Below are positions 1 to 64,000 of a DNA stretch of 64,000 bases, in pieces. Every line of letters starts with the position of its first letter. The stretch's first letter is position 1. The stretch is from Galbitalea soli (GTDB taxonomy: Bacteria; Actinomycetota; Actinomycetes; Actinomycetales; Microbacteriaceae), in NCBI RefSeq assembly GCF_010686725.1, contig NZ_JAAGWZ010000001.1, forward strand, positions 1,054,001 to 1,118,000, given 5' to 3'. The notes beneath the pieces were generated by a model that worked only from the letters and a program-made list of their open reading frames with translations, was not told the DNA's origin and ran no database searches. A program made the translations under genes and the position numbers.

Positions 1-85
1 CGTCGAGGACGACCTCGACCTCGACCGTCGGGTTGCCCCGGGAGTCCAGGATTTCGCGAGCAATGACGACGTCGATGAGGGCCAC
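1..85 (-). CDS. eno: enolase, N-terminal fragment
   Basis: The minus strand reads out a GTG-started peptide beginning [20 protein letters not shown], the invariant N-terminus of enolase, which makes phosphoenolpyruvate from 2-phosphoglycerate in glycolysis. Only 28 codons are inside the window; the rest lies beyond the left edge. A strong ribosome binding site (AAGGAGAT) sits seven bases before the GTG, so this gene has a normal leader, unlike many neighbours. A possible -10 (GACAAT) lies at 129-134. The family call is certain from the N-terminal block; activity cannot be judged from a fragment. Confidence 0.95.
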
Positions 86-153
86 GGAAGATCTCCTTCA
101 GGGGGTGGGGCAGGAAGTGTGGTGGTGGATTGTCCGAGGGAATCCTACTGCGG

Positions 154-609
154 TCAGGCGATCCGCTTCGCGCGGGCCCCCTCGCCGGGCGCCCGGTAGA
201 ACATCTCCGGGTCGCCATCGTCGAGGCCGCGCACGGTGCCGACGTTCTCCCACCCCAGCGAGTCCAGCAGCAGGCGCATGGGATAGTTCGACTCGGTCGT
301 CGAGGTGAAGACCTTCACCGTGGATGACCGTTCCGTCAGTGCCCGCACCATCCCGCGCGCGATCCCCCGCCGACGGTGCTCCTCGTGCACCACGATCCAC
401 CGGATGAAGGTGTTGTCGAAGAACGAACGGTCGAAGATCGCGAAGGCGATCACCTCATCGGCCTTCTTCGCGACGACGATGCAGCCCGCGTCGTACCAGT
501 TGCGCAGGCGGATCCGCTTGCGGTGGGCGAGCTCCGGGTCCGGCCAGGCGAGTCGGCTGATGCCCTCGAGGTCGGCCTCGATGGGCAGCGTGATCACAAC
601 GTCGGGCAC
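154..609 (-). CDS. GNAT-family N-acetyltransferase
   Basis: A 151-residue protein of the GNAT fold, which moves an acetyl group from acetyl-CoA to an amine. The acetyl-CoA pyrophosphate loop is visible as RRRGIARGM at residues 79-87, after the typical beta-strand IRWIVVHEEH. The substrate cannot be read from sequence. The GTG start is supported by TAGGGT at 616-621 exactly six bases upstream with no Shine-Dalgarno, which suggests a leaderless mRNA. It lies between eno and hisS on the same strand but has its own promoter signal. Confidence 0.8.
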   Translation of the reverse strand: MPDVVITLPIEADLEGISRLAWPDPELAHRKRIRLRNWYDAGCIVVAKKADEVIAFAIFDRSFFDNTFIRWIVVHEEHRRRGIARGMVRALTERSSTVKVFTSTTESNYPMRLLLDSLGWENVGTVRGLDDGDPEMFYRAPGEGARAKRIA

Positions 610-615
610 TCTCTC

Positions 616-621
616 ACCCTA
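616..621 (-). promoter_or_regulatory. -10 element of a leaderless promoter for the GNAT gene
   Basis: TAGGGT on the minus strand, six bases before the GTG at 609. The identical hexamer at the same spacing precedes the ketosynthase gene at 41636. No clear -35 is seen. Confidence 0.5.
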
Positions 622-656
622 GGCCGCGATCGCGACGGCCGGAAACCCCGCCACGC

Positions 657-1955
657 TCAGTCGATCGAGCGCAGTTCCAGCTCGCTCGCCTCGGTCGTCG
701 CCGAGGTCACGAAGGCGAATCGCCCGAAGCCCGCGGCGCGGAGCTGATCCAGTTGCGCGCGCTGATTGCGGGTGCGTTTCTCCAGGCGCACACGCGAACC
801 ACCAGCGACCAGCGCGGCCTTGAGCCGTGCCAACTGCGAGGGCTGAACGTCGATGTCGTAGATGAGGGCGATCTGGTCCTCGTCGTCTCCGTCGCGCAGC
901 GCGACGAGATCGATGAGTCGCTCGAAGCCGAGCGAGAAGCCGACCGCGGGCACCTCGGTGCCGAGGAAGCGACCGATCATCCCGTCGTAGCGCCCGCCGC
1001 CCGCGAGCGAGTATCCGAAGTCCGGGTGCGCCACCTCGAAGATCGTGCCCGTGTAGTAGCCCATGCCGCGCACGAGATAGGGGTCGAACTGGAGGAGCCG
1101 ACGGTCGACCCCCGCCGCCTCGACGGCGTCGCCGAGACTGACGAGGTGCTCGACCGCCGCCTCGTCGACGCCCGCCGGCAGTTCCCGACGGATCGCGCGC
1201 TCGCCGTAGGCGACGAACTCGAGCGTGCGCGGGCGGGTGAGGAACGCCTCCAGCGCGTCGACCGCTCGCGGAACGCCGTCCTCCTCCGCGAACGGGCTCG
1301 ATCGCAGCTCGGCGACCACGCCCGCCGCCTCGATCTTGTCGAGCTTGTCGAGGGTGATGAGAACGGCGGCGTGCACCGCGGCGGGGAATCCGAACGCCTC
1401 GAGCATGCTCGTGAGCAGCCGACGATCGCCCACGCGGATCGTGCAGCCCTCGAGACCGAGGGCTGCGAGCGTGTCGACGGCCGCGACGATGAGCTCGACC
1501 TCGGCGAGCTGACCCGGCTCGCCGATGATGTCGATGTCGCACTGCACGAACTGGCGGTAGCGCCCCTTCTGCGGTCGCTCCGCCCGCCACACCGGCGCCA
1601 TCTGGATGGCGCGGAAGACCGGCGGGAGCTCGGCGCGGTGCGAGGCATAGAACCGCGCGAGCGGCACGGTGAGGTCGAAACGGAGACCCAGATCGGCGAG
1701 GTCAAGCGCGTCGGTCGCCCGCGCGAAGTCCTCCTGGGTGAGACCGCGCTTCAGGATGCCGAACGCCAGCTTCTCGTTGTCTCCCCCCAGCCCCGCGTGC
1801 AGACGGGCGCTGTCTTCGACCACCGGGGTCTCGATCTCGTCGAAGCCGTGGGCGCGGAAGGTGTGGCGGATCACGCCGAGCACCCGCTCCCGCCGGGCCT
1901 TGTCGGCGGGAAGGAAGTCGCGCATCCCGCGCGGGGGGTTCACCTGGCTAGCCAC
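657..1955 (-). CDS. hisS: histidine--tRNA ligase
   Basis: Class II aminoacyl-tRNA synthetase of 432 residues that charges tRNA-His. Motif 2 is around residues 113-146 (VWRAERPQKGRYRQFVQCD), the histidine-binding stretch RGMGYYTGTIFE at 296-307, and motif 3 GFSLGFERL at 339-347. The C-terminal anticodon-binding domain is short, about 80 residues. I place the start at the GTG at 1955 (VASQVNPPRGMRDFLP), because the PRGMRDFLP block is the normal N-terminus and an upstream in-frame ATG would run deep inside the TetR gene. The start overlaps the last eight bases of that TetR gene, so the two are probably translationally coupled. Confidence 0.93.
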   Translation of the reverse strand: MASQVNPPRGMRDFLPADKARRERVLGVIRHTFRAHGFDEIETPVVEDSARLHAGLGGDNEKLAFGILKRGLTQEDFARATDALDLADLGLRFDLTVPLARFYASHRAELPPVFRAIQMAPVWRAERPQKGRYRQFVQCDIDIIGEPGQLAEVELIVAAVDTLAALGLEGCTIRVGDRRLLTSMLEAFGFPAAVHAAVLITLDKLDKIEAAGVVAELRSSPFAEEDGVPRAVDALEAFLTRPRTLEFVAYGERAIRRELPAGVDEAAVEHLVSLGDAVEAAGVDRRLLQFDPYLVRGMGYYTGTIFEVAHPDFGYSLAGGGRYDGMIGRFLGTEVPAVGFSLGFERLIDLVALRDGDDEDQIALIYDIDVQPSQLARLKAALVAGGSRVRLEKRTRNQRAQLDQLRAAGFGRFAFVTSATTEASELELRSID

Positions 1956-2568
1956 CCGACGATTGTTCCACGAGCGGGCGACCCAGCAGTCTCTCGAGCC
2001 GCTCGCGGTGGGCATCCAGCAGGGAGCGGAAGGCCTCGGTGCATCGCCCCGCGTCGCCCGAGACGACGAAGTCGTACTGGATGCCGAAGAAGCAGTCGAC
2101 CATGAGCCGTCCCTCGGCGCGCGCATCCTGGGGATCGAGACCGAGCGCCTGCAGCGCCTCGATCGCGTAGTGCCGCCAGTTCTCGTGGAGCGCGCGGGAG
2201 AAGGTGTATCGCCCCGGCTCGATCGCCTCCAGCATGCCGGCCTCGAATTCGAGGCGTTGGAGCTGACGGTTGCGCGGATCGACGGTCCACTGCCACGACG
2301 ATTCGAGGTTGCCGAAGTAGACGTCGACCTCGCCCGGGTTCGTGCGCAGGCGGTCGTTGACCTCGACGATGCGCGAGGAGATGGCGGAGACGATCTCGGT
2401 GATGAGCTCCGCGCGCGAGCCGAAGTGATAGACGAGCGTGTAGGTGCTCACTCCGAGCGCGCTCGCAATCGTGCGGAACGACAGCGTGGAGAGCGGCTTG
2501 TCGAGGAGGTAATCGAGAATCTCCCCGATGAGCTGGGGTTTTCGCGACGGATCGGGTTGGCGCGGCAT
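1948..2568 (-). CDS. TetR-family transcriptional regulator
   Basis: A 206-residue TetR-type repressor. The N-terminal helix-turn-helix spans about residues 29-49 (LSFRTIASALGVSTYTLVYH); the rest is the helical ligand-binding domain. The ligand is unknown. The ATG lies four bases from an 11-bp near-palindrome, part of a two-site repeat, so it very likely represses itself. It has no Shine-Dalgarno; TATGAT six bases upstream fits leaderless transcription. It overlaps the hisS start and may be co-transcribed with it. The divergent ABC transporter lies 365 bases away and is a possible second target. Confidence 0.88.
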   Translation of the reverse strand: MPRQPDPSRKPQLIGEILDYLLDKPLSTLSFRTIASALGVSTYTLVYHFGSRAELITEIVSAISSRIVEVNDRLRTNPGEVDVYFGNLESSWQWTVDPRNRQLQRLEFEAGMLEAIEPGRYTFSRALHENWRHYAIEALQALGLDPQDARAEGRLMVDCFFGIQYDFVVSGDAGRCTEAFRSLLDAHRERLERLLGRPLVEQSSGG

Positions 2569-2571
2569 GGC

Positions 2572-2597
2572 GTTATCATAACGAGTGTTGTCATAAC
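2572..2597. promoter_or_regulatory. putative TetR operator, two 11-bp near-palindromes
   Basis: GTTATCATAAC at 2572-2582 and GTTGTCATAAC at 2587-2597. The first is a palindrome except for its central base; the second has one arm change. Their centres are 15 bases apart. The first overlaps the TATGAT -10 (2575-2580) of the TetR gene, so a bound repressor would block it. This is inference from symmetry and position. Confidence 0.6.
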
Positions 2598-2933
2598 GAT
2601 GGTTATTTTGTTACAGTGTCTCCTGCGTGTTGCGCCCGGGCATGAAACAGAGGGTCCGCCGGGCCGCGCGCCGCTCAAATCATGGACGTCCTGCCGGGGG
2701 GCAGACTTGTCCGACTAACAGGAACGTCGACGTGGGTAAAGCCGACGTTCCGAGACCGCCGCCGCGAGGCTGAAGCTCGTCTTTCGCGTGCCGGCGCCGG
2801 TCTGGTGCCCTTCCCTATTCGGGTTAGGGAAGGGCACCGCCCCACCCCGTGCGGTGCGTCATCCCTGAGGAGGACTCGACTCACCCCGCGAGGATGACGC
2901 CCTCCGCCGGTCGCGCCCGCTACGGTGGGCCTC
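2598..2933. other. intergenic region rich in hairpins
   Basis: No convincing reading frame is present. Three inverted repeats are seen: 9-bp arms at 2721-2729 and 2743-2751; a perfect 14-bp stem at 2804-2817 and 2825-2838 with a seven-base loop; and 9-bp arms at 2856-2864 and 2892-2900. The 14-bp stem has no T-run on either strand. Weak plus-strand promoter elements (TTGTCA at 2588-2593, TTACAG at 2611-2616) overlap the TetR operator, so a short RNA ending at the hairpin is possible. I could not match a known riboswitch. Confidence 0.4.
2804..2838. terminator. perfect 14-bp hairpin, possible terminator
   Basis: Arms 2804-2817 and 2825-2838 pair perfectly around the loop TTCGGGT. There is no following T-tract, so termination is only a suggestion. 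Confidence 0.35.
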
Positions 2934-3887
2934 ATGAGCCCCTCCCCCTCCCCCGGCGTCGTCGTCGACTCGGTGGCGCGCTCCTTCGGCTCCGTGCACG
3001 CCGTCCGCGATGCGTCGCTGGAGGCACCCGCGGGCCAAGTCACCGCGCTCATCGGCCCGAACGGCTCCGGCAAGACCACGCTGTTGCTCATGCTGGCCTC
3101 CCTGCTCCGGCCCGACGCCGGCACGATCAGCATCGCGGGCTTCGACCCCGTGACGCAGACGGAGGAGGTCCGCGCCCGCCTCGGCTGGATGCCCGACGTG
3201 CTGGGGTCGTGGAACGTTCTCACCGTGCGATCCGCGCTCGAGACCACGGGGCGCCTGTACCGGATGACCGCCGCTCAATCATCGCGCCGGGCATCCGAGT
3301 TGATCGAGCTCGTGGGGCTCGGCCCGATCGCCGACCAGCCGGCCCGTGTGCTCTCGCGCGGTCAGAAGCAGAAGCTGAGCCTCGCCCGGGCGCTCGTGCA
3401 CGACCCGGAGGTGCTGCTGCTGGACGAGCCGGCATCCGGGCTCGACCCCGTCGCACGGAACGATCTGCAGCTGCTCATCCGCGACCTCGCCGCACGCGGA
3501 ACGACGGTCCTGATCTCCAGCCATGTGCTCGCCGAACTCGATGAGATCGCCGACCGCGCCGTCTACCTGGAGGCGGGCGTGACGGCCTCGGCGGACCGGG
3601 TCGCGGCGGCGCAGGGCACCGAGCGACCCTGGCGGATCAGGGCGCGCGACCTTCCGGGGCTCGGCGGTGCGCTCGTCGCCGCCGGGGTCCACCCCGACGA
3701 CATCCGCACCGACCGGGACGAACTTATCGTCCCCGTCGCCGGCGAGGACGCGGCGGCGGAGCTCCTCACCCGCCTCGTGCGCGCGGGCGTCGCGATCAGC
3801 ACCTTCGCGCCCGCTCTCGGCGACCTCGAGCACACCTTCCAGGGGCTCGCCCGAGACACCCACCGACCGACCGGGAGCACACGGTGA
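2934..3887 (+). CDS. ABC transporter ATP-binding protein (ABC-2 exporter type)
   Basis: A 317-residue single nucleotide-binding domain that powers the membrane partner encoded next. Walker A is GPNGSGKT at 41-48, the signature LSRGQ at 140-144, and Walker B with catalytic glutamate LLLDEP at 161-166. The usual Q-loop glutamine is not obvious (GWMPD near 84-88), as happens in exporter ATPases. I choose the ATG at 2934 over the GTG at 2925 because TACGGT at 2921-2926 lies seven bases upstream, giving a leaderless start. It overlaps the permease gene by GTGA. Substrate unknown. Confidence 0.85.
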   Translation: MSPSPSPGVVVDSVARSFGSVHAVRDASLEAPAGQVTALIGPNGSGKTTLLLMLASLLRPDAGTISIAGFDPVTQTEEVRARLGWMPDVLGSWNVLTVRSALETTGRLYRMTAAQSSRRASELIELVGLGPIADQPARVLSRGQKQKLSLARALVHDPEVLLLDEPASGLDPVARNDLQLLIRDLAARGTTVLISSHVLAELDEIADRAVYLEAGVTASADRVAAAQGTERPWRIRARDLPGLGGALVAAGVHPDDIRTDRDELIVPVAGEDAAAELLTRLVRAGVAISTFAPALGDLEHTFQGLARDTHRPTGSTR

Positions 3888-4960
3888 ACGCCTATCTGAC
3901 CGGAATCGGGGTCATCTTCTCGCTGGAGATGCGGCAGCGCGTGCGCAGCCTCGCCTGGTACATCCTGCTCGGGGTATATGTCGTACTGATCCTGCTGGTC
4001 ACGGTTATTCTGGCCCTGACTCTGGGTGCCTACCAGTCGCGCGGTTCGAATGAGGCCGGCAACGCGATTTACTCCACCGTCATCTATTTCGTCCTGCTCC
4101 TCGGCACCCTCGTCGCGCCCGCGCTCAGCGGCAACTCGATCAACGGCGACCGCGATGCCGGCACCCTGGCGACCACGCAGGTGACTCTCGTCACGACCGG
4201 CCAACTCGTGCTCGGCAAGTTCCTCGCCGCGTGGGTGACGGCGCTCGCCTTCCTCGCGGCATCGGTGCCGTTCCTGATCTACGCGGGGTTCGCGGGGCAC
4301 CTCACGGTGGGTGCGACCGCCGTTTCGCTGCTCGTCCTGGCCGTCGAGCTGGGGGTCGTCGCCGCGATGGGAGTCGGTCTCTCGGGGCTCATCTCGCGGC
4401 CGCTGTTCTCGATCGTGACGACCTACCTCGTCGTCGCCGCGCTCACCGTGGGCACGCTCATCGCCTTCGCGCTGGGCGGGCTCGTGGTGCAGTCTCGACA
4501 GACGACCATCTACACCGGCGGCACCGATACCGCCCAGTACGACGACCAGGGGCGGGCGTCGGCCTGCAACCCTCCAGTCACCCAGGTTCAGACCATTCCG
4601 CGCTACGACCGTGTGTGGGGCCTTCTGGTCGCGAACCCGTACGTGCTGCTGGCGGATGCGGTGCCGACGAGCTACGACACGAGCGGTGAGCAACCCGTCG
4701 ACCTGTTCGGCCAACTGAAGTTCGCGGAGCGGAGCGCGCAGATCGCCCCTCGGGTGCAGCAGACGATCGACGAATGCTCGGCGGGATACGGCGCCAGCCA
4801 GGCGAGCCCGACGCCCCGACACGTCATCGACTCGACCACGCCGGGCTGGGCGGTCGGGATGCTCGCCCAGCTCGTGCTCGCGGCGGAGGCGCTTCTCGGC
4901 GCCTGGCGGCGGCTGCGCACCCCCGCGGGACGACTCTCGAAGGGAACGCGGATCGCCTAG
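3884..4960 (+). CDS. ABC-2 type transporter permease
   Basis: A 358-residue integral membrane protein, partner of the preceding ATPase. Five hydrophobic helices occupy roughly residues 25-205, followed by a polar extracytoplasmic stretch (about 205-315) and a final helix near 320-345. The GTG start overlaps the upstream stop by four bases, so translation is coupled. The large polar loop between the last two helices is typical of ABC-2 exporters such as NatB/YhaP-like proteins. Cargo cannot be inferred. It converges with mazG and the two genes overlap by four bases. Confidence 0.78.
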   Translation: MNAYLTGIGVIFSLEMRQRVRSLAWYILLGVYVVLILLVTVILALTLGAYQSRGSNEAGNAIYSTVIYFVLLLGTLVAPALSGNSINGDRDAGTLATTQVTLVTTGQLVLGKFLAAWVTALAFLAASVPFLIYAGFAGHLTVGATAVSLLVLAVELGVVAAMGVGLSGLISRPLFSIVTTYLVVAALTVGTLIAFALGGLVVQSRQTTIYTGGTDTAQYDDQGRASACNPPVTQVQTIPRYDRVWGLLVANPYVLLADAVPTSYDTSGEQPVDLFGQLKFAERSAQIAPRVQQTIDECSAGYGASQASPTPRHVIDSTTPGWAVGMLAQLVLAAEALLGAWRRLRTPAGRLSKGTRIA

Positions 4961-5640
4961 TCGGCGACCGATTCGGCGGCGCGGATGTCCTCCTGGAGGC
5001 CGCGCAGCGCCCCGCGCAGGGCGCGTTCCGGGTCGAGGCCCGCGAGCCGTGCCCGCGCGACGATCGCCAGGAGCCCCGCCCCCAGCTCCTCCTCGGTCGA
5101 GGCGTCGGCGGTCGCGCCGAGCCCCACCGCCGGGGTCGCGGCGGACTCACCCGCGACCGTGACGCCCAGGGCCTTCGCCTTGCCGACGAGCTTGTCGGCG
5201 AGCGCGAGGGCGGGCATCCCCTGCGGCACGCCGTCGAGCGTGCTCGTGCGATGCGGCTTCTCGACCCGCTTGAGATCATCCCAGACGGCGGCGACCTCGT
5301 CCGCGGTCTTCACCCCGGCGTCGCCGAAGACGTGCGGGTGACGACCGACCATCTTGGCCGTCATATGAGCGGCGACGTCGTCGATCGTGAACGGGTCGAC
5401 CGGGTCGTGCGCGGCGATGTCGGCGTGGAAGAGCACCTGATACAGCACGTCACCCAGCTCCTCGATGAGCTCGGCGCGCCCGCCCGCCTCGATCGCCTCG
5501 ATCAGCTCGTGAGTCTCCTCCACGAGGTAGCGCACGAGCGACTCGTGCGTCTGCTCCGCGTCCCACGCACAGCCGCCCGGTGCGCGCAGGCGGGCGAGTA
5601 CCGCGACCAGTTCCTCGAGCTGCGGGTGCGACGTCGTCAT
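4957..5640 (-). CDS. mazG: MazG nucleoside triphosphate pyrophosphohydrolase
   Basis: A 227-residue MazG-type enzyme that hydrolyses (d)NTPs to NMP and pyrophosphate, cleaning damaged or excess nucleotides. The metal-binding motifs are EExxE at residues 41-45 and ExxD at 61-64. A second, degenerate half follows. The ATG at 5640 overlaps the TGA of the upstream MFS gene (ATGA). In many actinobacteria mazG sits near eno and mfd, as here. The reading frame is open far upstream, but that is a GC-rich shadow of the MFS gene. Confidence 0.9.
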   Translation of the reverse strand: MTTSHPQLEELVAVLARLRAPGGCAWDAEQTHESLVRYLVEETHELIEAIEAGGRAELIEELGDVLYQVLFHADIAAHDPVDPFTIDDVAAHMTAKMVGRHPHVFGDAGVKTADEVAAVWDDLKRVEKPHRTSTLDGVPQGMPALALADKLVGKAKALGVTVAGESAATPAVGLGATADASTEEELGAGLLAIVARARLAGLDPERALRGALRGLQEDIRAAESVAD

Positions 5641-7094
5641 GCGACCATCTTGCCGGGTGCGGCGGGATCCGTCTCGAACTCGGTGACCACGCGGGGCATC
5701 GCGACCCCCGCCGCGACGGTCGCCACGAGCACGACCACCACGGCGAGGAACACGGCCGCCGTCGCGGCCTGCAGGCTCGCGGGGTCGGCCAGCGCCGTCG
5801 CACCGGCGCCACTGCCGCCGGCGAGGTGGCTGTTGCCGATCGCGCCGAAGATCGCGACACCGACCGCACTTCCCATCGACCGCGCGAAGAGGTTGGTTCC
5901 GGTCACGACTCCGCGCTCGCTCCACGAGACGCTCGTCTGCGCGGCGATCAGGGAGGGCGTCGCGACGAGCCCCATGCCGAGCCCGACGACGAAGCAGGAG
6001 ACGGCCGTGAGCCAGAGCGACGGGGTGTACACGACGACCGCCAGCGCGACCGCGCCCGCGAGCGCGACCACCATGCCGATCAGCACCGTCGAGCGGAAGC
6101 CGATCCGCAGATAGAGGCGACCGGACTGCGACGCGGCGATCGGCCAGCCGATCGCGAGGGACGCGAGGGCGAGACCCGAGGCGATGGGGGACACGTGCGA
6201 CACCCCCTCCAGGAAGGTCGGCACATAGGAGGTGAGGCCGAGGAGGGCCGCGCCGACACCCACCGAGATGAGGGTCGTGGTGAGCAGCAGCCTGCGCGAG
6301 AGCACCCAGAGCGGGAGGACGGGCTCCGCGGCCCGGCGCTCGGCCAGCACGAAGGCGAGCAGGAGGAGGGCACCCAGCGCGAAGGCGCAGATGCTCACGG
6401 GGGCGGTCCATGGCCAGGCCTGTCCGCCCTCGAGAACGGCCACGATGAAGACGGTCAGCGCCGCCGTGAGGAGAACCGAGCCGACGTAGTCGACGCGGTG
6501 GCGGGTGCGCTCGATGTTCTCGTGGAAGGTGCGTGCGATCATCCACGCGGCGATGAGGCACAGCGGGATGTTCACGAAGAAGATCCAGCGCCACGACACG
6601 AACTGCGAGAACAGCCCGCCCAGGGTGGGGCCGACCACCGAGGAGATCGCCCAGACGCTGGCGAGGTAGCCCTGCACCTTGGCTCGTTCGGCGAGGGTGT
6701 AGATGTCGCCCGCGATCGTGATCGCCATCGGCTGAACCGCGCCCGCACCGAGCCCCTGCAACGCCCGGAAGGCGATGAGCGCGGGCATGCTCCAGGCGAA
6801 GCCGCAGAGCACCGAGCCGGCGAAGAACAACGCGATCCCGAACAGGATGATCGGCTTGCGCCCCACGGTATCGGCGAGCTTCGCGTAGATCGGCACCGAC
6901 ACCGCCTGTGCCAGCAGGTAGATGGAGAACAGCCACGGGAAGGAGGTGAGGCCCCCGAGATCCTTCACCACCGAGGGAACGGCGGTCGCCAGGATCGTCG
7001 AGTCGATCGCGACGAGCCCCGTCGTGAGCATCAGGGCGATGAGGATGGGACCCCGCTCGGAGCGGAAGCCGACGTCGGCGGTGGTCACGGTCAT
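5637..7094 (-). CDS. MFS drug:H+ antiporter, DHA2 (14-helix) family
   Basis: A 485-residue major facilitator of the 14-helix multidrug exporter type. Motif A is AKLADTVGRKPIILFG near residues 71-86, and the antiporter motif C is seen as SSVVGPTLGGLF near 151-162. The substrate is unknown; relatives pump cationic drugs and dyes. It lies in a same-strand run HAD phosphatase - MFS - mazG, with a 28-base gap before it and a 4-base overlap after it. The start is either this ATG or the GTG two codons later; no good ribosome binding site distinguishes them. Confidence 0.85.
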   Translation of the reverse strand: MTVTTADVGFRSERGPILIALMLTTGLVAIDSTILATAVPSVVKDLGGLTSFPWLFSIYLLAQAVSVPIYAKLADTVGRKPIILFGIALFFAGSVLCGFAWSMPALIAFRALQGLGAGAVQPMAITIAGDIYTLAERAKVQGYLASVWAISSVVGPTLGGLFSQFVSWRWIFFVNIPLCLIAAWMIARTFHENIERTRHRVDYVGSVLLTAALTVFIVAVLEGGQAWPWTAPVSICAFALGALLLLAFVLAERRAAEPVLPLWVLSRRLLLTTTLISVGVGAALLGLTSYVPTFLEGVSHVSPIASGLALASLAIGWPIAASQSGRLYLRIGFRSTVLIGMVVALAGAVALAVVVYTPSLWLTAVSCFVVGLGMGLVATPSLIAAQTSVSWSERGVVTGTNLFARSMGSAVGVAIFGAIGNSHLAGGSGAGATALADPASLQAATAAVFLAVVVVLVATVAAGVAMPRVVTEFETDPAAPGKMVA

Positions 7095-7122
7095 TACAGG
7101 GAGAAGGCTCGCTGGCCCTCGG

Positions 7123-7773
7123 TTATTCCAGTCGAAGCTCGATCCGACCGTCGGCGGTGAACGTCGCCTCGAGTCCGCGGTAGTCGGGGATGCCCGGCAG
7201 CCCGTGCGCGTGCTCCCCCGCCGCGCGCCCTACGACCACGACCTGTGCTCCCGCGGCGAGCCCCGAGGCGATTCCGGCGGGGGCATCCTCGAAGACGAGG
7301 AGCTCCGCGGGGTCGATGCCGAGCCGCTCCGCCCCCAGGAGATAGGCGTCGGGAGCCGGCTTGCCGCGCTCGATGTCCTCCGCGAACACCCGGACGGCGG
7401 GGGTGTCGAAGCCGGCGGCGCGCATCCGCAGCAGCGCGAGTCCGCGCGGCGCAGAGGTGACGAGACCCACCCGGTCCTGCGGCAGGGAGCGGACGAAGTC
7501 CACCCCGCCCGGGATCTCGACGATCCCGGCCAGCCGCTGCTCCTCCTTCGCGACCATGCCCGCGGCGATCGCCCGCGCATCCGCACCCTCGGGCAGGAAC
7601 TCCCGGATCGTGTCGACCGCCTGCCGCCCGTGCGACACCGCGAGGATGTCGGCGACCCGCAACCCGAACTCCGCCGCGAACTCGCCCCAGACCTGCTCGA
7701 CCACCGCGCTCGAGTCGACGAGGGTGCCGTCCATGTCGAAGAGGATGCCGCGGGCCGAGAGCAGAACAGTCAC
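7123..7773 (-). CDS. HAD-superfamily sugar-phosphatase-like hydrolase
   Basis: A 216-residue HAD subfamily IA hydrolase resembling sugar phosphatases and beta-phosphoglucomutase. The nucleophile motif DMDGT is at 13-17, motif II threonine/serine in VTSAP at 105-109, the lysine of GKPAP at 137-141, and acidic motif FEDAPAG at 161-167. A helical cap lies between motifs I and II. The GTG at 7773 is preferred over longer options since CAGGAT lies six bases upstream (7780-7785) and the HAD core starts at once. It is divergent from the CPBP protease with only 38 bases between starts. Confidence 0.85.
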   Translation of the reverse strand: MTVLLSARGILFDMDGTLVDSSAVVEQVWGEFAAEFGLRVADILAVSHGRQAVDTIREFLPEGADARAIAAGMVAKEEQRLAGIVEIPGGVDFVRSLPQDRVGLVTSAPRGLALLRMRAAGFDTPAVRVFAEDIERGKPAPDAYLLGAERLGIDPAELLVFEDAPAGIASGLAAGAQVVVVGRAAGEHAHGLPGIPDYRGLEATFTADGRIELRLE

Positions 7774-7811
7774 CGTGCCATCCTGCCGCAGTGGCACGGG
7801 ACAATGGGTGC
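7774..7811. promoter_or_regulatory. 38-bp divergent region with two overlapping leaderless promoters
   Basis: Minus strand: CAGGAT at 7780-7785, six bases before GTG 7773. Plus strand: GACAAT at 7800-7805, six bases before ATG 7812. The expected -35 regions overlap the opposing -10, so the two promoters should compete. Confidence 0.5.
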
Positions 7812-8555
7812 ATGAACCTCGCGCTGGTGTCGTTGCTGCTCGTGATCGCCGCCGTCCTCCTCGTGCGGGCGGCACGCCGCGAGAAGCGCGACTACCGCCG
7901 CTTCAAGCGGCTCACGAGTACGCGCAAGCGCCAGCGGGTCTTCGCTCGATGGCTGCGAGACGCGTTCTTCCTGTTCGGCGGACTCATCGTGGTGGTGCTG
8001 CTCGCCGCCTGGCAGTACGTGCCGCTCGTGCTGAATGACACGCGGGAGTGGGCACCCGTCGCGGGGCTCACCGGGCTGTTCGAGGGAGGCATCGGGGTGG
8101 GCTTCGGCATCGGCGCCGGAATCGTCGTCGTCGCGCTACTGCTCGTCCCCGTGATCCTCCTGCGCAGCAGGGTCGACGAGGTGCCCGCCCTCGGCGACAT
8201 CGGCGCACTCCTGCCGCGCACCCGTGGCGAACTGGTCTACGGGGCCGCGCTCGCCCTGAACGCGGGTGTGCTGGAGGAACTCCTGTTCCGGCTCGCGATG
8301 CCCGCCCTGCTCTTCGGAATCACCGGCAACGGGCCGCTCTCCTTCCTGATCGCGGCGCTGCTGTTCGGTCTCCTGCACCTCTACCAGGGTCTGCCGGGGG
8401 TGGCGGGCTCGACCGTGCTCGGGCTCCTGTTCACCGTCGTCTACGTGCTATCGGGATCGATCGCCGTGCCGATCGTGCTGCACGCCCTGATCGACCTGCG
8501 GTCTCTCGTGCTCATCCCGGTGGTCATCCAGAAAGTGCACCGGGTGGAGGCATGA
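7812..8555 (+). CDS. CPBP family intramembrane metalloprotease
   Basis: A 247-residue polytopic membrane protein of the CAAX-protease/bacteriocin-processing (CPBP, Abi) family. The glutamate pair and arginine of motif 1 are EELLFR at 155-160, motif 2 is FGLLHLYQG at 185-193 with H189, and the last motif is HALID at 224-228. These residues bind the catalytic metal inside the membrane. The N-terminus has one helix, a basic linker (20-50) and then further helices. Substrate unknown. The start at ATG 7812 is set by GACAAT six bases upstream. Confidence 0.85.
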   Translation: MNLALVSLLLVIAAVLLVRAARREKRDYRRFKRLTSTRKRQRVFARWLRDAFFLFGGLIVVVLLAAWQYVPLVLNDTREWAPVAGLTGLFEGGIGVGFGIGAGIVVVALLLVPVILLRSRVDEVPALGDIGALLPRTRGELVYGAALALNAGVLEELLFRLAMPALLFGITGNGPLSFLIAALLFGLLHLYQGLPGVAGSTVLGLLFTVVYVLSGSIAVPIVLHALIDLRSLVLIPVVIQKVHRVEA

Positions 8556-8629
8556 GAAGTTTCTGAGAGATCGGCGACGGCCTCTCAGACTGCACCGGAT
8601 TGTCAGGAACGCGGGGAGATACTGACCCC

Positions 8630-8878
8630 GTGGAACCCGCATCGAAGACCTTCGAGGCCGAGCTGGTCGAGCACCGCCCCGGCGGCGTGCTGCGGCTCGC
8701 GCCGCCCATCGCCCCGTTCGAGCTCGTGGTGCGGCGGCGAGCGGATGGCAGCGAACTCATCCGCACCCCCGCCGAGCTCGACGCTCCCGAACTCCTCCTC
8801 GACACGGTGCGCCGCGACCTCGATGAGATGACGGTCGACGAGTTCATCGCCGAGTGGAAGATGCCCGACAGCCTCTAG
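8630..8878 (+). CDS. small hypothetical protein
   Basis: An 82-residue soluble, acidic protein that I do not recognise. It has no membrane segment or known motif; the last 20 residues are rich in Asp and Glu and look helical. The GTG at 8630 is chosen because GATACT (8618-8623) lies six bases upstream, the leaderless pattern used across this window. The codon use (strong third-position GC) is that of a real gene. It ends just before the repeats that precede the exopolysaccharide genes. Confidence 0.6.
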   Translation: MEPASKTFEAELVEHRPGGVLRLAPPIAPFELVVRRRADGSELIRTPAELDAPELLLDTVRRDLDEMTVDEFIAEWKMPDSL

Positions 8879-8884
8879 GCTGGC

Positions 8885-8939
8885 GCCCCAGTTTTCGCCC
8901 CAGTTCGCGCCCCAGGGGCGCCCGGTGGATGCCCCAGTT
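8885..8939. repeat. four phased copies of GCCCCAG(TT)
   Basis: GCCCCAGTT occurs at 8885-8893, 8897-8905 and 8931-8939, and GCCCCAG at 8909-8915. Starts are spaced 12, 12 and 22 bases, close to whole helical turns. The array lies about 170 bases before the first exopolysaccharide gene and could be a regulator binding array. Confidence 0.55.
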
Positions 8940-9107
8940 GGGTGAATGCGCTCCGGCACGCTTGCCCGGCCTCCCGGTCTCAGCCCACCATGGGGCCATC
9001 GGAGCTCCCCCGGCTCCGAGGTCAGCGTCGACGAAGTACCCGAGCGATGCCGAACGCGTTTCCCGAGCGAGCGCGATCCCGCGGCATCCCGACCCCCGGA
9101 GCGCGAC
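8940..9107 (+). other. leader or intergenic stretch before the exopolysaccharide genes
   Basis: An open frame runs through here in phase with the glycosyltransferase (from an ATG at 8946), but its composition is not protein-like and the homologous region begins only later. No hairpin or clear promoter was found. Confidence 0.3.
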
Positions 9108-10703
9108 ATGACCACGACCGAACAGCCACGCGCAGCACTCACCGGGCCCGCCCGGCCGACCCCCTCGGGGGTGCACCCGCACCTGCCGACACCGCCGAGC
9201 GATGCCGAGAAGTACAGCTATTTCGGGGTGCAGCGCCGCTGGCCCTTCGTCTGGCTGTTCCTCGCCCAGCTGTTGCTCACCTCCTGCTTCGCCCTCGTCA
9301 TGGCGCACAACCCGGCCGCCTCACTCGGGCTCATCCTCCTCACCTTCCTCGTGCCGCCGATGGTCGTGAACCTGTGGCTGCGGCTGCGCCGCCGGCGCGT
9401 CGGCCTCGAGGACCACGTCGTGCGCATCGAGGACTGGCGTCGCGGCCGCACCTCGTTCCCCAGCGTCGACGTGTTCCTGCCGAGCTGCGGCGAGGATCCG
9501 GCCGTGCTCGACAACACCTTCCGCCACGTCAAAGCGCTCGACTGGCCGGGCAGCCTCACCATCCACGTGCTCGATGACGCGGATGATCCGGCCACCCGCG
9601 AGCTCGCCGCGAGGTGGGGGCTGCGCTACGTCGTGCGCCCGAACCGCGGCGAATGGAAGAAGGCCGGCAACCTCATCCACGCCTTCGAACACAGCCAGGG
9701 TGACTTCATCGCGGTCTTCGACGCGGACTTCGCGCCGCGGCCGGACTTCCTGTGGGAGACCGTGCCCTATATGGCGGAGTCGGAGACGGGCGTGGTGCAG
9801 ACCGCCCAGTACTTCGACGTGGACGGCCGGGTGAACGAGTTCGCGCGCTTCGCGGGATCGCTGCAGGAACTGTTCTTCCGGTGGATCCAGCCCGCCCGCG
9901 ACACCTACGAGGCGGCCATCTGCGCGGGAACCAACGTGGTCTATCGGCGCGCGGCGGTCGTCGCGGCGGGCGGCTTCGCGCGGGTGCCGCTGGGCGAGGA
10001 CGTCCACTCCGGCGTGAAGATCTGGGTCGCCAACTACCGCACCCGCTATCTGCCGCTCGTGCTCGCCAAAGGGCTCGCGCCCGACACCTGGGCGGCCCTG
10101 ACCAATCAGCAGTACCGCTGGTGCCGGAGCTCCATGCTGCTCATGGTCAGCACGTTCTTCCGGGAGGCGCCCTTCAGCCTGCAGCAGCGCATCTGCTTCT
10201 GGGCGGCCTTCCTCTACTACATGTCGTCGGCCGCCATGGTGCTGATCGCCGTGCTGCCCACGCTCGTGATCGTCTGGTTCTACCCCGGTGAGATCCGTCC
10301 CGCGCTGTACCTCCCGATGCTCCCCGCGATCGCGGCGACGCTGCTCGTGTTCCCTCTGCTCGCCCGCGGCTGGCGGCCGACGATCTTCCGGGTCTGCATG
10401 ATCAACACCTTCTGCCACGTGCAGGCCGTCTACGACGCCCTCCGCGACCGGGTGCAGGCGTGGGTGCCGACGGGAGCGGCCGGACTGGCGCCGGTGCGGA
10501 AGAAAGGGGATGTGCCGAGGCGGACCGCCCTCATCGCACGGGTCTGGTTCCTGACCACTCAGGCGCTGCTCTGGGCCGGCATCGTGCGGGACTGGTCGCT
10601 CGGCGTCGATCCGCTGCGGATGTGGCCGACCATCGCACTCGGCGCGGTGCAGTTCGCCATGCTCGCGCCGACCCTGCTCACCCTCAAGCCCGCGCACGAC
10701 TGA
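9108..10703 (+). CDS. cellulose-synthase-like processive glycosyltransferase (GT2)
   Basis: A 531-residue membrane glycosyltransferase likely to polymerise and extrude a beta-linked polysaccharide. Two N-terminal helices are followed by the catalytic domain: DD at 156-157, DAD at 205-207, the catalytic GED at 296-298 and QQYRW at 334-338, the full D,D,D,QxxRW set of processive GT2 enzymes. Four helices follow. There is no PilZ domain, so direct c-di-GMP control is not expected. The ATG at 9108 has GGAG seven bases upstream. It starts an operon-like run of four genes. Confidence 0.85.
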   Translation: MTTTEQPRAALTGPARPTPSGVHPHLPTPPSDAEKYSYFGVQRRWPFVWLFLAQLLLTSCFALVMAHNPAASLGLILLTFLVPPMVVNLWLRLRRRRVGLEDHVVRIEDWRRGRTSFPSVDVFLPSCGEDPAVLDNTFRHVKALDWPGSLTIHVLDDADDPATRELAARWGLRYVVRPNRGEWKKAGNLIHAFEHSQGDFIAVFDADFAPRPDFLWETVPYMAESETGVVQTAQYFDVDGRVNEFARFAGSLQELFFRWIQPARDTYEAAICAGTNVVYRRAAVVAAGGFARVPLGEDVHSGVKIWVANYRTRYLPLVLAKGLAPDTWAALTNQQYRWCRSSMLLMVSTFFREAPFSLQQRICFWAAFLYYMSSAAMVLIAVLPTLVIVWFYPGEIRPALYLPMLPAIAATLLVFPLLARGWRPTIFRVCMINTFCHVQAVYDALRDRVQAWVPTGAAGLAPVRKKGDVPRRTALIARVWFLTTQALLWAGIVRDWSLGVDPLRMWPTIALGAVQFAMLAPTLLTLKPAHD

Positions 10704-10721
10704 GCCAGGAGGGGAAACGCC

Positions 10722-12863
10722 ATGACGACCACCACCCTCTCACCGGCACGACCGGCCGCGCCCGCCCTCCCCGCGCGGGATCCGTCGCTCACCCCGCGCG
10801 GGGACCGCCGATTCCGGCCCGACATCCAGGGGCTGCGCGCGATCGCGGTGCTTCTCGTCGTGCTCTACCACGCCGGGGTGCCCGGAGTCCCCGGCGGCTA
10901 CGTGGGCGTCGACGTCTTCTTCGTGATCTCCGGATTCCTCATCACGCGGCAACTGCTGGAGGAGGCACTCGGATCGGGTCGCGTTCGCCTGGCGCGATTC
11001 TGGGCGCGCCGCATCCGTCGCCTGCTGCCCTCCGCGCTCCTCGTGGTCGCGGCCACCGTCGTCGCCGCACGCATCTGGGGTCCGCCACTTCAGGCGACCG
11101 CCACGGCGCGCGACGGGGTCGCGGCGGCCCTCTACTCTCTCAACTACCTCCTCGCCGGGGAGGGCGTCGACTACCAGCACGCGACCGCCGCTCCGTCACC
11201 GCTCCAGCACTTCTGGTCGCTCGCGGTGGAGGAGCAGTTCTACCTCGTCTGGCCCCTGCTCATCGCCATGGTCGCGCTCGTTACGCGCGGCCGGTTGCGG
11301 CCGGCGCGCCTTCCCCTGCTTCTCACGGTGATCGCCGCGGGGAGTGCGCTGAGCCTCCAGTCCTCCGTCGCCACCACTGCGGTGAACGCACCGCTCGCCT
11401 ACTTCGCGCTGCACACCCGCGCCTGGGAACTCGGCGTCGGCGCCCTCATCGCGGTCGGCGTGCCGCTGCTCGTGCGCCTTCCCGCGGCGCTCGCCGCCGC
11501 GCTCCCCTGGCTGGGACTCGTGGCGATCGTGGGATCGAGCGTCAGCTACACCGATGCGACTCCCTTCCCGGGGATCGCGGCGCTCGTCCCCGTGCTCGGA
11601 GCGGGCGCGGTCATCACGGGCGGGCTCGCGGAGCGACCGCGGGGCGTCGACGCGCTCATCGGCGGACGCGTGACGCGGTTCCTGGGGACGATGTCGTACG
11701 GCTGGTATCTGTGGCACTGGCCGGCGATCATCCTGGGGCCGGCCCTGTTCGGGATCGCCTTCGGCTGGCCCGAGAAACTCGAGCTGAGCGTGCTCGCCCT
11801 GTGGCTCGCCGTGCTCGGGCACCTCGTGATCGAGCGGCGCACCATGAACCGCCCGCTGCGCACTCGTCGCTGGATCGTCCGCGGCGGGGCTCTGTCGGCC
11901 CTCGTCGCCCTGCTCTGCGGGGGGCTCGCCGTTGCCTCCCCCAGCGTCGCGACCGGCGGAGGCACCGTCGCATCGCTCGACCTGCGCGCGGCGCAGAGCT
12001 CACTCGCGACACTGCTCTCGGTAGGTGAGCGCACGCGCGTGCTGCCCGCGAATCTCACCCCCTCGCTCGTGCGGGCCGCGCGCGACACCCCGCCCACCAC
12101 GGCCGACGGCTGCCACCTCGACTTCAGCCAGATCGACGAGCCCGCGTGCGTCTACGGAGACACGACGGCGCGGCGCACGATCGTGCTGTTCGGCGACTCG
12201 CACGCGGAGCAGTGGTTCGGCGCGGTCGATGCGCTGGGCATCCACGGGGGCTGGCGCGTGGTTGCGTGGACCAAGGCGGCCTGCCCGGTCGCGGCGGTCG
12301 TGCTGCGCAACCCCCAGCTCAAGCGCACGTACACCGAGTGCGGGCGGTGGCGGGAGCGGACCCTGCGCCGCATCGCCGAGCTCCACCCCGAGGTGGTGAT
12401 CGCGAGTCAGGCCGACACCCTCGCCGGACCGGGGTACGCGAACGCCGAGTGGGGTACGAAGACCGCGGAGACGTTGCACTCGCTGCAGCGCGCGGCCGGC
12501 AGCGTCGTCCTCCTCGGCGACACCCCGCACCCCCTCCAGGACGTGCCCGGCTGCCTCGCCGGGCACCCCACCGCCGCGACCGAGTGCGCGGTGCCGATCT
12601 ACTCCAAGACACCGTACGACTACCTCACCCCCCGACGAGCGGCGGTCGTTCACGCGAGCGCCGCGATCGGAGTGCCCGTCATCGACCCCACGCCGTGGTT
12701 CTGCACCTCAAGCGCCTGCCCGGCCGTCGTCGCGAACACGCTCGTCTACCGAGACGACAGCCACATGACCCAGCACTACAGCCGGGCTCTGGAACCCATG
12801 CTCAGCTCGGCGCTGGAGGGAATCCTTCCGGCCGCCACCCAGCCATCCGGGGAGAAGAAATGA
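10722..12863 (+). CDS. acyltransferase-3 family O-acyltransferase with C-terminal SGNH domain
   Basis: A 713-residue OafA/WecH-type protein. Residues about 30-400 form the acyltransferase-3 membrane domain with the catalytic histidine in VLYHAG (H50) and PGGYVGVDVFFVISGFLIT. After a linker, an SGNH hydrolase-like domain has FGDSH at 490-494 and the paired DDSH at 678-681. Such fusions O-acetylate cell-surface polysaccharides. A good ribosome binding site (AGGAGGGGA) precedes the ATG. Placed between two glycosyltransferases, it probably decorates their product. It overlaps the next gene by ATGA. Confidence 0.85.
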   Translation: MTTTTLSPARPAAPALPARDPSLTPRGDRRFRPDIQGLRAIAVLLVVLYHAGVPGVPGGYVGVDVFFVISGFLITRQLLEEALGSGRVRLARFWARRIRRLLPSALLVVAATVVAARIWGPPLQATATARDGVAAALYSLNYLLAGEGVDYQHATAAPSPLQHFWSLAVEEQFYLVWPLLIAMVALVTRGRLRPARLPLLLTVIAAGSALSLQSSVATTAVNAPLAYFALHTRAWELGVGALIAVGVPLLVRLPAALAAALPWLGLVAIVGSSVSYTDATPFPGIAALVPVLGAGAVITGGLAERPRGVDALIGGRVTRFLGTMSYGWYLWHWPAIILGPALFGIAFGWPEKLELSVLALWLAVLGHLVIERRTMNRPLRTRRWIVRGGALSALVALLCGGLAVASPSVATGGGTVASLDLRAAQSSLATLLSVGERTRVLPANLTPSLVRAARDTPPTTADGCHLDFSQIDEPACVYGDTTARRTIVLFGDSHAEQWFGAVDALGIHGGWRVVAWTKAACPVAAVVLRNPQLKRTYTECGRWRERTLRRIAELHPEVVIASQADTLAGPGYANAEWGTKTAETLHSLQRAAGSVVLLGDTPHPLQDVPGCLAGHPTAATECAVPIYSKTPYDYLTPRRAAVVHASAAIGVPVIDPTPWFCTSSACPAVVANTLVYRDDSHMTQHYSRALEPMLSSALEGILPAATQPSGEKK

Positions 12864-14500
12864 CCCGAGCGGAACGCGCCTGCTACCGCGTGCTCATGAC
12901 CCTCGGGGGCGCCACCGGGCTCGCGTTCTACGCGTGGTGGCTGCAGCCCGAGCACCTGCCGCACAACGCGAGCGGTCTCGGGCACCTGCTCGACGTCGGG
13001 ATCTTCGCGGTGCTGACCGCGGTGCTGAGCCACCGGGCGTTCATGGAGCTCTACACCTGGGTGGTCATCCGCCGGATCGAGCCGCGGCGCGCCGCACCCC
13101 GGCCCCAGGAGGGGCTTCGGGTGGCGTTCATCACCACCTTCGTGCCGGGCGCGGAAGGGCTCGACCTCCTGGCGCGCACCCTGCCGGGAATGCTCGCGGC
13201 CGATTATCCGCACGACACCTGGCTGCTCGACGAGGGCGGCGACGAGGATGCCCGAGCACTGTGCGAGGCGCTCGGCGTGCGGTACTTCAGCCGCCGCGGC
13301 ATCCGCGCCTACAACCTGGTCGCGGGCCCGTTCACCGCGAAGACGAAGGGCGGCAATCACAACGCCTGGTACGAGGAGGTGGGTCACGAGTACGACGTCG
13401 TCGCGCAGATCGACACGGACTTCGTGCCGCGACGCGACTTCCTCACCGCCACGCTCGGGTACTTCCGCGACCCCCGCATCGGCTGGATCGGGACGCCGCA
13501 GATCTACGGCAACACCGACTCGTTCATCGCGCGCGGGGCCGCGCAGCAGCAGTTCGGCTTCTACGGTCCGGTGATGCGGGGGCTGAGCGGACGGCGGACG
13601 GCCAACATGATCGGCGCGAATCACGTGGTGCGGGTCGCCGCGCTAGCCGACATCCGCTTCTACGCGGGCCACCTCACCGAAGACCTGCTCACGGGGATGC
13701 GGCTGCACGCCGCGGGCTGGCGCAGCGTCTACGTGCCGGAGCCGCTCGCCATCGGGGAGGGACCGGAGACGTGGCAGGCCTACTTCAGCCAGCAGATGCG
13801 CTGGGCATCCGGCTGCATGGATGTGCTGCGCTGGCACTCGCCCCGGCTCGTGCGCCGAATGCCCCGCGCGCAGGCGCTGCTCTCGCTCGCGCTGCAGCAG
13901 GGCTACTTCAGCGGCCTCGCGAGCGCACTCGGCATCGCCCTGCTCGCCGCCTACTTCTTCGGCGGAATCGAGATCTCGCGGGTGCCGCTGCTCGGGCTCA
14001 TCGAGTGGGGCGGACCCTTCCTCGCGATGCGCGTGCTGATCCTGCTCTGGATGCAGCGCTTCACGGTGCGGCCGACGCTCGAACGCGGACTCCACCTCGC
14101 CGGCCACGTGCTCTCACTCGCGGCCTGGCCCATCTACCTCCTCGCCTTCGTGGGCGTGGCCCGCAGCCGACCGCTCGCCTTCCGGGTGACGCCGAAGGGC
14201 GGCGTCTCCCAGCGCTCGGTCGGGCTGCTGCGGCTGTTCCGGCCCCACCTCGTGCTCGCGCTCGTGAGTCTCGCGTGCGTCGTCGCGGGCCTGCTGCGGC
14301 CCGAGCCCTCAGCGGTGCTCATGGCGTGGGCGATCATCAACACGGTGACCCTCGGCTCCTTCGTCGTGATGGCCACCCTCGCGACGATTCGACGGCGCGG
14401 GCGCGGGCGCGCACGCGGGCACGAGCATCCTCCCGCCCTGTCGCGGCCCGACTCCGGCGCGACCGCTCCCGGAATGCCGGTCTCGGCGACGGCGCCCTGA
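12860..14500 (+). CDS. second cellulose-synthase-like glycosyltransferase (GT2)
   Basis: A 546-residue membrane glycosyltransferase. Two N-terminal helices (about 11-29 and 40-58), then DEGGD at 124-128, DTD at 185-187, TED at 273-275 and QQMRW at 311-315, followed by about five helices. The set of catalytic residues is complete, so it too is probably processive. It is only distantly similar to the GT2 at 9108. The long open frame upstream is a shadow of the acyltransferase; the real ATG overlaps that gene's stop. The C-terminal 40 residues are basic and disordered. Confidence 0.82.
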   Translation: MTRAERACYRVLMTLGGATGLAFYAWWLQPEHLPHNASGLGHLLDVGIFAVLTAVLSHRAFMELYTWVVIRRIEPRRAAPRPQEGLRVAFITTFVPGAEGLDLLARTLPGMLAADYPHDTWLLDEGGDEDARALCEALGVRYFSRRGIRAYNLVAGPFTAKTKGGNHNAWYEEVGHEYDVVAQIDTDFVPRRDFLTATLGYFRDPRIGWIGTPQIYGNTDSFIARGAAQQQFGFYGPVMRGLSGRRTANMIGANHVVRVAALADIRFYAGHLTEDLLTGMRLHAAGWRSVYVPEPLAIGEGPETWQAYFSQQMRWASGCMDVLRWHSPRLVRRMPRAQALLSLALQQGYFSGLASALGIALLAAYFFGGIEISRVPLLGLIEWGGPFLAMRVLILLWMQRFTVRPTLERGLHLAGHVLSLAAWPIYLLAFVGVARSRPLAFRVTPKGGVSQRSVGLLRLFRPHLVLALVSLACVVAGLLRPEPSAVLMAWAIINTVTLGSFVVMATLATIRRRGRGRARGHEHPPALSRPDSGATAPGMPVSATAP

Positions 14501-15573
14501 TGCCGTCGGCGGGCCGAGGGGCATGGATCGCGCGCGCCGGGCGCCGGCTGCGGCGCGCTCCTCGGGTCGGAGCGATCCCGGCAGCGGGTCTCGTCGTCGT
14601 CGCCATCGCCGCCGCCGCTCTCCTCGGCGGAGCGCTCATCCGGGGCGTCCCGCCGCCCACGGGTCCCGCGGCTCCGCATCCCGCGCTCGCGCGCGCGCCG
14701 CTGGGAGCGACCGCGCGATGGGGCGCGACCTTCGACCCCGATGCTCCCCTCGCCACTGCGATCACCGAGGCCGAGTCCGCCGTTCATCGGCACATCGACA
14801 TCGTGGGTCGATTCATCTCCTGGACCTGGCCGACTCCCGTGCAGAAGTCGGTGATCGATCGACTGCGGGCGATCAGCTCACCGACCCGCACGGTGATGAT
14901 CACCTGGCAGCCGGGCGAACACGCGGGTGTCGGCCCGGGAACGACGCCCGGCACGGGGCTCCTTCAGCGCATCGCGGCCGGGCGCGAGGACGCGGCCGCC
15001 ATCGGGTTCCTGCGCCAGCTCGCCGACTTCCGCGGGCCGGTGGTGATCCGCTTCGCACACGAGATGAACGGGTCGTGGTACCCGTGGTCGGGCGACCCGG
15101 CGCACTACGTGGCCGCCTGGTCGCGCATCCACGGCCTCGTCGCCCGCTTCGCGCCGGCCGCACGCATGGCCTGGAGCGTCAACAACGTGGATCAGCCCGC
15201 GGCGAACCGGTTCGAGCGCTACTGGCCGGGGGCCGCTCAGGTCGACATGATCGGGCTGGACGGCTACAACTGTCTCGCCGGCTGGCAGAGCCCCGCCCAG
15301 GTGTTCGCGCGCGCCTACGCGCGCCTCCTGGCTCTCGCCCCGACCACTCCCCTGTGGATCACGGAGACCGCGAGTTGCGAGTCCTCGCCCGCGGTGCCGG
15401 GATCGGCGGATTCCTCCAAGGCGGCGTGGATCACGGGCCTGCTCGGCAGTCGCGAGCTGCCGCGAGTGACCGCGGTGGTGTGGTTCGACCGCGACAAGGA
15501 GTACGACTGGCGGATCTCCTCGACCCCCGCTGCCGCCGCCGCCCTCCGACGGGCGCTCGCCGTTCAGCCGTAG
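14500..15573 (+). CDS. GH26-like glycoside hydrolase, membrane-anchored
   Basis: A 357-residue protein with an N-terminal signal anchor (about residues 25-48) after a basic stretch. The family GH26 acid/base region is IRFAHEMNGSWYPW at 183-196, with E188, and the likely nucleophile is E289 in WITETAS. GH26 enzymes cleave beta-mannans or mixed-linkage beta-glucans. Its start overlaps the preceding stop (TGATG), so it belongs to the exopolysaccharide operon and may trim or release the polymer. Its 3' end overlaps the converging GH16 gene by ten bases. Confidence 0.8.
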   Translation: MPSAGRGAWIARAGRRLRRAPRVGAIPAAGLVVVAIAAAALLGGALIRGVPPPTGPAAPHPALARAPLGATARWGATFDPDAPLATAITEAESAVHRHIDIVGRFISWTWPTPVQKSVIDRLRAISSPTRTVMITWQPGEHAGVGPGTTPGTGLLQRIAAGREDAAAIGFLRQLADFRGPVVIRFAHEMNGSWYPWSGDPAHYVAAWSRIHGLVARFAPAARMAWSVNNVDQPAANRFERYWPGAAQVDMIGLDGYNCLAGWQSPAQVFARAYARLLALAPTTPLWITETASCESSPAVPGSADSSKAAWITGLLGSRELPRVTAVVWFDRDKEYDWRISSTPAAAAALRRALAVQP

Positions 15574-16427
15574 ACGCGCACGTAGTCGACGACGAAGCGC
15601 TGGGGCGTTCGGGTGGCCGGCGAGACGGGCCCGGGGAAGTCGCCGCCGATCGCGAGGTCGAGGATGAGGAAGACGCGATGGCTGAACACCCAGCGGCCAC
15701 CGGCACCGACCACCTCGGCGCGGGTCACCGTACCGTAGCGACGGCCGTCGATCGAGAAGCTGACCGAGCCAGGAGACCAGCTCGCGGCGTACACGTGGAA
15801 TCCACCGGAGAGTGGTGCCGCGGAATCGTGCGTGACCCCGTGCTGATAGGCGGAGCCGTCTGCCGCGGGTCCGTGCAGAGTGCCGAACACGGTCCGCGGC
15901 CGGTTGCCGCCGACCTCCATCACGTCGATCTCGCCGGCCGCCGGCCAGTCGACCCGGCGCAGGTCATCCCCGAGCGCCCAGAAAGCGGGCCACACGCCGG
16001 GGGTGGTGGGCACCTGCGCGCGCACCTCGAGCCGACCGTAGCCGGCGGTGACCCGGCCCTCCGTGGTGAGCCGCGCCGAGGTGTAGTCGTTCCTCGATCC
16101 GTCGGAGCACACGTGACCGGGCTGGTGCAGGGCCGTGATCACCAGATGACCCGCGCCGTCCGTCGCCGCATTGCCCGGCACCCGGGTGTAGCACTCGAGC
16201 TCGTGATTGCCCCAGCCGGCGCCCCCCGTCTCGGCGACCCAGCTCGCCCGGTCGGGCGGTGCGCCCGCGGCACCCGAGAAGTCGTCGCTCCACAGCAGGT
16301 GCAGCGGCGCGGGCGCGGGCAAGGGAGGGGCGGGGTGACGAGGTGCGCCCGCGCAGCCGGACAGCACGAGCACGAGCACGAGCACGAGGCCCAGCAGGGC
16401 GAGAAGTCGGGTGCCCGGCGCGCGCAC
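15564..16427 (-). CDS. GH16 beta-glucanase lipoprotein
   Basis: A 287-residue lipoprotein: hydrophobic signal followed by the lipobox LSGC (C25). The GH16 catalytic motif EIDVME at 166-171 is intact, with the flanking WPAAGE and strand pattern of laminarinases, lichenases and ExoK-type enzymes. It should hydrolyse beta-1,3 or beta-1,3/1,4 glucan outside the membrane. The GTG start has GGGAG upstream and lies only 11 bases after the mfd stop, so it may be transcribed with mfd, although by function it fits the converging exopolysaccharide genes. Confidence 0.85.
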   Translation of the reverse strand: MRAPGTRLLALLGLVLVLVLVLSGCAGAPRHPAPPLPAPAPLHLLWSDDFSGAAGAPPDRASWVAETGGAGWGNHELECYTRVPGNAATDGAGHLVITALHQPGHVCSDGSRNDYTSARLTTEGRVTAGYGRLEVRAQVPTTPGVWPAFWALGDDLRRVDWPAAGEIDVMEVGGNRPRTVFGTLHGPAADGSAYQHGVTHDSAAPLSGGFHVYAASWSPGSVSFSIDGRRYGTVTRAEVVGAGGRWVFSHRVFLILDLAIGGDFPGPVSPATRTPQRFVVDYVRVYG

Positions 16428-16438
16428 GGCGGCTCCCG

Positions 16439-19400
16439 TCAGCCCGCGGGGGCGTCGACGGGCGCCGGGAAGATCGCGCCGAGCAGGGTCGCGGTCCAGT
16501 CGACGAGCGCCGCATCGTCGAGGGGCTCGCCCCCGATGCGCGGCATCGGGACGGTGAGCGCCTTCGCCTGAGCGAGGTAGCGCGACCCCGGGTACATGCG
16601 CTGCAATCGCACCTGGATCGAGTCGGGGAGGTCGGCGGGGGCGACGCGGAGGTTGGACCCCATCGCGACCACGTCGCTCAGCCCCGCCTTCTGCGCCAGG
16701 CGACGCAGCCGGGAGACGGCGATCAGGTTGAGCACGGGAGCGGGCGGCTCGCCGTAGCGATCGGTGAGCTCCTCGAGAACGTTGTCGATCTGCTCGGGCG
16801 CCGAGGCGGGGGCGGATGCCGTGGAGAGCTTCTGGTAGGCCTCCAGCCGCAGGCGCTCGCTCTCGACGTATTCCTCGGGAATGTGCGCATCCACCGGGAG
16901 TTCGAGACGGAGCTCGGTCTGGCCCTCGGCGACATCACCGCGGAAGGTCGAGACGGCCTCGCCGATCATCCGCAGATAGAGATCGAAGCCGACTCCCGCG
17001 ATGTGGCCCGACTGCTCACCGCCCAGGAGGTTGCCCGCGCCGCGGATCTCGAGGTCTTTGAGCGCGATCTGCATACCGGAGCCGAGATCGTTGTTGGCCG
17101 CGATCGTGGAGAGCCGGTCGTGCGCGGTCTCGGAGAGCGGCTTCAGCTCGTCGTAGAGGAAGTAGGCGTAGGCGCGCTCGCGACCGCGACCGACGCGCCC
17201 GCGGAGCTGGTGCAGCTGGGAGAGCCCGTACTTGTCGGCGCGATCGATGATGAGGGTGTTCGCGTTGGCGATGTCGAGGCCGGTCTCGATGATGGTCGTG
17301 GAGACGAGCACGTCGAACTTGCGCTCCCAAAAGTCGACCATGACCTGCTCCAGAACGTGCTCTGAGAGCTGACCATGGGCGACCGCGATGCGGGCCTCGG
17401 GAACGATCTCGGCGATCTGCGCGGCCACCCGGTTGATCGAGGAGACCCGGTTGTGCACGTAGAACACCTGACCCTCGCGCAGCAGCTCGCGTCGGATCGC
17501 GGCACCGATCTGCTTGTCGGAGCGCGGGCCGACGAAGGTGAGGATGGGGTGCCGATCCTCGGGCGGGGTGGCGAGCGTCGACATCTCGCGGATCCCGGTC
17601 ACCGCCATCTCGAGCGTTCGCGGGATGGGGGTGGCCGACATCGCGAGGATGTCGACGTTGGTCTTGAGCTTCTTGAGCGCGTCCTTGTGCTCCACGCCGA
17701 AGCGCTGCTCCTCGTCGATGATCACGAGGCCGAGGTCTTTGAAGGTCACCGACTGCCCGAGAATGCGGTGGGTTCCGATGACCATGTCGACCGAGCCGTC
17801 GGCGAGGCCGTCGATCGTCTCCTTCGCCTCCCGATCGGTCTGGAACCGGCTGAGCGCCTTGAGGTGCACGGGGAACCCGGCGAAGCGCTCGACGAAGGTC
17901 TCCAGGTGCTGTTTGACGAGCAGCGTGGTGGGCACGATCATCGCGACCTGCTTGCCGTCCTGAATCGCCTTGAACGCGGCGCGCACCGCGACCTCGGTCT
18001 TGCCGTAGCCCACGTCGCCGGAGAGCAGCCGGTCCATCGGGATCGGCGACTCCATGTCGCGCTTGACCTCCTCGATGGTCGTGAGCTGGTCGGGCGTCTC
18101 GGCGAAGGGGAAGGCCTCCTCCAGCTCGCGCTGCCACGGGGTGTCGGGCGGGAAGGCGTGCCCGCGCGAGGCCATGCGGGCCGAGTAGAGCTTCACGAGC
18201 TCGACGGCGATGTCGCGCACCGCCTTGCGCGCCTTGCCCTTGGCGGCGGCCCAGTCGCTGCCGCCCATCTTGCTGAGCGCAGGTGCCTCGCCGCCCACGT
18301 AGCGGGTGAGCAGGTCGAGCTGGTCGGTGGGCACAAAGAGTTTGTCACCGGGATACCCGCGCTTGTTGGGCGCGTACTCGACGACGAGGAACTCGCGGGT
18401 GGACTTGACCGGGTTGCGCCCGCCGCTCGACACCTCGCGCTGCGTCAGCTCGAGGAACTTGCCGATGCCGTGCGTCTGGTGCACGACGAAGTCGCCGGCC
18501 TTGAGCTGCAGCGGGTCGACGACGTTCTTGCGCCGGCTGGCGAGCTTCTTCACCTGCCGCGAGTCGTAGCCCGCGGTGCGCCCGTAGAACTCGCCCTCGC
18601 TCAGGAGGGCGAACCGGGCCTCGGGCACTTCGAAGCCCGCCTCGACGGCGCCCTTCACGAGGTAGACGACGCCGTTGTCGGGATGCTCGGGCAGGTCATC
18701 CACGATCCGCCCGGCGATCCCGTGCTCGCCCAGCACGTCTGCGGCGCGTTCGACCAGGCCGGTGCCGAGGGCGGCCACCACGACGGTCCATCCCGCGCGG
18801 GTGAGCTCGCCGACATGCTCGATCGCCCCGCCCAGCTGCCCCGCGAAGCTGGGAACAGCGGTCGCCTCGATGCGCACGTACTCGCCCGCGCCCTCGATGA
18901 GCTGCGCGACCGAGGCCACGTCGTCACTCAGCGCGGCGAGTCCGGAGTCGAAGCCGCTGAAGGTCCACCACGGACGGTCACCCGCGCTCGCCCGCAGACC
19001 GCCGAGCGTGAGGAAGTCGCCCGCGTCGAGATCGATCGGTGCCTCCGCACCCGCTGTGGCGGCGCTCCAGGCCGCGGAGAGGAACTCGCGGTTCGTCTCG
19101 AGCAGGCTGACCGCCCGGGTCGCGACGCGCTCCGGCGACAGCACGGCGATCGCCGCGCTCGCCGGAAGATACGAGGTGAGGGGCACGAGTCGGTCGACGA
19201 GGGCCGGCGCCAGCGACTCCATGCCCTCGACCGGAATGCCCTCCGAGATCTTGGCGAGCATCTGCCCGATGCTCGGGAACTCGTGCTGCATCTCGCGCGC
19301 CCGCTGCCGCACCGCCTCGCTGAGCAGCATCTCGCGGCTGGCCGGGAAGCTGGCCTCCGGCAGCGGATCGCCGAGGCTGCGCTGGTCGGCGACCGAGAAA

Positions 19401-20032
19401 AACCGCAGTTGTTCGACCTCGTCGCCGAAGAACTCGATGCGCACGGGGTGTTCGGCGATCGGCGAGAACACGTCGAGGATGCCGCCGCGAACCGCGAACT
19501 CGCCCCGGCGGGTGACCATGTCGACCCGTGAGTAGGCGAGATCGACGAGCCCGTGGGCGATCGCGGTGAGATCGTAACCGCGGCCGCCCGCGGCGAGCCG
19601 GATCGGCTCGAGTTCGGTGAGGTTGTCGGCGAGGGGCTGCAGCGCCGCCCGGACCGACGCGACGATGATGATGTCGCCCTGGGGGTCGGCCTCCCAGGCC
19701 TTCAGCCGACGCAGCGCGTCGATGCGCTTGCCCACGGTCTCGGCCGAGGGGCTCAGGCGCTCGTGCGGCAGGGTCTCCCAGGCGGGGAACTCGATCACGG
19801 CGGCGTGCGGCGCGATGGAGGCGAGGGCGCCGCGCAGGGCCTCCGACTCACGACCCGTCGCGGTGATCGCGAGAAGCGCCTGCGGGGTTCCTCGCCGGTG
19901 CAGGAGCGCCGCGAGGAGGGGGGCGCGAAGCCCGTCGACGAGGGAGAAGTCGACACTGCGGCCGCTGTACGAGAGGGCGTTCTCGAAGGACTGGGCGCGC
20001 GAAAGCCCCCCGATTATTCGTTCGAGTACCAC
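16439..20032 (-). CDS. mfd: transcription-repair coupling factor
   Basis: A 1197-residue Mfd that pushes stalled RNA polymerase off DNA and recruits UvrA. The N-terminal UvrB-like module spans about 1-430, the RNA-polymerase interaction domain about 490-600, then the translocase with SGDVGYGKTE near 667-676 and DEEQRFG near 772, and the C-terminal TRCF domain beyond 1000. The length is standard. The start is a GTG at 20032 with TACACT six bases upstream and no Shine-Dalgarno, a clear leaderless start. It follows pth on the same strand. Confidence 0.96.
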   Translation of the reverse strand: MVLERIIGGLSRAQSFENALSYSGRSVDFSLVDGLRAPLLAALLHRRGTPQALLAITATGRESEALRGALASIAPHAAVIEFPAWETLPHERLSPSAETVGKRIDALRRLKAWEADPQGDIIIVASVRAALQPLADNLTELEPIRLAAGGRGYDLTAIAHGLVDLAYSRVDMVTRRGEFAVRGGILDVFSPIAEHPVRIEFFGDEVEQLRFFSVADQRSLGDPLPEASFPASREMLLSEAVRQRAREMQHEFPSIGQMLAKISEGIPVEGMESLAPALVDRLVPLTSYLPASAAIAVLSPERVATRAVSLLETNREFLSAAWSAATAGAEAPIDLDAGDFLTLGGLRASAGDRPWWTFSGFDSGLAALSDDVASVAQLIEGAGEYVRIEATAVPSFAGQLGGAIEHVGELTRAGWTVVVAALGTGLVERAADVLGEHGIAGRIVDDLPEHPDNGVVYLVKGAVEAGFEVPEARFALLSEGEFYGRTAGYDSRQVKKLASRRKNVVDPLQLKAGDFVVHQTHGIGKFLELTQREVSSGGRNPVKSTREFLVVEYAPNKRGYPGDKLFVPTDQLDLLTRYVGGEAPALSKMGGSDWAAAKGKARKAVRDIAVELVKLYSARMASRGHAFPPDTPWQRELEEAFPFAETPDQLTTIEEVKRDMESPIPMDRLLSGDVGYGKTEVAVRAAFKAIQDGKQVAMIVPTTLLVKQHLETFVERFAGFPVHLKALSRFQTDREAKETIDGLADGSVDMVIGTHRILGQSVTFKDLGLVIIDEEQRFGVEHKDALKKLKTNVDILAMSATPIPRTLEMAVTGIREMSTLATPPEDRHPILTFVGPRSDKQIGAAIRRELLREGQVFYVHNRVSSINRVAAQIAEIVPEARIAVAHGQLSEHVLEQVMVDFWERKFDVLVSTTIIETGLDIANANTLIIDRADKYGLSQLHQLRGRVGRGRERAYAYFLYDELKPLSETAHDRLSTIAANNDLGSGMQIALKDLEIRGAGNLLGGEQSGHIAGVGFDLYLRMIGEAVSTFRGDVAEGQTELRLELPVDAHIPEEYVESERLRLEAYQKLSTASAPASAPEQIDNVLEELTDRYGEPPAPVLNLIAVSRLRRLAQKAGLSDVVAMGSNLRVAPADLPDSIQVRLQRMYPGSRYLAQAKALTVPMPRIGGEPLDDAALVDWTATLLGAIFPAPVDAPAG

Positions 20033-20044
20033 CCGACAAGTGTA
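20033..20044 (-). promoter_or_regulatory. leaderless promoter of mfd
   Basis: The -10 TACACT (20039-20044) is followed by six bases and the GTG start codon, so the transcript should begin at or next to the start codon. Confidence 0.55.
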
Positions 20045-20077
20045 GGCGAGCGCGCCGACACCCGGCCGCGCGGGGCG

Positions 20078-20662
20078 TCAGCGGGCGGTGTGCCAGCGCA
20101 GCTGGGCGGGCGCGAGCCCCTCACGCGTGATCTGCTCCACCGCGTCGGCCGCGTCGGAGATGAGGCTCGGCAATGCCTCGCGCTCGGCACCGGAGAAGTT
20201 CTGCAGCACGAAGTCGGCCGCCTGCTGGCGCCCGGGCGGACGGCCGATGCCGACGCGCACCCGGGTGAACTCGGGGGTGCCGGCACGAGCAGCGATGTCG
20301 CGGATGCCGTTGTGGCCGCCGTTGCCGCCGCCGACCTTCAGCCGGAGGGTGTCGAAGGGGATGTCGAGCTCGTCATGCACGACGATGAGGCGCGAGGCAT
20401 CCAGCTTGTAGAAACGCAGGAGCGCCTGCACCGGACCGCCGGAGAGGTTCATGAAGGTGGCCGGCTTGGCGAGGATGAGGCGCGGAGCATCCGGCCCACT
20501 TCGCCCCTCGGCCACGAGGGCGTTGCTGCGATGGGTCGTGAAGCGCGAGCCGATGCGCCGTGCGAGCTCGTCGACGACCATGAAGCCGATGTTGTGGCGA
20601 TTGCCGGCGTAGCCGGGCCCGGGATTGCCGAGCCCGGCTACAAGCCACTGGTTTGTGTCCAC
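20078..20662 (-). CDS. pth: peptidyl-tRNA hydrolase
   Basis: A 194-residue Pth that recycles peptidyl-tRNA dropped by ribosomes. The catalytic histidine is H23 in NRHNIGF, with N13 of LGNPG, the MN pair at 71-72, D97 in VHDELD and GGGNGGHNG at 111-119. All active-site residues are present. The GTG start lies 26 bases after the rplY stop, and rplY-pth is a common actinobacterial operon. Confidence 0.96.
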
Positions 20663-20688
20663 TGGCAGTCGCGCGCGAAAGAGCCCGA

Positions 20689-21312
20689 TTATTCGGCGGA
20701 TTCCTCGGCGGCGGCATCCTCGGCAGCCCCCTCGGTCTCGCCCGCGGACTCTTCTTCCTCACCGAGGTCGGCGGCGACCTCACCCGTGATGCCCACGACG
20801 AGCAGCTCGGGGTCGGAGACGAGCGTCGACCCGGAGGGCAGCTCGACCTCGGCCGCGGTGATGTGCGTGCCCTCCTCGAGGCCCTCGATGGAGACGACGA
20901 CGCGCTCGGGGATGTGGGTGGCCTCGACCTCGATGGAGATCGTCGTCGCGTCCAGGTTCACCGAGGTGCCGGGAGCCGACTCGCCCTCGAGGTGCACGGG
21001 GATGTCAACGATGACCTTCTCGCCCTTGCGGACGACGATCAGGTCGAGGTGCTCGATGATCTGGCGCACCGGATCCTTCTGCACATCCTTGACGAGGGCC
21101 AGCTGGCTCTTGCCCGAGATGTCGAGGTCGAGGATGGCGTTCGCCTTGCGGATGATGAGCGCGACCTCGTGGCCGGGCAGCGTGACGTGCTGCGGCTCGG
21201 TGCCGTGGCCGTAGATGACGGCCGGGATCTTGCCGGCAGCGCGGATCTTGCGGGCCGCGCCCTTGCCGAACTGGGTACGCGCTTCGGCGACCAGCTTGTT
21301 GTCGTCAGACAT
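20689..21312 (-). CDS. rplY: 50S ribosomal protein L25, Ctc long form
   Basis: A 207-residue protein with the N-terminal 5S-rRNA-binding L25 domain (about 1-95) and the C-terminal TL5/Ctc beta domain (about 96-185), ending in an acidic, disordered tail of Glu and Ala. It has a normal leader with AAGGAGAA before the ATG. It heads the rplY-pth operon. The acidic tail is common in actinobacterial Ctc proteins. Confidence 0.95.
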
Positions 21313-21494
21313 TGTGGATTCTCCTTGTGAGCCGTCTCGCGGCCCAGATCGTTATCTGTTGTTCAACTCGAACGCATGTCAGCGTGAGGACCAGCCGGAA
21401 AGCTTCGCTCCACCGCGTCGATCACGGATACCGCGGTCGCAACCGCGTCTCCCTCGCCGAAGTTCGGCCCCTAAAGGACCAGTCGTCGAGCCTA
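21313..21494 (-). other. rplY upstream region with a hairpin
   Basis: Contains the rplY ribosome binding site and a small inverted repeat (CGCGGT at 21432-21437, ACCGCG at 21442-21447) that may help end the transcript of the upstream dehydrogenase. No T-run follows. No gene seen. Confidence 0.35.
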
Positions 21495-22544
21495 TCAGTA
21501 GAACTCCCGGGTGTTAACCGGGTTCAGGAGGGGACGTCCGTCGAGCAGGCGCGTCGCGTTCTCGGCGAACAGTTCCGCGATGCGGCGATCCTCGAGGGAG
21601 CTGAGCGCCGCCGAGTGCGGGCTGATGAGCACGTTGGGGAGATCCCAGAGCGGGCTCGACGCGTCGAGCGGCTCGGCGTAGACCACGTCGAGGGCGGCGA
21701 AACCGATGCGGCCGTCCTGCAGCGCCTCCACGAGCGCCTCCTCGTCGACGGTCGTGCCGCGGCCGACGTTGACGAGAGTGAGGCCGGGCTTCACGGCGGC
21801 GAGCACCTCGCGGCTGAGCATCCGGTGGGTCTGCTCGGTGCCGGGGAGGGCGAGCACGACGGCGTCGGCGACCGCCACGACCTCGGCGAGCTGCTCGGGC
21901 GAGACGATCCGTGAGACCCCCGGCGCGTCCACCTCCCGGCGATGCACGCCGATCACGGTCGCGCCCAGCAGCGCGAGCGTCTCGGCGACCCGGCGGCCGA
22001 TGCCGCCGAGGCCCACCACGACGACGGTCTGCTCGGAGACCTGTCCCATCGCCCAGCGGTCATCCCACTGGTGGGCGGCCTGGCGCTCCCGCAGCCGGGG
22101 CAGCTCCTTCGCGCCCGCGAGCACGCCAAACACGGCGAACTCGGTGAGCGGCTGGGCGTGGGTGCCGCCCGAGGTGGTGAAGCGGATGCGCGCCAGCTGC
22201 TGCTCGCTCAGCCGGGCCACCCGTACCTGCGCTCCCCCGCCCGCCGCCATCGTGTGCACCCAGCGCAACCCCGGGTTCGCCTCCGCCGTGCGCCGCAGGG
22301 CCCGTGCCGACTCGTCGGGCAGGCCGTAGAGCGCGTCGGCGGAATCGACGAGCGCGTCGAAGCGCGCCTGCTGCTCGGGCGTGCGCACGAACGCCGGATC
22401 GCCGCGGTGGTCGCCCGGGTGGCGCTGCGGCGGGAGCAGCGATTGGTCGCGGACGAGCTCGACGCGGGGCTCGCGCTCCTCGATGAGCCGGCAGAGCTCC
22501 TCGCTCAGGGGGCTCGACACGACGACGCGCAGGCTTTCAGACAC
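21495..22544 (-). CDS. D-isomer-specific 2-hydroxyacid dehydrogenase
   Basis: A 349-residue NAD(P)-dependent dehydrogenase of the D-2-hydroxyacid family. The Rossmann motif is VVVGLGGIGRRVAE, and the catalytic Arg, Glu and His are in NVGRGTTVDEEAL, VYAEPL and ISPHSA. Substrate unknown; the family includes hydroxypyruvate and glyoxylate reductases. I use the GTG at 22544 (VSESLRVVVSS) with GGAG upstream, because the longer frame to 23213 runs through the oppositely oriented DUF1800 gene and is a shadow. Confidence 0.85.
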   Translation of the reverse strand: MSESLRVVVSSPLSEELCRLIEEREPRVELVRDQSLLPPQRHPGDHRGDPAFVRTPEQQARFDALVDSADALYGLPDESARALRRTAEANPGLRWVHTMAAGGGAQVRVARLSEQQLARIRFTTSGGTHAQPLTEFAVFGVLAGAKELPRLRERQAAHQWDDRWAMGQVSEQTVVVVGLGGIGRRVAETLALLGATVIGVHRREVDAPGVSRIVSPEQLAEVVAVADAVVLALPGTEQTHRMLSREVLAAVKPGLTLVNVGRGTTVDEEALVEALQDGRIGFAALDVVYAEPLDASSPLWDLPNVLISPHSAALSSLEDRRIAELFAENATRLLDGRPLLNPVNTREFY

Positions 22545-22752
22545 GGGACGACACTCCAACGGCGGGGACGGGCAGGGACGGTGGCGAGACGGGGCGGGGA
22601 TCGGCGGACGGCAGGGACGGGGACGGAGCGCACGGCTGACGCCCGGACGGGGGGATTGCGACCCCGCACTCACCCTAACTAGCGTGAGGCCACATCCGTC
22701 GATCGGGCGAGGGATGCGCACCACCCCACCGACGACAGGGGGCTCCGTCGGA

Positions 22753-24252
22753 ATGAGCACGACCGACCTCGTCGCGGCGTCCATCGTCGCGCCCCACGGC
22801 CGCCAGTACTCGAGTTTCTCGAAGGCGGCGAAGGCCGCGCATCCGGCCCCCTCGATCTTCTCGGCGCGCGACCACCGCGCCCACCTCCTGCGGCGCGCCA
22901 CCTTCGGCGCGAGCCCCGCTGATGTGAAGTCATTGGCGAAGCTCGGCGTGAACAAGTGGCTCGCGAAGCAGCTGAAGCCCGAGACCCTCGCCGACCCGCA
23001 GGGCGACGCGGCCTGGCGGGCGTTCCCCCTGGCGGGCGCCTCCGCGGCGACGATCACGCGGTCCATTCCTCGATACAGCTGGGAGGCGATGTTCCAGACC
23101 AGCCAGGCGGCGCTCGCGCGGCAGATGTTCTCCTCGCGCCAGCTGTACGAGGTGGTGGTCGACATCTTCGCGAACCACCTGCACGTCGCGATCCCGGGCG
23201 AGCAGTGGAACACCTCGCCGGACTACCTGCGAACGGTCATCCGCGCGCACGCCTTCGGCCGCTACTCCGACATGCTCGTGGCGGCCATGCGCCACCCCGC
23301 GATGCTCACCTACCTGGGCAACGACCAGTCGCGCAAGGCGGCGGTGAACGAGAATCTTGGACGGGAACTCCTCGAACTGCACACCGTGGGCGTGACGGCC
23401 GGGTACACCGAGGCCGACGTCAAGGCGAGCGCCGCCATCCTCTCCGGCCGCACCTGGAACTGGCAGACCGGCCAGTACGTGTTCGACGCGAGCCAGCACG
23501 TGACCGGCCGCGTGCGCGTCATGGGCTTCACCCACTCGAACGCCGTCGCCGCCCAGGGGCACGCGGTCGGCGACGCCTACCTGCACTACCTCGCGATGCA
23601 TCCGGCGACGGCACGGATGATCGCCCGCATCATCGCGACCCGCTTCGTCTCCGACACCCCCAGCGCCGACCTCGTGAACCGGCTCGCCCGCGTCTACCTG
23701 GCCCACGGCTCCGATATCCGCCAGGTCGTGAAGGCGGTGTTCCGGAGCAGCGACTTCTGGGCATCCGTCGGCACCCGCATGCGGCGCCCCCTCGAGGACG
23801 CGGTCGGCGCGGTGCGCGCGATCGGGATCAGCTGCGGACCGCACATGGCGGCCGCCGTCGCCAACATCTACTGGTACCTCGACAGCTCCGGCCAGACGCC
23901 GTTCGGCTGGAACCCGCCGAACGGCTACCCCGACGTGGCCGACGCCTGGCTGGGGGCGGGTTCGATGATCCAGCGATGGAACCTGCACCGCGTGCTCGTG
24001 TACGGCTGGTGGAGCGGCCTCGGGTATCGCGACCCCGCCACGCTCGTGAAGCGCGTGCCCGGGATGACCGCCTCCGCCTGGGCGCGCGCCGCGGCCAAGC
24101 GCCTCCTGCACACCACCCCGAGCACGCGTCACCTCAGCGCCGTGCTCGTCGGCGCGGGGCTCCGCGCCTCGGCCCCCGCGCCCACCTCGAGCTGGGAGTG
24201 CGGAAAGGTCGCCTCCCTGCTGCTCGACTCCGCCTACTTCCAGCTGCGCTGA
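22753..24252 (+). CDS. DUF1800 family protein
   Basis: A 499-residue member of the uncharacterised DUF1800 family. Hallmarks are HLLRRATFGASP near residue 44, the segment from ANHLHVAIPGEQW, and NENLGRELLELHTVG followed by GYTEADVK. Function unknown; such proteins are usually encoded next to a DUF1501 protein and both are often secreted, as suggested here by the Tat signal of the partner. In-frame alternatives at 22714 (ATG) and 22684 (GTG) would add 13 or 23 residues. A 25-base gap precedes the partner. Confidence 0.8.
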   Translation: MSTTDLVAASIVAPHGRQYSSFSKAAKAAHPAPSIFSARDHRAHLLRRATFGASPADVKSLAKLGVNKWLAKQLKPETLADPQGDAAWRAFPLAGASAATITRSIPRYSWEAMFQTSQAALARQMFSSRQLYEVVVDIFANHLHVAIPGEQWNTSPDYLRTVIRAHAFGRYSDMLVAAMRHPAMLTYLGNDQSRKAAVNENLGRELLELHTVGVTAGYTEADVKASAAILSGRTWNWQTGQYVFDASQHVTGRVRVMGFTHSNAVAAQGHAVGDAYLHYLAMHPATARMIARIIATRFVSDTPSADLVNRLARVYLAHGSDIRQVVKAVFRSSDFWASVGTRMRRPLEDAVGAVRAIGISCGPHMAAAVANIYWYLDSSGQTPFGWNPPNGYPDVADAWLGAGSMIQRWNLHRVLVYGWWSGLGYRDPATLVKRVPGMTASAWARAAAKRLLHTTPSTRHLSAVLVGAGLRASAPAPTSSWECGKVASLLLDSAYFQLR

Positions 24253-24277
24253 CCCGCCGAACCGAGGAGCAGACCAG

Positions 24278-25666
24278 ATGAGCGACACCGCAACCGTGAC
24301 CGTCGCGGACGACGCGATCCTCCGCTCGCTGCACCCCGACTGCCCCGACTGGGAGCGGCTCGGGCCGACCGCGCGCGACGCCGCCCTGCGCGCTGCCGCG
24401 ACCGCCGCCACCCTCGAGGCCGACCAGCGCGACGAGCAGTGGTCGCGCGGATTCAACCGCCGCACCTTCCTCAAGGGCGGTCTCGGCGTCGGCGTCGCAG
24501 CGCTCGGCGCGCAACTCGTCACGAGTCGGGTCTCCTACGCGGCCGCCGACGTGCCCACGACCGGCACGCTCGTCGTCGTCTTCCTGCGGGGCGGGATGGA
24601 CGGCCTCTCGCTGCTCGTGCCCGCCGCCGACGATGCGGCCCTCGCCGCCGCCCGGCCCGGTGTCGCGGTGCGCGCCGCCTCAGCCCTGCCCTTCGACACG
24701 GCCCGCGGGTTCGGGCTGCACCCCGCGCTCGCGCCGCTGCAGCCGCTCATCTCGGCGGGCAAGGTCGCGGCGGTCCCCGCGGTCTCGACCCCCGACCTGT
24801 CGCGCAGCCACTTCCAGGCTCAGGACTGCCTCGAGCGCGGATCGAGCTCGCGCCTCACCTCCGGCTGGCTCGACCGCGTGCTCGCCGTCTCCGGGCCGGG
24901 CACCACCTTCCGCTCGGTCGCCGTGGGAGGACTGCTGCCGCGATCGATGATGGGCAGCTCCCGTTCGATCGCGATGTACGACCTGCAGTCGATCGCCCTC
25001 GACGGGGTGGACGACGTGCCCGCGACGAAGAGCGCGCTGATGGCGCTGTACACGGGGGTCGATCATCCGATCGCGACCCAGACCGGCCTCGCGATCGGCG
25101 CCCTGAACACGATGGCGCAGGTGCGTGCCACCCCGCCCGCGGGGCCCGCGACCGTGTACCCGAAGGGCAATCTGGGCGATGCGCTCGCCTCGCTCGCCAC
25201 CCTGATCAAGGCGCAGGTGGGCGTGCGCGTCGCCTGCATCGACGTGGGCGGCTGGGACACCCACACCGGCATGGGCACGGTCGACGCCGGCGACATGAGG
25301 CGCCACCTCGGCGACCTCGCGACCGCGCTCGCCGCGTTCACGAGCGATCTCGGCACCGCGCTCGACTCCACGACGATCGTCGCGATGAGCGAGTTCGGGC
25401 GCCGGGTGGAGCAGAACGCGAGCGGCGGCACCGACCATGGTCACGGCGGCGCGGTGCTGGTGCTCGGCGGCGGCGTCAGCGCGGGGGTCCACGGCACGTG
25501 GCTGGGGCTCGACCCGACGCTGCTCGACCAGGGCGACGTGCCCGGCTGGAACGACTACCGCGACGTGCTCAGCGACGTCGTGACGAAGCGGCTCGGGCTC
25601 AGCACGGGCTCGATGGGCACGGTCTTCCCCGGCTGGACGCCCACGCCCGTCGGCATCATGGCCTGA
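24278..25666 (+). CDS. DUF1501 family protein, Tat-exported
   Basis: A 462-residue DUF1501 protein, distantly related to alkaline phosphatase/sulfatase folds. A twin-arginine signal NRRTFLKGG follows an unusually long (about 60-residue) polar N-region, with a hydrophobic stretch after it. Conserved blocks include VVVFLRGGMDGLS, SRSHFQAQDCLERG, DVGGWDTHTGMG and TDHGHGG. It was given a good ribosome binding site (GAGGAG). With the DUF1800 gene it forms an operon of unknown biochemical role. Its 3' end overlaps gntK by 11 bases. Confidence 0.85.
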   Translation: MSDTATVTVADDAILRSLHPDCPDWERLGPTARDAALRAAATAATLEADQRDEQWSRGFNRRTFLKGGLGVGVAALGAQLVTSRVSYAAADVPTTGTLVVVFLRGGMDGLSLLVPAADDAALAAARPGVAVRAASALPFDTARGFGLHPALAPLQPLISAGKVAAVPAVSTPDLSRSHFQAQDCLERGSSSRLTSGWLDRVLAVSGPGTTFRSVAVGGLLPRSMMGSSRSIAMYDLQSIALDGVDDVPATKSALMALYTGVDHPIATQTGLAIGALNTMAQVRATPPAGPATVYPKGNLGDALASLATLIKAQVGVRVACIDVGGWDTHTGMGTVDAGDMRRHLGDLATALAAFTSDLGTALDSTTIVAMSEFGRRVEQNASGGTDHGHGGAVLVLGGGVSAGVHGTWLGLDPTLLDQGDVPGWNDYRDVLSDVVTKRLGLSTGSMGTVFPGWTPTPVGIMA

Positions 25667-26156
25667 GCTCGCGGATGATCGTCCCCACGATCTCCTCCAG
25701 CGACTGGTCGATCGCCACCACGATGCCCGGCTCGTCCACGGCCAGCGATTCCAGCGTGGCGAGCTGCGAGTCGAGGAGGCTCGTCGGCATGAAGTGGTCG
25801 TGGCGGCCGCGCATCCGCTCCTCGAGCAGTGCGCGCGAGCCCTCCAGCTCGACGAAGCGCACACCCGGCGCACCGGCGCTGATGCGCTCACGGTAGACCC
25901 GGCGCAGGGCGCTGCAGGCGACCACCATGCCGGTCGAGGCGCCCCCGGCGAGCGTCGCGGCGACGCGGTCGAGCCACGGCCAGCGGTCCTCATCGGTGAG
26001 CGGGTGCCCGGCCGCCATCTTCGCGACGTTGGCGGCGGGGTGCAGATCGTCGGCGTCGACGAAGGGCACGCGCAGCCGCGACGCGAGGGCCGCGCCGACG
26101 GTCGACTTACCGGAGCCCGAGACCCCCATGACGACGATGAGCTGGGGCACGATCAT
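25656..26156 (-). CDS. gntK: gluconokinase
   Basis: A 166-residue GntK-type kinase that phosphorylates gluconate to 6-phosphogluconate. Walker A is GVSGSGKST at 11-19; DADDLHP, HPLTDEDRWPWL and CSALRRVYRE are family hallmarks. Its product is the substrate of the divergently encoded 6-phosphogluconate dehydrogenase, so the pair makes a short gluconate-to-pentose path. A -10 (TAGGGT, 26183-26188) lies upstream, with a palindrome between it and the ATG. No gluconate permease is adjacent. Confidence 0.92.
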   Translation of the reverse strand: MIVPQLIVVMGVSGSGKSTVGAALASRLRVPFVDADDLHPAANVAKMAAGHPLTDEDRWPWLDRVAATLAGGASTGMVVACSALRRVYRERISAGAPGVRFVELEGSRALLEERMRGRHDHFMPTSLLDSQLATLESLAVDEPGIVVAIDQSLEEIVGTIIRELRP

Positions 26157-26163
26157 CCCTCTC

Positions 26164-26179
26164 GTTCCACCGATGGAAC
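26164..26179. promoter_or_regulatory. putative gluconate operator
   Basis: GTTCCACCGATGGAAC has perfect 6-bp arms and a central CG, the form used by LacI-family repressors. It sits between the gntK -10 and start codon, where binding would block transcription. Confidence 0.5.
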
Positions 26180-26270
26180 TCCACCCTAGCGAGCGGTTCC
26201 CGTCTCACCCCTCCACCCACCTCGGGCCGCTAACGTTGGACCACGTACTTCAACCCCTGGGAGATCTTCC

Positions 26271-27734
26271 GTGAACGCAACACCCACCGCCGCTACAGCA
26301 AATATCGGAGTCGTCGGATTGGCGGTGATGGGATCCAACCTCGCCCGCAACCTCGCCAGCCGCGAGGGCAACACGGTCGCGGTGTACAACCGCACTTGGG
26401 CCAAGACCGAGACGCTCATCACCGAGCACCCCGAGGCCGGCTTCGTCGCATCCAAGACGATCGAGGAGTTCGTCGCCTCGCTCGAGAAGCCGCGCGCCGC
26501 CCTGATCATGGTGCAGGCGGGTGCCGGAACCGACGCGGTCATCGATGAGCTGTCGGCGCTCTTCGAGGAGGGCGACATCATCATCGACGGCGGCAACGCC
26601 CTGTTCACCGACACGATCCGGCGCGAGAAGGCGGCCCGCGAGAAGGGCCTCAACTTCGTCGGCACTGGCATCTCCGGTGGCGAGGAGGGCGCGCTCAACG
26701 GTCCGTCGATCATGCCCGGCGGCTCGGCGGAGGCCTACGAGAAGCTCGGCCCGATCTTCGCCTCCATCGCGGCGGTGGCCGAAGGCGAGCCCTGCGTCAC
26801 GCACGTCGGAACCGATGGCGCCGGGCACTTCGTGAAGATGATCCACAACGGCATCGAGTACGCCGACATGCAGCTCATCGCCGAGGCGTACGACCTCATC
26901 CGCCAAGGCACCGGAGCGGCCCCGGCCGAGATCGCCGACATTTTCGCGGAGTGGAACAAGGGCGAGCTCGAGTCGTACCTGATCGAGATCACCGCCGAGG
27001 TGCTGCGCCAGACGGACGCGGAGACGGGGAAGCCCCTCGTCGACGTCATCCTCGATCAGGCCGGCTCCAAGGGGACCGGCGTCTGGACCGTGCAGAACGC
27101 GCTCGACCTCGGTATCCCGGTCTCCGGCATCGCCGAGGCGGTGTTCGCCCGCGCGCTCTCGTCGAAGCCCGCTCAGCGCGCCGCCGCGAGCAGCCTCCCC
27201 GGGCCGGCCGAGCCGTGGACGGTCGACGACAAGGCCACCTTCGTCGAAGACGTGCGACGCGCTCTCTACGCCTCGAAGATCGTCGCGTACTCGCAGGGCT
27301 TCGACGCGATCATCGCGGGCGCGGAGAAGTACGGCTGGGACATCAAGAAGGGTGAGATCGCGAAGATCTGGCGCGGTGGCTGCATCATCCGCGCCCAGTT
27401 CCTCAACCGCATCACCGACGCCTACAACGACGACCCCGAGCTCGTCGCCCTCCTCACCGCGCCGTACTTCCGGGCCGCGATCGAGGGTGCGCAGGAGTCG
27501 TGGCGCCAAGTCGTCGCGCACGCGGCGAAGGCCGGGATCCCCTCCCCCGCGTTCTCCTCCTCGCTCGCCTACTACGACGGGATCCGCGCCCCGCGCCTTC
27601 CCGCCGCGCTCGTGCAGGGCCAGCGCGACTTCTTCGGCGCCCACACCTACCAGCGGGTCGACAAGGAGGGCACCTTCCACACGCTGTGGTCGGGCGACCG
27701 CACCGAGATCGAGAGCGCCGGCAGCAGCCACTAG
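26271..27734 (+). CDS. gnd: 6-phosphogluconate dehydrogenase, decarboxylating
   Basis: A 487-residue enzyme that oxidises 6-phosphogluconate to ribulose 5-phosphate with release of CO2 and reduction of NADP. The nucleotide loop is GVVGLAVMGSNLARN at about 13-27, the substrate site GTGISGGEEGA near 126-136, and the catalytic lysine and asparagine in FVKMIHNGIEY. The GTG has a GGGAG ribosome binding site. A -10-like TAACGT lies at 26231-26236. It is divergent from gntK and followed by a strong hairpin. Confidence 0.96.
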   Translation: MNATPTAATANIGVVGLAVMGSNLARNLASREGNTVAVYNRTWAKTETLITEHPEAGFVASKTIEEFVASLEKPRAALIMVQAGAGTDAVIDELSALFEEGDIIIDGGNALFTDTIRREKAAREKGLNFVGTGISGGEEGALNGPSIMPGGSAEAYEKLGPIFASIAAVAEGEPCVTHVGTDGAGHFVKMIHNGIEYADMQLIAEAYDLIRQGTGAAPAEIADIFAEWNKGELESYLIEITAEVLRQTDAETGKPLVDVILDQAGSKGTGVWTVQNALDLGIPVSGIAEAVFARALSSKPAQRAAASSLPGPAEPWTVDDKATFVEDVRRALYASKIVAYSQGFDAIIAGAEKYGWDIKKGEIAKIWRGGCIIRAQFLNRITDAYNDDPELVALLTAPYFRAAIEGAQESWRQVVAHAAKAGIPSPAFSSSLAYYDGIRAPRLPAALVQGQRDFFGAHTYQRVDKEGTFHTLWSGDRTEIESAGSSH

Positions 27735-27746
27735 CGTGAGCTCAGG

Positions 27747-27780
27747 GTGAGGGCGGGGTCGTTCGCGGCCCCGCCCTCAC
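27747..27780 (+). terminator. terminator hairpin after gnd
   Basis: A 12-bp GC-rich stem (27747-27758 with 27769-27780) lies 13 bases after the gnd stop. The following sequence has only scattered T, so it is a GC-type terminator as usual in actinobacteria. Confidence 0.65.
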
Positions 27781-27845
27781 GTCGTTACCGATTCGGGATG
27801 CGCGGGCGGGGGTGAGACGCCGGGTCCCGCGGGTTTAATGGGCGG

Positions 27846-28217
27846 GTGAGCATGTACGACGACGAGCCGGAGCTCGCGGGCTACGAACCCGGCGACGGGC
27901 GCCCGCTGCGTTCCGCGCGGACCCTGCTCGCGATGCGGCTCGTCGTGATCGTGGGGCTCATCGGGTTCATCCTGCCCGGCATCGTCACGATCGTCAGCGT
28001 GAGTGCCGACACCGCCCGTCGAAGCTGCGCCCGCTGGGTCGGCTACGAACGGCCCGACGCACCCGCATCGGATGCCCGGCTCGAGCTCTTCGGCTACGGC
28101 GGCCCCGGCTGGCAGTGCTACACGAAGAACGCGTTCGGCGGCGACAAGTGGATCGCGCCGCTCGGGCTGATCCCCGCGATGCCGGTGCTGCCGAACGAGC
28201 GGCCCGCCAGCAGCTGA
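27846..28217 (+). CDS. hypothetical single-pass membrane protein
   Basis: A 123-residue protein I do not recognise. A polar N-terminus of about 30 residues is followed by one transmembrane helix (about 31-54) and a C-terminal domain of 70 residues with two cysteines (in RRSCARW and WQCYTKN) that could pair outside the membrane. The GTG start follows TTTAAT by six bases, one of the clearest leaderless promoters here. It converges with prs, 17 bases apart. Confidence 0.6.
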   Translation: MSMYDDEPELAGYEPGDGRPLRSARTLLAMRLVVIVGLIGFILPGIVTIVSVSADTARRSCARWVGYERPDAPASDARLELFGYGGPGWQCYTKNAFGGDKWIAPLGLIPAMPVLPNERPASS

Positions 28218-28234
28218 GCCGCAGCGACCGGTGC

Positions 28235-29212
28235 TTAGGCCGCGCCGTCGAACATCGAGGTGACCGAGCCGTCGTCGAAGACCTCGTAGATCGCGCGCGC
28301 GATGAGCGGCGCGATGGGCAGGATCGTGAGGGTCGGGAACCGCTTCGACTCCGGCACCGGGAGGGTGTCGGTGACGACCACCGAGTCGATGAACTCGCTC
28401 TGCAGGAGCTCGGTGGCGGGGTCGGAGAACACCGCGTGGGTGGCCGCGACGACGACACCCGTGGCCCCGTTGTCTTTGAGCGCTTGAGCGGCCTTCGCGA
28501 TCGTGCGGCCGGTGTCGATCAGGTCGTCGACGATGAGGCAGACGCGACCGTCGACCTCGCCGACGATCTCGTGCACCGAGACCTGGTTGGGAACCAGCGG
28601 GTCGCGTCGCTTGTGGATGATCGCGAGCGGTGCCCCGAGCTTGTCGCTCCAGATGTCGGCGACGCGAACGCGGCCCATGTCGGGCGAGACGACGGTGAGG
28701 GTGGACGGGTCGAGCTGGCGCTGGAAGTGCTCCAACAGCACCGGCATCGCGAAGAGGTGGTCGACCGGGCCGTCGAAGAAGCCCTGGATCTGCGCGGCGT
28801 GGAGGTCGACGCTCATGATGCGGTCGGCCCCGGCCGCCTTGTACAGGTCGGCGACGAGACGGGCGCTGATCGGCTCGCGGCCGCGGCCCTTCTTGTCCTG
28901 GCGCGCGTAGGGGTAGAAGGGCGAGACGACCGTGATGCGCTTGACCGAGGCACGCTTGAGGGCGTCGATCATGATGAGCTGCTCCATGAGCCACTCGTTG
29001 ATCGGGAAGGTGTGCGACTGGATGACGAACACATCCGCCCCGCGCACGCTCTCGTCGTAGCGCGCATAGATCTCGCCATTGGCGAAGGTGCGCGCGTCGG
29101 TGTGCACGACGCTCGTGCCGAGTTCAGCAGCGACCTGGTCGGCCAGCTCCGGGTAGGCCCGGCCCGACACGATGACCAGTCGTTTCTGTCCGCTGATTTT
29201 GATCTCGGACAC
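28235..29212 (-). CDS. prs: ribose-phosphate pyrophosphokinase
   Basis: A 325-residue PRPP synthase that makes phosphoribosyl pyrophosphate from ribose 5-phosphate and ATP. Diagnostic segments are the flexible loop YARQDKKGRGREPISA, VSPDMGRVRVA and the PRPP-binding loop CLIVDDLIDTGRTI. It follows glmU on the same strand by 33 bases, the standard actinobacterial glmU-prs pair. The GTG start has only a weak ribosome binding site. Confidence 0.97.
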   Translation of the reverse strand: MSEIKISGQKRLVIVSGRAYPELADQVAAELGTSVVHTDARTFANGEIYARYDESVRGADVFVIQSHTFPINEWLMEQLIMIDALKRASVKRITVVSPFYPYARQDKKGRGREPISARLVADLYKAAGADRIMSVDLHAAQIQGFFDGPVDHLFAMPVLLEHFQRQLDPSTLTVVSPDMGRVRVADIWSDKLGAPLAIIHKRRDPLVPNQVSVHEIVGEVDGRVCLIVDDLIDTGRTIAKAAQALKDNGATGVVVAATHAVFSDPATELLQSEFIDSVVVTDTLPVPESKRFPTLTILPIAPLIARAIYEVFDDGSVTSMFDGAA

Positions 29213-29245
29213 GTGTCCCGCTTTCTGCCGGCAAACCGACGGTTG

Positions 29246-30685
29246 TCACTCGGAGTCGGGTGCCGCCTCCGCCGCCGCGGCTGCGTCCGCAGCTGCAGTG
29301 CCCGGACGTTTGGCCGCGACCCAGCCAAGCATGTTGCGCTGCGGAGCCACTGATATCGCCAGGGCACCGGCGGGGACATCCTTGCGGATGACGGCTCCGG
29401 CGCCTGTGTACGCTCCGTCACCGATTCTAACGGGGGCGACGTACACCGTGTGCGAGCTCCCTCGCACGTGGGAGCCGATGACCGTCTTGTCCTTCTTGAC
29501 CCCGTCGTAGTTGGAGGTGATCGTGCCCGCGCCGAGGTTGGAGTCCACGCCGATCGTCGTATCGCCGATGTAGCTGAGGTGGGGCACCTTGCTCCCGGCG
29601 CCGATCGTGGAGTTCTTGGTCTCGACGAAGGTGCCGATCTTGCCGTCCTCGCCCAGCACGGTGCCCGGCCGCAGGTAGGCGAAGGGCCCGACGGAGGCGC
29701 GCGCGCCGATCACGGCGAGCGTCGCGTCCGTGCGCCGCACCACGGCGTCCTCGCCGATCTCGCAGGCGTCGAGACTCGTGTCCGGTCCGATGATGGCACC
29801 GCGGGCGATGGTCGTGGGCCCGTGGATGCTCGTGCCCGGAAGCAGCTCGACGTCCTCCGCGATCGTCGCCTGCAGGTCGATCCACGTCGACTGCGGATCG
29901 CGGATCGTCACGCCGGCGAGCTGCCACCCGCGCACGATCATGTCGTTGAGGCGCCGCGCGGTCTCAGCGAGCTGCACCCGGTCGTTGACCCCACCGACGA
30001 TCCAGCTCTCGCGCACCGTCACCGCCGTGACCTCCTGGCCCGCCGCCCGCAACAGCGCGACCACATCGGTCAGGTACTTCTCGCCCTGCGCGTTGTCGGC
30101 GCCCACCGCGGCGAGCTGCTCGCGCAGCGGCCTGACGGCGAAGACGTAGCTGCCCGAGTTGATCTCGAGCAGGTCGAGCTCGGCGGGGCTCGCGTCGCGC
30201 TGCTCCACGATGCGCTCCACACTGCCGTCTGCCGCGCGGACCACCCGCCCGTAGCCGGTGGCGTCGTCGAGCAGGGCGGAGAGCAGAGTGGCGGCGGCCC
30301 CGCCCGCGCGGTGAGCGTCGATCATCCCACTGAGGGTCGCGGCGTCGAGCAGGGGCACGTCGCCGCTCACCACGACCACCTCGCCCTCGAAGTCGGCGGG
30401 CAGGGCGTCGAGGGCGACCTCGACCGCGCGACCCGTGCCCGGCACCTCGTCCTGGTCGACGATCGTGGCCTCCGGCAGCAGCGAGCCGACCACCTCGGCG
30501 ACTCGCTCGCGCTCGTGCCGCACGACCACCACGACGTGCGCCGGGTCGAGTTCGCGGGCGGTCGCGAGCACGTGACCGACGAGCGGCACGCCAGCGAGCG
30601 GGTGCAGCACCTTCGGCAGGGCGGACCTCATGCGGGTGCCCTGCCCGGCGGCGAGGATGATCACGGCGAGCTTGCGGTCAGTCAT
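29246..30685 (-). CDS. glmU: bifunctional GlmU (UDP-N-acetylglucosamine pyrophosphorylase/acetyltransferase)
   Basis: A 479-residue enzyme for the last two steps of UDP-GlcNAc synthesis, feeding peptidoglycan. The N-terminal uridyltransferase has AAGQGTRMRSALPKVLHP at about 12-29; the C-terminal half is a left-handed beta-helix acetyltransferase with RPGTVLGEDGKIGTFVETKN and SNYDGVKKDKT. The C-terminus is Ala/Glu rich and disordered. It lies 36 bases downstream of the xylose-type permease gene and upstream of prs. Confidence 0.96.
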   Translation of the reverse strand: MTDRKLAVIILAAGQGTRMRSALPKVLHPLAGVPLVGHVLATARELDPAHVVVVVRHERERVAEVVGSLLPEATIVDQDEVPGTGRAVEVALDALPADFEGEVVVVSGDVPLLDAATLSGMIDAHRAGGAAATLLSALLDDATGYGRVVRAADGSVERIVEQRDASPAELDLLEINSGSYVFAVRPLREQLAAVGADNAQGEKYLTDVVALLRAAGQEVTAVTVRESWIVGGVNDRVQLAETARRLNDMIVRGWQLAGVTIRDPQSTWIDLQATIAEDVELLPGTSIHGPTTIARGAIIGPDTSLDACEIGEDAVVRRTDATLAVIGARASVGPFAYLRPGTVLGEDGKIGTFVETKNSTIGAGSKVPHLSYIGDTTIGVDSNLGAGTITSNYDGVKKDKTVIGSHVRGSSHTVYVAPVRIGDGAYTGAGAVIRKDVPAGALAISVAPQRNMLGWVAAKRPGTAAADAAAAAEAAPDSE

Positions 30686-30721
30686 GAGTCCATCATCCCG
30701 CGCTTCTCCCCCGGGTGCGGG

Positions 30722-31921
30722 TCAGCCCCGGCCGTGCGCCGCCCGCGAACGCCGGGAGAGCGCGTCGAGCACGACGGCGAGCACGAGGACTGCCCCCGTG
30801 ATGATGCTCCGCACCGAGGAGTCGAGACTGAGGAGGGTGAGCCCGCTCGAGATCGACTGGATCACGACGATGCCGAGCAGCGCGGAGAACGCGCTGCCCC
30901 GCCCGCCGAACAGGCTCGTGCCGCCGATGACCGCGGCCGCGATGGCGTTGAGGTTGGTGTCGCCGCCGCCGCTGGAGAGCCCCGCGGAGGTGAGCCGGCC
31001 CGCCGCGAGCAGGCCGCCGAGCGCGGCGAAGACGGAGCACAGCACGAAGATGCCGACGTAGACCCGGCCGACACGGATGCCCGCGCGGCGGGCGGCCTCG
31101 ACGCTGCCGCCGACCGCGTAGACGGAGCGCCCCCAGCGCGTGCGGGTGAGCACGTAGTTCATCGCCACGACGAGCGCGAGGAAGAACAGGAAGGAGGCGC
31201 CGATACCGCGATCGGTTCCCAGGTACCAGACCACGACGAGCAGCACGACGAGCAGCGCGAGGGGACGCACAATGACCGACAGCGGCGACGGCGCGGAAAG
31301 GCCCGCCGCGACGCGCTTGCGCATGGAGAGCCAGCCGGTGAGCGCGATGACCACGGCCGCCGCGACGGCGAGACCGTAGGCGATCGGCGTGGGCAGGAAC
31401 CACACCTGCGCGAACTGCACGATGAAGGAGTCGTACGGCAGGTTCACCGTGCCGTCCGGGCCGAGCACCTCGCGCTGCAGCCCGGAGATCGCGAGGAGGC
31501 CCGCCAGGGTGATGACGAAGCTGGGCACGCCGAACCGCGTGAATAGGAACCCGTAGAGCAGCCCGACGAGCGCGCCGGCGACGAGGGCGCCGAGGATGGC
31601 GAGGGGCAGGGGCCAGCCGCCGCTGGTCATCCCGATACCGACGATGGCCGCGGCCAGCCCGCTCGTGGAACCCACAGAGAGGTCGATCTGGCCGACGAGC
31701 GCGACGAGCACGATACCGATCGAGATCGTGCCGACGGAGGCGCACTGCAGGGCGAGATTGACGAGGTTGCCGGCCGAGAGGAACGCCGGGTTGAGGATCT
31801 CGAAGACGATCCAGATGACGACGAGGCCGACGACGACGGGAACAGAACCGAGCTCGCCGGAGCGCAGCCGGAACAGCGGGAGGCGGGGTGCCAGCTCGGT
31901 GGTGGCGGGCGGATGGCTCAT
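30722..31921 (-). CDS. sugar ABC transporter permease, XylH-like
   Basis: A 399-residue permease of the ribose/xylose (BPD_transp_2) family with about ten or more helices; the length near 400 is typical of XylH rather than RbsC. Family signatures include GQIDLSVGSTSGLAAA and AVIGGTSLFGGRGS. The ATG at 31921 overlaps the stop of the ATPase gene (ATGA). The open frame further upstream is a shadow of that gene. It works with the ATPase and binding protein encoded just upstream. Confidence 0.88.
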   Translation of the reverse strand: MSHPPATTELAPRLPLFRLRSGELGSVPVVVGLVVIWIVFEILNPAFLSAGNLVNLALQCASVGTISIGIVLVALVGQIDLSVGSTSGLAAAIVGIGMTSGGWPLPLAILGALVAGALVGLLYGFLFTRFGVPSFVITLAGLLAISGLQREVLGPDGTVNLPYDSFIVQFAQVWFLPTPIAYGLAVAAAVVIALTGWLSMRKRVAAGLSAPSPLSVIVRPLALLVVLLVVVWYLGTDRGIGASFLFFLALVVAMNYVLTRTRWGRSVYAVGGSVEAARRAGIRVGRVYVGIFVLCSVFAALGGLLAAGRLTSAGLSSGGGDTNLNAIAAAVIGGTSLFGGRGSAFSALLGIVVIQSISSGLTLLSLDSSVRSIITGAVLVLAVVLDALSRRSRAAHGRG

Positions 31922-32730
31922 CGCGACTCCTCCCCGCGGCGCGAATCCCGCGCGGTGATCGCGGTATCGGTGGCGCCGGTGATCGCCGCGATGATCTCCT
32001 CGTAGGAGACGTCGGGCACCGTGAACACCCCGTTGTTGCGACCGAGGCGCAGCACCACGACCCGGTCGGCGACGGCCTGCACGTCGGCCAGGTTGTGACT
32101 GATGAGCACGACGCCGAGGCCGCGCTCGCGCAGCCGCTCGACGAGGTTGAGCACCTCCGCGGTCTGCGCGATGCCGAGGGCCGCCGTCGGCTCGTCGAGA
32201 ATCACTACCGTCGGCTCGCCGATGAGCGAGCGCGCGATCGCCACCGTCTGGCGCTGGCCGCCGGAGAGGGAGGCGACCGGCACCCGCACCGAGGGGATCT
32301 TGGCCGAGAGCTGGCGCAGCAGCTCCCACGACCGCTTCTCCATCTCCACCTCGTCGAGTGCGGCCGCGCCGATCTCACGGCCGAGGAAGAGGTTCGAGAC
32401 GACGTCGAGGTTGTCGCAGAGCGAGAGCTCCTGAAACACGGTCGCGATGCCGAGCTCGCGCGAGGCGGCGGGCGAGGGGATGCTCACGCGCTTCTCATCG
32501 AAGGTGATCTCGCCCGAGTCCTGCGCGTGCACCCCGGCGAGGATCTTCACGAGAGTCGACTTGCCCGCGCCGTTGTCGCCGACGAGCGCCACGACCTCCC
32601 CGGCGTGGATATCGAGATCGACGTCGGTGAGGGCGCGGACCGCCCCGAAGCTCTTGTTGATGCCACGCATCGTGAGCACGGGTCTGGCACTCTGGTGGCG
32701 GTCACCCGACACCTCGGTTACGAGTGTCAC
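31918..32730 (-). CDS. sugar ABC transporter ATP-binding protein, single domain
   Basis: A 270-residue ATPase with Walker A GDNGAGKST, signature LSGGQRQ and Walker B VVILDEPTAAL. Only one nucleotide-binding domain is present, so it must act as a dimer, unlike the fused double-domain RbsA/XylG type seen in the second sugar operon of this window. The GTG at 32730 has a good AAGGAGA site. The gene sits between the binding protein and permease genes. Confidence 0.88.
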   Translation of the reverse strand: MTLVTEVSGDRHQSARPVLTMRGINKSFGAVRALTDVDLDIHAGEVVALVGDNGAGKSTLVKILAGVHAQDSGEITFDEKRVSIPSPAASRELGIATVFQELSLCDNLDVVSNLFLGREIGAAALDEVEMEKRSWELLRQLSAKIPSVRVPVASLSGGQRQTVAIARSLIGEPTVVILDEPTAALGIAQTAEVLNLVERLRERGLGVVLISHNLADVQAVADRVVVLRLGRNNGVFTVPDVSYEEIIAAITGATDTAITARDSRRGEESR

Positions 32731-32786
32731 GCGGTCTCCTTGCGGTTGTTGTCGGTGCGGTGTGCGGTGTGCGGGGATGCCCGGCC

Positions 32787-33851
32787 TCAGCCGAGACCGT
32801 TCGCCCGGCAGGCCGCGGCGTAGGTGGGCGTGCAGATCTGGGCGGCGGTGTAGAAACCATCCTTCACCACGGTGTCGGCGATGGTGCCCGCCGTCACGGA
32901 GACGGGCGAGAGCAGGAACGAGGGTACCCCGTCGACCGTGGTCTGGCCGGCGGGCTTCTGGTGCCGACTCAGGGCGATGGCGAGTTCGGCGGCCTTGTCG
33001 GCCTCCGGCTTCAGGTCTTTGAAGACCGTCATGTATTGGTCGCCCACCAGAATGCGTTGGAGGCCGGCGAGTTCGGCATCCTGTCCCGTGACCGGCGGCA
33101 GTCGCCTCAGCCCCGCGGCCTTGAGCGCGGCGATCACCCCGCCCGCCACGCTGTCGTTCGCCGCGAGCACGCCCGTGATTCGGTCTCCGTACTTCGTGAT
33201 CTGGCCGCTGACCCAGTCCTGGGCCTGCGACGGGATCCACCCGGGAGTGTCGAACTCGGCGAGGGTCGTGTATCCGCTCGAGGCGAGCACCCGGTGCGCA
33301 CCCGCCTTGAACTGGATCGCGTTGGCGTCGGTGGGCGAGCCGTTGACCTCGAGGATGCCGCTGCCGCTCGGCACCCCGGAGGAGTGCAGTTTCTCGATCA
33401 GGGCCGTCGCCTGCATCTCGCCGACCCGCTCGTTGTCGAAGGAGATGTAGTACGCGGCCTTGCCGCCCGCGATGAGCCGGTCGTAGGAGATGACGGGGAC
33501 GCCCCGCGCGAGCGACTCGGTGACGATCGCCTGCGCGGCCTTGCTGTCGAACGGCGAGAGCACGAGCACCTTGGCCCCCGCGGTCAGCATCGACTCGGCC
33601 TGCTGCTGCTGGTTGGCGGCGTCGCCATCCGCGTTCGCGTAGAGCACGGTCGCCGAGGGGTCGAGCTCGTGGATCCGCTTCTCGAAGAAGGGCCGGTCGG
33701 CCGAGTCGTAGCGGGTGGTCACCGAGTCGGGCAGCAGGAGCCCGATCTTGAGGCCGGTCGACGCGGTTCCGAGCGAGCAGGCGGCGAGCATCCCGGCGAC
33801 GAGGGCGAACGTCACGGCGGCCAGAACCGCGCGGGTCGTGGCGATCTTCAT
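32787..33851 (-). CDS. sugar-binding lipoprotein, XylF-like
   Basis: A 354-residue periplasmic-binding-protein-fold lipoprotein: signal then lipobox LAAC near residue 22. The blocks VLVLSPFDSKAAQAIV, GVPVISYDRLI and YYISFDNERVGEMQA match the xylose/ChvE group, so xylose or a similar pentose is the likely ligand (inference). It follows the ROK regulator gene by 31 bases in the same direction. The intergenic space to the ATPase gene contains three tandem GTGCGGT-like heptamers (32755-32775) of no evident role. Confidence 0.87.
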   Translation of the reverse strand: MKIATTRAVLAAVTFALVAGMLAACSLGTASTGLKIGLLLPDSVTTRYDSADRPFFEKRIHELDPSATVLYANADGDAANQQQQAESMLTAGAKVLVLSPFDSKAAQAIVTESLARGVPVISYDRLIAGGKAAYYISFDNERVGEMQATALIEKLHSSGVPSGSGILEVNGSPTDANAIQFKAGAHRVLASSGYTTLAEFDTPGWIPSQAQDWVSGQITKYGDRITGVLAANDSVAGGVIAALKAAGLRRLPPVTGQDAELAGLQRILVGDQYMTVFKDLKPEADKAAELAIALSRHQKPAGQTTVDGVPSFLLSPVSVTAGTIADTVVKDGFYTAAQICTPTYAAACRANGLG

Positions 33852-33882
33852 CGATTGCCTTCCATACGTGTGTGCGAGGGGG

Positions 33883-35073
33883 TCACGAGAGCGGGATCGA
33901 GTAATCGTCGCCGCCGATGGTGGCGCGGTCGATCGCATAGAGCACGGCGCCCATGAGTTCGGCGCGCTCGCCGAGCTGGCCCTGAACGATGTCGGCGACC
34001 TTGTCGGTGCTCATGACGACGGAGCGCTCCAGGCTGTGCCGGAGGGGGCCGAGCAGCAGCTCACCGGCGCGGGCGAGCTCACCGCCGACCACGATGCGCT
34101 CCGGGGCGATCAGGTTGACCACGTTCGCGGCGGCGATGCCGATGTGTCGGGCGGCGTCGGCGATCGCGCGCGTGCAGAGCGGGTCGCCCGCGATCGCGTG
34201 CACGATGACGTCGGAGAGCTTGCCCGGCCCGTTGCCCTCGCGCAGGGAATCGAGAATGGCGGGGCCACCCGCGATCGCCTCGAGACAGCCGCGGTTGCCG
34301 CAGCGGCAGAGCGGGCCGTGCTCGTCGATCGTCATGTGACCGAACTCGCCCGCGCCGCTCGAGAACCCGCGGAACACCGCGCCGTTGATGATGAGCCCGG
34401 CGCCGATACCCTGGCCGAGGCGCAGATAGGCGACGTTGGTGCGGCCGCGGGCCGCACCCAACCGGAACTCGGCGAGCGCGCCCAGGTTCGCCTCGTTGTC
34501 GACGTAGACCGGCCGCTTGATGCGACGGTGCATGAGGTCGGCGATGGAGATGCCATCCCAGCCGCGCATGAGACCGGACCGGGAGATCTCGCCCGTCGCG
34601 ATGTCGACGGGGGCGGGGACGGCGATCCCGACGGCGAGGATCTCGTCCATCTGGGCATCCACGGAGTCGAGCATGTCGGCGATCAGCCGCGTCGCCTTGT
34701 CGAGCTCGTTGTCGGCGCGATGATCCTTCGCGAGCGGCATGTTGTGCTCGGCGACGACCGTGTTCGCCACGTCGGAGAGGGCGACCCGCATGTGACGCTG
34801 CGAGAAGTGCACGCCGGCGACGATGCCGAGCGCGCGGGCGAGGGTCACGTGCTGCGCGCGGCGACCCGAGCGGGTGCTCGGGGTGGTGTGCAGCACACCC
34901 GAGGCGGTGAGCTCCTTGACGATGTTGGAGACGGTGGCGGGCGAGAGGCCCGTGGCGCCCGCGAGTTCGACCTGGGTGAGTCCGCCGTGGCGCTTGATGG
35001 CATCGACGATTCGCGCCCGGTTCGCCTCCCGGAGCGAAGTCTGCGACCCGGGAGTCGCCCTCGTCATGCTCAC
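33883..35073 (-). CDS. ROK-family transcriptional regulator
   Basis: A 396-residue ROK repressor: winged HTH at about 25-75 (LTQVELAGATGLSPATVSNI), then a sugar-kinase-like domain. The zinc motif is seen as GHMTIDEHGPLCRCGNRGCL with its three cysteines. It is located at the head of the xylose-type transporter genes, so XylR/NagC-like control of them by the transported sugar is likely. The start is GTG at 35073, six bases after TATCTT (35080-35085); the start overlaps an 8-bp palindrome TCACGTGA. Confidence 0.88.
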   Translation of the reverse strand: MSMTRATPGSQTSLREANRARIVDAIKRHGGLTQVELAGATGLSPATVSNIVKELTASGVLHTTPSTRSGRRAQHVTLARALGIVAGVHFSQRHMRVALSDVANTVVAEHNMPLAKDHRADNELDKATRLIADMLDSVDAQMDEILAVGIAVPAPVDIATGEISRSGLMRGWDGISIADLMHRRIKRPVYVDNEANLGALAEFRLGAARGRTNVAYLRLGQGIGAGLIINGAVFRGFSSGAGEFGHMTIDEHGPLCRCGNRGCLEAIAGGPAILDSLREGNGPGKLSDVIVHAIAGDPLCTRAIADAARHIGIAAANVVNLIAPERIVVGGELARAGELLLGPLRHSLERSVVMSTDKVADIVQGQLGERAELMGAVLYAIDRATIGGDDYSIPLS

Positions 35074-35295
35074 GTGATCAAGATACCCCGGCGGGTGCGG
35101 GGCGGGCGGCGGGGCGGGGGCGGTGCTGCGGCCGGCACGGGGGCCGGGCCGGTGCGCCGGCAGCGGCCGCCGGGTGGGCGCGCTCGCGGGCCGCGGCGGG
35201 GCGGCCAGTGTGTCGCGGCGCTGGCGGCGGGTGCGGTGCGGTCGCCGGGTAGACGCGCTCGCGGGCGGCGGGCGGATGCGGCGGCCGGGCCCCGC
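35074..35295. other. GC-rich gap between ROK gene and tRNA-Gln
   Basis: No gene seen. A 28-base direct repeat with 25 matches lies at 35164-35191 and 35239-35266. The ROK promoter -10 is at 35080-35085. Confidence 0.4.
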
Positions 35296-35367
35296 GCTCC
35301 GCCTCCAGGACTCGAACCTGGACCTAACAGCTCCAAAGGCTGTCGTGCTGCCATTACACCAAGGCGG
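35296..35367 (-). tRNA. tRNA-Gln (anticodon TTG)
   Basis: The minus strand folds as a 72-base tRNA. Acceptor arms TCCGCCT and AGGCGGA pair perfectly, the anticodon stem is ACAGC/GCTGT around the loop CTTTGGA (anticodon TTG), and the T arm contains GGTTCGAGTCC. The CCA end is not encoded. In actinobacteria tRNA-Gln is often just upstream of glmU; here the sugar transporter genes separate them. Confidence 0.95.
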
Positions 35368-35474
35368 ATCGCGACCTTCGTCGCGCCGACAAGTCTGCCA
35401 GATGCGTCCGTCGCGGGGTCGCGAGTGGCCGGGGCCGGCCGCGCGACCCGCGGTGAGGTCGGGCCCGGCAGCAC

Positions 35475-35602
35475 CCGCGGTTCACTTTGCAGGGCCCGAA
35501 GCAGAGAAGAGACCGCACCCCACGGTGCGGTGCCCATTTTCCGGGCCTCGGCGCGAGCTCCGGCGGGGTGACGGGCGACCGGCCCTGCGTTGTGAACCGC
35601 GG
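35475..35602. repeat. 22-base inverted repeats bounding a 128-bp element
   Basis: Arms 35475-35496 and 35581-35602 are inverted copies: 11 of 11 outer and 8 of 8 inner positions pair, with three central bases not matched. Inside is a second hairpin (ACCGCACC at 35512-35519 with GGTGCGGT at 35524-35531) followed on the plus strand by a run of T. It looks like a small mobile or regulatory element. Confidence 0.5.
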
Positions 35603-35658
35603 GGTGCACGAGCTGCGCGGGTGGCAGCCGGCGTCGGGATGGGCCGGATAATGGGTTC

Positions 35659-36150
35659 ATGCCCGCTCACGACGAAGTCGACCGCGTCGTCGACGCGTGG
35701 ACGCGCGAGCGTCCCGACCTCGACTTCGCCCCGCTGCAGGTGCTGAGCCGGGTGGGTCGCCTCGCCCGTCACCTGGAGCGTGCGCGCCGTGCGGCCTTCG
35801 CCGCCTCCGACCTGGAGCTCTGGGAGTTCGACGTGCTGTCCGCGCTTCGCCGCGCGGGCGCCCCCTACCAGTTGAGCCCCAAGGCGCTGCTTCAGCAGAC
35901 GCTGGTGAGCAGCGGCACGATGACCAACCGCATCGATCGGCTGGTGGAACGCGAGCTCGTGGAGCGCCGCACCGACCCCAACGACGGGCGGGGCATCCTC
36001 GTCGTCATGACACCGCGCGGCCGGGAACGGGTCGATGCCGCCATCAGCGAGCTGCTGCGTGGCGAGTCCGAGCTTCTGGATGCCCTTTCCGGCCCCGACC
36101 GCGAGCGGCTCAGCGCGCTCCTGCGCAAGCTCAGCCTCGACTTCGACTGA
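35659..36150 (+). CDS. MarR-family transcriptional regulator
   Basis: A 163-residue MarR regulator. The winged helix spans about residues 70-125, with the wing pattern SSGTMTNRIDRLVERELVER and the conserved D-x-R as DPNDGRG. Start ATG at 35659 follows GATAAT by six bases, giving a leaderless mRNA. It converges on the ketosynthase operon and, as the only regulator adjoining it, may control it, though no operator is evident. Confidence 0.85.
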   Translation: MPAHDEVDRVVDAWTRERPDLDFAPLQVLSRVGRLARHLERARRAAFAASDLELWEFDVLSALRRAGAPYQLSPKALLQQTLVSSGTMTNRIDRLVERELVERRTDPNDGRGILVVMTPRGRERVDAAISELLRGESELLDALSGPDRERLSALLRKLSLDFD

Positions 36151-36221
36151 GCTGTGCGCTCACCGGTTGCGTCGTGCGTTGACCGGCATGCCGCGGCACC
36201 GCAGCCCGGCACGACCCGCGC

Positions 36222-37157
36222 TCACCAGTCGCGCGCGCCGTCCAGTGTGGTCGGCGTCGGGCGGTAGTCGAGCAGCTCGCGGGCGCGCGACAGCTCGAGG
36301 GTGCGCTCGAGCCCGAGCTGACTCACCGCGTAGCGCGTGACCGGCGGTCGCAGCCGGGTCAGCCGCGACAGTCGCTCCGCCGCCCCCGCCGCGAGGTAGG
36401 CGGTGCGGTACGGCACGCTCTCGATGCGCGCGCCGGTGATTCCGCGCCGCACGAGCAGCTCGCGCAGCACCGGCCCCAGCACGACGGCCGAGTCGTCTCC
36501 GACGTTGTAGACCCCCGTGGGCGAGGCGGGGTCGAGGGCGCGGCGCACCGCGTGCACCAGGTTGTCGATGTGCGTGAGCGTGTGCAGCACCTCGCCGCCC
36601 GAGGGCAGCCGCAGCACCCCGCCCCGCGCGGCCCTCAGCAGCCGGGGCAGCAGCGTCGTGTCGCCGGGGCCGTAGACGGCGTGCGGGCGCAGGATGACCG
36701 CCCGCACCCCTTTCGCCCCCATCCGCCCCATCAGCTCCCGCTCCGCCGCCGCCTTGGACGCCGCGTAGCTCCCCAGGTAGCGCGCGACCGGCGCCTCCTC
36801 TTCCCGCGCGCGCACGGTCGGCACGGCCGGGTCGTAGACGCTCGCGGTGGAGAGGTGCACGAGCCGGGCATCCCCCAGCCGGTCGAGCACGGCGCGGGTG
36901 CCGCCCAAGTTGGTGGCGAGGGCGCGGGATCGCGGCGCCCAGTCGTCGGCGAGCGCCGCCGCGTGCACGACCGCGTCGACGCCGTCGAAGAGGCCCTCGG
37001 GGGGCTTCTCGCTGAGCGCCCAGCGTCGGTAGACGGCGTGCGCGAACTGCACGTCGTCGCGCCGCCCGGTGCCGGTGACGTCGTGACCGTGCTCCGCGAG
37101 CGCGCGGGTGACGGCCCCTCCGACGAAGCCGCTGGCCCCGGTGACGACGATCCGCAC
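36222..37157 (-). CDS. NAD(P)-dependent reductase, 3-beta-HSD/OleD-like
   Basis: A 311-residue extended short-chain dehydrogenase. Nucleotide motif GASGFVG at 7-13; catalytic S105, Y131 and K135 (YAASK). The blocks VVHAAALADDW, RPHAVYGPGD and LPRLLRAARGG resemble OleD, which reduces the 2-alkyl-3-keto acid made by OleA to a beta-hydroxy acid. It is the last gene of the five-gene operon, six bases after the AMP ligase gene. Role by analogy; a nucleotide-sugar epimerase is a less likely alternative. Confidence 0.75.
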   Translation of the reverse strand: MRIVVTGASGFVGGAVTRALAEHGHDVTGTGRRDDVQFAHAVYRRWALSEKPPEGLFDGVDAVVHAAALADDWAPRSRALATNLGGTRAVLDRLGDARLVHLSTASVYDPAVPTVRAREEEAPVARYLGSYAASKAAAERELMGRMGAKGVRAVILRPHAVYGPGDTTLLPRLLRAARGGVLRLPSGGEVLHTLTHIDNLVHAVRRALDPASPTGVYNVGDDSAVVLGPVLRELLVRRGITGARIESVPYRTAYLAAGAAERLSRLTRLRPPVTRYAVSQLGLERTLELSRARELLDYRPTPTTLDGARDW

Positions 37158-37163
37158 CAGCGG

Positions 37164-38738
37164 CTACCCGAGCCGGGCGCGCACCAGTTCGGCGAGCGCG
37201 GCACGGTCGAGTTTGCGGGCGCGCCCGCTGCGGGGAAGCTCGGGCTCGACGAGGATGCGGTCGGGCAGCACGGCGGCGTCGATGAGCCCGGGGAGAGCGC
37301 GCCGCACCGCGGCGATGAGCGGATGATCGCCCGCCCCCCGCACGTACTGCTCCTCCGGCACGAGCACGAGCACGATCGCGTCGTCGCCGATCGCGTTCGG
37401 CACGCCCACGAGCGCGGCCTCGCGCACCCCGGGCAGGCCCGCGATGATCGGCTCGTAGAGGCCCGGGTAGACGTTCGTCTCGCCGCGGATGAACATGTCT
37501 TTGCTCCGCCCCGCGAGCACCAGGCGGTCGCCCTCGATGCGCGCGAGGTCGCCCGTGGCGACCTCGCGCTGGGGTTCCTTGCCGAGGTAGCCGAGCATGA
37601 GACCGGGGCCGGCGACGACCAGCTCGCCGTCGACGATCCGGGCGTGGACCGTGCTCGCGAGCTGCCCGACATAGTCGCCCTCGCCCGTGTAGGCGAGCTT
37701 CTCGTCGCCGTCCGCGAGCGCGACCGGCAGCATCTCCGTCATCCCGTAGATGGCGGTGATGCGGGCCCCGGGCAGCTGCGCGCGCACCCGCTCCAGGAGG
37801 GGGCGGAGGACGGGGGCGCCGCCGATGATGACGGTCGAGATGGTCGGGGTGCGCTCGGGGTGGGATTCGAGGAGGGTGAGCAGGGCATCCATCGCCGCGG
37901 GGACGGCGAAGAGCACGTCCGCCCCCGGGAGGAGGTCGAGGTAGTTGGTCGGCTGCGCGCCCGGCGCGGTGCCGACCGCGGGCAGCACCCAGTGCGCTCC
38001 CGCGATGAGGGCGGGCACCCCGACCATGAGCTGGTCGGTGAGCACGCGCTGGCCGGGCAGGATTCCGGTGTGGCGCACGAAGTCGCCGAGGCCGGTGCCG
38101 AGCGAGAGCCGTGAGTGCACGACGGCTTTGGGGTCGTCGGTGGTTCCGCTCGTGAAGATGACGAGCGCCTCGGCGGTGGGGTCGCCCGGCTCGAACTCGG
38201 GCGGGATGGTTCCCGGCGCGGAGAGCGTGTGCACGTGCACCGACCCGCGCGGCACCCCCGGCAGCCAGGGTCCCGAGTAGAGGTGGCGGGCGTCGGGCAC
38301 GACGCGGGCGTAGGGCGGCAGCACGAGTCCGCGCCCGCGCGCGAAGCGACGCAGCGGCGCGGAGCTCGCGAGATACAGCACCGACTCGGCCGCGACCCAG
38401 CGTGCCGCGGCGAGCTGGGCCCGCGCCCGGAAGGTGGCCTCCCCCGCCCCGGGGTCGGCGAAGACGACGGAGCCGCCCGCGGCGATGATGCCCAGCACGA
38501 GTACGGTCGCGTCGGCGCCCGGCCGGATGGAGAACAGCACGCGGTCGCCGGGCTGCATGCCGAGCAGTCGCAGAGCGGCAGCGGTGCGCAGGATGCTCCC
38601 CCGCAGCTCGCGGTAGCTGAGGCTGTGCCGCCCGAAGGTGATCGCGGGCGCGGGCCCGTAGGTCTCGCCCGCCTGCAGCACCGCCGCGAGCAGGTCGGTG
38701 CCGGGCTCGGCCGGAGGCGCGTCGGTCGGGTCGCTCAT
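37164..38738 (-). CDS. AMP-dependent acid ligase, acyl-CoA synthetase/OleC-like
   Basis: A 524-residue member of the ANL adenylating superfamily. The P-loop is TSGTTDDPK at 196-204, YGMTE at 331-335, GDLAR at 396-400 and the hinge GRSKDMFIRG at 410-419; the C-terminal lysine region is RARKLDR. The segment after the P-loop (HTGILPGQRVLTDQLMVG) is OleC-like, but the C-terminal hinge is nearer to ordinary acyl-CoA synthetases, so it could either close a beta-lactone or activate an acid. It overlaps the P450 stop (ATGA). Confidence 0.75.
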   Translation of the reverse strand: MSDPTDAPPAEPGTDLLAAVLQAGETYGPAPAITFGRHSLSYRELRGSILRTAAALRLLGMQPGDRVLFSIRPGADATVLVLGIIAAGGSVVFADPGAGEATFRARAQLAAARWVAAESVLYLASSAPLRRFARGRGLVLPPYARVVPDARHLYSGPWLPGVPRGSVHVHTLSAPGTIPPEFEPGDPTAEALVIFTSGTTDDPKAVVHSRLSLGTGLGDFVRHTGILPGQRVLTDQLMVGVPALIAGAHWVLPAVGTAPGAQPTNYLDLLPGADVLFAVPAAMDALLTLLESHPERTPTISTVIIGGAPVLRPLLERVRAQLPGARITAIYGMTEMLPVALADGDEKLAYTGEGDYVGQLASTVHARIVDGELVVAGPGLMLGYLGKEPQREVATGDLARIEGDRLVLAGRSKDMFIRGETNVYPGLYEPIIAGLPGVREAALVGVPNAIGDDAIVLVLVPEEQYVRGAGDHPLIAAVRRALPGLIDAAVLPDRILVEPELPRSGRARKLDRAALAELVRARLG

Positions 38739-39874
38739 CGTGTGATCACCAGTGAACGGTAGCCCGGAAGCAGAGTGCGCCGGGCCGCCCCGCGCGCAGC
38801 GACGCGCAATCCGGCCGGGGCGTCGAGCAGCGCGCCGAGCACGAGCCGCACCTGGGCCATCGCGAGGGGGGCGCCGATGCAGAAGTGCGGCCCGGCCCCG
38901 AACCACAGCTGTTTGAGCCCCGCCGCCGGGTTGGCGATCGGGTCGAAGGGCCCGAGGGCGCGGTTCGCCGCGAAGGTCGCGAGGATGACCCGCTCCCCGC
39001 GCCGCACCCCGACCCCGCCTATCCTGCCGTCCCTCAGCACCGAGCGCAGCATGACGGGCGTGGGCGTGGTCACGCGCATGCCCTCCGCGATCGCCGCCTC
39101 GACGCGCGTGCGGTCGTCGCGCAGCCGATCGAGCCAGCCGGTGTCGAGGAGGAGGGCGACCAGCCGCGGGATGAACGCGACGAGCGTCTCGGTGCCGGTG
39201 AGCACGAAGGCACCAGCGGCGCCGAGCGCGTCCCGCTCGCCGAGCCCGAGCTCGCGCATCCGCCCGGGCACGGTGCTGGCGTCGCCCGCCCAAGCGGCCG
39301 AGGCGGCGGTGTCGAGCTCGGCGATCACCCGGCGCGCGGCGAGGATCTGCCGGGCGGTGAGGCGCGGGCGGGCGAGGTTGACGTAGGCGCTGATGGCGGA
39401 GATGCGCCGGAAGAGTTCGTCACCCACGACGTCGTCGCCGAGCCCCACGAGCTGCGCGATCATGATGCTCGCGTAGTGCCGCACCTCGGTCACCAGATCG
39501 ACGGGCTCGCCGTCGCGCAATCGCCCGGTGAGGGCGGCGAGCGCGTCGGCGAGGGTGCGTGCGGCGAGGTCATCCACCCAGGCCGGGGTGAACAGGGGGG
39601 CGAGCTGGCGACGCAGGGCGGCGTGGTCGGCGCCATCCATGTTGACGAGCACGGTGGGGCCGAGCACGGGCGTCCACAGCTCGCTCGACGCGCCGGGGCC
39701 GTTCTTGGTGAAACCGCGACCGTCGAGGAGGACGCTTCGCAGGAGGGCCGCATCGGTGACGACGATGCCGAGGCCGGGGATGCGGCGCACGGGGCTCCGC
39801 ACGGCGGTCAGCAGCGGGTAGGCGATCGGATGCGCGGCGCGATACAGCCGCTCCTCCCACGCCGCCGCGCTCAT
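38735..39874 (-). CDS. cytochrome P450
   Basis: A 379-residue soluble bacterial P450. The heme ligand is C332 in FGAGPHFCIG, the K-helix ExxR is EGMR at 264-267, and the I-helix acid/threonine pair is in TGTET at 226-230. It should hydroxylate or otherwise oxidise the lipid product of this operon (inference); no ferredoxin is adjacent. The start MSAAAW overlaps the GT2 stop (ATGA); the longer open frame has no support. It is somewhat shorter than the usual 400 residues at the N-terminus. Confidence 0.88.
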   Translation of the reverse strand: MSAAAWEERLYRAAHPIAYPLLTAVRSPVRRIPGLGIVVTDAALLRSVLLDGRGFTKNGPGASSELWTPVLGPTVLVNMDGADHAALRRQLAPLFTPAWVDDLAARTLADALAALTGRLRDGEPVDLVTEVRHYASIMIAQLVGLGDDVVGDELFRRISAISAYVNLARPRLTARQILAARRVIAELDTAASAAWAGDASTVPGRMRELGLGERDALGAAGAFVLTGTETLVAFIPRLVALLLDTGWLDRLRDDRTRVEAAIAEGMRVTTPTPVMLRSVLRDGRIGGVGVRRGERVILATFAANRALGPFDPIANPAAGLKQLWFGAGPHFCIGAPLAMAQVRLVLGALLDAPAGLRVAARGAARRTLLPGYRSLVITR

Positions 39875-40632
39875 CGGATATCCACCCGCTCCGGCCGGTA
39901 CTCGTGATCCTTGTACCAGAGGAGGGTGTTCTTCAGGCCCCACGCCCGGACGCGCCGGCTCGACCCGTACACCACGATGTCGCGGCGTCGCGCGTAGTCG
40001 CCGGTGATGCGCCGCACGGCGTTCACGAGGGCGCGGTCCTCGTGCAGTTCCTCGATGGCGGTGCGCGGGAAGCCGCCCGCGGCGAGATAGGTCTCGGCGC
40101 GGATCCCCAGATTGCAGCCCGCCGCCATCATGTAGGGCCCGCGGTAGGCGGGGTCGCGATTGGCGCGTCGCACCCGGCCGTACGCTTCCGCCAGGAACAC
40201 CGCCCCGCGCAGCAGCGCGCGCGTGGGGAGCGGGAGGCCCTCGTCGCGGCGGGGCACGAGTTCGCCCCCGACCAGCTCGAGGCCGAGCCCGTCGTCGCGG
40301 TCGAGGGCGTGACGGATGCGCGCCGTCCAGTCGGCGCGCGGCAGGCAGTCGGCGTCGGTGCGGGCGAGCAGTTCGGCCCCCGCGTCGATCGCGGCGCGCA
40401 TGCCCGTGTCGGCGGCGGCTCCCGTGCCCTTCACGGGCTCGTGCACGATCCGCCAGCGCGGCCTCCCCCGGAGGAAGTGCTCCAGAATCGCCACGGACTC
40501 GTCGGTGCTGCCGTTGTCGACGAAGACGACGTCGATGTCGGCGTCGGTCTGCGCGGCGAGCGCGGCCAGTGTCGTGTGGATGCCCGCCGCCTCGTTGTAC
40601 ACGGGCACGACCACCGCGAGCCGCCCGCTCAC
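39871..40632 (-). CDS. glycosyltransferase family 2
   Basis: A 253-residue soluble GT-A glycosyltransferase: VVPVYNE at about 8-14, VDNGSTD at 38-44 and the metal-binding DAD at 93-95. There is no membrane segment, and the enzyme is probably non-processive, adding a single sugar. The GTG start overlaps the ketosynthase stop (GTGA). Within a lipid operon it may glycosylate the product (inference). The open frame upstream of 40632 is a shadow. Confidence 0.8.
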   Translation of the reverse strand: MSGRLAVVVPVYNEAAGIHTTLAALAAQTDADIDVVFVDNGSTDESVAILEHFLRGRPRWRIVHEPVKGTGAAADTGMRAAIDAGAELLARTDADCLPRADWTARIRHALDRDDGLGLELVGGELVPRRDEGLPLPTRALLRGAVFLAEAYGRVRRANRDPAYRGPYMMAAGCNLGIRAETYLAAGGFPRTAIEELHEDRALVNAVRRITGDYARRRDIVVYGSSRRVRAWGLKNTLLWYKDHEYRPERVDIR

Positions 40633-41636
40633 ACCCGCACCAGCATGAGGCCGAGACTGATGCCGCCGGCCAGCCCGATCAGCAGCACGAGACTGCCCGG
40701 CGCGATCATGCCGCGCTCGCGGGCGCGCAGCAGTTGCAGCGGCAGGCTCACCGAGGCGAGGTTGCCGTGCTCGGCGATCGTGATCACGGTGCGGTCGGCG
40801 GCCACGCCGAGCCGATCGAAGATCGGCGGGAGGTAGGGCAGGGCGACCTGGTGGATGGCCACGAGATCGACGTCCGCCCACTCGAGCCCCTCCCTCGCGA
40901 GGAGGTCGAGCACCGGCTCCGGCCCCAACTCGAGGAAGGCCTGCTGCAGGGCCGCGCCGTCCATGTCGAAGAACACCTTGTCGGGGTCCCGGGGGTTCAT
41001 GGAACCGCCGGACGGCAGGGTGCCGATCGACCAGTGGCGCGAGACGGCGAGGAAGGTGGAGGCCAGGATGCCCGTGCGCCGGTCATCCGACGCCTCGACG
41101 ATGACGGCCGCTCCCCCGTCGCTCATGGTGTAGCCGGGGAAGGAGCGGGCGAACTGCTCGGTGTCGGCGAGCCGCCACCGCACGGCATGGGAGGGCTGCT
41201 CGCCGCTCGCCACGAGCACCCGGTGATACTGCCCGGAGGCGATGAGCGCGTCGGCGACCTGAATCGCGTTGATCACGCTGTTGCAGGCGTTCTTGATGTC
41301 CATGACGGGGCAGTCGAGACCCAGCTTGGCGGCGACGATGTGGCTCGTGGCGGGCTCGATGAGGTCTTGGCTCGCGCTCGCGAAGAGCAGCAGATCGATC
41401 TCGCCCGGGGCGTCGGCGAGGGCATCCCGGCTCGCGGCGACCGCCAGATCGGAGGTCTGCCAGCCGTCGGGGCGCACGTGCACCGACTCGACCCCGGTGA
41501 GGCGATGGATGAGCCCGGTCGCCAGGTTGAGCCCGGGATTCGCCTCGCGCAGCCGCGCCTCCGTCTCCCGGGTCGAGCGCGTCGACTCGGGCAGAAACAC
41601 CCCGAGACCGGCGATGCGGGAGGAGGGGACGGCCAC
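40629..41636 (-). CDS. OleA/FabH-like 3-oxoacyl synthase III
   Basis: A 335-residue thiolase-fold condensing enzyme. The catalytic set is C118 (NACNS), H262 (AIHQV) and N292 (EHGN). In addition E94 lies in LIEPATSHIVAAKLGL, the position of the catalytic glutamate of OleA, which performs head-to-head Claisen condensation of two fatty acyl-CoAs; FabH lacks it. The GTG start follows TAGGGT by six bases, so this operon has its own leaderless promoter. It is the first of five overlapped genes. Confidence 0.78.
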   Translation of the reverse strand: MAVPSSRIAGLGVFLPESTRSTRETEARLREANPGLNLATGLIHRLTGVESVHVRPDGWQTSDLAVAASRDALADAPGEIDLLLFASASQDLIEPATSHIVAAKLGLDCPVMDIKNACNSVINAIQVADALIASGQYHRVLVASGEQPSHAVRWRLADTEQFARSFPGYTMSDGGAAVIVEASDDRRTGILASTFLAVSRHWSIGTLPSGGSMNPRDPDKVFFDMDGAALQQAFLELGPEPVLDLLAREGLEWADVDLVAIHQVALPYLPPIFDRLGVAADRTVITIAEHGNLASVSLPLQLLRARERGMIAPGSLVLLIGLAGGISLGLMLVRV

Positions 41637-41642
41637 GCAGTC

Positions 41643-41648
41643 ACCCTA
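41643..41648 (-). promoter_or_regulatory. leaderless -10 of the ketosynthase operon, inside the kinase stop codon
   Basis: TAGGGT, six bases before the GTG at 41636. Its first three bases are the TAG stop of the FGGY kinase gene (41646-41648). No convincing -35 seen. Confidence 0.5.
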
Positions 41649-43238
41649 GCGGTGCGGGCGGTGCCGTGGGGGTGGGGCCGAAGCGGGTGCGGAGGGTCTC
41701 CCGCTCACGGGATCGGCAGGGCCCGGCTCGGCGCCCCGCGCCAATCCTCCCTCGCTCTGAAGTCGCGCGAGTTCGTGCATGACGTCGACGGTTTTCGGGT
41801 AGAGCGACGTGAACAGCTCGTACAGAGCATCGTAGCTCGCGCGATTCTCCGGGCGCGGTCGCACGATCGACTCCTCGGTCGCCCAGTCGGTGGCGGGGGG
41901 AACGCTGCCCGTTCCGATGGCGGCGAGCAATGCATCGCCATAGCTCGCGCCGATCGTGACTCGGGGAATTATCTGTTCCACGCCCGCGATGTCGGACACG
42001 ATCTGGGTCCAGAGTCCGCCCTGCGTTCCGCCGCCCACGGCCACGACGCGCGCGGCCGGTCCGACGAACTGCGCCACCTGGTCGAGCACCTGTCTGATCG
42101 CGTACCCGATGCCCTCGTAAGCCGCACGAAACAGGTGGCCCCGATTGTGGTCGAGGGTCAGACCGATGATCGTGCCGCGTGCGTTCGGGTCGTGGATGGG
42201 GGATCGTTCGCCGGCGAAGTACGGCAGCATCAGCAGGCCGTCACTGCCAGGGGTGGTCGCTTCGGCTTCCTCGATCAGCGTCGGGAAGTCAGCACCCGAG
42301 GTCAGATCGCGGACCCAGGCGGTGAGGCTCCCCGACGTCGACATCCCGGCGGCGAGAGTGTGCGACTCCCTCTCGACCCCGGAGGTGGTCCAGAGTCCCG
42401 GGTGCGACACCGGCGCGGGCAGCACCTGCACCATGAACATCGTCGACCCGTACATCACCATCAGATCGCCCGGGCGACGAACGCCCGCCGAGAACGCTTC
42501 CGCCCACGCGTCGACTGTGCCCGCGATGACCGGCAAACCCACCGGCAAGGTCGTCTCTCGTGCGGCACGGACAGTGACCGTGCCCACGATGTCGGCAGGC
42601 CACACGAGCCTCGGCAGCCGTGCATCCGGCAGTATTTCGTCGCACCACTCCCGCAACCAGTCCTGCGAGCGGATGTCGTAGAGCGGGTCGAATTGGCTCG
42701 CGGTGTGATGATCCAGATACCACTCCCCCGTGAGTCGGAATCCGATCCAGCTGTGACAGCTGAACCACATCGACGTCTGGCGCCAGATCTCGGGGCGCCG
42801 ATTTCTCAACCAGAGCAGTTTCGCGCCCGCGGCCTGGGAGCCGAGCTCTGTGCCGCAGCGTTCCAGGATCGACCCGCGACCGAGCCGCTCCTCAAGCTCC
42901 GCGACTTCGTCGGTTGCTCGCGAGTCGATCCCATACAGAATCGCGGGCGCGAGGGGCGCCCCGGCGGAATCCGTGGGAAGCACGCACGGGCCGATCCCCG
43001 ACACGGCGACTCCCGCGAGTCGACCCTCCGCTCGTGGCACCACCTCGCGGCACAGCGCAACGACCGGATCCCACCAATCGGTGCCCGCATCCATTTCAGC
43101 GAATCCCGGGCGTGGCCTCCGGATGGAACTGGGTCGCGACCCCTGCGCGATGATCCGACCCGCCGATGTCGCCACGACGGCCTTCACGGATCCGGAGCCG
43201 ATATCGATTCCGAGGAAGAGGGGGGCGCGAGGAGTCAT
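41646..43238 (-). CDS. FGGY-family carbohydrate kinase
   Basis: A 530-residue FGGY sugar kinase (xylulokinase-like). Phosphate 1 motif GIDIGSGSVKAVV near residues 9-21; the C-terminal half carries AVGGGTQGGLW and the ATP-site segment IGASYGDALLAA. The sugar is not identifiable. After the usual family end near residue 497 there is a 33-residue Pro/Arg-rich tail that looks like read-through into former non-coding DNA. The ATG overlaps the permease stop (ATGA). It is the last gene of the second sugar operon. Confidence 0.85.
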   Translation of the reverse strand: MTPRAPLFLGIDIGSGSVKAVVATSAGRIIAQGSRPSSIRRPRPGFAEMDAGTDWWDPVVALCREVVPRAEGRLAGVAVSGIGPCVLPTDSAGAPLAPAILYGIDSRATDEVAELEERLGRGSILERCGTELGSQAAGAKLLWLRNRRPEIWRQTSMWFSCHSWIGFRLTGEWYLDHHTASQFDPLYDIRSQDWLREWCDEILPDARLPRLVWPADIVGTVTVRAARETTLPVGLPVIAGTVDAWAEAFSAGVRRPGDLMVMYGSTMFMVQVLPAPVSHPGLWTTSGVERESHTLAAGMSTSGSLTAWVRDLTSGADFPTLIEEAEATTPGSDGLLMLPYFAGERSPIHDPNARGTIIGLTLDHNRGHLFRAAYEGIGYAIRQVLDQVAQFVGPAARVVAVGGGTQGGLWTQIVSDIAGVEQIIPRVTIGASYGDALLAAIGTGSVPPATDWATEESIVRPRPENRASYDALYELFTSLYPKTVDVMHELARLQSEGGLARGAEPGPADPVSGRPSAPASAPPPRHRPHR

Positions 43239-44293
43239 GCGGGTGCGGGCTCCACGGCTCGCCGAAAACGCCGTCGTCGGAACAGCGGCACGACTTGGCC
43301 GCCGTAGACGTTCACGGCAAGCATCGCGATCAGGAACGCGCCCTGGGCGATGCTGACCACGTCGGAGCTGACCCCGACTGCGGTCAGGCCGGTCGACAGT
43401 GTCTGCAGTGCGATGGCGGCGACGATCACGCCCGTGATGGTGATGTGGCCGCCGTCCGGATTGACGCCCGCCAAGACTGCGACGACGATGCCGAGAAGGA
43501 TGTACGAACTCCCGTAATTGGTGTCTGCGCTGCTCGCCCGCGAGGAGATGATCAACCCGGCGACTCCCGCGAGGCCGCCAGTCAGCGCGTAGGTGCTGAT
43601 CGTGACGCGCCTCGCACTGATTCCCGAGTACTCAGCCGCGACCGCGTTTGCACCCAACAACCGGATGCGAACGCCGACCGGGGTTGCGGTCACTACGAAC
43701 GCCACGAGGCCGGCCAGGAGCAGGGTCAGTAGGAAGATGAGCGGAACCCCCGCGAAAGTGATGTTCGCGAAGTCGGTGAACGCTGTCGGCAGGGCCGACA
43801 CCGCCGTTCCCCCCGAGAGCACCAGCCCGATACCGCCATACAACTGGGACGTGCCGAGTGTCGCGAGAATCGGCGGGACACGCAGTCCCGCGATGAGAGT
43901 GCCGTTGATGACGCCGCAGACGACCGCGACGGCGACTCCGAGCAGAATCGCCAGCGCGAGCCCGCCCCCGGTGGCACCGATTGGCGTCACCATGACGAGA
44001 CCGGATGCGATGCCCGCAAGGTTCGCGATCGCGACGACCGACAGGTCGATTCCTCCGGCGAGCATCGCCAGCGAGATGCCGAGGCTCAGCAAGGCGACCT
44101 CGGGCGTCGCCTGGGCGAGGAATTCGAAGTTGCCGACCGTGAGGAACGAAGTCGGTGCGAGCGCGGAGAACGTGATCACGATGGCGATGCTCACGACCAG
44201 CAGACGCACGAGGCTCCCGCGACTTCCCATTGCGCTCAGGATTCGCGCCGTGATGTGGCGCCCCATCCTGGCGCCTTGATTCTGGTCGTTCAT
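43235..44293 (-). CDS. sugar ABC transporter permease 1 (RbsC-like)
   Basis: A 352-residue permease of the ribose family with eight to ten helices. Signatures are LSLGISLAMLAGGIDLSV and the cytoplasmic ATPase contact near RIRLLGANAVAAEYSGI. It pairs with the second permease to form a heterodimer, as in autoinducer-2 and rhamnose systems. Ends overlap by four bases with both the kinase and the second permease. Base composition is lower in GC than the surrounding genes. Confidence 0.86.
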   Translation of the reverse strand: MNDQNQGARMGRHITARILSAMGSRGSLVRLLVVSIAIVITFSALAPTSFLTVGNFEFLAQATPEVALLSLGISLAMLAGGIDLSVVAIANLAGIASGLVMVTPIGATGGGLALAILLGVAVAVVCGVINGTLIAGLRVPPILATLGTSQLYGGIGLVLSGGTAVSALPTAFTDFANITFAGVPLIFLLTLLLAGLVAFVVTATPVGVRIRLLGANAVAAEYSGISARRVTISTYALTGGLAGVAGLIISSRASSADTNYGSSYILLGIVVAVLAGVNPDGGHITITGVIVAAIALQTLSTGLTAVGVSSDVVSIAQGAFLIAMLAVNVYGGQVVPLFRRRRFRRAVEPAPA

Positions 44294-45348
44294 ACTGTTT
44301 CTCCGATGGGTACGGACGACGCCGGCGGGGCGAGGATCGCCCGAATCGGCCTGACCCGGTTGGCGATGGTTTGCAGGCTGACACCGAGGATGAGGAGGAG
44401 CCCGATCACCGCTTGTTGCCAGATCGCAGGAATTCCGAGGGGAATGAGGGCCGAGTTGATGATCTGGATCACGATGACGCCGAGGAGCGTTCCCCGGACT
44501 CGACCGCGGCCGCCCGTGATCAGCGCCCCACCGAGCACCACTGCGGCAATGACATTCAACTCTCCGCCGATGAAGGTGGTGGGGTCTGCGCGTCCCGACT
44601 GCGCCACTTGCACGATCCCGGCCAGGCCGGCGATTCCGCCGGCGATAGCGAACACGAGCACTCGGGTTGCTCGGATCGGGATACCGACTCGTCGCGCGGC
44701 CTCCTCGTCACCGCCGACGGCGAACACCCACCGACCCGCGATCGTGCGCCGGAGGAAGAGCGCCACGAGGACGGCGAGGACCACTCCGATGATCACGAGC
44801 GCCGACAGCCTTGTGGTCCCGCCGTTGGCAAGCGGGATCCGCACCAGGCTGACCGAGTTCATGCCCACCAGTCCATGGGGGATGTCCGAAATAACGGTGC
44901 CTCCGATGAACGCGAACAGCGCTCCGAGGAATATCGCCGAGGTAGCCAGCGTGGCGATCAAGGTCGAGAGTCGGGCACCGAGAACGACGACCGCGTTGAC
45001 CAATCCCAGGAGTACACCCACCCCGACCGCCACCGCGATGGAGAGAAGGGCACCGGGGGCTCCGTCGGCCTGCGGGAAGAGCCTGCAGGACAGGTACGCG
45101 GCGAAGATTCCCACGGTCAGAAACGAGACGTCGATCCCCCCGGCGATCAGCACGAGTGTGACCCCGATTCCAAAAATGAACGGGACGAGGGCGCTCGTAA
45201 GGATATTAAAGAGGGTGTCGACCCCGAGGAAGCCCGGATTTCGTACCGACACCGCGCCGACGATCACGAGCGCGATGACGAGCAGGAGGACTTCCTGGTT
45301 GCCGATCGCCCGCCTGATTCGCGGGTGCGTGGACAGCAATGACTTCAC
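44290..45348 (-). CDS. sugar ABC transporter permease 2 (RbsC-like)
   Basis: A 352-residue paralogue of the downstream permease, with IGVTLVLIAGGIDVSF, RWVFAVGGDEEAARRVGI and AVVLGGALITGGRGR as family marks. Two permeases with one ATPase of two domains suggest an Lsr- or Rha-type importer. It overlaps the ATPase gene (ATGA) and the next permease gene. Confidence 0.86.
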   Translation of the reverse strand: MKSLLSTHPRIRRAIGNQEVLLLVIALVIVGAVSVRNPGFLGVDTLFNILTSALVPFIFGIGVTLVLIAGGIDVSFLTVGIFAAYLSCRLFPQADGAPGALLSIAVAVGVGVLLGLVNAVVVLGARLSTLIATLATSAIFLGALFAFIGGTVISDIPHGLVGMNSVSLVRIPLANGGTTRLSALVIIGVVLAVLVALFLRRTIAGRWVFAVGGDEEAARRVGIPIRATRVLVFAIAGGIAGLAGIVQVAQSGRADPTTFIGGELNVIAAVVLGGALITGGRGRVRGTLLGVIVIQIINSALIPLGIPAIWQQAVIGLLLILGVSLQTIANRVRPIRAILAPPASSVPIGETV

Positions 45349-46865
45349 GCTGAGATCGCCTCCAGAATGGTGGCCTCGCTCAGATTGGCGGAGTCGAGTT
45401 CATCGACCAGTCGGCCGCCGCGCATCACGAGAACACGGTGACAGGTCGCCACGAGCTCCGGAAGGTCATCCGAGATGATGAGGATCCCCAGGCCGCGGAG
45501 GCTTTCGGCGTTGAGGATGCTCAGGATGTCGAACTTCGAGCCGACATCGACCCCCACCGTTGGACCGTTGAGTACCAGCACAGCGGGCTCGCGCAGGAGC
45601 CACTTGCCGATGAGTACTCGCTGCGCGTTACCCCCCGACAGACTTCGCACCGGCGCCGCCAGAGATCGCGTCTTGATCCGGAGTGTGGCGCTCATCGTGC
45701 GGCTCGCCTCGCGAAGTGCCCGCGCGCGGATTCGACCGGCTCTCGAGAACTTCGACAGGATGGTGACGCTCAGGTTGTCGCCGATCGGCTGATCGAGAAA
45801 CAATCCCTGCGTCAGCCGATCCTCCGGAACGTAGGCGATGCCCGCCGACACCGCGCCTTCGACGGAGCGAATGTCGCATTCTTCTCCGAGAACGGAGATG
45901 TGCCCGGTATCGGCGGGATGAACGCCGGCGATCGCCTCGGCGACTTCGGTGCGCCCTGAACCGAGGAGCCCGGACAGGCCGACGACCTCGCCCTGCCCCA
46001 CCGTGAAGGAGATCCCCTCGAACAGCTGGGACCGGCCCAGCCCCGTCACGCGAAGGGCGGCAGGCTTTCCCGCCCAGACAGCGCTCGACCGCGGGAACGA
46101 CGTACTCTTCCTGCCCGTCATGCCCTGACTCAGCGATTCGTGGGTGTACTGACTGGGCACCCCGGTTTCCACAATTCGTCCGTTGCGCAGCACGGTGACC
46201 CGATCCGCTACATCGAACACCTCCTGGAGCTTGTGGCTGATGAAGGCGATGGCGACTCCCTGCTCCCGCAGCCTCCCCACGGCGTCGAAAAGGGAATCCA
46301 CCTCACGCCACGTCAGCGCCGTCGTGGGTTCGTCCATCGCCAGAAAGGTCGAGTTGTGTGCGAGTGCCCGGGCAATCGCACACAACTGCCGATCCGCGAC
46401 CGTCAGGTCTCCCACCGGTGTGGAGAGGTCGAGGCGGATGCCCGCTCGACCGATCGCCTCCTCGGCGATCTTCATCGCCCTCTTCCGGCTCGCGACGCGT
46501 TTCCCTTCAAGTGTCAGCAATGGCAGAGCGATGTTCTCCGCGGCGTCGAGATTCGGAAGCAACGAAAAGTCCTGATAGATGACTTCCACGCCGAGCCGAA
46601 TCGCCTGCTGCGGGCGGAGTGACGGATACGCATGCCCGGAGATGCGGATGGACCCCGCGGTCGGCACCTCAGCACCGCTGATGATCTTGATCAGCGTCGA
46701 CTTCCCGCTTCCGTTCTCCCCGGCGAGGCAGTGCACCTCGCCGGGAAGGAAGCGGACGGTCACGTCGGTGAGGGCGTTCACACCGCCGAAGGTTTTGCTG
46801 ATGGACTCAGCTTCGACGACGGGTCGGACCGATCCGTGCTCCGGGTCGCTTGTCATTGTGCTCAT
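45345..46865 (-). CDS. sugar ABC transporter ATPase, two nucleotide-binding domains
   Basis: A 506-residue RbsA/XylG-type ATPase. Domain 1: Walker A GENGSGKST, Walker B FLAMDEPTTAL; its signature (VGDLTVADRQL) is non-canonical. Domain 2: Walker A is replaced by LLGSGRTE as usual for this family, the signature LSGGNAQR is intact, but Walker B reads VLVLNGPTVGVDV, with Asn-Gly in place of Asp-Glu. The second site therefore should not hydrolyse ATP. ATG at 46865; a second ATG three codons on is possible. Confidence 0.87.
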   Translation of the reverse strand: MSTMTSDPEHGSVRPVVEAESISKTFGGVNALTDVTVRFLPGEVHCLAGENGSGKSTLIKIISGAEVPTAGSIRISGHAYPSLRPQQAIRLGVEVIYQDFSLLPNLDAAENIALPLLTLEGKRVASRKRAMKIAEEAIGRAGIRLDLSTPVGDLTVADRQLCAIARALAHNSTFLAMDEPTTALTWREVDSLFDAVGRLREQGVAIAFISHKLQEVFDVADRVTVLRNGRIVETGVPSQYTHESLSQGMTGRKSTSFPRSSAVWAGKPAALRVTGLGRSQLFEGISFTVGQGEVVGLSGLLGSGRTEVAEAIAGVHPADTGHISVLGEECDIRSVEGAVSAGIAYVPEDRLTQGLFLDQPIGDNLSVTILSKFSRAGRIRARALREASRTMSATLRIKTRSLAAPVRSLSGGNAQRVLIGKWLLREPAVLVLNGPTVGVDVGSKFDILSILNAESLRGLGILIISDDLPELVATCHRVLVMRGGRLVDELDSANLSEATILEAISA

Positions 46866-46898
46866 GGCTCTCTCGCGGAATCGTGGACGGCGCAGCTC

Positions 46899-47921
46899 TT
46901 AGAACGTGTAATTGTCGATATTCGCCTTCGTGATGGAGAGGATTGCGTCGCCGTAGAACTCCAGCGGGTTCGTGGCCGACTGATGCATGGATGTGTATCC
47001 CGGAACCTTCAGATCTACACCGGCGGAAAGCTTTTTCCCGCTGGCCAGAATCTTGCCCGCCTGGAGCATCGCCTCGCCCGCGAGTTTTGGATCCCAGAGG
47101 AAGATTCCGTCGGCGGAGCCGTCTGCAATGTACTGCTTCGTCTCGGACGGGACTCCCGTGCCGAAAACGCAGATCTTGTCCTGAAGGCCGGCCTCCTGAA
47201 TCGCGCGGGCGATGCCGGGAACATCCTGCGACGAATCGCCGAAGAAGCCCTTGATCCCGGGATTGGACTGCAGGATCTGCTTGGTCTTCGTGTACGACGT
47301 CGCCGCGTTGTCGTTCGACTCGAAGGGCTGAGCAATCCGGTGCATGCCCGGATACTTCTTCTCCTGCATCGCGAGGCCGGCATTCGCCCAGTCCATGTGA
47401 GTCTCCGAAGTGAGCGATCCGACGAACTGCGCGTAGTCGCCGGAGCCGTTCATGCACTTCGCAAGCGAGCTCATGATCTGCTCGCCATAGCTGGCATTGT
47501 CGAACGCCTCGATGTCGGCATCCGCGTTCGTGATTGTGGGCGCCTCGTGCGTGACGACAGTGATTCCCTTGCTCCGTGCCTGCGCCAGCGCCGTCTCCAC
47601 CGATGCGGGGTCGATGGGGATGACGGCGAGCACTGTCGGGTTCTGCGTTATCGCTGAGCGAAGCAGATTTGCTTCCAACTCGGGACTCGCCGTGGTCGGG
47701 CCGATCTGGCTGGCGTTGATTCCCGTCTTCTTCGCGAAATCGGCAACTCCGGCCTTCATGCGATCGAACCAGGCGATTCCCGAGATCTTCACGACCTGGA
47801 TGTACTTTCCGGTGCCGGCGGCGGGCTTGCCGCTTGATCCGGCGCTGACCGTAGAGCACCCGGCGAGCGCGAGGGTTGCCATGAGGGCCCCGACGACCGC
47901 GATTTTTCTGGACATGTGCAT
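46899..47921 (-). CDS. sugar-binding lipoprotein of the RbsB/LsrB type
   Basis: A 340-residue lipoprotein: short signal and lipobox LAGC near residue 22, then a periplasmic-binding fold (Peripla_BP_4). The blocks IGPTTASPELEANLLRSAI, VLAVIPIDPASVETAL and GVPSETKQYIADGSADGIFL resemble autoinducer-2/rhamnose binding proteins. I start at ATG 47921, with GGGAG four bases upstream; the ATG two codons later is nearly as good. It is the first gene of the operon, divergent from the DeoR gene. Confidence 0.85.
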   Translation of the reverse strand: MHMSRKIAVVGALMATLALAGCSTVSAGSSGKPAAGTGKYIQVVKISGIAWFDRMKAGVADFAKKTGINASQIGPTTASPELEANLLRSAITQNPTVLAVIPIDPASVETALAQARSKGITVVTHEAPTITNADADIEAFDNASYGEQIMSSLAKCMNGSGDYAQFVGSLTSETHMDWANAGLAMQEKKYPGMHRIAQPFESNDNAATSYTKTKQILQSNPGIKGFFGDSSQDVPGIARAIQEAGLQDKICVFGTGVPSETKQYIADGSADGIFLWDPKLAGEAMLQAGKILASGKKLSAGVDLKVPGYTSMHQSATNPLEFYGDAILSITKANIDNYTF

Positions 47922-47956
47922 GCTGCTCCCACTCTTCATTGAATGTTCGTCCTCGA

Positions 47957-47978
47957 CTCTGCGCGATATCGAGCAGAG
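47957..47978. promoter_or_regulatory. putative DeoR operator 1
   Basis: CTCTGC and GCAGAG arms frame an inner CGATATCG; only one base pair of the 22-base palindrome is mismatched. Located between the divergent binding-protein and DeoR genes. Confidence 0.55.
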
Positions 47979-47981
47979 GCT

Positions 47982-47997
47982 TGCACGAAATCGTGCA
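47982..47997. promoter_or_regulatory. putative DeoR operator 2
   Basis: TGCACGA and TCGTGCA, perfect 7-bp arms separated by two bases, three bases after the first palindrome. Sequence differs from operator 1, so two different proteins are possible. Confidence 0.5.
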
Positions 47998-48102
47998 GCG
48001 CGAGTATTGCAGGGTCTGCCTTCTGAGCGCAAGTGCCAGCCAAACCTCCATTGCGGTCGGGTCGCGCTACAGTTGGGAAAAACCGCAAGAGAGTTGGGCA
48101 TC

Positions 48103-48870
48103 ATGGATTTATCCCCGCGACAGCAGGGAATACTGGCCGAACTCCGTCGGGGCGACTACGTCGAGGTGAAGGCGCTTGCACGCCGCTTCGGTGTCGACGG
48201 ATCGACAATTCGACGAGACCTCCAGTCGCTCCGTCGGCTGCACGAAATCGAGCGCTTCCACGGTGGGGTCAGAATTCGACAGCCCAACGCCACCGGACAC
48301 GCCTCCCGCACCACCCATCTCGCGATCGCTTCAGGCGCTCGCCGACTCCTCGGTCACGGCCAGTCGATCGCTCTCGGCAGTGGCCCCATCACTGAGCTCC
48401 TCGTGCCCCTCCTGTTCGACCTCGAGGGGGTGCACGTCGTGACGACCAACGCTCGGGTCGCGGAGCACCTGGACTCGGGCGGGGTGGCGGTGCGACTCAC
48501 CGGCGGCGATCTGGTGCACGGCACCGGGGAAATGACCGGTGACTCCGTCCTGCACGCGTTCGAGAAAACCCAAGTGGATTGGGCCATGGTCGAGGTGGAT
48601 GGGGTCCACCCGTTCGCAGGATTCACGGTCGATTCACCGTGGCGTGTTGCCAACCTGCGCGCGGTCATGGGCGCGGGTGAACGCCGATGCGTTCTCGCCG
48701 GGAGTTCGGCCTTCGATCGGCGTCGCATCGGCTTCGTCGCCGAGATCAGCGTCGCAGACCTGCTCATCACCGACGAGCTTCTCGACGACGGGAGCCTGCC
48801 CGCCTATGAGGGGCGCGTGGTCAGAACCCCCATTGATACGCGAGAGTTTGTGCCAGAAGGGGGCGCCTGA
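48103..48870 (+). CDS. DeoR-family sugar-operon repressor
   Basis: A 255-residue DeoR regulator. The N-terminal HTH (RQQGILAELRRGDYVEVKAL to GSTIRRDLQSL) is followed by the DeoRC sugar-phosphate-binding domain with LALGSGPITELL-type loop (IALGSGPITELL) and VRLTGGDLVHGTGEMTG. It is divergent from the importer and most likely represses it until a phosphorylated sugar appears. The ATG at 48103 has GAGAG upstream and TACAGT (48068-48073) as a -10; the long open frame before it is a shadow. Confidence 0.87.
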   Translation: MDLSPRQQGILAELRRGDYVEVKALARRFGVDGSTIRRDLQSLRRLHEIERFHGGVRIRQPNATGHASRTTHLAIASGARRLLGHGQSIALGSGPITELLVPLLFDLEGVHVVTTNARVAEHLDSGGVAVRLTGGDLVHGTGEMTGDSVLHAFEKTQVDWAMVEVDGVHPFAGFTVDSPWRVANLRAVMGAGERRCVLAGSSAFDRRRIGFVAEISVADLLITDELLDDGSLPAYEGRVVRTPIDTREFVPEGGA

Positions 48871-48901
48871 GACGCTGATCGATCACGCGAGCGGCTTCGC
48901 G

Positions 48902-49168
48902 TCACTGGGCTCCATAGACATCTGCTCGGTGGGCAATCCTCATGACAAAGAGCGTGTTGGTCGCTTTGTCGAGCGAAAACAACACGCGGTAGTCACCGCG
49001 TCGCGCGGTCCACAGACCGTCTAGCTCACCCCTCAGGGGCTTGCTCATGGGTGCGGGATTGGTCGGCAGGGTTGCGGTGACAAATTCGACCACGGCGACG
49101 GCGACGCGGGGCGGCAGTTTCTCAAGCCCGCGGATGGCGCTGGGCGCGAGTTGAACGTCCCAGCTCAC
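48902..49168 (-). CDS. RelE/ParE-family toxin
   Basis: An 88-residue RelE-type mRNA interferase. The blocks GLEKLPPRVAVAVVEF, SKPLRGELDGLWTARRGDYR and MRIAHRADVYG are full and intact, including the basic residues used for ribosomal mRNA cleavage. GTG start overlaps the antitoxin stop (GTGA). Its partner upstream has a questionable start, so the state of the pair is uncertain. Confidence 0.88.
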   Translation of the reverse strand: MSWDVQLAPSAIRGLEKLPPRVAVAVVEFVTATLPTNPAPMSKPLRGELDGLWTARRGDYRVLFSLDKATNTLFVMRIAHRADVYGAQ

Positions 49169-49512
49169 GATTCAGGCAGGCCGTACCCGGTGCGGAGATC
49201 CTTCGCACTCACTGTCTGCCCGTTTTCGATAGCCCTGCGGCTCTCGGCCACTTCCTCACGGATACCGGGCTGCGAGAGCCAGAACAGTGTCTCGTGGAGC
49301 GACTCCAGGTCGTCCTCGCTCATGAGAATCGCCGCCCCATGCCCGTGGCGGGTGATCCGGATGATTTCATGTTCGCGATCGGCTTCGTCGACGAGTGCGG
49401 ATAACTTGTCATTCGTGGACGCGTAGGCTCTGCACCCACGTTGGAGAGCAGTCGTGCACGAGAGCGCACTCCGACCGGCAGCCTCACCGGGTCGATGCAC
49501 AGCGCGAGCCAT
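49165..49512 (-). CDS. Phd/YefM-family antitoxin, 5' end uncertain or truncated
   Basis: The recognisable antitoxin begins at about DKLSALVDEADREHEIIRIT and continues through AILMSEDDLESLHETLFWL to the toxin-binding tail. Family members normally have about 10-12 residues before this point starting from Met. Here no in-frame start codon lies nearby: the first ones are the ATG at 49512 and a GTG four codons later, giving an alien 34-residue Arg/Ala-rich leader that overlaps the anti-sigma-like gene in another frame. Either the 5' end was lost, or this longer form is used. Confidence 0.6.
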   Translation of the reverse strand: MARAVHRPGEAAGRSALSCTTALQRGCRAYASTNDKLSALVDEADREHEIIRITRHGHGAAILMSEDDLESLHETLFWLSQPGIREEVAESRRAIENGQTVSAKDLRTGYGLPES

Positions 49513-50083
49513 CGGGGACGACTTCCCCGTCGACGCGAATGCCGATCGTTGTGGGTGTCTCCCGCGCGACCCCGTACACGAGCGCCCGGCGGTCTCTGGA
49601 GTTCGACTTCGGTGTCGCGCTGAACCCCTCGGCGATGTGCGCGGCCGAGCCGTCTTGAGTCTCGGTCACGGCGCTCGACACGGTGTAGCCGGTGGCGAGG
49701 TGCTCGAGGATGTACGCGGTGACCCCGCCCACTGTTCCCCCGTCGACGGTCCAGTATCGTGTGACGTCGACGGCGCCGCTGCAGGTCGCGGGGCCGATCG
49801 CCGGTCGATCGAAGTACGGCGAGGCGAGGTCGGGTACCTCGACTGCTCCCGGTGGGAGCACAGGCTGCGAGACCTCGGCCTCGGCGGCGTGAGTGGAGGC
49901 TGCGCGACCGGGGGCGCTGAATGCACCCGACGCCACGGCGGCCGTGCCCCACGCAGCTCCGGCGATGAGCACTCCTATACCAATCCCGGCCCCCACGGCC
50001 CGCTTCCTCGCGAGACGATGGGGCCTCGAATTCCCGAGTTCGACCAGCTTCTGCCGCAGGCGGCCGTGAAAGTCGTCAGTCAC
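49484..50083 (-). CDS. anti-sigma-like single-pass membrane protein
   Basis: A 199-residue protein with a short basic cytoplasmic N-terminus, one transmembrane helix (about 29-53) and an extracytoplasmic domain of about 145 residues that I do not recognise. It is encoded directly after the ECF sigma factor with a GTGA overlap, the usual place for an anti-sigma factor, but its cytoplasmic part (about 28 residues) lacks the zinc anti-sigma motif. Function is inferred from position only. Confidence 0.6.
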   Translation of the reverse strand: MTDDFHGRLRQKLVELGNSRPHRLARKRAVGAGIGIGVLIAGAAWGTAAVASGAFSAPGRAASTHAAEAEVSQPVLPPGAVEVPDLASPYFDRPAIGPATCSGAVDVTRYWTVDGGTVGGVTAYILEHLATGYTVSSAVTETQDGSAAHIAEGFSATPKSNSRDRRALVYGVARETPTTIGIRVDGEVVPDGSRCASTR

Positions 50084-50664
50084 CGAGGCACCTCCATCGC
50101 GTCGATGTCGCTGTGCTGATCCGCGCGGACGGCTGCCAGATCACCGCGGAGTTTGCGGCGGGTGCGGTGAAGGCGAACCCGTGCCGAGCCTTCGGACAGC
50201 CCGACGGCGAGCGCGGCTTCCCTCACCGAGAACCCCTCCACGACGGTGAGCACGATGAGCCCTGCCTCCACCGGGTTGAGGCGCGCCAGTGCATCCAACA
50301 CCCGTTCATTTGTTTCGTGAATCGGCTCACCCTGTGCCCGTTCGAGTCCCCCAGCGGCGAGTTCGTCGAGCATCGCCCGATAGCGCCGCGCGGCCCGCTT
50401 CTGGTTGCGCGCGACGTTCGTCGTGACGACCAACAACCAGGGGAGGATCGAGCCGTCGACCAGACGAACGCTCGACTGGCGGCGCCACAACTCGAAGAAC
50501 GCGGTCGCGACCACCTCGTCTGCATCCGCGTTGTTGCCGCACAGGCGCGCAGCGTGGCGAAAAACCCGCGGGGCATGGAGGTCATACAACTCGCCGAACG
50601 CCCGCCCATCCTGGTTGAGCGCGCGAGCCCAGAGCTGCTGCTCCTCGCTCCGCGTGTTCGCCAT
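50080..50664 (-). CDS. ECF-type RNA polymerase sigma factor
   Basis: A 194-residue sigma-70 family factor with region 2 (about 22-90, FGELYDLHAPRVFRHA and ADADEVVATAFFELW) and region 4 (about 125-175, FSVREAALAVGLSEGSARVR). It directs RNA polymerase to a small regulon. Its own upstream sequence has TGTAAC (50694-50699) 16 bases from GACAAT (50672-50677), and the ATG follows seven bases later, so autoregulation of a nearly leaderless message is possible. Confidence 0.88.
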   Translation of the reverse strand: MANTRSEEQQLWARALNQDGRAFGELYDLHAPRVFRHAARLCGNNADADEVVATAFFELWRRQSSVRLVDGSILPWLLVVTTNVARNQKRAARRYRAMLDELAAGGLERAQGEPIHETNERVLDALARLNPVEAGLIVLTVVEGFSVREAALAVGLSEGSARVRLHRTRRKLRGDLAAVRADQHSDIDAMEVPR

Positions 50665-50772
50665 ATCTAGGATTGTCCGGCCGCCGCCGATTTGTTACAC
50701 CACCCCGCGATGGCGACTATGCCGCCGGGCGCTCTTCGGCAGGCGGCGGCGTTCCCGGCGCACCGCGAACGA

Positions 50773-50786
50773 CGGCGGATCCGCCG
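50773..50786 (-). terminator. 14-bp palindrome after the ABC-F gene
   Basis: CGGCGGATCCGCCG lies four bases beyond the stop of the ABC-F gene on the minus strand. A perfect palindrome with no T-run; termination is a guess. Confidence 0.3.
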
Positions 50787-50789
50787 CCC

Positions 50790-52598
<1,809 letters not shown>

Positions 52599-52629
52599 GG
52601 GGTTCGAGACTACCGGCTAGCGTTGCGAC

Positions 52630-53181
52630 GTGGATGCGTCGGCCGTGCAGACCCCCTTCCAGCGGGAGGTCGAGATCGTGATGCTGCTCGCCAGCCAGAC
52701 GCACCGCTACAACGGCCGGCCGGGCGACGGCCCGGATCCGGCCATCGGGCGCGAACTGCACCACGAGATCGAGGTGCGGGCCGGGCTCGGAATCGTCGGC
52801 GACCGCTACTTCGCCGAGGCGGCGCACCAGCGATTCTCGGTGACCGTGATGGCCGCCGAGTCGCTGGAGAGACTCGCCGAACAGCTGCAGCTGCCCGAGG
52901 TGCCGCACGCGGCGCCCACCCGACGCAACATCATCCTGCGGGGAGCCGACGTCGACTCGCTGCGCGGGGTCACCTTCAGCCTGGACTCCGGCGACGGCCC
53001 GGTGCTGCTCCTCGGCACCACGCCCGCGAACCCGTGCGCGTGGATGAACGAGATGATCGCGCCCGGCGCGCACCAGGCGCTGCGCGGCCACGGGGGCATG
53101 CGCTGCGAACCGCTCGGCAGTGGCTGGCTGAGGCTCGGCGCGGCGGTGCTGCGGTCATCCGCCCCCATCGGCCCCGCCTGA
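52630..53181 (+). CDS. MOSC-domain protein
   Basis: A 183-residue stand-alone MOSC protein, the fold found at the C-terminus of Moco sulfurases and in YiiM-like proteins. The block TRRNIILRGADVDSLRG and the cysteine in NPCAWMNEM match the family. It may handle sulfur on the molybdenum cofactor or in a related detoxification reaction. It converges on the Moco biosynthesis genes. GTG start set by TAGCGT (52618-52623) six bases upstream. Confidence 0.8.
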   Translation: MDASAVQTPFQREVEIVMLLASQTHRYNGRPGDGPDPAIGRELHHEIEVRAGLGIVGDRYFAEAAHQRFSVTVMAAESLERLAEQLQLPEVPHAAPTRRNIILRGADVDSLRGVTFSLDSGDGPVLLLGTTPANPCAWMNEMIAPGAHQALRGHGGMRCEPLGSGWLRLGAAVLRSSAPIGPA

Positions 53182-53205
53182 CCGGATGACCGGCGCCCGG
53201 CCCCG

Positions 53206-53649
53206 TCAGCCGAGCGACCCCACCCACTCGCTCGTGCCGTCGGTGAAGCGCTGCTCCTTCCAGATCGGCACGGACTCCTTGACGGCGTCGACGAGGCGAC
53301 CGCACGCGGCGAAGGCCTCGGCGCGATGGGCGGAGGAGACGGCCGCGGCGAGCGCGACGTCCCCGATCACGAGCGCTCCCACGCGGTGCGAGACGGCGAT
53401 GGTCACCCCGGGGAACTGCTCGGCGACAGCGGCGGCGACGCTCGCGATGACCTCGCCGGCCTGGGGGTGCCCCTCGTAGTCGAGCGCGAGCACGCCGCGG
53501 CCGCCGTCGTGGTCACGCACAACCCCCTCGAAGGTGACGACCGCACCCGCGGCCGCGTTCGCGACGGCGTCGGCGCAGTCGCGAACGGCGATCGGGGTGT
53601 CGACGACGGTCGCGAAGACGACCCGGGAGGCGGACGGGTGCTCAGGCAT
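53206..53649 (-). CDS. moaE: molybdopterin synthase catalytic subunit MoaE
   Basis: A 147-residue MoaE, which inserts sulfur from MoaD thiocarboxylate into precursor Z. The block VALAAAVSSAHRAEAF and the catalytic lysine region VPIWKEQRFTDG are conserved. The ATG at 53649 overlaps the mog stop by eight bases. No moaD is seen in the window. Confidence 0.9.
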   Translation of the reverse strand: MPEHPSASRVVFATVVDTPIAVRDCADAVANAAAGAVVTFEGVVRDHDGGRGVLALDYEGHPQAGEVIASVAAAVAEQFPGVTIAVSHRVGALVIGDVALAAAVSSAHRAEAFAACGRLVDAVKESVPIWKEQRFTDGTSEWVGSLG

Positions 53650-54226
53650 CGTGGCCTCCCCCGGCGAGCTGGTCGAGCACGTGGTCGATGACCTCGCCGA
53701 GCAGCTGCAGGCCGTCGCGCACACCGCCCGTCGAGCCCGGCAGGTTCACGATGAAGGTGCGGCCCGCCACGCCCGCGACCCCGCGGCTCATGAGGGCGAA
53801 GGGGGTGACGACGGAGCCGCGGCGACGCAGCTCCTCCGAGAACCCGGGCAGCGGGGCGGTCAGAAGCTCGGCCGTCGCGTCGGCGGTCACGTCGCCCGCG
53901 CCGACCCCCGTGCCGCCCGTGGTCACGATGAGCTGCACGCCCGCGTCGAGGGCCGCGCGCAGGGCCGCGCCGACGGCCGGACCATCGGCGACCACCACGG
54001 GCTCGCCCGGCGCGAAGTCACGCCCGCCGACCGCGACGGCGGCACCCGCGAAGCCGTGGTCGTCGAGCCACTCGGCGATGACGGGGCCGGTGCGGTCGGC
54101 GTAGACGCCGGCGGCGGCGCGCGTCGAGGTGACGATGACGACCGCGCGCCGCTCCGCGGCGTCCGGCGTGGGGGCCGCGGCGAGGTGCGCTCCGTGCGCG
54201 CCGGGCGCCAGGTGGGTGCCGGTCAT
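53642..54226 (-). CDS. mog: molybdopterin adenylyltransferase MogA/MoaB
   Basis: A 194-residue protein that adenylylates molybdopterin before metal insertion. Conserved motifs are IVTTGGTGVGAGDVT and NLPGSTGG. The first 25 residues are an extra low-complexity extension. It overlaps moaC by ATGA. Function follows the family; MogA and MoaB types are not separated here. Confidence 0.88.
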   Translation of the reverse strand: MTGTHLAPGAHGAHLAAAPTPDAAERRAVVIVTSTRAAAGVYADRTGPVIAEWLDDHGFAGAAVAVGGRDFAPGEPVVVADGPAVGAALRAALDAGVQLIVTTGGTGVGAGDVTADATAELLTAPLPGFSEELRRRGSVVTPFALMSRGVAGVAGRTFIVNLPGSTGGVRDGLQLLGEVIDHVLDQLAGGGHDA

Positions 54227-54699
54227 GACCGCACCCAGTCGCCCGACTTGCCGCCCTGCTTCTCGAGCACCTTCACCCCGGTGATCTCGGCGAGCTTGTC
54301 CACCGCCTTGATCATGTCGTACAGCGTGAGGGCGGCGACGGTGGCGGCGGTCAGTGCTTCCATCTCGACGCCGGTGACGCCGTTGGTGGCGACCGTGGCG
54401 AGCACGGTGAGGCGGTCATCCGCCCCCGTAATGTCGACGGCGACCTTCGTGATCGGCAGCGGGTGGCACAGCGGAATGAGGGTGGAGGTCTGCTTCGCGG
54501 CCATGATGCCGGCGATGCGCGCGGTGCCCACGGCCTCGCCCTTGGGCAGCTCGCCGGTGAGCACGGCAGCGACGACCTCGGGGCGCGTGACGAGCACCGC
54601 CTGCGCCACGGCGCGACGCGCGGTCACCGGCTTGGCCGAAACGTCGACCATGTGCGCGGAGCCGTCGGCGCGCAGGTGCGTGAGCTGCGGGTCGGTCAT
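54223..54699 (-). CDS. moaC: cyclic pyranopterin monophosphate synthase MoaC
   Basis: A 158-residue MoaC, which converts the MoaA product to cyclic pyranopterin monophosphate. The active-site blocks LIPLCHPLPI, GVEMEALTAA and MIKAVDK are intact. The ATG at 54699 has a GGGAGAG site. It lies 22 bases downstream of the moeA stop, within the same operon. Confidence 0.94.
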   Translation of the reverse strand: MTDPQLTHLRADGSAHMVDVSAKPVTARRAVAQAVLVTRPEVVAAVLTGELPKGEAVGTARIAGIMAAKQTSTLIPLCHPLPITKVAVDITGADDRLTVLATVATNGVTGVEMEALTAATVAALTLYDMIKAVDKLAEITGVKVLEKQGGKSGDWVRS

Positions 54700-54721
54700 G
54701 GTCTCTCCCTCGCGTCGGGCG

Positions 54722-55951
54722 TCAGATCGCCCACGCGTCAACGGTAGCGCCGGCCGGCAGCTCGTGGACGCCGACCGGCAGGTGCACGAGCAGATCCGAG
54801 GCGGCGTAGCTGTGCAGGAGGTGCGACCCCGGCCCGCCGACGAGTTCGATCGAGCCGTCGGGGCGCAGTCGGCCGCGCCGCACCTGGTGCTTCGCGACGG
54901 GCGACTCGACGGCCGCGACGAGCGGGCCGCGGATGACCGGCCGCTGTGCGGGCAACCCGTGCAGCCCGCGCAGCACGGGTCGGAGGAACATCTCGAACGA
55001 CACGAGGGCGCTCACCGGATTGCCGGGGAACGCGACGACGGGCAGATCGGCCCCGTCGAGGCGCGCGACACCCTGACCCTGCGGCCCGCCCGGCTGCATC
55101 GAGACACTCGTGAACGCGACCCCCGCGCTCTCGAACACGTCGCGCACCACCTCGTAGGCTCCGGCACTCACGCCGCCGGTGCTGAGAATGAGGTCGACGG
55201 GCGTGCTCGCGAGCACTTCCGCGAGCAGCGCGCGGGCGGCGACCGCGTCGTCGCGCACCACCTCGGCCCGCACGACCTCGGCGCCCGCCTCCTCCAGGGC
55301 GGCGGTGAGACTCGCGCCGTTGGCATCGTGAATCGTCGCGGGGTCGAGGGGTGCCTCGGGAGCGCGCAGCTCGTCGCCAGTGGAGATCAGGAGCACGCGT
55401 ACACGTCGCAGGAGCGGCACGCGCGTCACTCCCGCCGAGGCGAGCACCCCCCAGTGCGCCGGCCCGAGCACAGTGCCCGCTATGAGCAGCATCTGTCCCG
55501 CCGCGAGGTCGCTGCTGCGCCTCCGCACGAACGCGCCCGGCTCGACCGGCCCTGCAAAGCGAACCGAGTGACCGGGCTCATCGGGCAGGAAGGAGTTCGG
55601 ATCGCTCGCCTCGATGGGGATGATCGCGTCGGCGCCCAGCGGAACCGCCGCGCCCGTCATGATCGGGGCCGCCGTGCCCGGCTTCAGCCGGGCGAGGCCG
55701 GCACCGGCCGCGATGTGCGGGGCCACCGCGAGGGCGGAGCCGGGGTGCACCTCCGCCGCGCGCACCGCGTAGCCGTCCATCTGCGAGTTGTCGAAGGGCG
55801 GCAGGTCGAGCGGGTTCGAGACGTCGGCCGCCAGCACCCTGGGGGCGGGGGCGGCGGGGGGACGGGGATCCGTCCACCACTCGGGCTCGCGGGCCGCGAG
55901 CGGGCTGAGGAGGGCCCGAATCGCGCTCTGGTATTCGGAGACCGACGGCAT
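54722..55951 (-). CDS. moeA: molybdopterin molybdenumtransferase MoeA
   Basis: A 409-residue MoeA that inserts molybdate into adenylylated molybdopterin. Marks are FDNSQMDGYAVR, MTGAAVPLGADAI, STGGVSAGAYEVVRD, MQPGGPQGQG and AFPGNPVSALVSFE. Length and domains are standard. It is the first gene of the Moco operon; GAAGAT six bases before the ATG suggests a leaderless start. Divergent from the phosphorylase gene, 51 bases apart. Confidence 0.94.
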   Translation of the reverse strand: MPSVSEYQSAIRALLSPLAAREPEWWTDPRPPAAPAPRVLAADVSNPLDLPPFDNSQMDGYAVRAAEVHPGSALAVAPHIAAGAGLARLKPGTAAPIMTGAAVPLGADAIIPIEASDPNSFLPDEPGHSVRFAGPVEPGAFVRRRSSDLAAGQMLLIAGTVLGPAHWGVLASAGVTRVPLLRRVRVLLISTGDELRAPEAPLDPATIHDANGASLTAALEEAGAEVVRAEVVRDDAVAARALLAEVLASTPVDLILSTGGVSAGAYEVVRDVFESAGVAFTSVSMQPGGPQGQGVARLDGADLPVVAFPGNPVSALVSFEMFLRPVLRGLHGLPAQRPVIRGPLVAAVESPVAKHQVRRGRLRPDGSIELVGGPGSHLLHSYAASDLLVHLPVGVHELPAGATVDAWAI

Positions 55952-56002
55952 GCCCCCATCTTCGCAGGCCGCCGGTTCAGGCGGCGATGGGAGGATGGGC
56001 GC

Positions 56003-56848
56003 ATGACCACTCCGCGCGCCACCGTCGCCGTCATCGGCGGCTCGGGCCTGTACCGCCTGTTCGATCCGGCCGACTCCACTGTCCACACCGTCGACACCCC
56101 CTACGGCCCGGTCGCGGTCACCGTCGGCGAGCTCGGCGGCCGGCCGGTCGCGTTCCTCACCCGTCACGGGGCCGATCACTCGGTGCCGCCGCACCTCATC
56201 AACTACCGCGCGAACATCTGGGCGCTCGCCTCGATCGGGGTCACCACCATCCTCTCCAGCTCGGCCGTGGGCGGGGTAAGCGCCGACTACCCGCCGGGCA
56301 CGCTCGTGCTCACCGACCAGTACATCGACCGCACGCACGGCCGGCCCGACACCTTCTACGACCGCGGCCGGGTGCAGCACCTCGCCTCCGCCGACCCCTT
56401 CGACCCCGAGCTGCACGAGATCGCCGCACGCGCGCTCGACGCGGCGGGCGAGACCTTCGCGCGCAGCGGCACGGTCGTCGTCGTGCAGGGGCCGCGCTTC
56501 TCCACCCGGGCGGAGTCGCTGTGGTTCGCCGCCGCGGGCGCGCACACCGTGAACATGACCATGGTGCCGGAGGTTCCGCTCGCCTCGGAGCTCGGCATCG
56601 GCACGGTCAACCTCTCCTTCGTCACCGACAGCGATGCCGGGCTCGCCCCCGCCCACGACCCTGAGAACGCGGTGAGCCATGAGCTGGTTCTGCGACGGCT
56701 GCGGGATGCCCAGCCCCGCATCATCGCGGCCCTCGAGGTGATCATCCGCGCGCTGCCCGCCGACTACGCCGGTCTGTCGATCATCCCCGCCGATGCGGTG
56801 GCCGAGGTGCTGGCGCGACCCGTGCTCTCCGCGGGGGCCGACGCGTGA
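56003..56848 (+). CDS. S-methyl-5'-thioadenosine phosphorylase-like enzyme
   Basis: A 281-residue family 2 nucleoside phosphorylase. GGSGLYRLF near the N-terminus, TRHGADHSVPPHLINYRANI, VVQGPRFSTRAES and NMTMVPEV are the phosphate and nucleoside sites of MTA phosphorylases. It splits methylthioadenosine or inosine/guanosine-type nucleosides with phosphate; the DSD near residue 211 does not settle the preference. The ATG follows GAGGAT by six bases. GTGA overlap with the next gene. Confidence 0.86.
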   Translation: MTTPRATVAVIGGSGLYRLFDPADSTVHTVDTPYGPVAVTVGELGGRPVAFLTRHGADHSVPPHLINYRANIWALASIGVTTILSSSAVGGVSADYPPGTLVLTDQYIDRTHGRPDTFYDRGRVQHLASADPFDPELHEIAARALDAAGETFARSGTVVVVQGPRFSTRAESLWFAAAGAHTVNMTMVPEVPLASELGIGTVNLSFVTDSDAGLAPAHDPENAVSHELVLRRLRDAQPRIIAALEVIIRALPADYAGLSIIPADAVAEVLARPVLSAGADA

Positions 56849-57915
56849 CCCTGCTGGTCACGGGCGGCGCCGGATTCATCGGCGGCGCGATCGTCGACGC
56901 GGCCCTGGCCCGTGGCGAGTCGGTGCGCGTGCTCGACTCGCTGCGAGCCGACGTGCACGGCGGCGAGCCGCGGCTCGACCCGCGGGTGGAGTTCGTGCGC
57001 GGCGACGTGCGCGACGCGGCCGTGGTCGGCGAGGCGCTGCGCGGGGTGGAGGCGGTCTGCCACCAGGCCGCGAAGGTGGGCCTCGGCGTCGACTTCTCCG
57101 ACGCGCCCGACTACGTGTCGTCCAACGAACTGGGCACGGCCGTGCTGCTCGCGGCGATGGCAGCGGCGGGCGTGCACCGGCTGGTGCTCGCGAGCTCGAT
57201 GGTGGTCTACGGCGAGGGCGCCTATCGCGGCGCGTCCGGCCGCACCCGCCCCGCGCCCCGTCGGCTCGCCGACCTCGACGCCGGCCGCTTCGACCCCGTG
57301 GGCGCCAACGGCGAACCCCTCGCGCCCGAGCTCATCGACGAGGATGACCCGCTCGACCCGCGCAACGTCTACGCCATCAGCAAGCTCACGCAGGAGCACC
57401 TCGCCACCAGCTGGGCGCGCAGCACCGGCGGCCGCGTGGTCGCCCTCCGCTACCACAACGTCTACGGGCCGGGCATGCCGCAGAACACGCCCTACGCCGG
57501 CGTCGCGTCGCTGTTCCGCTCGGCGATCGAGCGCGGTGAGGCGCCGCGGGTGTTCGAAGACGGCCGCCAGCGACGCGACTTCGTGCACGTCGCCGATGTC
57601 GCCTCGGCGAATCTGGCGGCGCTCGACGCGACGCGGGCCGAGGGGGGCGAGGCGGGCGTCTCGCGCGCCTACAACGTGGGCAGCGGCGAGGTGCACGCGA
57701 TCGGCGAGCTCGCCGGCAGCCTGAGCCGGCACGCGGGCGGGCTCGCCCCGATCGTCACCGGCGAGTACCGCCTCGGCGATGTGCGGCACATCACGGCGTC
57801 CTCCGCCCGGCTGCGCGCGGAGCTGGGCTGGCGACCGGCGATCGCGTTCGACGACGGCATGCGCGAGTTCGCCTCCGCACCGCTGCGGGCGGCGGTGCGC
57901 GCTCAGGCCACCTGA
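56845..57915 (+). CDS. NAD-dependent nucleotide-sugar epimerase/dehydratase
   Basis: A 356-residue extended SDR. NAD motif GGAGFIG at 7-13, catalytic region VYAISK, and substrate block YHNVYGPGMPQNTPYAG, which resemble UDP-glucose 4-epimerase relatives. It probably supplies an activated sugar for the glycosyltransferases downstream (inference). It overlaps the phosphorylase stop and its 3' end overlaps the converging oxidoreductase by 13 bases. Confidence 0.84.
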   Translation: MTLLVTGGAGFIGGAIVDAALARGESVRVLDSLRADVHGGEPRLDPRVEFVRGDVRDAAVVGEALRGVEAVCHQAAKVGLGVDFSDAPDYVSSNELGTAVLLAAMAAAGVHRLVLASSMVVYGEGAYRGASGRTRPAPRRLADLDAGRFDPVGANGEPLAPELIDEDDPLDPRNVYAISKLTQEHLATSWARSTGGRVVALRYHNVYGPGMPQNTPYAGVASLFRSAIERGEAPRVFEDGRQRRDFVHVADVASANLAALDATRAEGGEAGVSRAYNVGSGEVHAIGELAGSLSRHAGGLAPIVTGEYRLGDVRHITASSARLRAELGWRPAIAFDDGMREFASAPLRAAVRAQAT

Positions 57916-59453
57916 ACCGTGATGCTGTGCAGCCCGGTCGACCCGTTGGGCGCCGGGTCGGCGTAGGCGGCGGTCTGCACGAGCCCGTTCGCGTCCGTCG
58001 CCCGCACGGTCAGGCGGTGCTGGCCCGCGGTCGCCTGCCAGACGTAGCTCCACTGCAGCCAGGAGTCGACGGTGACGAGCTCGGCGAGCGCAGCGTCCTG
58101 CCACGGACCGTCGTCCACGCGCAGCTGCACCCGCGAGATGCCGGTGTGCTGGGCCCATGCGACGCCGGCGACGACGACCCGACCGGCGCTCACCGAGATC
58201 CCGTTCGTGGGCGTGTCGATGCGCGAGGAGAGCTTGACCGGGCCGAGCGCCGACCAGCCGCGCGGGGTCCAGTAGCCCTGGTCCTTCGCGAAGGTGGTGA
58301 CCTTCAGCTCGACGACCCACTTGGTCGCGGAGACGTAGCCGTAGAGCCCGGGGACGACCATCCGCACGGGGAAGCCGTGCTCGAGGGGAAGCGGCTGGCC
58401 GTTCATCCCCACCGCAAGCAGTGAGTCGCGGGCCGGATCCTGCAGCACCTGCAGCGGGGTGCCCGCGGTGAAGCCGTCGACGCTCGTGGAGAGCACCATG
58501 TCGGCGCCGGCGGTCGGCCGGGCGCGGGCGAGCAGCTCGCGGATGGGATACCCCAGCCAGCGGGCGTTGCCGATCAGGTCGCCGCCGATCTCCTGCGAGA
58601 CGCAGGTGAGCGTGATGATCCGCTCCTGCAGGGGCAGCGCGAGCAGTTCGGCGAAGGTGATCGTCACCTCGTTCTCCACCATCCCGGTGATCCGCAACGA
58701 CCACTTCTCGGCGTCGACGGTGGGCACCACGAGGGCGGTGTCGATGCGGTAGAACTGGCCGTTCGGCACGAGATACGGCGTGAGGCCGTCGATGGCGAGG
58801 TCGGCAGCGGCGGGCACGGGCGGTGCCGGCGAGGCGGGCGCGGGCAGCTGGATGGCGCGGCGCACCGCGCTCGCGGCGGTGCCGGCACCCGAGACCACGC
58901 CGCCGACGACGAGTCCGGCGATCGAGGCGGCGGCGGTCAGGCCCGAGTACTGCAGGAAGCTGCGCCGCGCGAGACCCGCGCGCCCGGCTGGGGCCTCGGG
59001 GGCCTGAGTCGCCCGCCAGGTGGTGAGGCGGCGCGCGGCGGCGCGCAGCACGAGGCACCCGACGATCGCACCGGCGACGGGCGGCACGATACTCAGCACG
59101 GTCGCCCCGGCGCGCGTGGCCGAGGCGAGGGTGGCGATGAAGGCCACGATCAGCAGCAGGAGAAGCCCGAGCGGTTCGCGTCGCAGCTGCAGGATTCCGA
59201 CGACGACCGAGAGGGCGAGGATGACCACCCCCAGCAGCACGATCAGAAACAGTTTGTCGCCCGTGCCGAAGAGCGCGATCACCACGGTCTTCACCCCCGG
59301 CGGGGCGAGATCGATGAGCAGGGAGCCGACCGCCACGACGGGATTGCTGAGGTGCGTCACCGCGGCGAGGAGGAACGCGGTCGCGAGGGTGGCCGCCCCC
59401 GCCAGGACGCCGACGACGGCCTCCTGCAGGGTGCTGCTCGCGCGCGTCGTCAC
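57903..59453 (-). CDS. molybdopterin-dependent oxidoreductase with membrane domain (sulfite-oxidase fold)
   Basis: A 516-residue membrane protein. Residues 1-150 carry four or five helices; an internal twin-arginine motif RRSFLQYSG and another helix follow near 165-195; then the sulfite-oxidase-type Moco domain with cofactor cysteine C284 (TLTCVSQE) and a C-terminal dimerisation domain. The catalytic part should be outside the membrane. Electron acceptor and substrate are unknown. GTG start follows TATCGT (59460-59465) by six bases. Moco synthesis genes lie 3 kb away. Confidence 0.85.
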   Translation of the reverse strand: MTTRASSTLQEAVVGVLAGAATLATAFLLAAVTHLSNPVVAVGSLLIDLAPPGVKTVVIALFGTGDKLFLIVLLGVVILALSVVVGILQLRREPLGLLLLLIVAFIATLASATRAGATVLSIVPPVAGAIVGCLVLRAAARRLTTWRATQAPEAPAGRAGLARRSFLQYSGLTAAASIAGLVVGGVVSGAGTAASAVRRAIQLPAPASPAPPVPAAADLAIDGLTPYLVPNGQFYRIDTALVVPTVDAEKWSLRITGMVENEVTITFAELLALPLQERIITLTCVSQEIGGDLIGNARWLGYPIRELLARARPTAGADMVLSTSVDGFTAGTPLQVLQDPARDSLLAVGMNGQPLPLEHGFPVRMVVPGLYGYVSATKWVVELKVTTFAKDQGYWTPRGWSALGPVKLSSRIDTPTNGISVSAGRVVVAGVAWAQHTGISRVQLRVDDGPWQDAALAELVTVDSWLQWSYVWQATAGQHRLTVRATDANGLVQTAAYADPAPNGSTGLHSITVQVA

Positions 59454-59563
59454 GGCATCACGATACGACCCGCAGCGCGCCCCGCCGCGCGGGCTCCGCA
59501 GGATTCACAGCAATCTCGGGTGTTGCGGGCCACCCACGGCGGTCACGGCTCCGAACCAGTGGC

Positions 59564-60244
59564 ATGCGCGACTCCCGGCACCCCGATGGCACCGCCGTCG
59601 ACGTGATCCTCCCCTGTCTCAACGAGGCGGCCGCCCTGCCCTGGGTGCTCTCCCGACTACCCGAGGGCTACCGCGCGATCGTGGTCGACAACGGCTCGAC
59701 CGACGACTCCGCCGCGGTGGCGCGCGCCCACGGGGCGCTCGTGGTCGCAGAGAGCCGCCGGGGCTTCGGGGCGGCCGCACACGCGGGACTCGTGGCGGCG
59801 ACCGCACCCCTCGTCGCCTTCTGCGACGCGGACGCCTCGATGGACCCGCGCGACCTGCCCCTCGTCGTCGACCCGGTACGCGACGGCGTCGCCGAGCTCG
59901 CTCTCGGCCGTCGTCGCCCGACGACCGCCGGCGCCTGGCCCGTGCACGCCCGCGTCGCCAACCGCGCACTCGCCCTGCTGCTGCGTCGCGCCACCGGCCT
60001 CGCCCTCCACGACCTCGGCCCCATGCGCGCCGCCCGCCGCGAGGGGATGCTCGGCCTCCACCTCAGCGACCGCCGCAGCGGCTACCCGCTCGAGGCGGTG
60101 CTCCGCGCGAGTGCCGCCGGCTGGCGCGTCGTCGAGGTGGACACCCCCTACGCCCCGCGCGTCGGTCGCTCCAAGGTGACCGGAACCCTCCGCGGCACGA
60201 TGACCGCCGTCTCCGACATGTCCCGACTGCTGGCCACCCGATGA
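59564..60244 (+). CDS. glycosyltransferase family 2 (dolichyl-phosphate-sugar-synthase-like)
   Basis: A 226-residue soluble GT2 with VILPCLNEAAALPWV, VDNGSTDDS and the metal site DADASMDP. The absence of C-terminal helices and the size suggest a polyprenyl-phosphate sugar synthase or a similar single-transfer enzyme. It heads a three-gene overlapped run (GT2, TIGR04282, methyltransferase) divergent from the oxidoreductase. Confidence 0.82.
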   Translation: MRDSRHPDGTAVDVILPCLNEAAALPWVLSRLPEGYRAIVVDNGSTDDSAAVARAHGALVVAESRRGFGAAAHAGLVAATAPLVAFCDADASMDPRDLPLVVDPVRDGVAELALGRRRPTTAGAWPVHARVANRALALLLRRATGLALHDLGPMRAARREGMLGLHLSDRRSGYPLEAVLRASAAGWRVVEVDTPYAPRVGRSKVTGTLRGTMTAVSDMSRLLATR

Positions 60245-60879
60245 CGACGCTGATCCTGATCGCAAAGGAGACCGTGCCCGGTCGGGTGAAGACGCGATTG
60301 CACCCGCCGCTCAGCCTCGAGCAGGCGGCCGAGCTCGCCGCCGCCGCCCTCGCCGACACGATCGCGACCGTGGCGTCTCTGCCCTTCTCCCGCCGCATCC
60401 TGTGCTTCGACGGCTCGCTGCTGCCCCCGGGCGCCGAGGCCTTCGAGGTCGTGCCGCAGGTGTCGGGCGGTCTCGACGAGCGGCTTGCGGCGGTCTTCGA
60501 CGTGTGCTCCGGCCCGACCGTGCTCATCGGCATGGACACGCCGCAGCTGCGCCCGACGGATCTGGCGCCCGTATTCGGGGCGTGGTCCGACGACGACGGC
60601 CCCCTCGACGCCTGGTTCGGGCCGGCGAACGACGGCGGCTTCTGGTCGCTCGCGCTCGCCCGTCCGGACGGCGCACTGCTGCGGGGCATCCCCATGTCGC
60701 AGGACGACACGGGAGCCCGTCAGCTGGAGCGTCTGCACGTGGCGGGTCTGCGGGTCGGCGCCCTCCCGATGCTCACCGATGTGGACACGATCGCCGACGC
60801 CGAGGAGGTCGCCGAGCTTGCGCCGAGCAGCCGATTCGCCGCCGCCCTCACCGGATTCCTGACGGAGGTCACCCGATGA
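60241..60879 (+). CDS. TIGR04282/DUF2064 family glycosyltransferase-like protein
   Basis: A 212-residue nucleotidyl/glycosyl-transferase-like protein. The blocks AKETVPGRVKTRLHPPLS at the N-terminus, MDTPQLRP and GPANDGGFWSLAL are family marks; GT-A-like fold. Biochemical activity is not established for most members. ATGA overlaps on both sides. The open frame to 59020 is a shadow. Confidence 0.82.
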   Translation: MTTLILIAKETVPGRVKTRLHPPLSLEQAAELAAAALADTIATVASLPFSRRILCFDGSLLPPGAEAFEVVPQVSGGLDERLAAVFDVCSGPTVLIGMDTPQLRPTDLAPVFGAWSDDDGPLDAWFGPANDGGFWSLALARPDGALLRGIPMSQDDTGARQLERLHVAGLRVGALPMLTDVDTIADAEEVAELAPSSRFAAALTGFLTEVTR

Positions 60880-61571
60880 GTCTTGCCACGACTTTCGGCT
60901 CGGGCGGTGCCGAGCCCTACGCCCGGGCACTGCGCGGGCACACCGGCGCCCTCCTCTACCTGCACGAGTTCCGCCCGGGCGCTCGTCGCCGTGGGGCACG
61001 CCCCGCCGCGATCGAGATGAACGTCGACCGCTGGAACGCCGACGCCGACCTCGTCGACCGCACGCTCCTCGCCTCGGTGCGCGGACCGGTGCTCGACGTG
61101 GGCTGCGGTCCGGCCCGCATGGTGCGCGCCGCGGCCGAGCTCGGTCTCGGGGTGCTCGGCATCGACGTCTCCCCCGCCGCCATCGAGATCGGCCGCGCGG
61201 CTCAGCTCCCGGTCGCTCTGTGCTCCGTCTTCGACGCCGAGGTGCCGGGTGCCGGCACCTGGCAGACCGTGCTCCTCGTCGACGGCAACATCGGGATCGG
61301 CGGCGACGTGACCGCCCTGCTCGCCCGCTGCGCCGAACTCGCGGTCGCCGACGGCGAGATCGTGGTGGAGGTGCACGCCGACCCGCGGCGCGACCGGACC
61401 TTCCTCGGCCAGCTGGCCGACGCGCACGGCGAGCGCAGCGCCTCCTTCCCCTGGGCCGAGATCGGGGCGGAGGGACTGCTGCGGCGCGCCGCGGGCCTCG
61501 GGCTCGTCGCGCGTCAGTGCTGGTCGGCCGACGGCCGCACCTTCTGCCGGCTGGCGAAGAGCCGCGCGTAA
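60876..61571 (+). CDS. class I SAM-dependent methyltransferase
   Basis: A 231-residue methyltransferase with the SAM motif VLDVGCGPARM near residues 72-82 and acidic loop GIDVSP. The acceptor is unknown. It overlaps the TIGR04282 gene, so the GT2, this enzyme and that protein act together. Its last 58 bases overlap the opposing membrane protein gene. Confidence 0.85.
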   Translation: MSLATTFGSGGAEPYARALRGHTGALLYLHEFRPGARRRGARPAAIEMNVDRWNADADLVDRTLLASVRGPVLDVGCGPARMVRAAAELGLGVLGIDVSPAAIEIGRAAQLPVALCSVFDAEVPGAGTWQTVLLVDGNIGIGGDVTALLARCAELAVADGEIVVEVHADPRRDRTFLGQLADAHGERSASFPWAEIGAEGLLRRAAGLGLVARQCWSADGRTFCRLAKSRA

Positions 61572-61987
61572 CCGACCGCCACGATCGCGGTCACCGCGGC
61601 GAGCACGCCCAGGAAGACCGCGAGGTTCACGCCGTAGTCGAGGGGCAGGATCGACGAACTGAGGGTGCCGATCGATCGCTTGATGATCTCGGGCACCACC
61701 ACGAGACTGACGATGCCCCCGATAACGAGCGCGCCCTGCACGATGGCGACGACCGCCGCGGGCAGCCGTGCGCCGACGCGGCGGAGCAGCAGCGTGACGA
61801 GGAACACGGCGGGCGCGATGAGCGCGTCGTGAACGACGATCGCCCCGGCGAACCAGGCGAGGATTCCCGGCCAGTGCTTCGGGGCCACCCCGGCGACGAG
61901 CGCGAGCGCGCCCGTGGCGAGCAGGGCAAGGCCGAGGAGCACGAGCGCCAGGCGCGCGACGGTTCGCCGGGTCGGGGGCACGATCAT
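61514..61987 (-). CDS. hypothetical membrane protein
   Basis: A 157-residue protein with four predicted helices (about 12-33, 41-65, 78-98, 119-141) and no known motif. It overlaps the stop of the upstream molybdopterin oxidoreductase gene (ATGA), so it is probably a membrane partner of that enzyme. Its 3' end is antisense to the methyltransferase for 58 bases. Confidence 0.7.
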   Translation of the reverse strand: MIVPPTRRTVARLALVLLGLALLATGALALVAGVAPKHWPGILAWFAGAIVVHDALIAPAVFLVTLLLRRVGARLPAAVVAIVQGALVIGGIVSLVVVPEIIKRSIGTLSSSILPLDYGVNLAVFLGVLAAVTAIVAVGYARLFASRQKVRPSADQH

Positions 61988-63276
61988 CCGATGACCTCCA
62001 CGGTGCTCAGCCACTTGGTCTGCAGCACGCCCGGGCGGGCGGGCGCGATGAGTCGGGCGGGGTAGCCGTGATCGAGGTCGAGCACGTGCCCGTTCAGCCG
62101 CAGGGCGATGAGCGTGAGGTCGTCGCGCACGAACTCCGGCTCCAGCTCGGACATCGCGTAGAGCGACCCCTGCTCGAGGCTGCGCACGCGCACCCGCACC
62201 GACGCGGGCGACCCGACGAGAGCCAGCAGATCTTTCACCCGCACGCCCTGCCATTCGGCGAGCTGGCTCCAGCCCTCCACGCAGGCGATCGGCAGGCTCA
62301 CGGTGTGCTGCGGCAGGCTGCGCAAATCGGCGAGGCTGAGGGCTCGGGATGACCCGCCCGCCATCACCGTGAGCGCCCAGTCGCCCGCCCGCGCGGTCTC
62401 CGTCACGCGGGCCGCCGCGGCCGTGCGGTTGACGGGCAGGCCACCGGGGCCGACGCCGGGCTTGCGCGGGGCGAAGACGGTGAGCGCGTCGAGCGGGCGG
62501 AACGACTGGCCCGCGGTGAGCGCGACGAGCGTCGCGGAGGCGACGCCGATCGTGGTGAGGAAGCCGCGGCGGCTCACGCGGGGCGAGCGCGGGGCGGGGG
62601 TGCGGTCGATCCAGGCGAAGACGCGGCCGGTCACGCCGCGCCCGGCGTCGCCGCGGCGCGCGGGCGCCCTGGTCGCCGCCCCCGCGGCCGCCGGCGTCAC
62701 CGCGCCGACCGCCGCTGCGGGCGCGGGCGCCGCGGCCTCCACGCCCGCCGCCGGGCGTCGCCAGTGCAACGCGATCAGGTCGAGCTTCACCGCGATGTGG
62801 ATGGCGAGCGACCCGATGATCACGAAGGAGAGCGCGAAGTGGGTCTGCCGGAACGGGAACGGGAACAGCCGGTACCACTGGTAGGTGTTGAGCAGCCCGA
62901 TCGCGATCTCGACGAGCGACGCCGCGACCAGCAGCGCGATCGAGGCGCGCTCGAGCAGACTGCGCAACCCCGTGATGGGCGGGGTGCGGAAGAGCTCGGG
63001 ATAGACGGCGTACAGCTTGCCGAGGATCAGCGGCAGGCACACGAGGCCCGCCGTGATGTGCACCCCCTGGGTGAGCTGGTAGAGCCAGGTGGGGCGGGTG
63101 GGGAAGGTCATCCACGGCAGCGGGTTCTGCAGGAAGTGGCTGTACAGGCCCGTCGCGAAGCACAGGAGGAAGGCAGCGCCGAGCAGCCGGCCGAGCACCA
63201 CCGCGGTGCGGGTGGTGCGTGACGGCGACTGGAGCGCCTGTCGAATGCCGTGCAGCAGCCGGTGCATGAGCCTCAT
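61984..63276 (-). CDS. molybdopterin-dependent oxidoreductase with cytochrome-b-like membrane domain
   Basis: About 430 residues. The N-terminal four or five helices carry histidines in LYSHFL, GVHITAG, THFALSF and LAIHIAVKL, spaced like heme-b ligands. A Pro/Ala linker and internal twin-arginine motif SRRGFLTT near 235 lead to a sulfite-oxidase-type domain with Moco cysteine C332 (LPIACVEGW). This is like MsrP/MsrQ fused, but with reversed order. Start uncertain: ATG at 63297, 63276 or 63267. Divergent from the mannosyltransferase. Confidence 0.8.
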   Translation of the reverse strand: MRLMHRLLHGIRQALQSPSRTTRTAVVLGRLLGAAFLLCFATGLYSHFLQNPLPWMTFPTRPTWLYQLTQGVHITAGLVCLPLILGKLYAVYPELFRTPPITGLRSLLERASIALLVAASLVEIAIGLLNTYQWYRLFPFPFRQTHFALSFVIIGSLAIHIAVKLDLIALHWRRPAAGVEAAAPAPAAAVGAVTPAAAGAATRAPARRGDAGRGVTGRVFAWIDRTPAPRSPRVSRRGFLTTIGVASATLVALTAGQSFRPLDALTVFAPRKPGVGPGGLPVNRTAAAARVTETARAGDWALTVMAGGSSRALSLADLRSLPQHTVSLPIACVEGWSQLAEWQGVRVKDLLALVGSPASVRVRVRSLEQGSLYAMSELEPEFVRDDLTLIALRLNGHVLDLDHGYPARLIAPARPGVLQTKWLSTVEVIG

Positions 63277-63360
63277 CCCGCCGCGGAAGCGCGGCATCCT
63301 TCTGCAGAGCGTTCGGAGCGGGAGGCGCGCGCGACGGGTCGGGTGGGTCAGGATGACACC

Positions 63361-64000
63361 GTGCGCACCGTCCTCACCGCCATCGCCGTCGCGGCGCTCG
63401 CCGTGCTGACCGCGCTGGCGGTGACGGTGCTGCCGTTCTACGACTCCTCGCGCGATCGCGTCACGCTCCCGCTCATGATCGGCGGCAGCTGGCTGCTCTT
63501 CGCACTCGCGGTGTGGCTCCTGCGGCGCGTGCCCACCCGCGCGGCGGTCACCCTCGTGCTCGTCGGGGCGGTCGCCATCGGGGGCGCGGCGATGGCGGGC
63601 CCGCCCAACACCAGCACCGACTCGGCGCGATACGCCTGGGACGGCATCGTGCAGAACGCGGGCATCTCCCCCTACGCCCATGTGCCGACCGACCCCGCGC
63701 TCGCCGCGCTGCGTCCCTCCTGGCTGTTCCCCGCGCCCGTCACCCGGGCCGACGGAACGGTGGGATGCCCGGGGCCCGCCGCGCGCATCATGGCGTCGAC
63801 CGAGCCCGGCGGGGCCACCCTCGTCTGCACCGCCATCAACCGCGCCACGGTCCCGACGATCTACCCACCGACCGCCGAACTGCTCTTCGCGGGGGTGCGC
63901 GCCCTCGTGCCGCGCGAGGCGGGGTACTGGCCGATGCAGCTGCTCGGTCTGCTCGCGAGCCTGGGGATCACGGTCATCCTGCTGCTCGCCCTGCGGCGCC
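63361..64000 (+). CDS. GT87-like polyprenyl-phosphate-dependent mannosyltransferase, partial
   Basis: 213 codons of a polytopic membrane protein cut by the window edge. Two to three helices are followed by the extracytoplasmic block SARYAWDGIVQNAGISPYAH and NRATVPTIYPPTAELLF, typical of GT87/GT-C lipid-linked mannosyltransferases. GTG start six bases after CAGGAT (63349-63354). It probably uses the product of the GT2 at 59564 (inference). Confidence 0.75.
   Translation, partial: MRTVLTAIAVAALAVLTALAVTVLPFYDSSRDRVTLPLMIGGSWLLFALAVWLLRRVPTRAAVTLVLVGAVAIGGAAMAGPPNTSTDSARYAWDGIVQNAGISPYAHVPTDPALAALRPSWLFPAPVTRADGTVGCPGPAARIMASTEPGGATLVCTAINRATVPTIYPPTAELLFAGVRALVPREAGYWPMQLLGLLASLGITVILLLALRR

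Follow-up and report, generated by a model that had tools for sequence, protein, structure and literature searches.

The window, a stretch of 64,000 nucleotides of the 3.04 Mb genome of Galbitalea soli, contains five ORFs on the minus strand, from position 41636 to 36222, encoding a ketosynthase, a GT2 glycosyltransferase, a cytochrome P450, an AMP-forming ligase and an SDR reductase. In the order in which they are read, these are:

40629-41636, minus strand: predicted OleA-type ketosynthase of a subfamily here called NACN (335 aa; Pfam ACP_syn_III and ACP_syn_III_C; C118-H262-N292 and E94)
39871-40632, minus strand: GT2 glycosyltransferase (253 aa; Pfam Glycos_transf_2)
38735-39874, minus strand: cytochrome P450 (379 aa; Pfam p450)
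37164-38738, minus strand: two-domain AMP-forming ligase, outside the OleC clade (524 aa; Pfam AMP-binding)
36222-37157, minus strand: predicted OleD-like extended SDR reductase (311 aa; Pfam Epimerase)

The genes overlap successively by GTGA, ATGA and ATGA, and a gap of 6 bases separates the ligase gene from the SDR gene. The ORFs, their junctions and the Pfam domains all agree with the end-to-end operon that had been proposed at 36222-41636. Nine bases (41637-41645) separate the start of the ketosynthase gene from the stop of a xylulokinase-type gene, which is also on the minus strand, and readthrough into the operon from this gene and the sugar-import genes upstream is possible. In the region concerned (41646-48104, minus strand), the xylulokinase-type gene is preceded by genes for proteins of sugar-import type, namely two permeases, an ABC ATPase and a periplasmic binding protein. 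Its G+C content is 62–67%, against 72–75% in the operon, and no relative of the xylulokinase-type gene was detected in loci L025 to L081. At the opposite end, positions 35296-36150 next to the operon contain a tRNA-Gln and a MarR gene that is widely conserved. Of 18 loci scanned, 4 (L025, L032, L045, and L050) had the tRNA-Gln, with the MarR gene present at each of them, and this flank looks like a shared chromosomal site. The MarR protein (35659-36150) is unlikely to be a dedicated regulator of the operon because it occurs far more widely than the ketosynthase: at E≤1e-30 it had a match in 29 of 40 relatives, counting its own genome, and in four of five other genomes of the genus, whereas the ketosynthase was found at the same threshold in none of four other genomes of the genus (86–97% complete).

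All four ketosynthase residues listed in the original prediction were confirmed: C118, H262 and N292 coincide in the alignment with catalytic residues of OleA and FabH, and E94 with the glutamate of OleA. The pair E94-P95 is the equivalent of Glu117 and the following proline of Xanthomonas campestris OleA, and the role of this glutamate is given in PMC7064751. The position is occupied by glutamate in all 75 OleA-type rows and in none of the four FabH rows of an 80-row set, which also included the ketosynthase of L081 (28% identical), assigned to no group. A tree was built from a thinned set of 66 ketosynthases with an outgroup of KSIII only and no CerJ row. On one side of a branch supported by 100/99 stood 45 OleA-type sequences, consisting of 13 A-type (window included), 8 B-type, 11 Bacteroidota, 2 ST, 2 OLE2 and 9 classical OleA, apart from 16 FabH and 5 other KSIII sequences; the glutamate was found in 45 of the former and in 0 of the 21 latter. 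The ketosynthase of L079 was left out of this tree as too broken, that of L188 was removed as a copy of L068, and FabH_own_L001 was left out of the final set.

Structural comparison made use of an AlphaFold monomer model of the ketosynthase (pLDDT 89.1). VIA-align placed OleA at the top (Z 41.0, 320 residues, rmsd 2.1), by a small margin over PqsD (Z 39.0) and over the top-scoring chain that is a FabH both in name and in kind (Z 38.7). The chain 3fk5 (Z 39.7), deposited as FabH, was counted as an OleA in view of its near identity with 3row. The profile search of PDB chains gave FabH as best match (210 bits, vs. 169 bits for OleA), and FabH occupied the top ranks of Foldseek with the same model. 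The match to the OleA model NF006720 reached 155.4 bits, under its curated cut-off of 285, vs. 453.5 bits for the classical OleA of L119, and the PDB match to CerJ was of 24.7 bits. A ketosynthase of FabH type was rejected on the tree and the glutamate, despite raw scores for FabH that were equal or higher, with CerJ being judged by its PDB match. The phylogeny and the glutamate, together with VIA-align on the predicted model, support an OleA-type and not a FabH-type enzyme, as had been anticipated.

The residue following the active-site cysteine is leucine in all 9 classical OleA and asparagine in all 66 other OleA-type ketosynthases. The OleA search pattern published in PMC7158056 is EPxx[AS]x(14,18)DxxNACL. 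It matched all 9 classical OleA and none of the 66 others, and thus it misses these ketosynthases because NACN stands where classical OleA has NACL. In the window ketosynthase the sole departure from it is the final residue, N where the pattern has L. When N replaced L in the pattern, 57 of the 66 matched, and the remaining 9 deviated at [AS] or in the spacing. L126, a copy of L060, was retained in the 80-row set and in these motif and pattern counts and was excluded from locus counts. For some phyla, Bacteroidetes included, the survey that used the NACL pattern reported that no ole cluster had been found; as the NACN subfamily escapes its pattern, related clusters in Bacteroidetes were possibly missed.

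At L124 and L125, which belong to 8 Mb genomes of the same order, a NACN ketosynthase adjoins an OleBC fusion and OleD. In each fusion an alpha/beta-hydrolase half is joined to an OleC half. The fusions of L124 and L125 score, respectively, 175 and 153 bits (PRK06187), 340 and 327 bits (PRK09274), and 261 and 257 bits (OleC model), and in the trees their ligase half and the reductase cluster with OleC and OleD of classical clusters. Since the NACN ketosynthase adjoins an OleB-OleC fusion and OleD at these two loci, the subfamily is tied to the ole pathway, and these neighborhoods suggest that it can feed the canonical route. Both loci have the appearance of an olefin-type cluster that the NACL pattern would miss.

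Concerning the SDR reductase, its best NCBIfam model was OleD (132.9 bits), under the curated cut-off of 580, which the OleD of L119 (302.6 bits) does not reach either. In the tree it was placed on the OleD side against nine SDRs of its own genome (SH-aLRT 94), yet outside the OleD clade proper. Residues Y131-xxx-K135 and S106 were invariant in the 15 aligned sequences. The best model score supports the resemblance to OleD that had been claimed, and the protein may be described as an OleD-like SDR by its sequence.

The two remaining accessory enzymes also conserve their motifs. In the GT2 protein, RTD-x-DC and HEDRAL were invariant in 11 of 11 aligned sequences, and in the P450 the haem ligand Cys332, E264-x-x-R267 and T228-E229-T230 were invariant in 17 of 17. 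Retention of the haem Cys, the ExxR and the TET residues led to the rejection of a P450-derived glycosyltransferase activator (TIGR04515, 61.7 bits for a cut-off of 343). In 15 of the 31 loci bearing the glycosyltransferase, the cluster adjoins another conserved P450 encoded on the opposite strand (for example at positions 14240-15412, minus strand, of L044); the copies from five loci in a different family of the order share 53–55% identity with the one of L044. This second P450 was not found in the window genome, in which the sole match at E≤1e-10 was the P450 of the operon itself (37% identity).

For the ligase, an assignment to OleC was not supported. Nine OleC sequences, seven of them seen as OleBC fusions, formed one clade of the ligase tree (support 100), and the ligases of A-type, ST and Bacteroidota clusters, window included, formed another (98). 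The window-type ligases, OleC and two own-genome ANL enzymes stood on one side of a branch with SH-aLRT 96 and six other own-genome ANL enzymes on the opposite one, the order within the former side being unresolved and subject to a long-branch warning. This branch is a weak sign of kinship between the window ligase and OleC. NCBIfam scores of the window ligase were 127 bits with PRK06187 (broad long-chain acyl-CoA ligase), 123 with PRK09274 and 68 with OleC; the corresponding values of the OleBC protein of L119 were 130, 337 and 271, and those of L124 and L125 are given above. The curated OleC cut-off of 900 was reached by neither the window ligase nor these three OleBC proteins. By eye, the A8 region of the window ligase, GRSKDMFIRGETNVYPGLYEP, is CoA-ligase-like, whereas that of OleC reads GRxxHV...TP. 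The A10 lysine, Lys509, was invariant in 18 of 18 aligned sequences, a set from which the ligase of L132 was absent, as its frame is broken at that point and it lacks the A10 stretch. The motif NIYPGLYEP is conserved in the window-type clade. The ligase was modeled as a full-length two-domain ANL protein, and the fold search gave generic ANL matches, with amide bond synthetases among the structural neighbors. For its position outside the OleC clade and its differing A8 motif, the window ligase should not be named OleC, although it may have an OleC-like function, and the beta-lactone step is unproven from these data. The lack of OleB that had been noted was borne out within the reach of the search: at E≤1e-10 no OleB half was detected in the own genome with a single OleBC query, run with no positive control, which matched another ligase through its OleC half only.

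The distribution of the cluster was scattered. The ketosynthase was matched at E≤1e-30 in 19 of 249 genomes of the same family (own included), belonging to 12 of 85 genera, and at E≤1e-40 in 3 of 396 genomes of a phylum sample, own included. In a scan of named genomes yielding 39 loci, by a method that favors close relatives, the closest ketosynthases were those of an uncultured actinobacterium, a Rhodoglobus and Salinibacterium metalliresistens (79–80% identity). Once copies had been removed (L026 of L046 and L029 of L050), there were 31 loci bearing the glycosyltransferase, window included. The order ketosynthase-GT-P450-ligase-SDR proposed as worth searching elsewhere was recovered in 24 of them, and for this reason the grouping is not due to chance; two others had the order ketosynthase-GT-ligase-P450-SDR and five were partial. 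Among the partial loci, L046 and L049 run off the contig end inside the cluster, and no SDR of OleD-like kind was found near the cluster in L037, L041 and L042. Genome G049 holds both a classical OleA cluster (L121) and the ketosynthase-GT-P450-ligase cluster of L042. Therefore, the classical and the five-gene-type clusters are not mutually exclusive.

Two variants were also identified. In 16 loci of Herbiconiux, Agromyces, Psychromicrobium, a strain labeled as Corynebacterium-like and others, the ketosynthase and the P450 were present with neither the GT nor a window-type ligase nearby. A PaaK-like adenylate-forming protein was encoded nearby in 14 of these 16 (L034, L036, L038-L040, L052-L055, L057, L058, L063, L127, and L128), and none was found at L059 or at L056, whose contig begins just upstream; the two PaaK-like proteins scanned were both above the TIGR02304 cut-off. 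In the whole genomes of 14 of the 16, no GT was matched at E≤1e-15 by a query that had no positive control there and that by tblastn finds the 31 GT loci. The window ligase query gave matches of 57–76 bits in 8 of the same 14 genomes, vs. 306–615 bits for 28 A-type ligases (tblastn). The Herbiconiux-type ketosynthases branch inside the five-gene type in the 66-row tree, and because of this nesting the ligase and the GT were probably lost or replaced in these clusters.

The second variant comprises 17 further loci, of which 15 are named Bacteroidota, one an uncultured bacterium and one Gracilibacteria. The ketosynthase-ligase-SDR core was found in 15 of them, and the other two run off the contig end. 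An AurF-like protein is encoded directly upstream of the ketosynthase in 11 of the 17 (L064, L066-L069, L073, and L076-L080; all but L079 named Bacteroidota) and, in one more, further off and on the other strand. Two of the AurF-like proteins were scanned and both exceeded the Pfam AurF cut-off. A broader reading, which we regard as possible but doubtful, is that across Actinomycetota and Bacteroidota the NACN branch would combine a ketosynthase-reductase core with interchangeable adenylate-forming enzymes (OleC, NIYPGLYEP ligase or PaaK-like) and oxygenases (P450 or AurF-type diiron), either making oxidized head-to-head lipids that are neither olefins nor known beta-lactones or using a new lineage of beta-lactone synthetases.

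Taken together, the gene set, its order and conservation, the active-site residues and the family placements lead us to favor, tentatively and with a chance somewhat short of even, a pathway for a modified long-chain lipid whose structure is itself a prediction. Judging from its residues, tree position and fold, the ketosynthase would condense two acyl-CoA molecules head to head in a non-decarboxylating reaction, with the partner subunit's E94 acting as base, to give a 2-alkyl-3-keto acid. The SDR, with its similarity to OleD and its intact catalytic residues, would reduce this to the 2-alkyl-3-hydroxy acid. Condensation and reduction are well supported as inferred steps. The P450, whose residues are intact, would hydroxylate a chain, and the GT2 would put a sugar on the new hydroxyl; both steps are plausible from the sequences. 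The ligase would adenylate the carboxylate and most likely close a beta-lactone, which would persist for want of an OleB. Of all the steps proposed, lactone closure is the least secure, given the position of the ligase outside the OleC clade. The ligase step also varies among clusters, since in the Herbiconiux type a PaaK-like enzyme is found in place of ligase and GT.

Three other explanations were weighed. It is rather unlikely, although deserving consideration, that the product is a glycolipid without a beta-lactone, in which the 2-alkyl-3-hydroxy acid, a mycolate-like skeleton, would have its carboxylate activated by the ligase for transfer to a sugar or other acceptor and would be tailored by the P450 and the GT. 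A full-length two-domain ANL enzyme with the A10 Lys, an ACS-like A8 and a position outside the OleC clade fits such a role, and the amide bond synthetases found beside other ANL enzymes among its structural neighbors are weak evidence for it; however, Pfam identified no acyltransferase among the five genes. We consider unlikely that the ligase merely supplies acyl-CoA to the ketosynthase, with a reduced, hydroxylated and glycosylated acid or ketone-derived lipid as product. PRK06187 being its best NCBIfam model and another adenylate-forming family standing in its place in Herbiconiux-type clusters would agree with this, but the ligase has its own clade with the conserved NIYPGLYEP, and six of the eight other own-genome ANL enzymes tested lie across the SH-aLRT 96 branch. 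Finally, a FabH/CerJ-type cluster for an ordinary fatty acid or a polyketide starter, with no head-to-head chemistry, is very improbable, for although the PDB profile search and Foldseek both rank FabH chains first, the tree, the conserved glutamate, the first place of OleA in VIA-align (by its small margin) and a CerJ match of only 24.7 bits are against it.

If the pathway is the predicted one, scattered Micrococcales genera make glycosylated head-to-head lipids for which no product was reported in the literature found, and the ligases and oxygenases swapped among clusters offer a way to test what each step does by comparing clusters. As regards the original interpretation as a whole, the OleA-type ketosynthase, the OleD-like reductase and, within the reach of a single query, the lack of OleB were supported, whereas an identification of the ligase with OleC was not supported and the claim of novelty was wrong.

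In comparison with the olefin pathway (oleABCD or oleA-oleBC-oleD), the window shares an OleA-type ketosynthase and an OleD-like reductase, and differs in that no OleB was found, the ligase is outside the OleC clade, a P450 and a GT are added, and NACN replaces NACL. Clusters with oleA, oleC and oleD and no oleB are described in PMC7064751 (mBio 2020), which names the producer species. By gene content, the window differs from these nocardiolactone- and lipstatin-type clusters in its P450 and GT2. The text of PMC7064751 also describes in Actinoplanes atraurantiacus a region with OleA, a glycosyltransferase, OleC, a P450 and OleD, without OleB, for which condensation, reduction, hydroxylation, glycosylation and lactone closure to a glycosylated beta-lactone were inferred; the statement that no cluster with this gene set had been described was thus mistaken. 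According to the same text, the OleA of that species, 29% identical to that of X. campestris, hydrolyzed p-nitrophenyl hexanoate, and condensation with such esters was not observed. Apart from PMC7064751, no title or abstract describing such a cluster was found and no product was reported, and the accessible portions of PMC12032627 and PMC7916644 name no such cluster. The A. atraurantiacus region, compared through its gene list and order as given there, has the same five kinds of proteins, no OleB and the same proposed type of product as the window, but its order is OleA-GT-OleC-P450-OleD instead of ketosynthase-GT-P450-ligase-SDR. Relatives of all five proteins in the former order were found in the actinobacterial loci L114 and L115, with P450 matches that are partial and weak (59–67 bits). 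The window operon is, judging by gene list and order, another case of a published but uncharacterized gene set, and its inferred chemistry agrees with that proposed there. What is new here is the distinction between NACN and NACL, the presence of the core in Bacteroidota and the PaaK-like replacement in Herbiconiux-type genomes.
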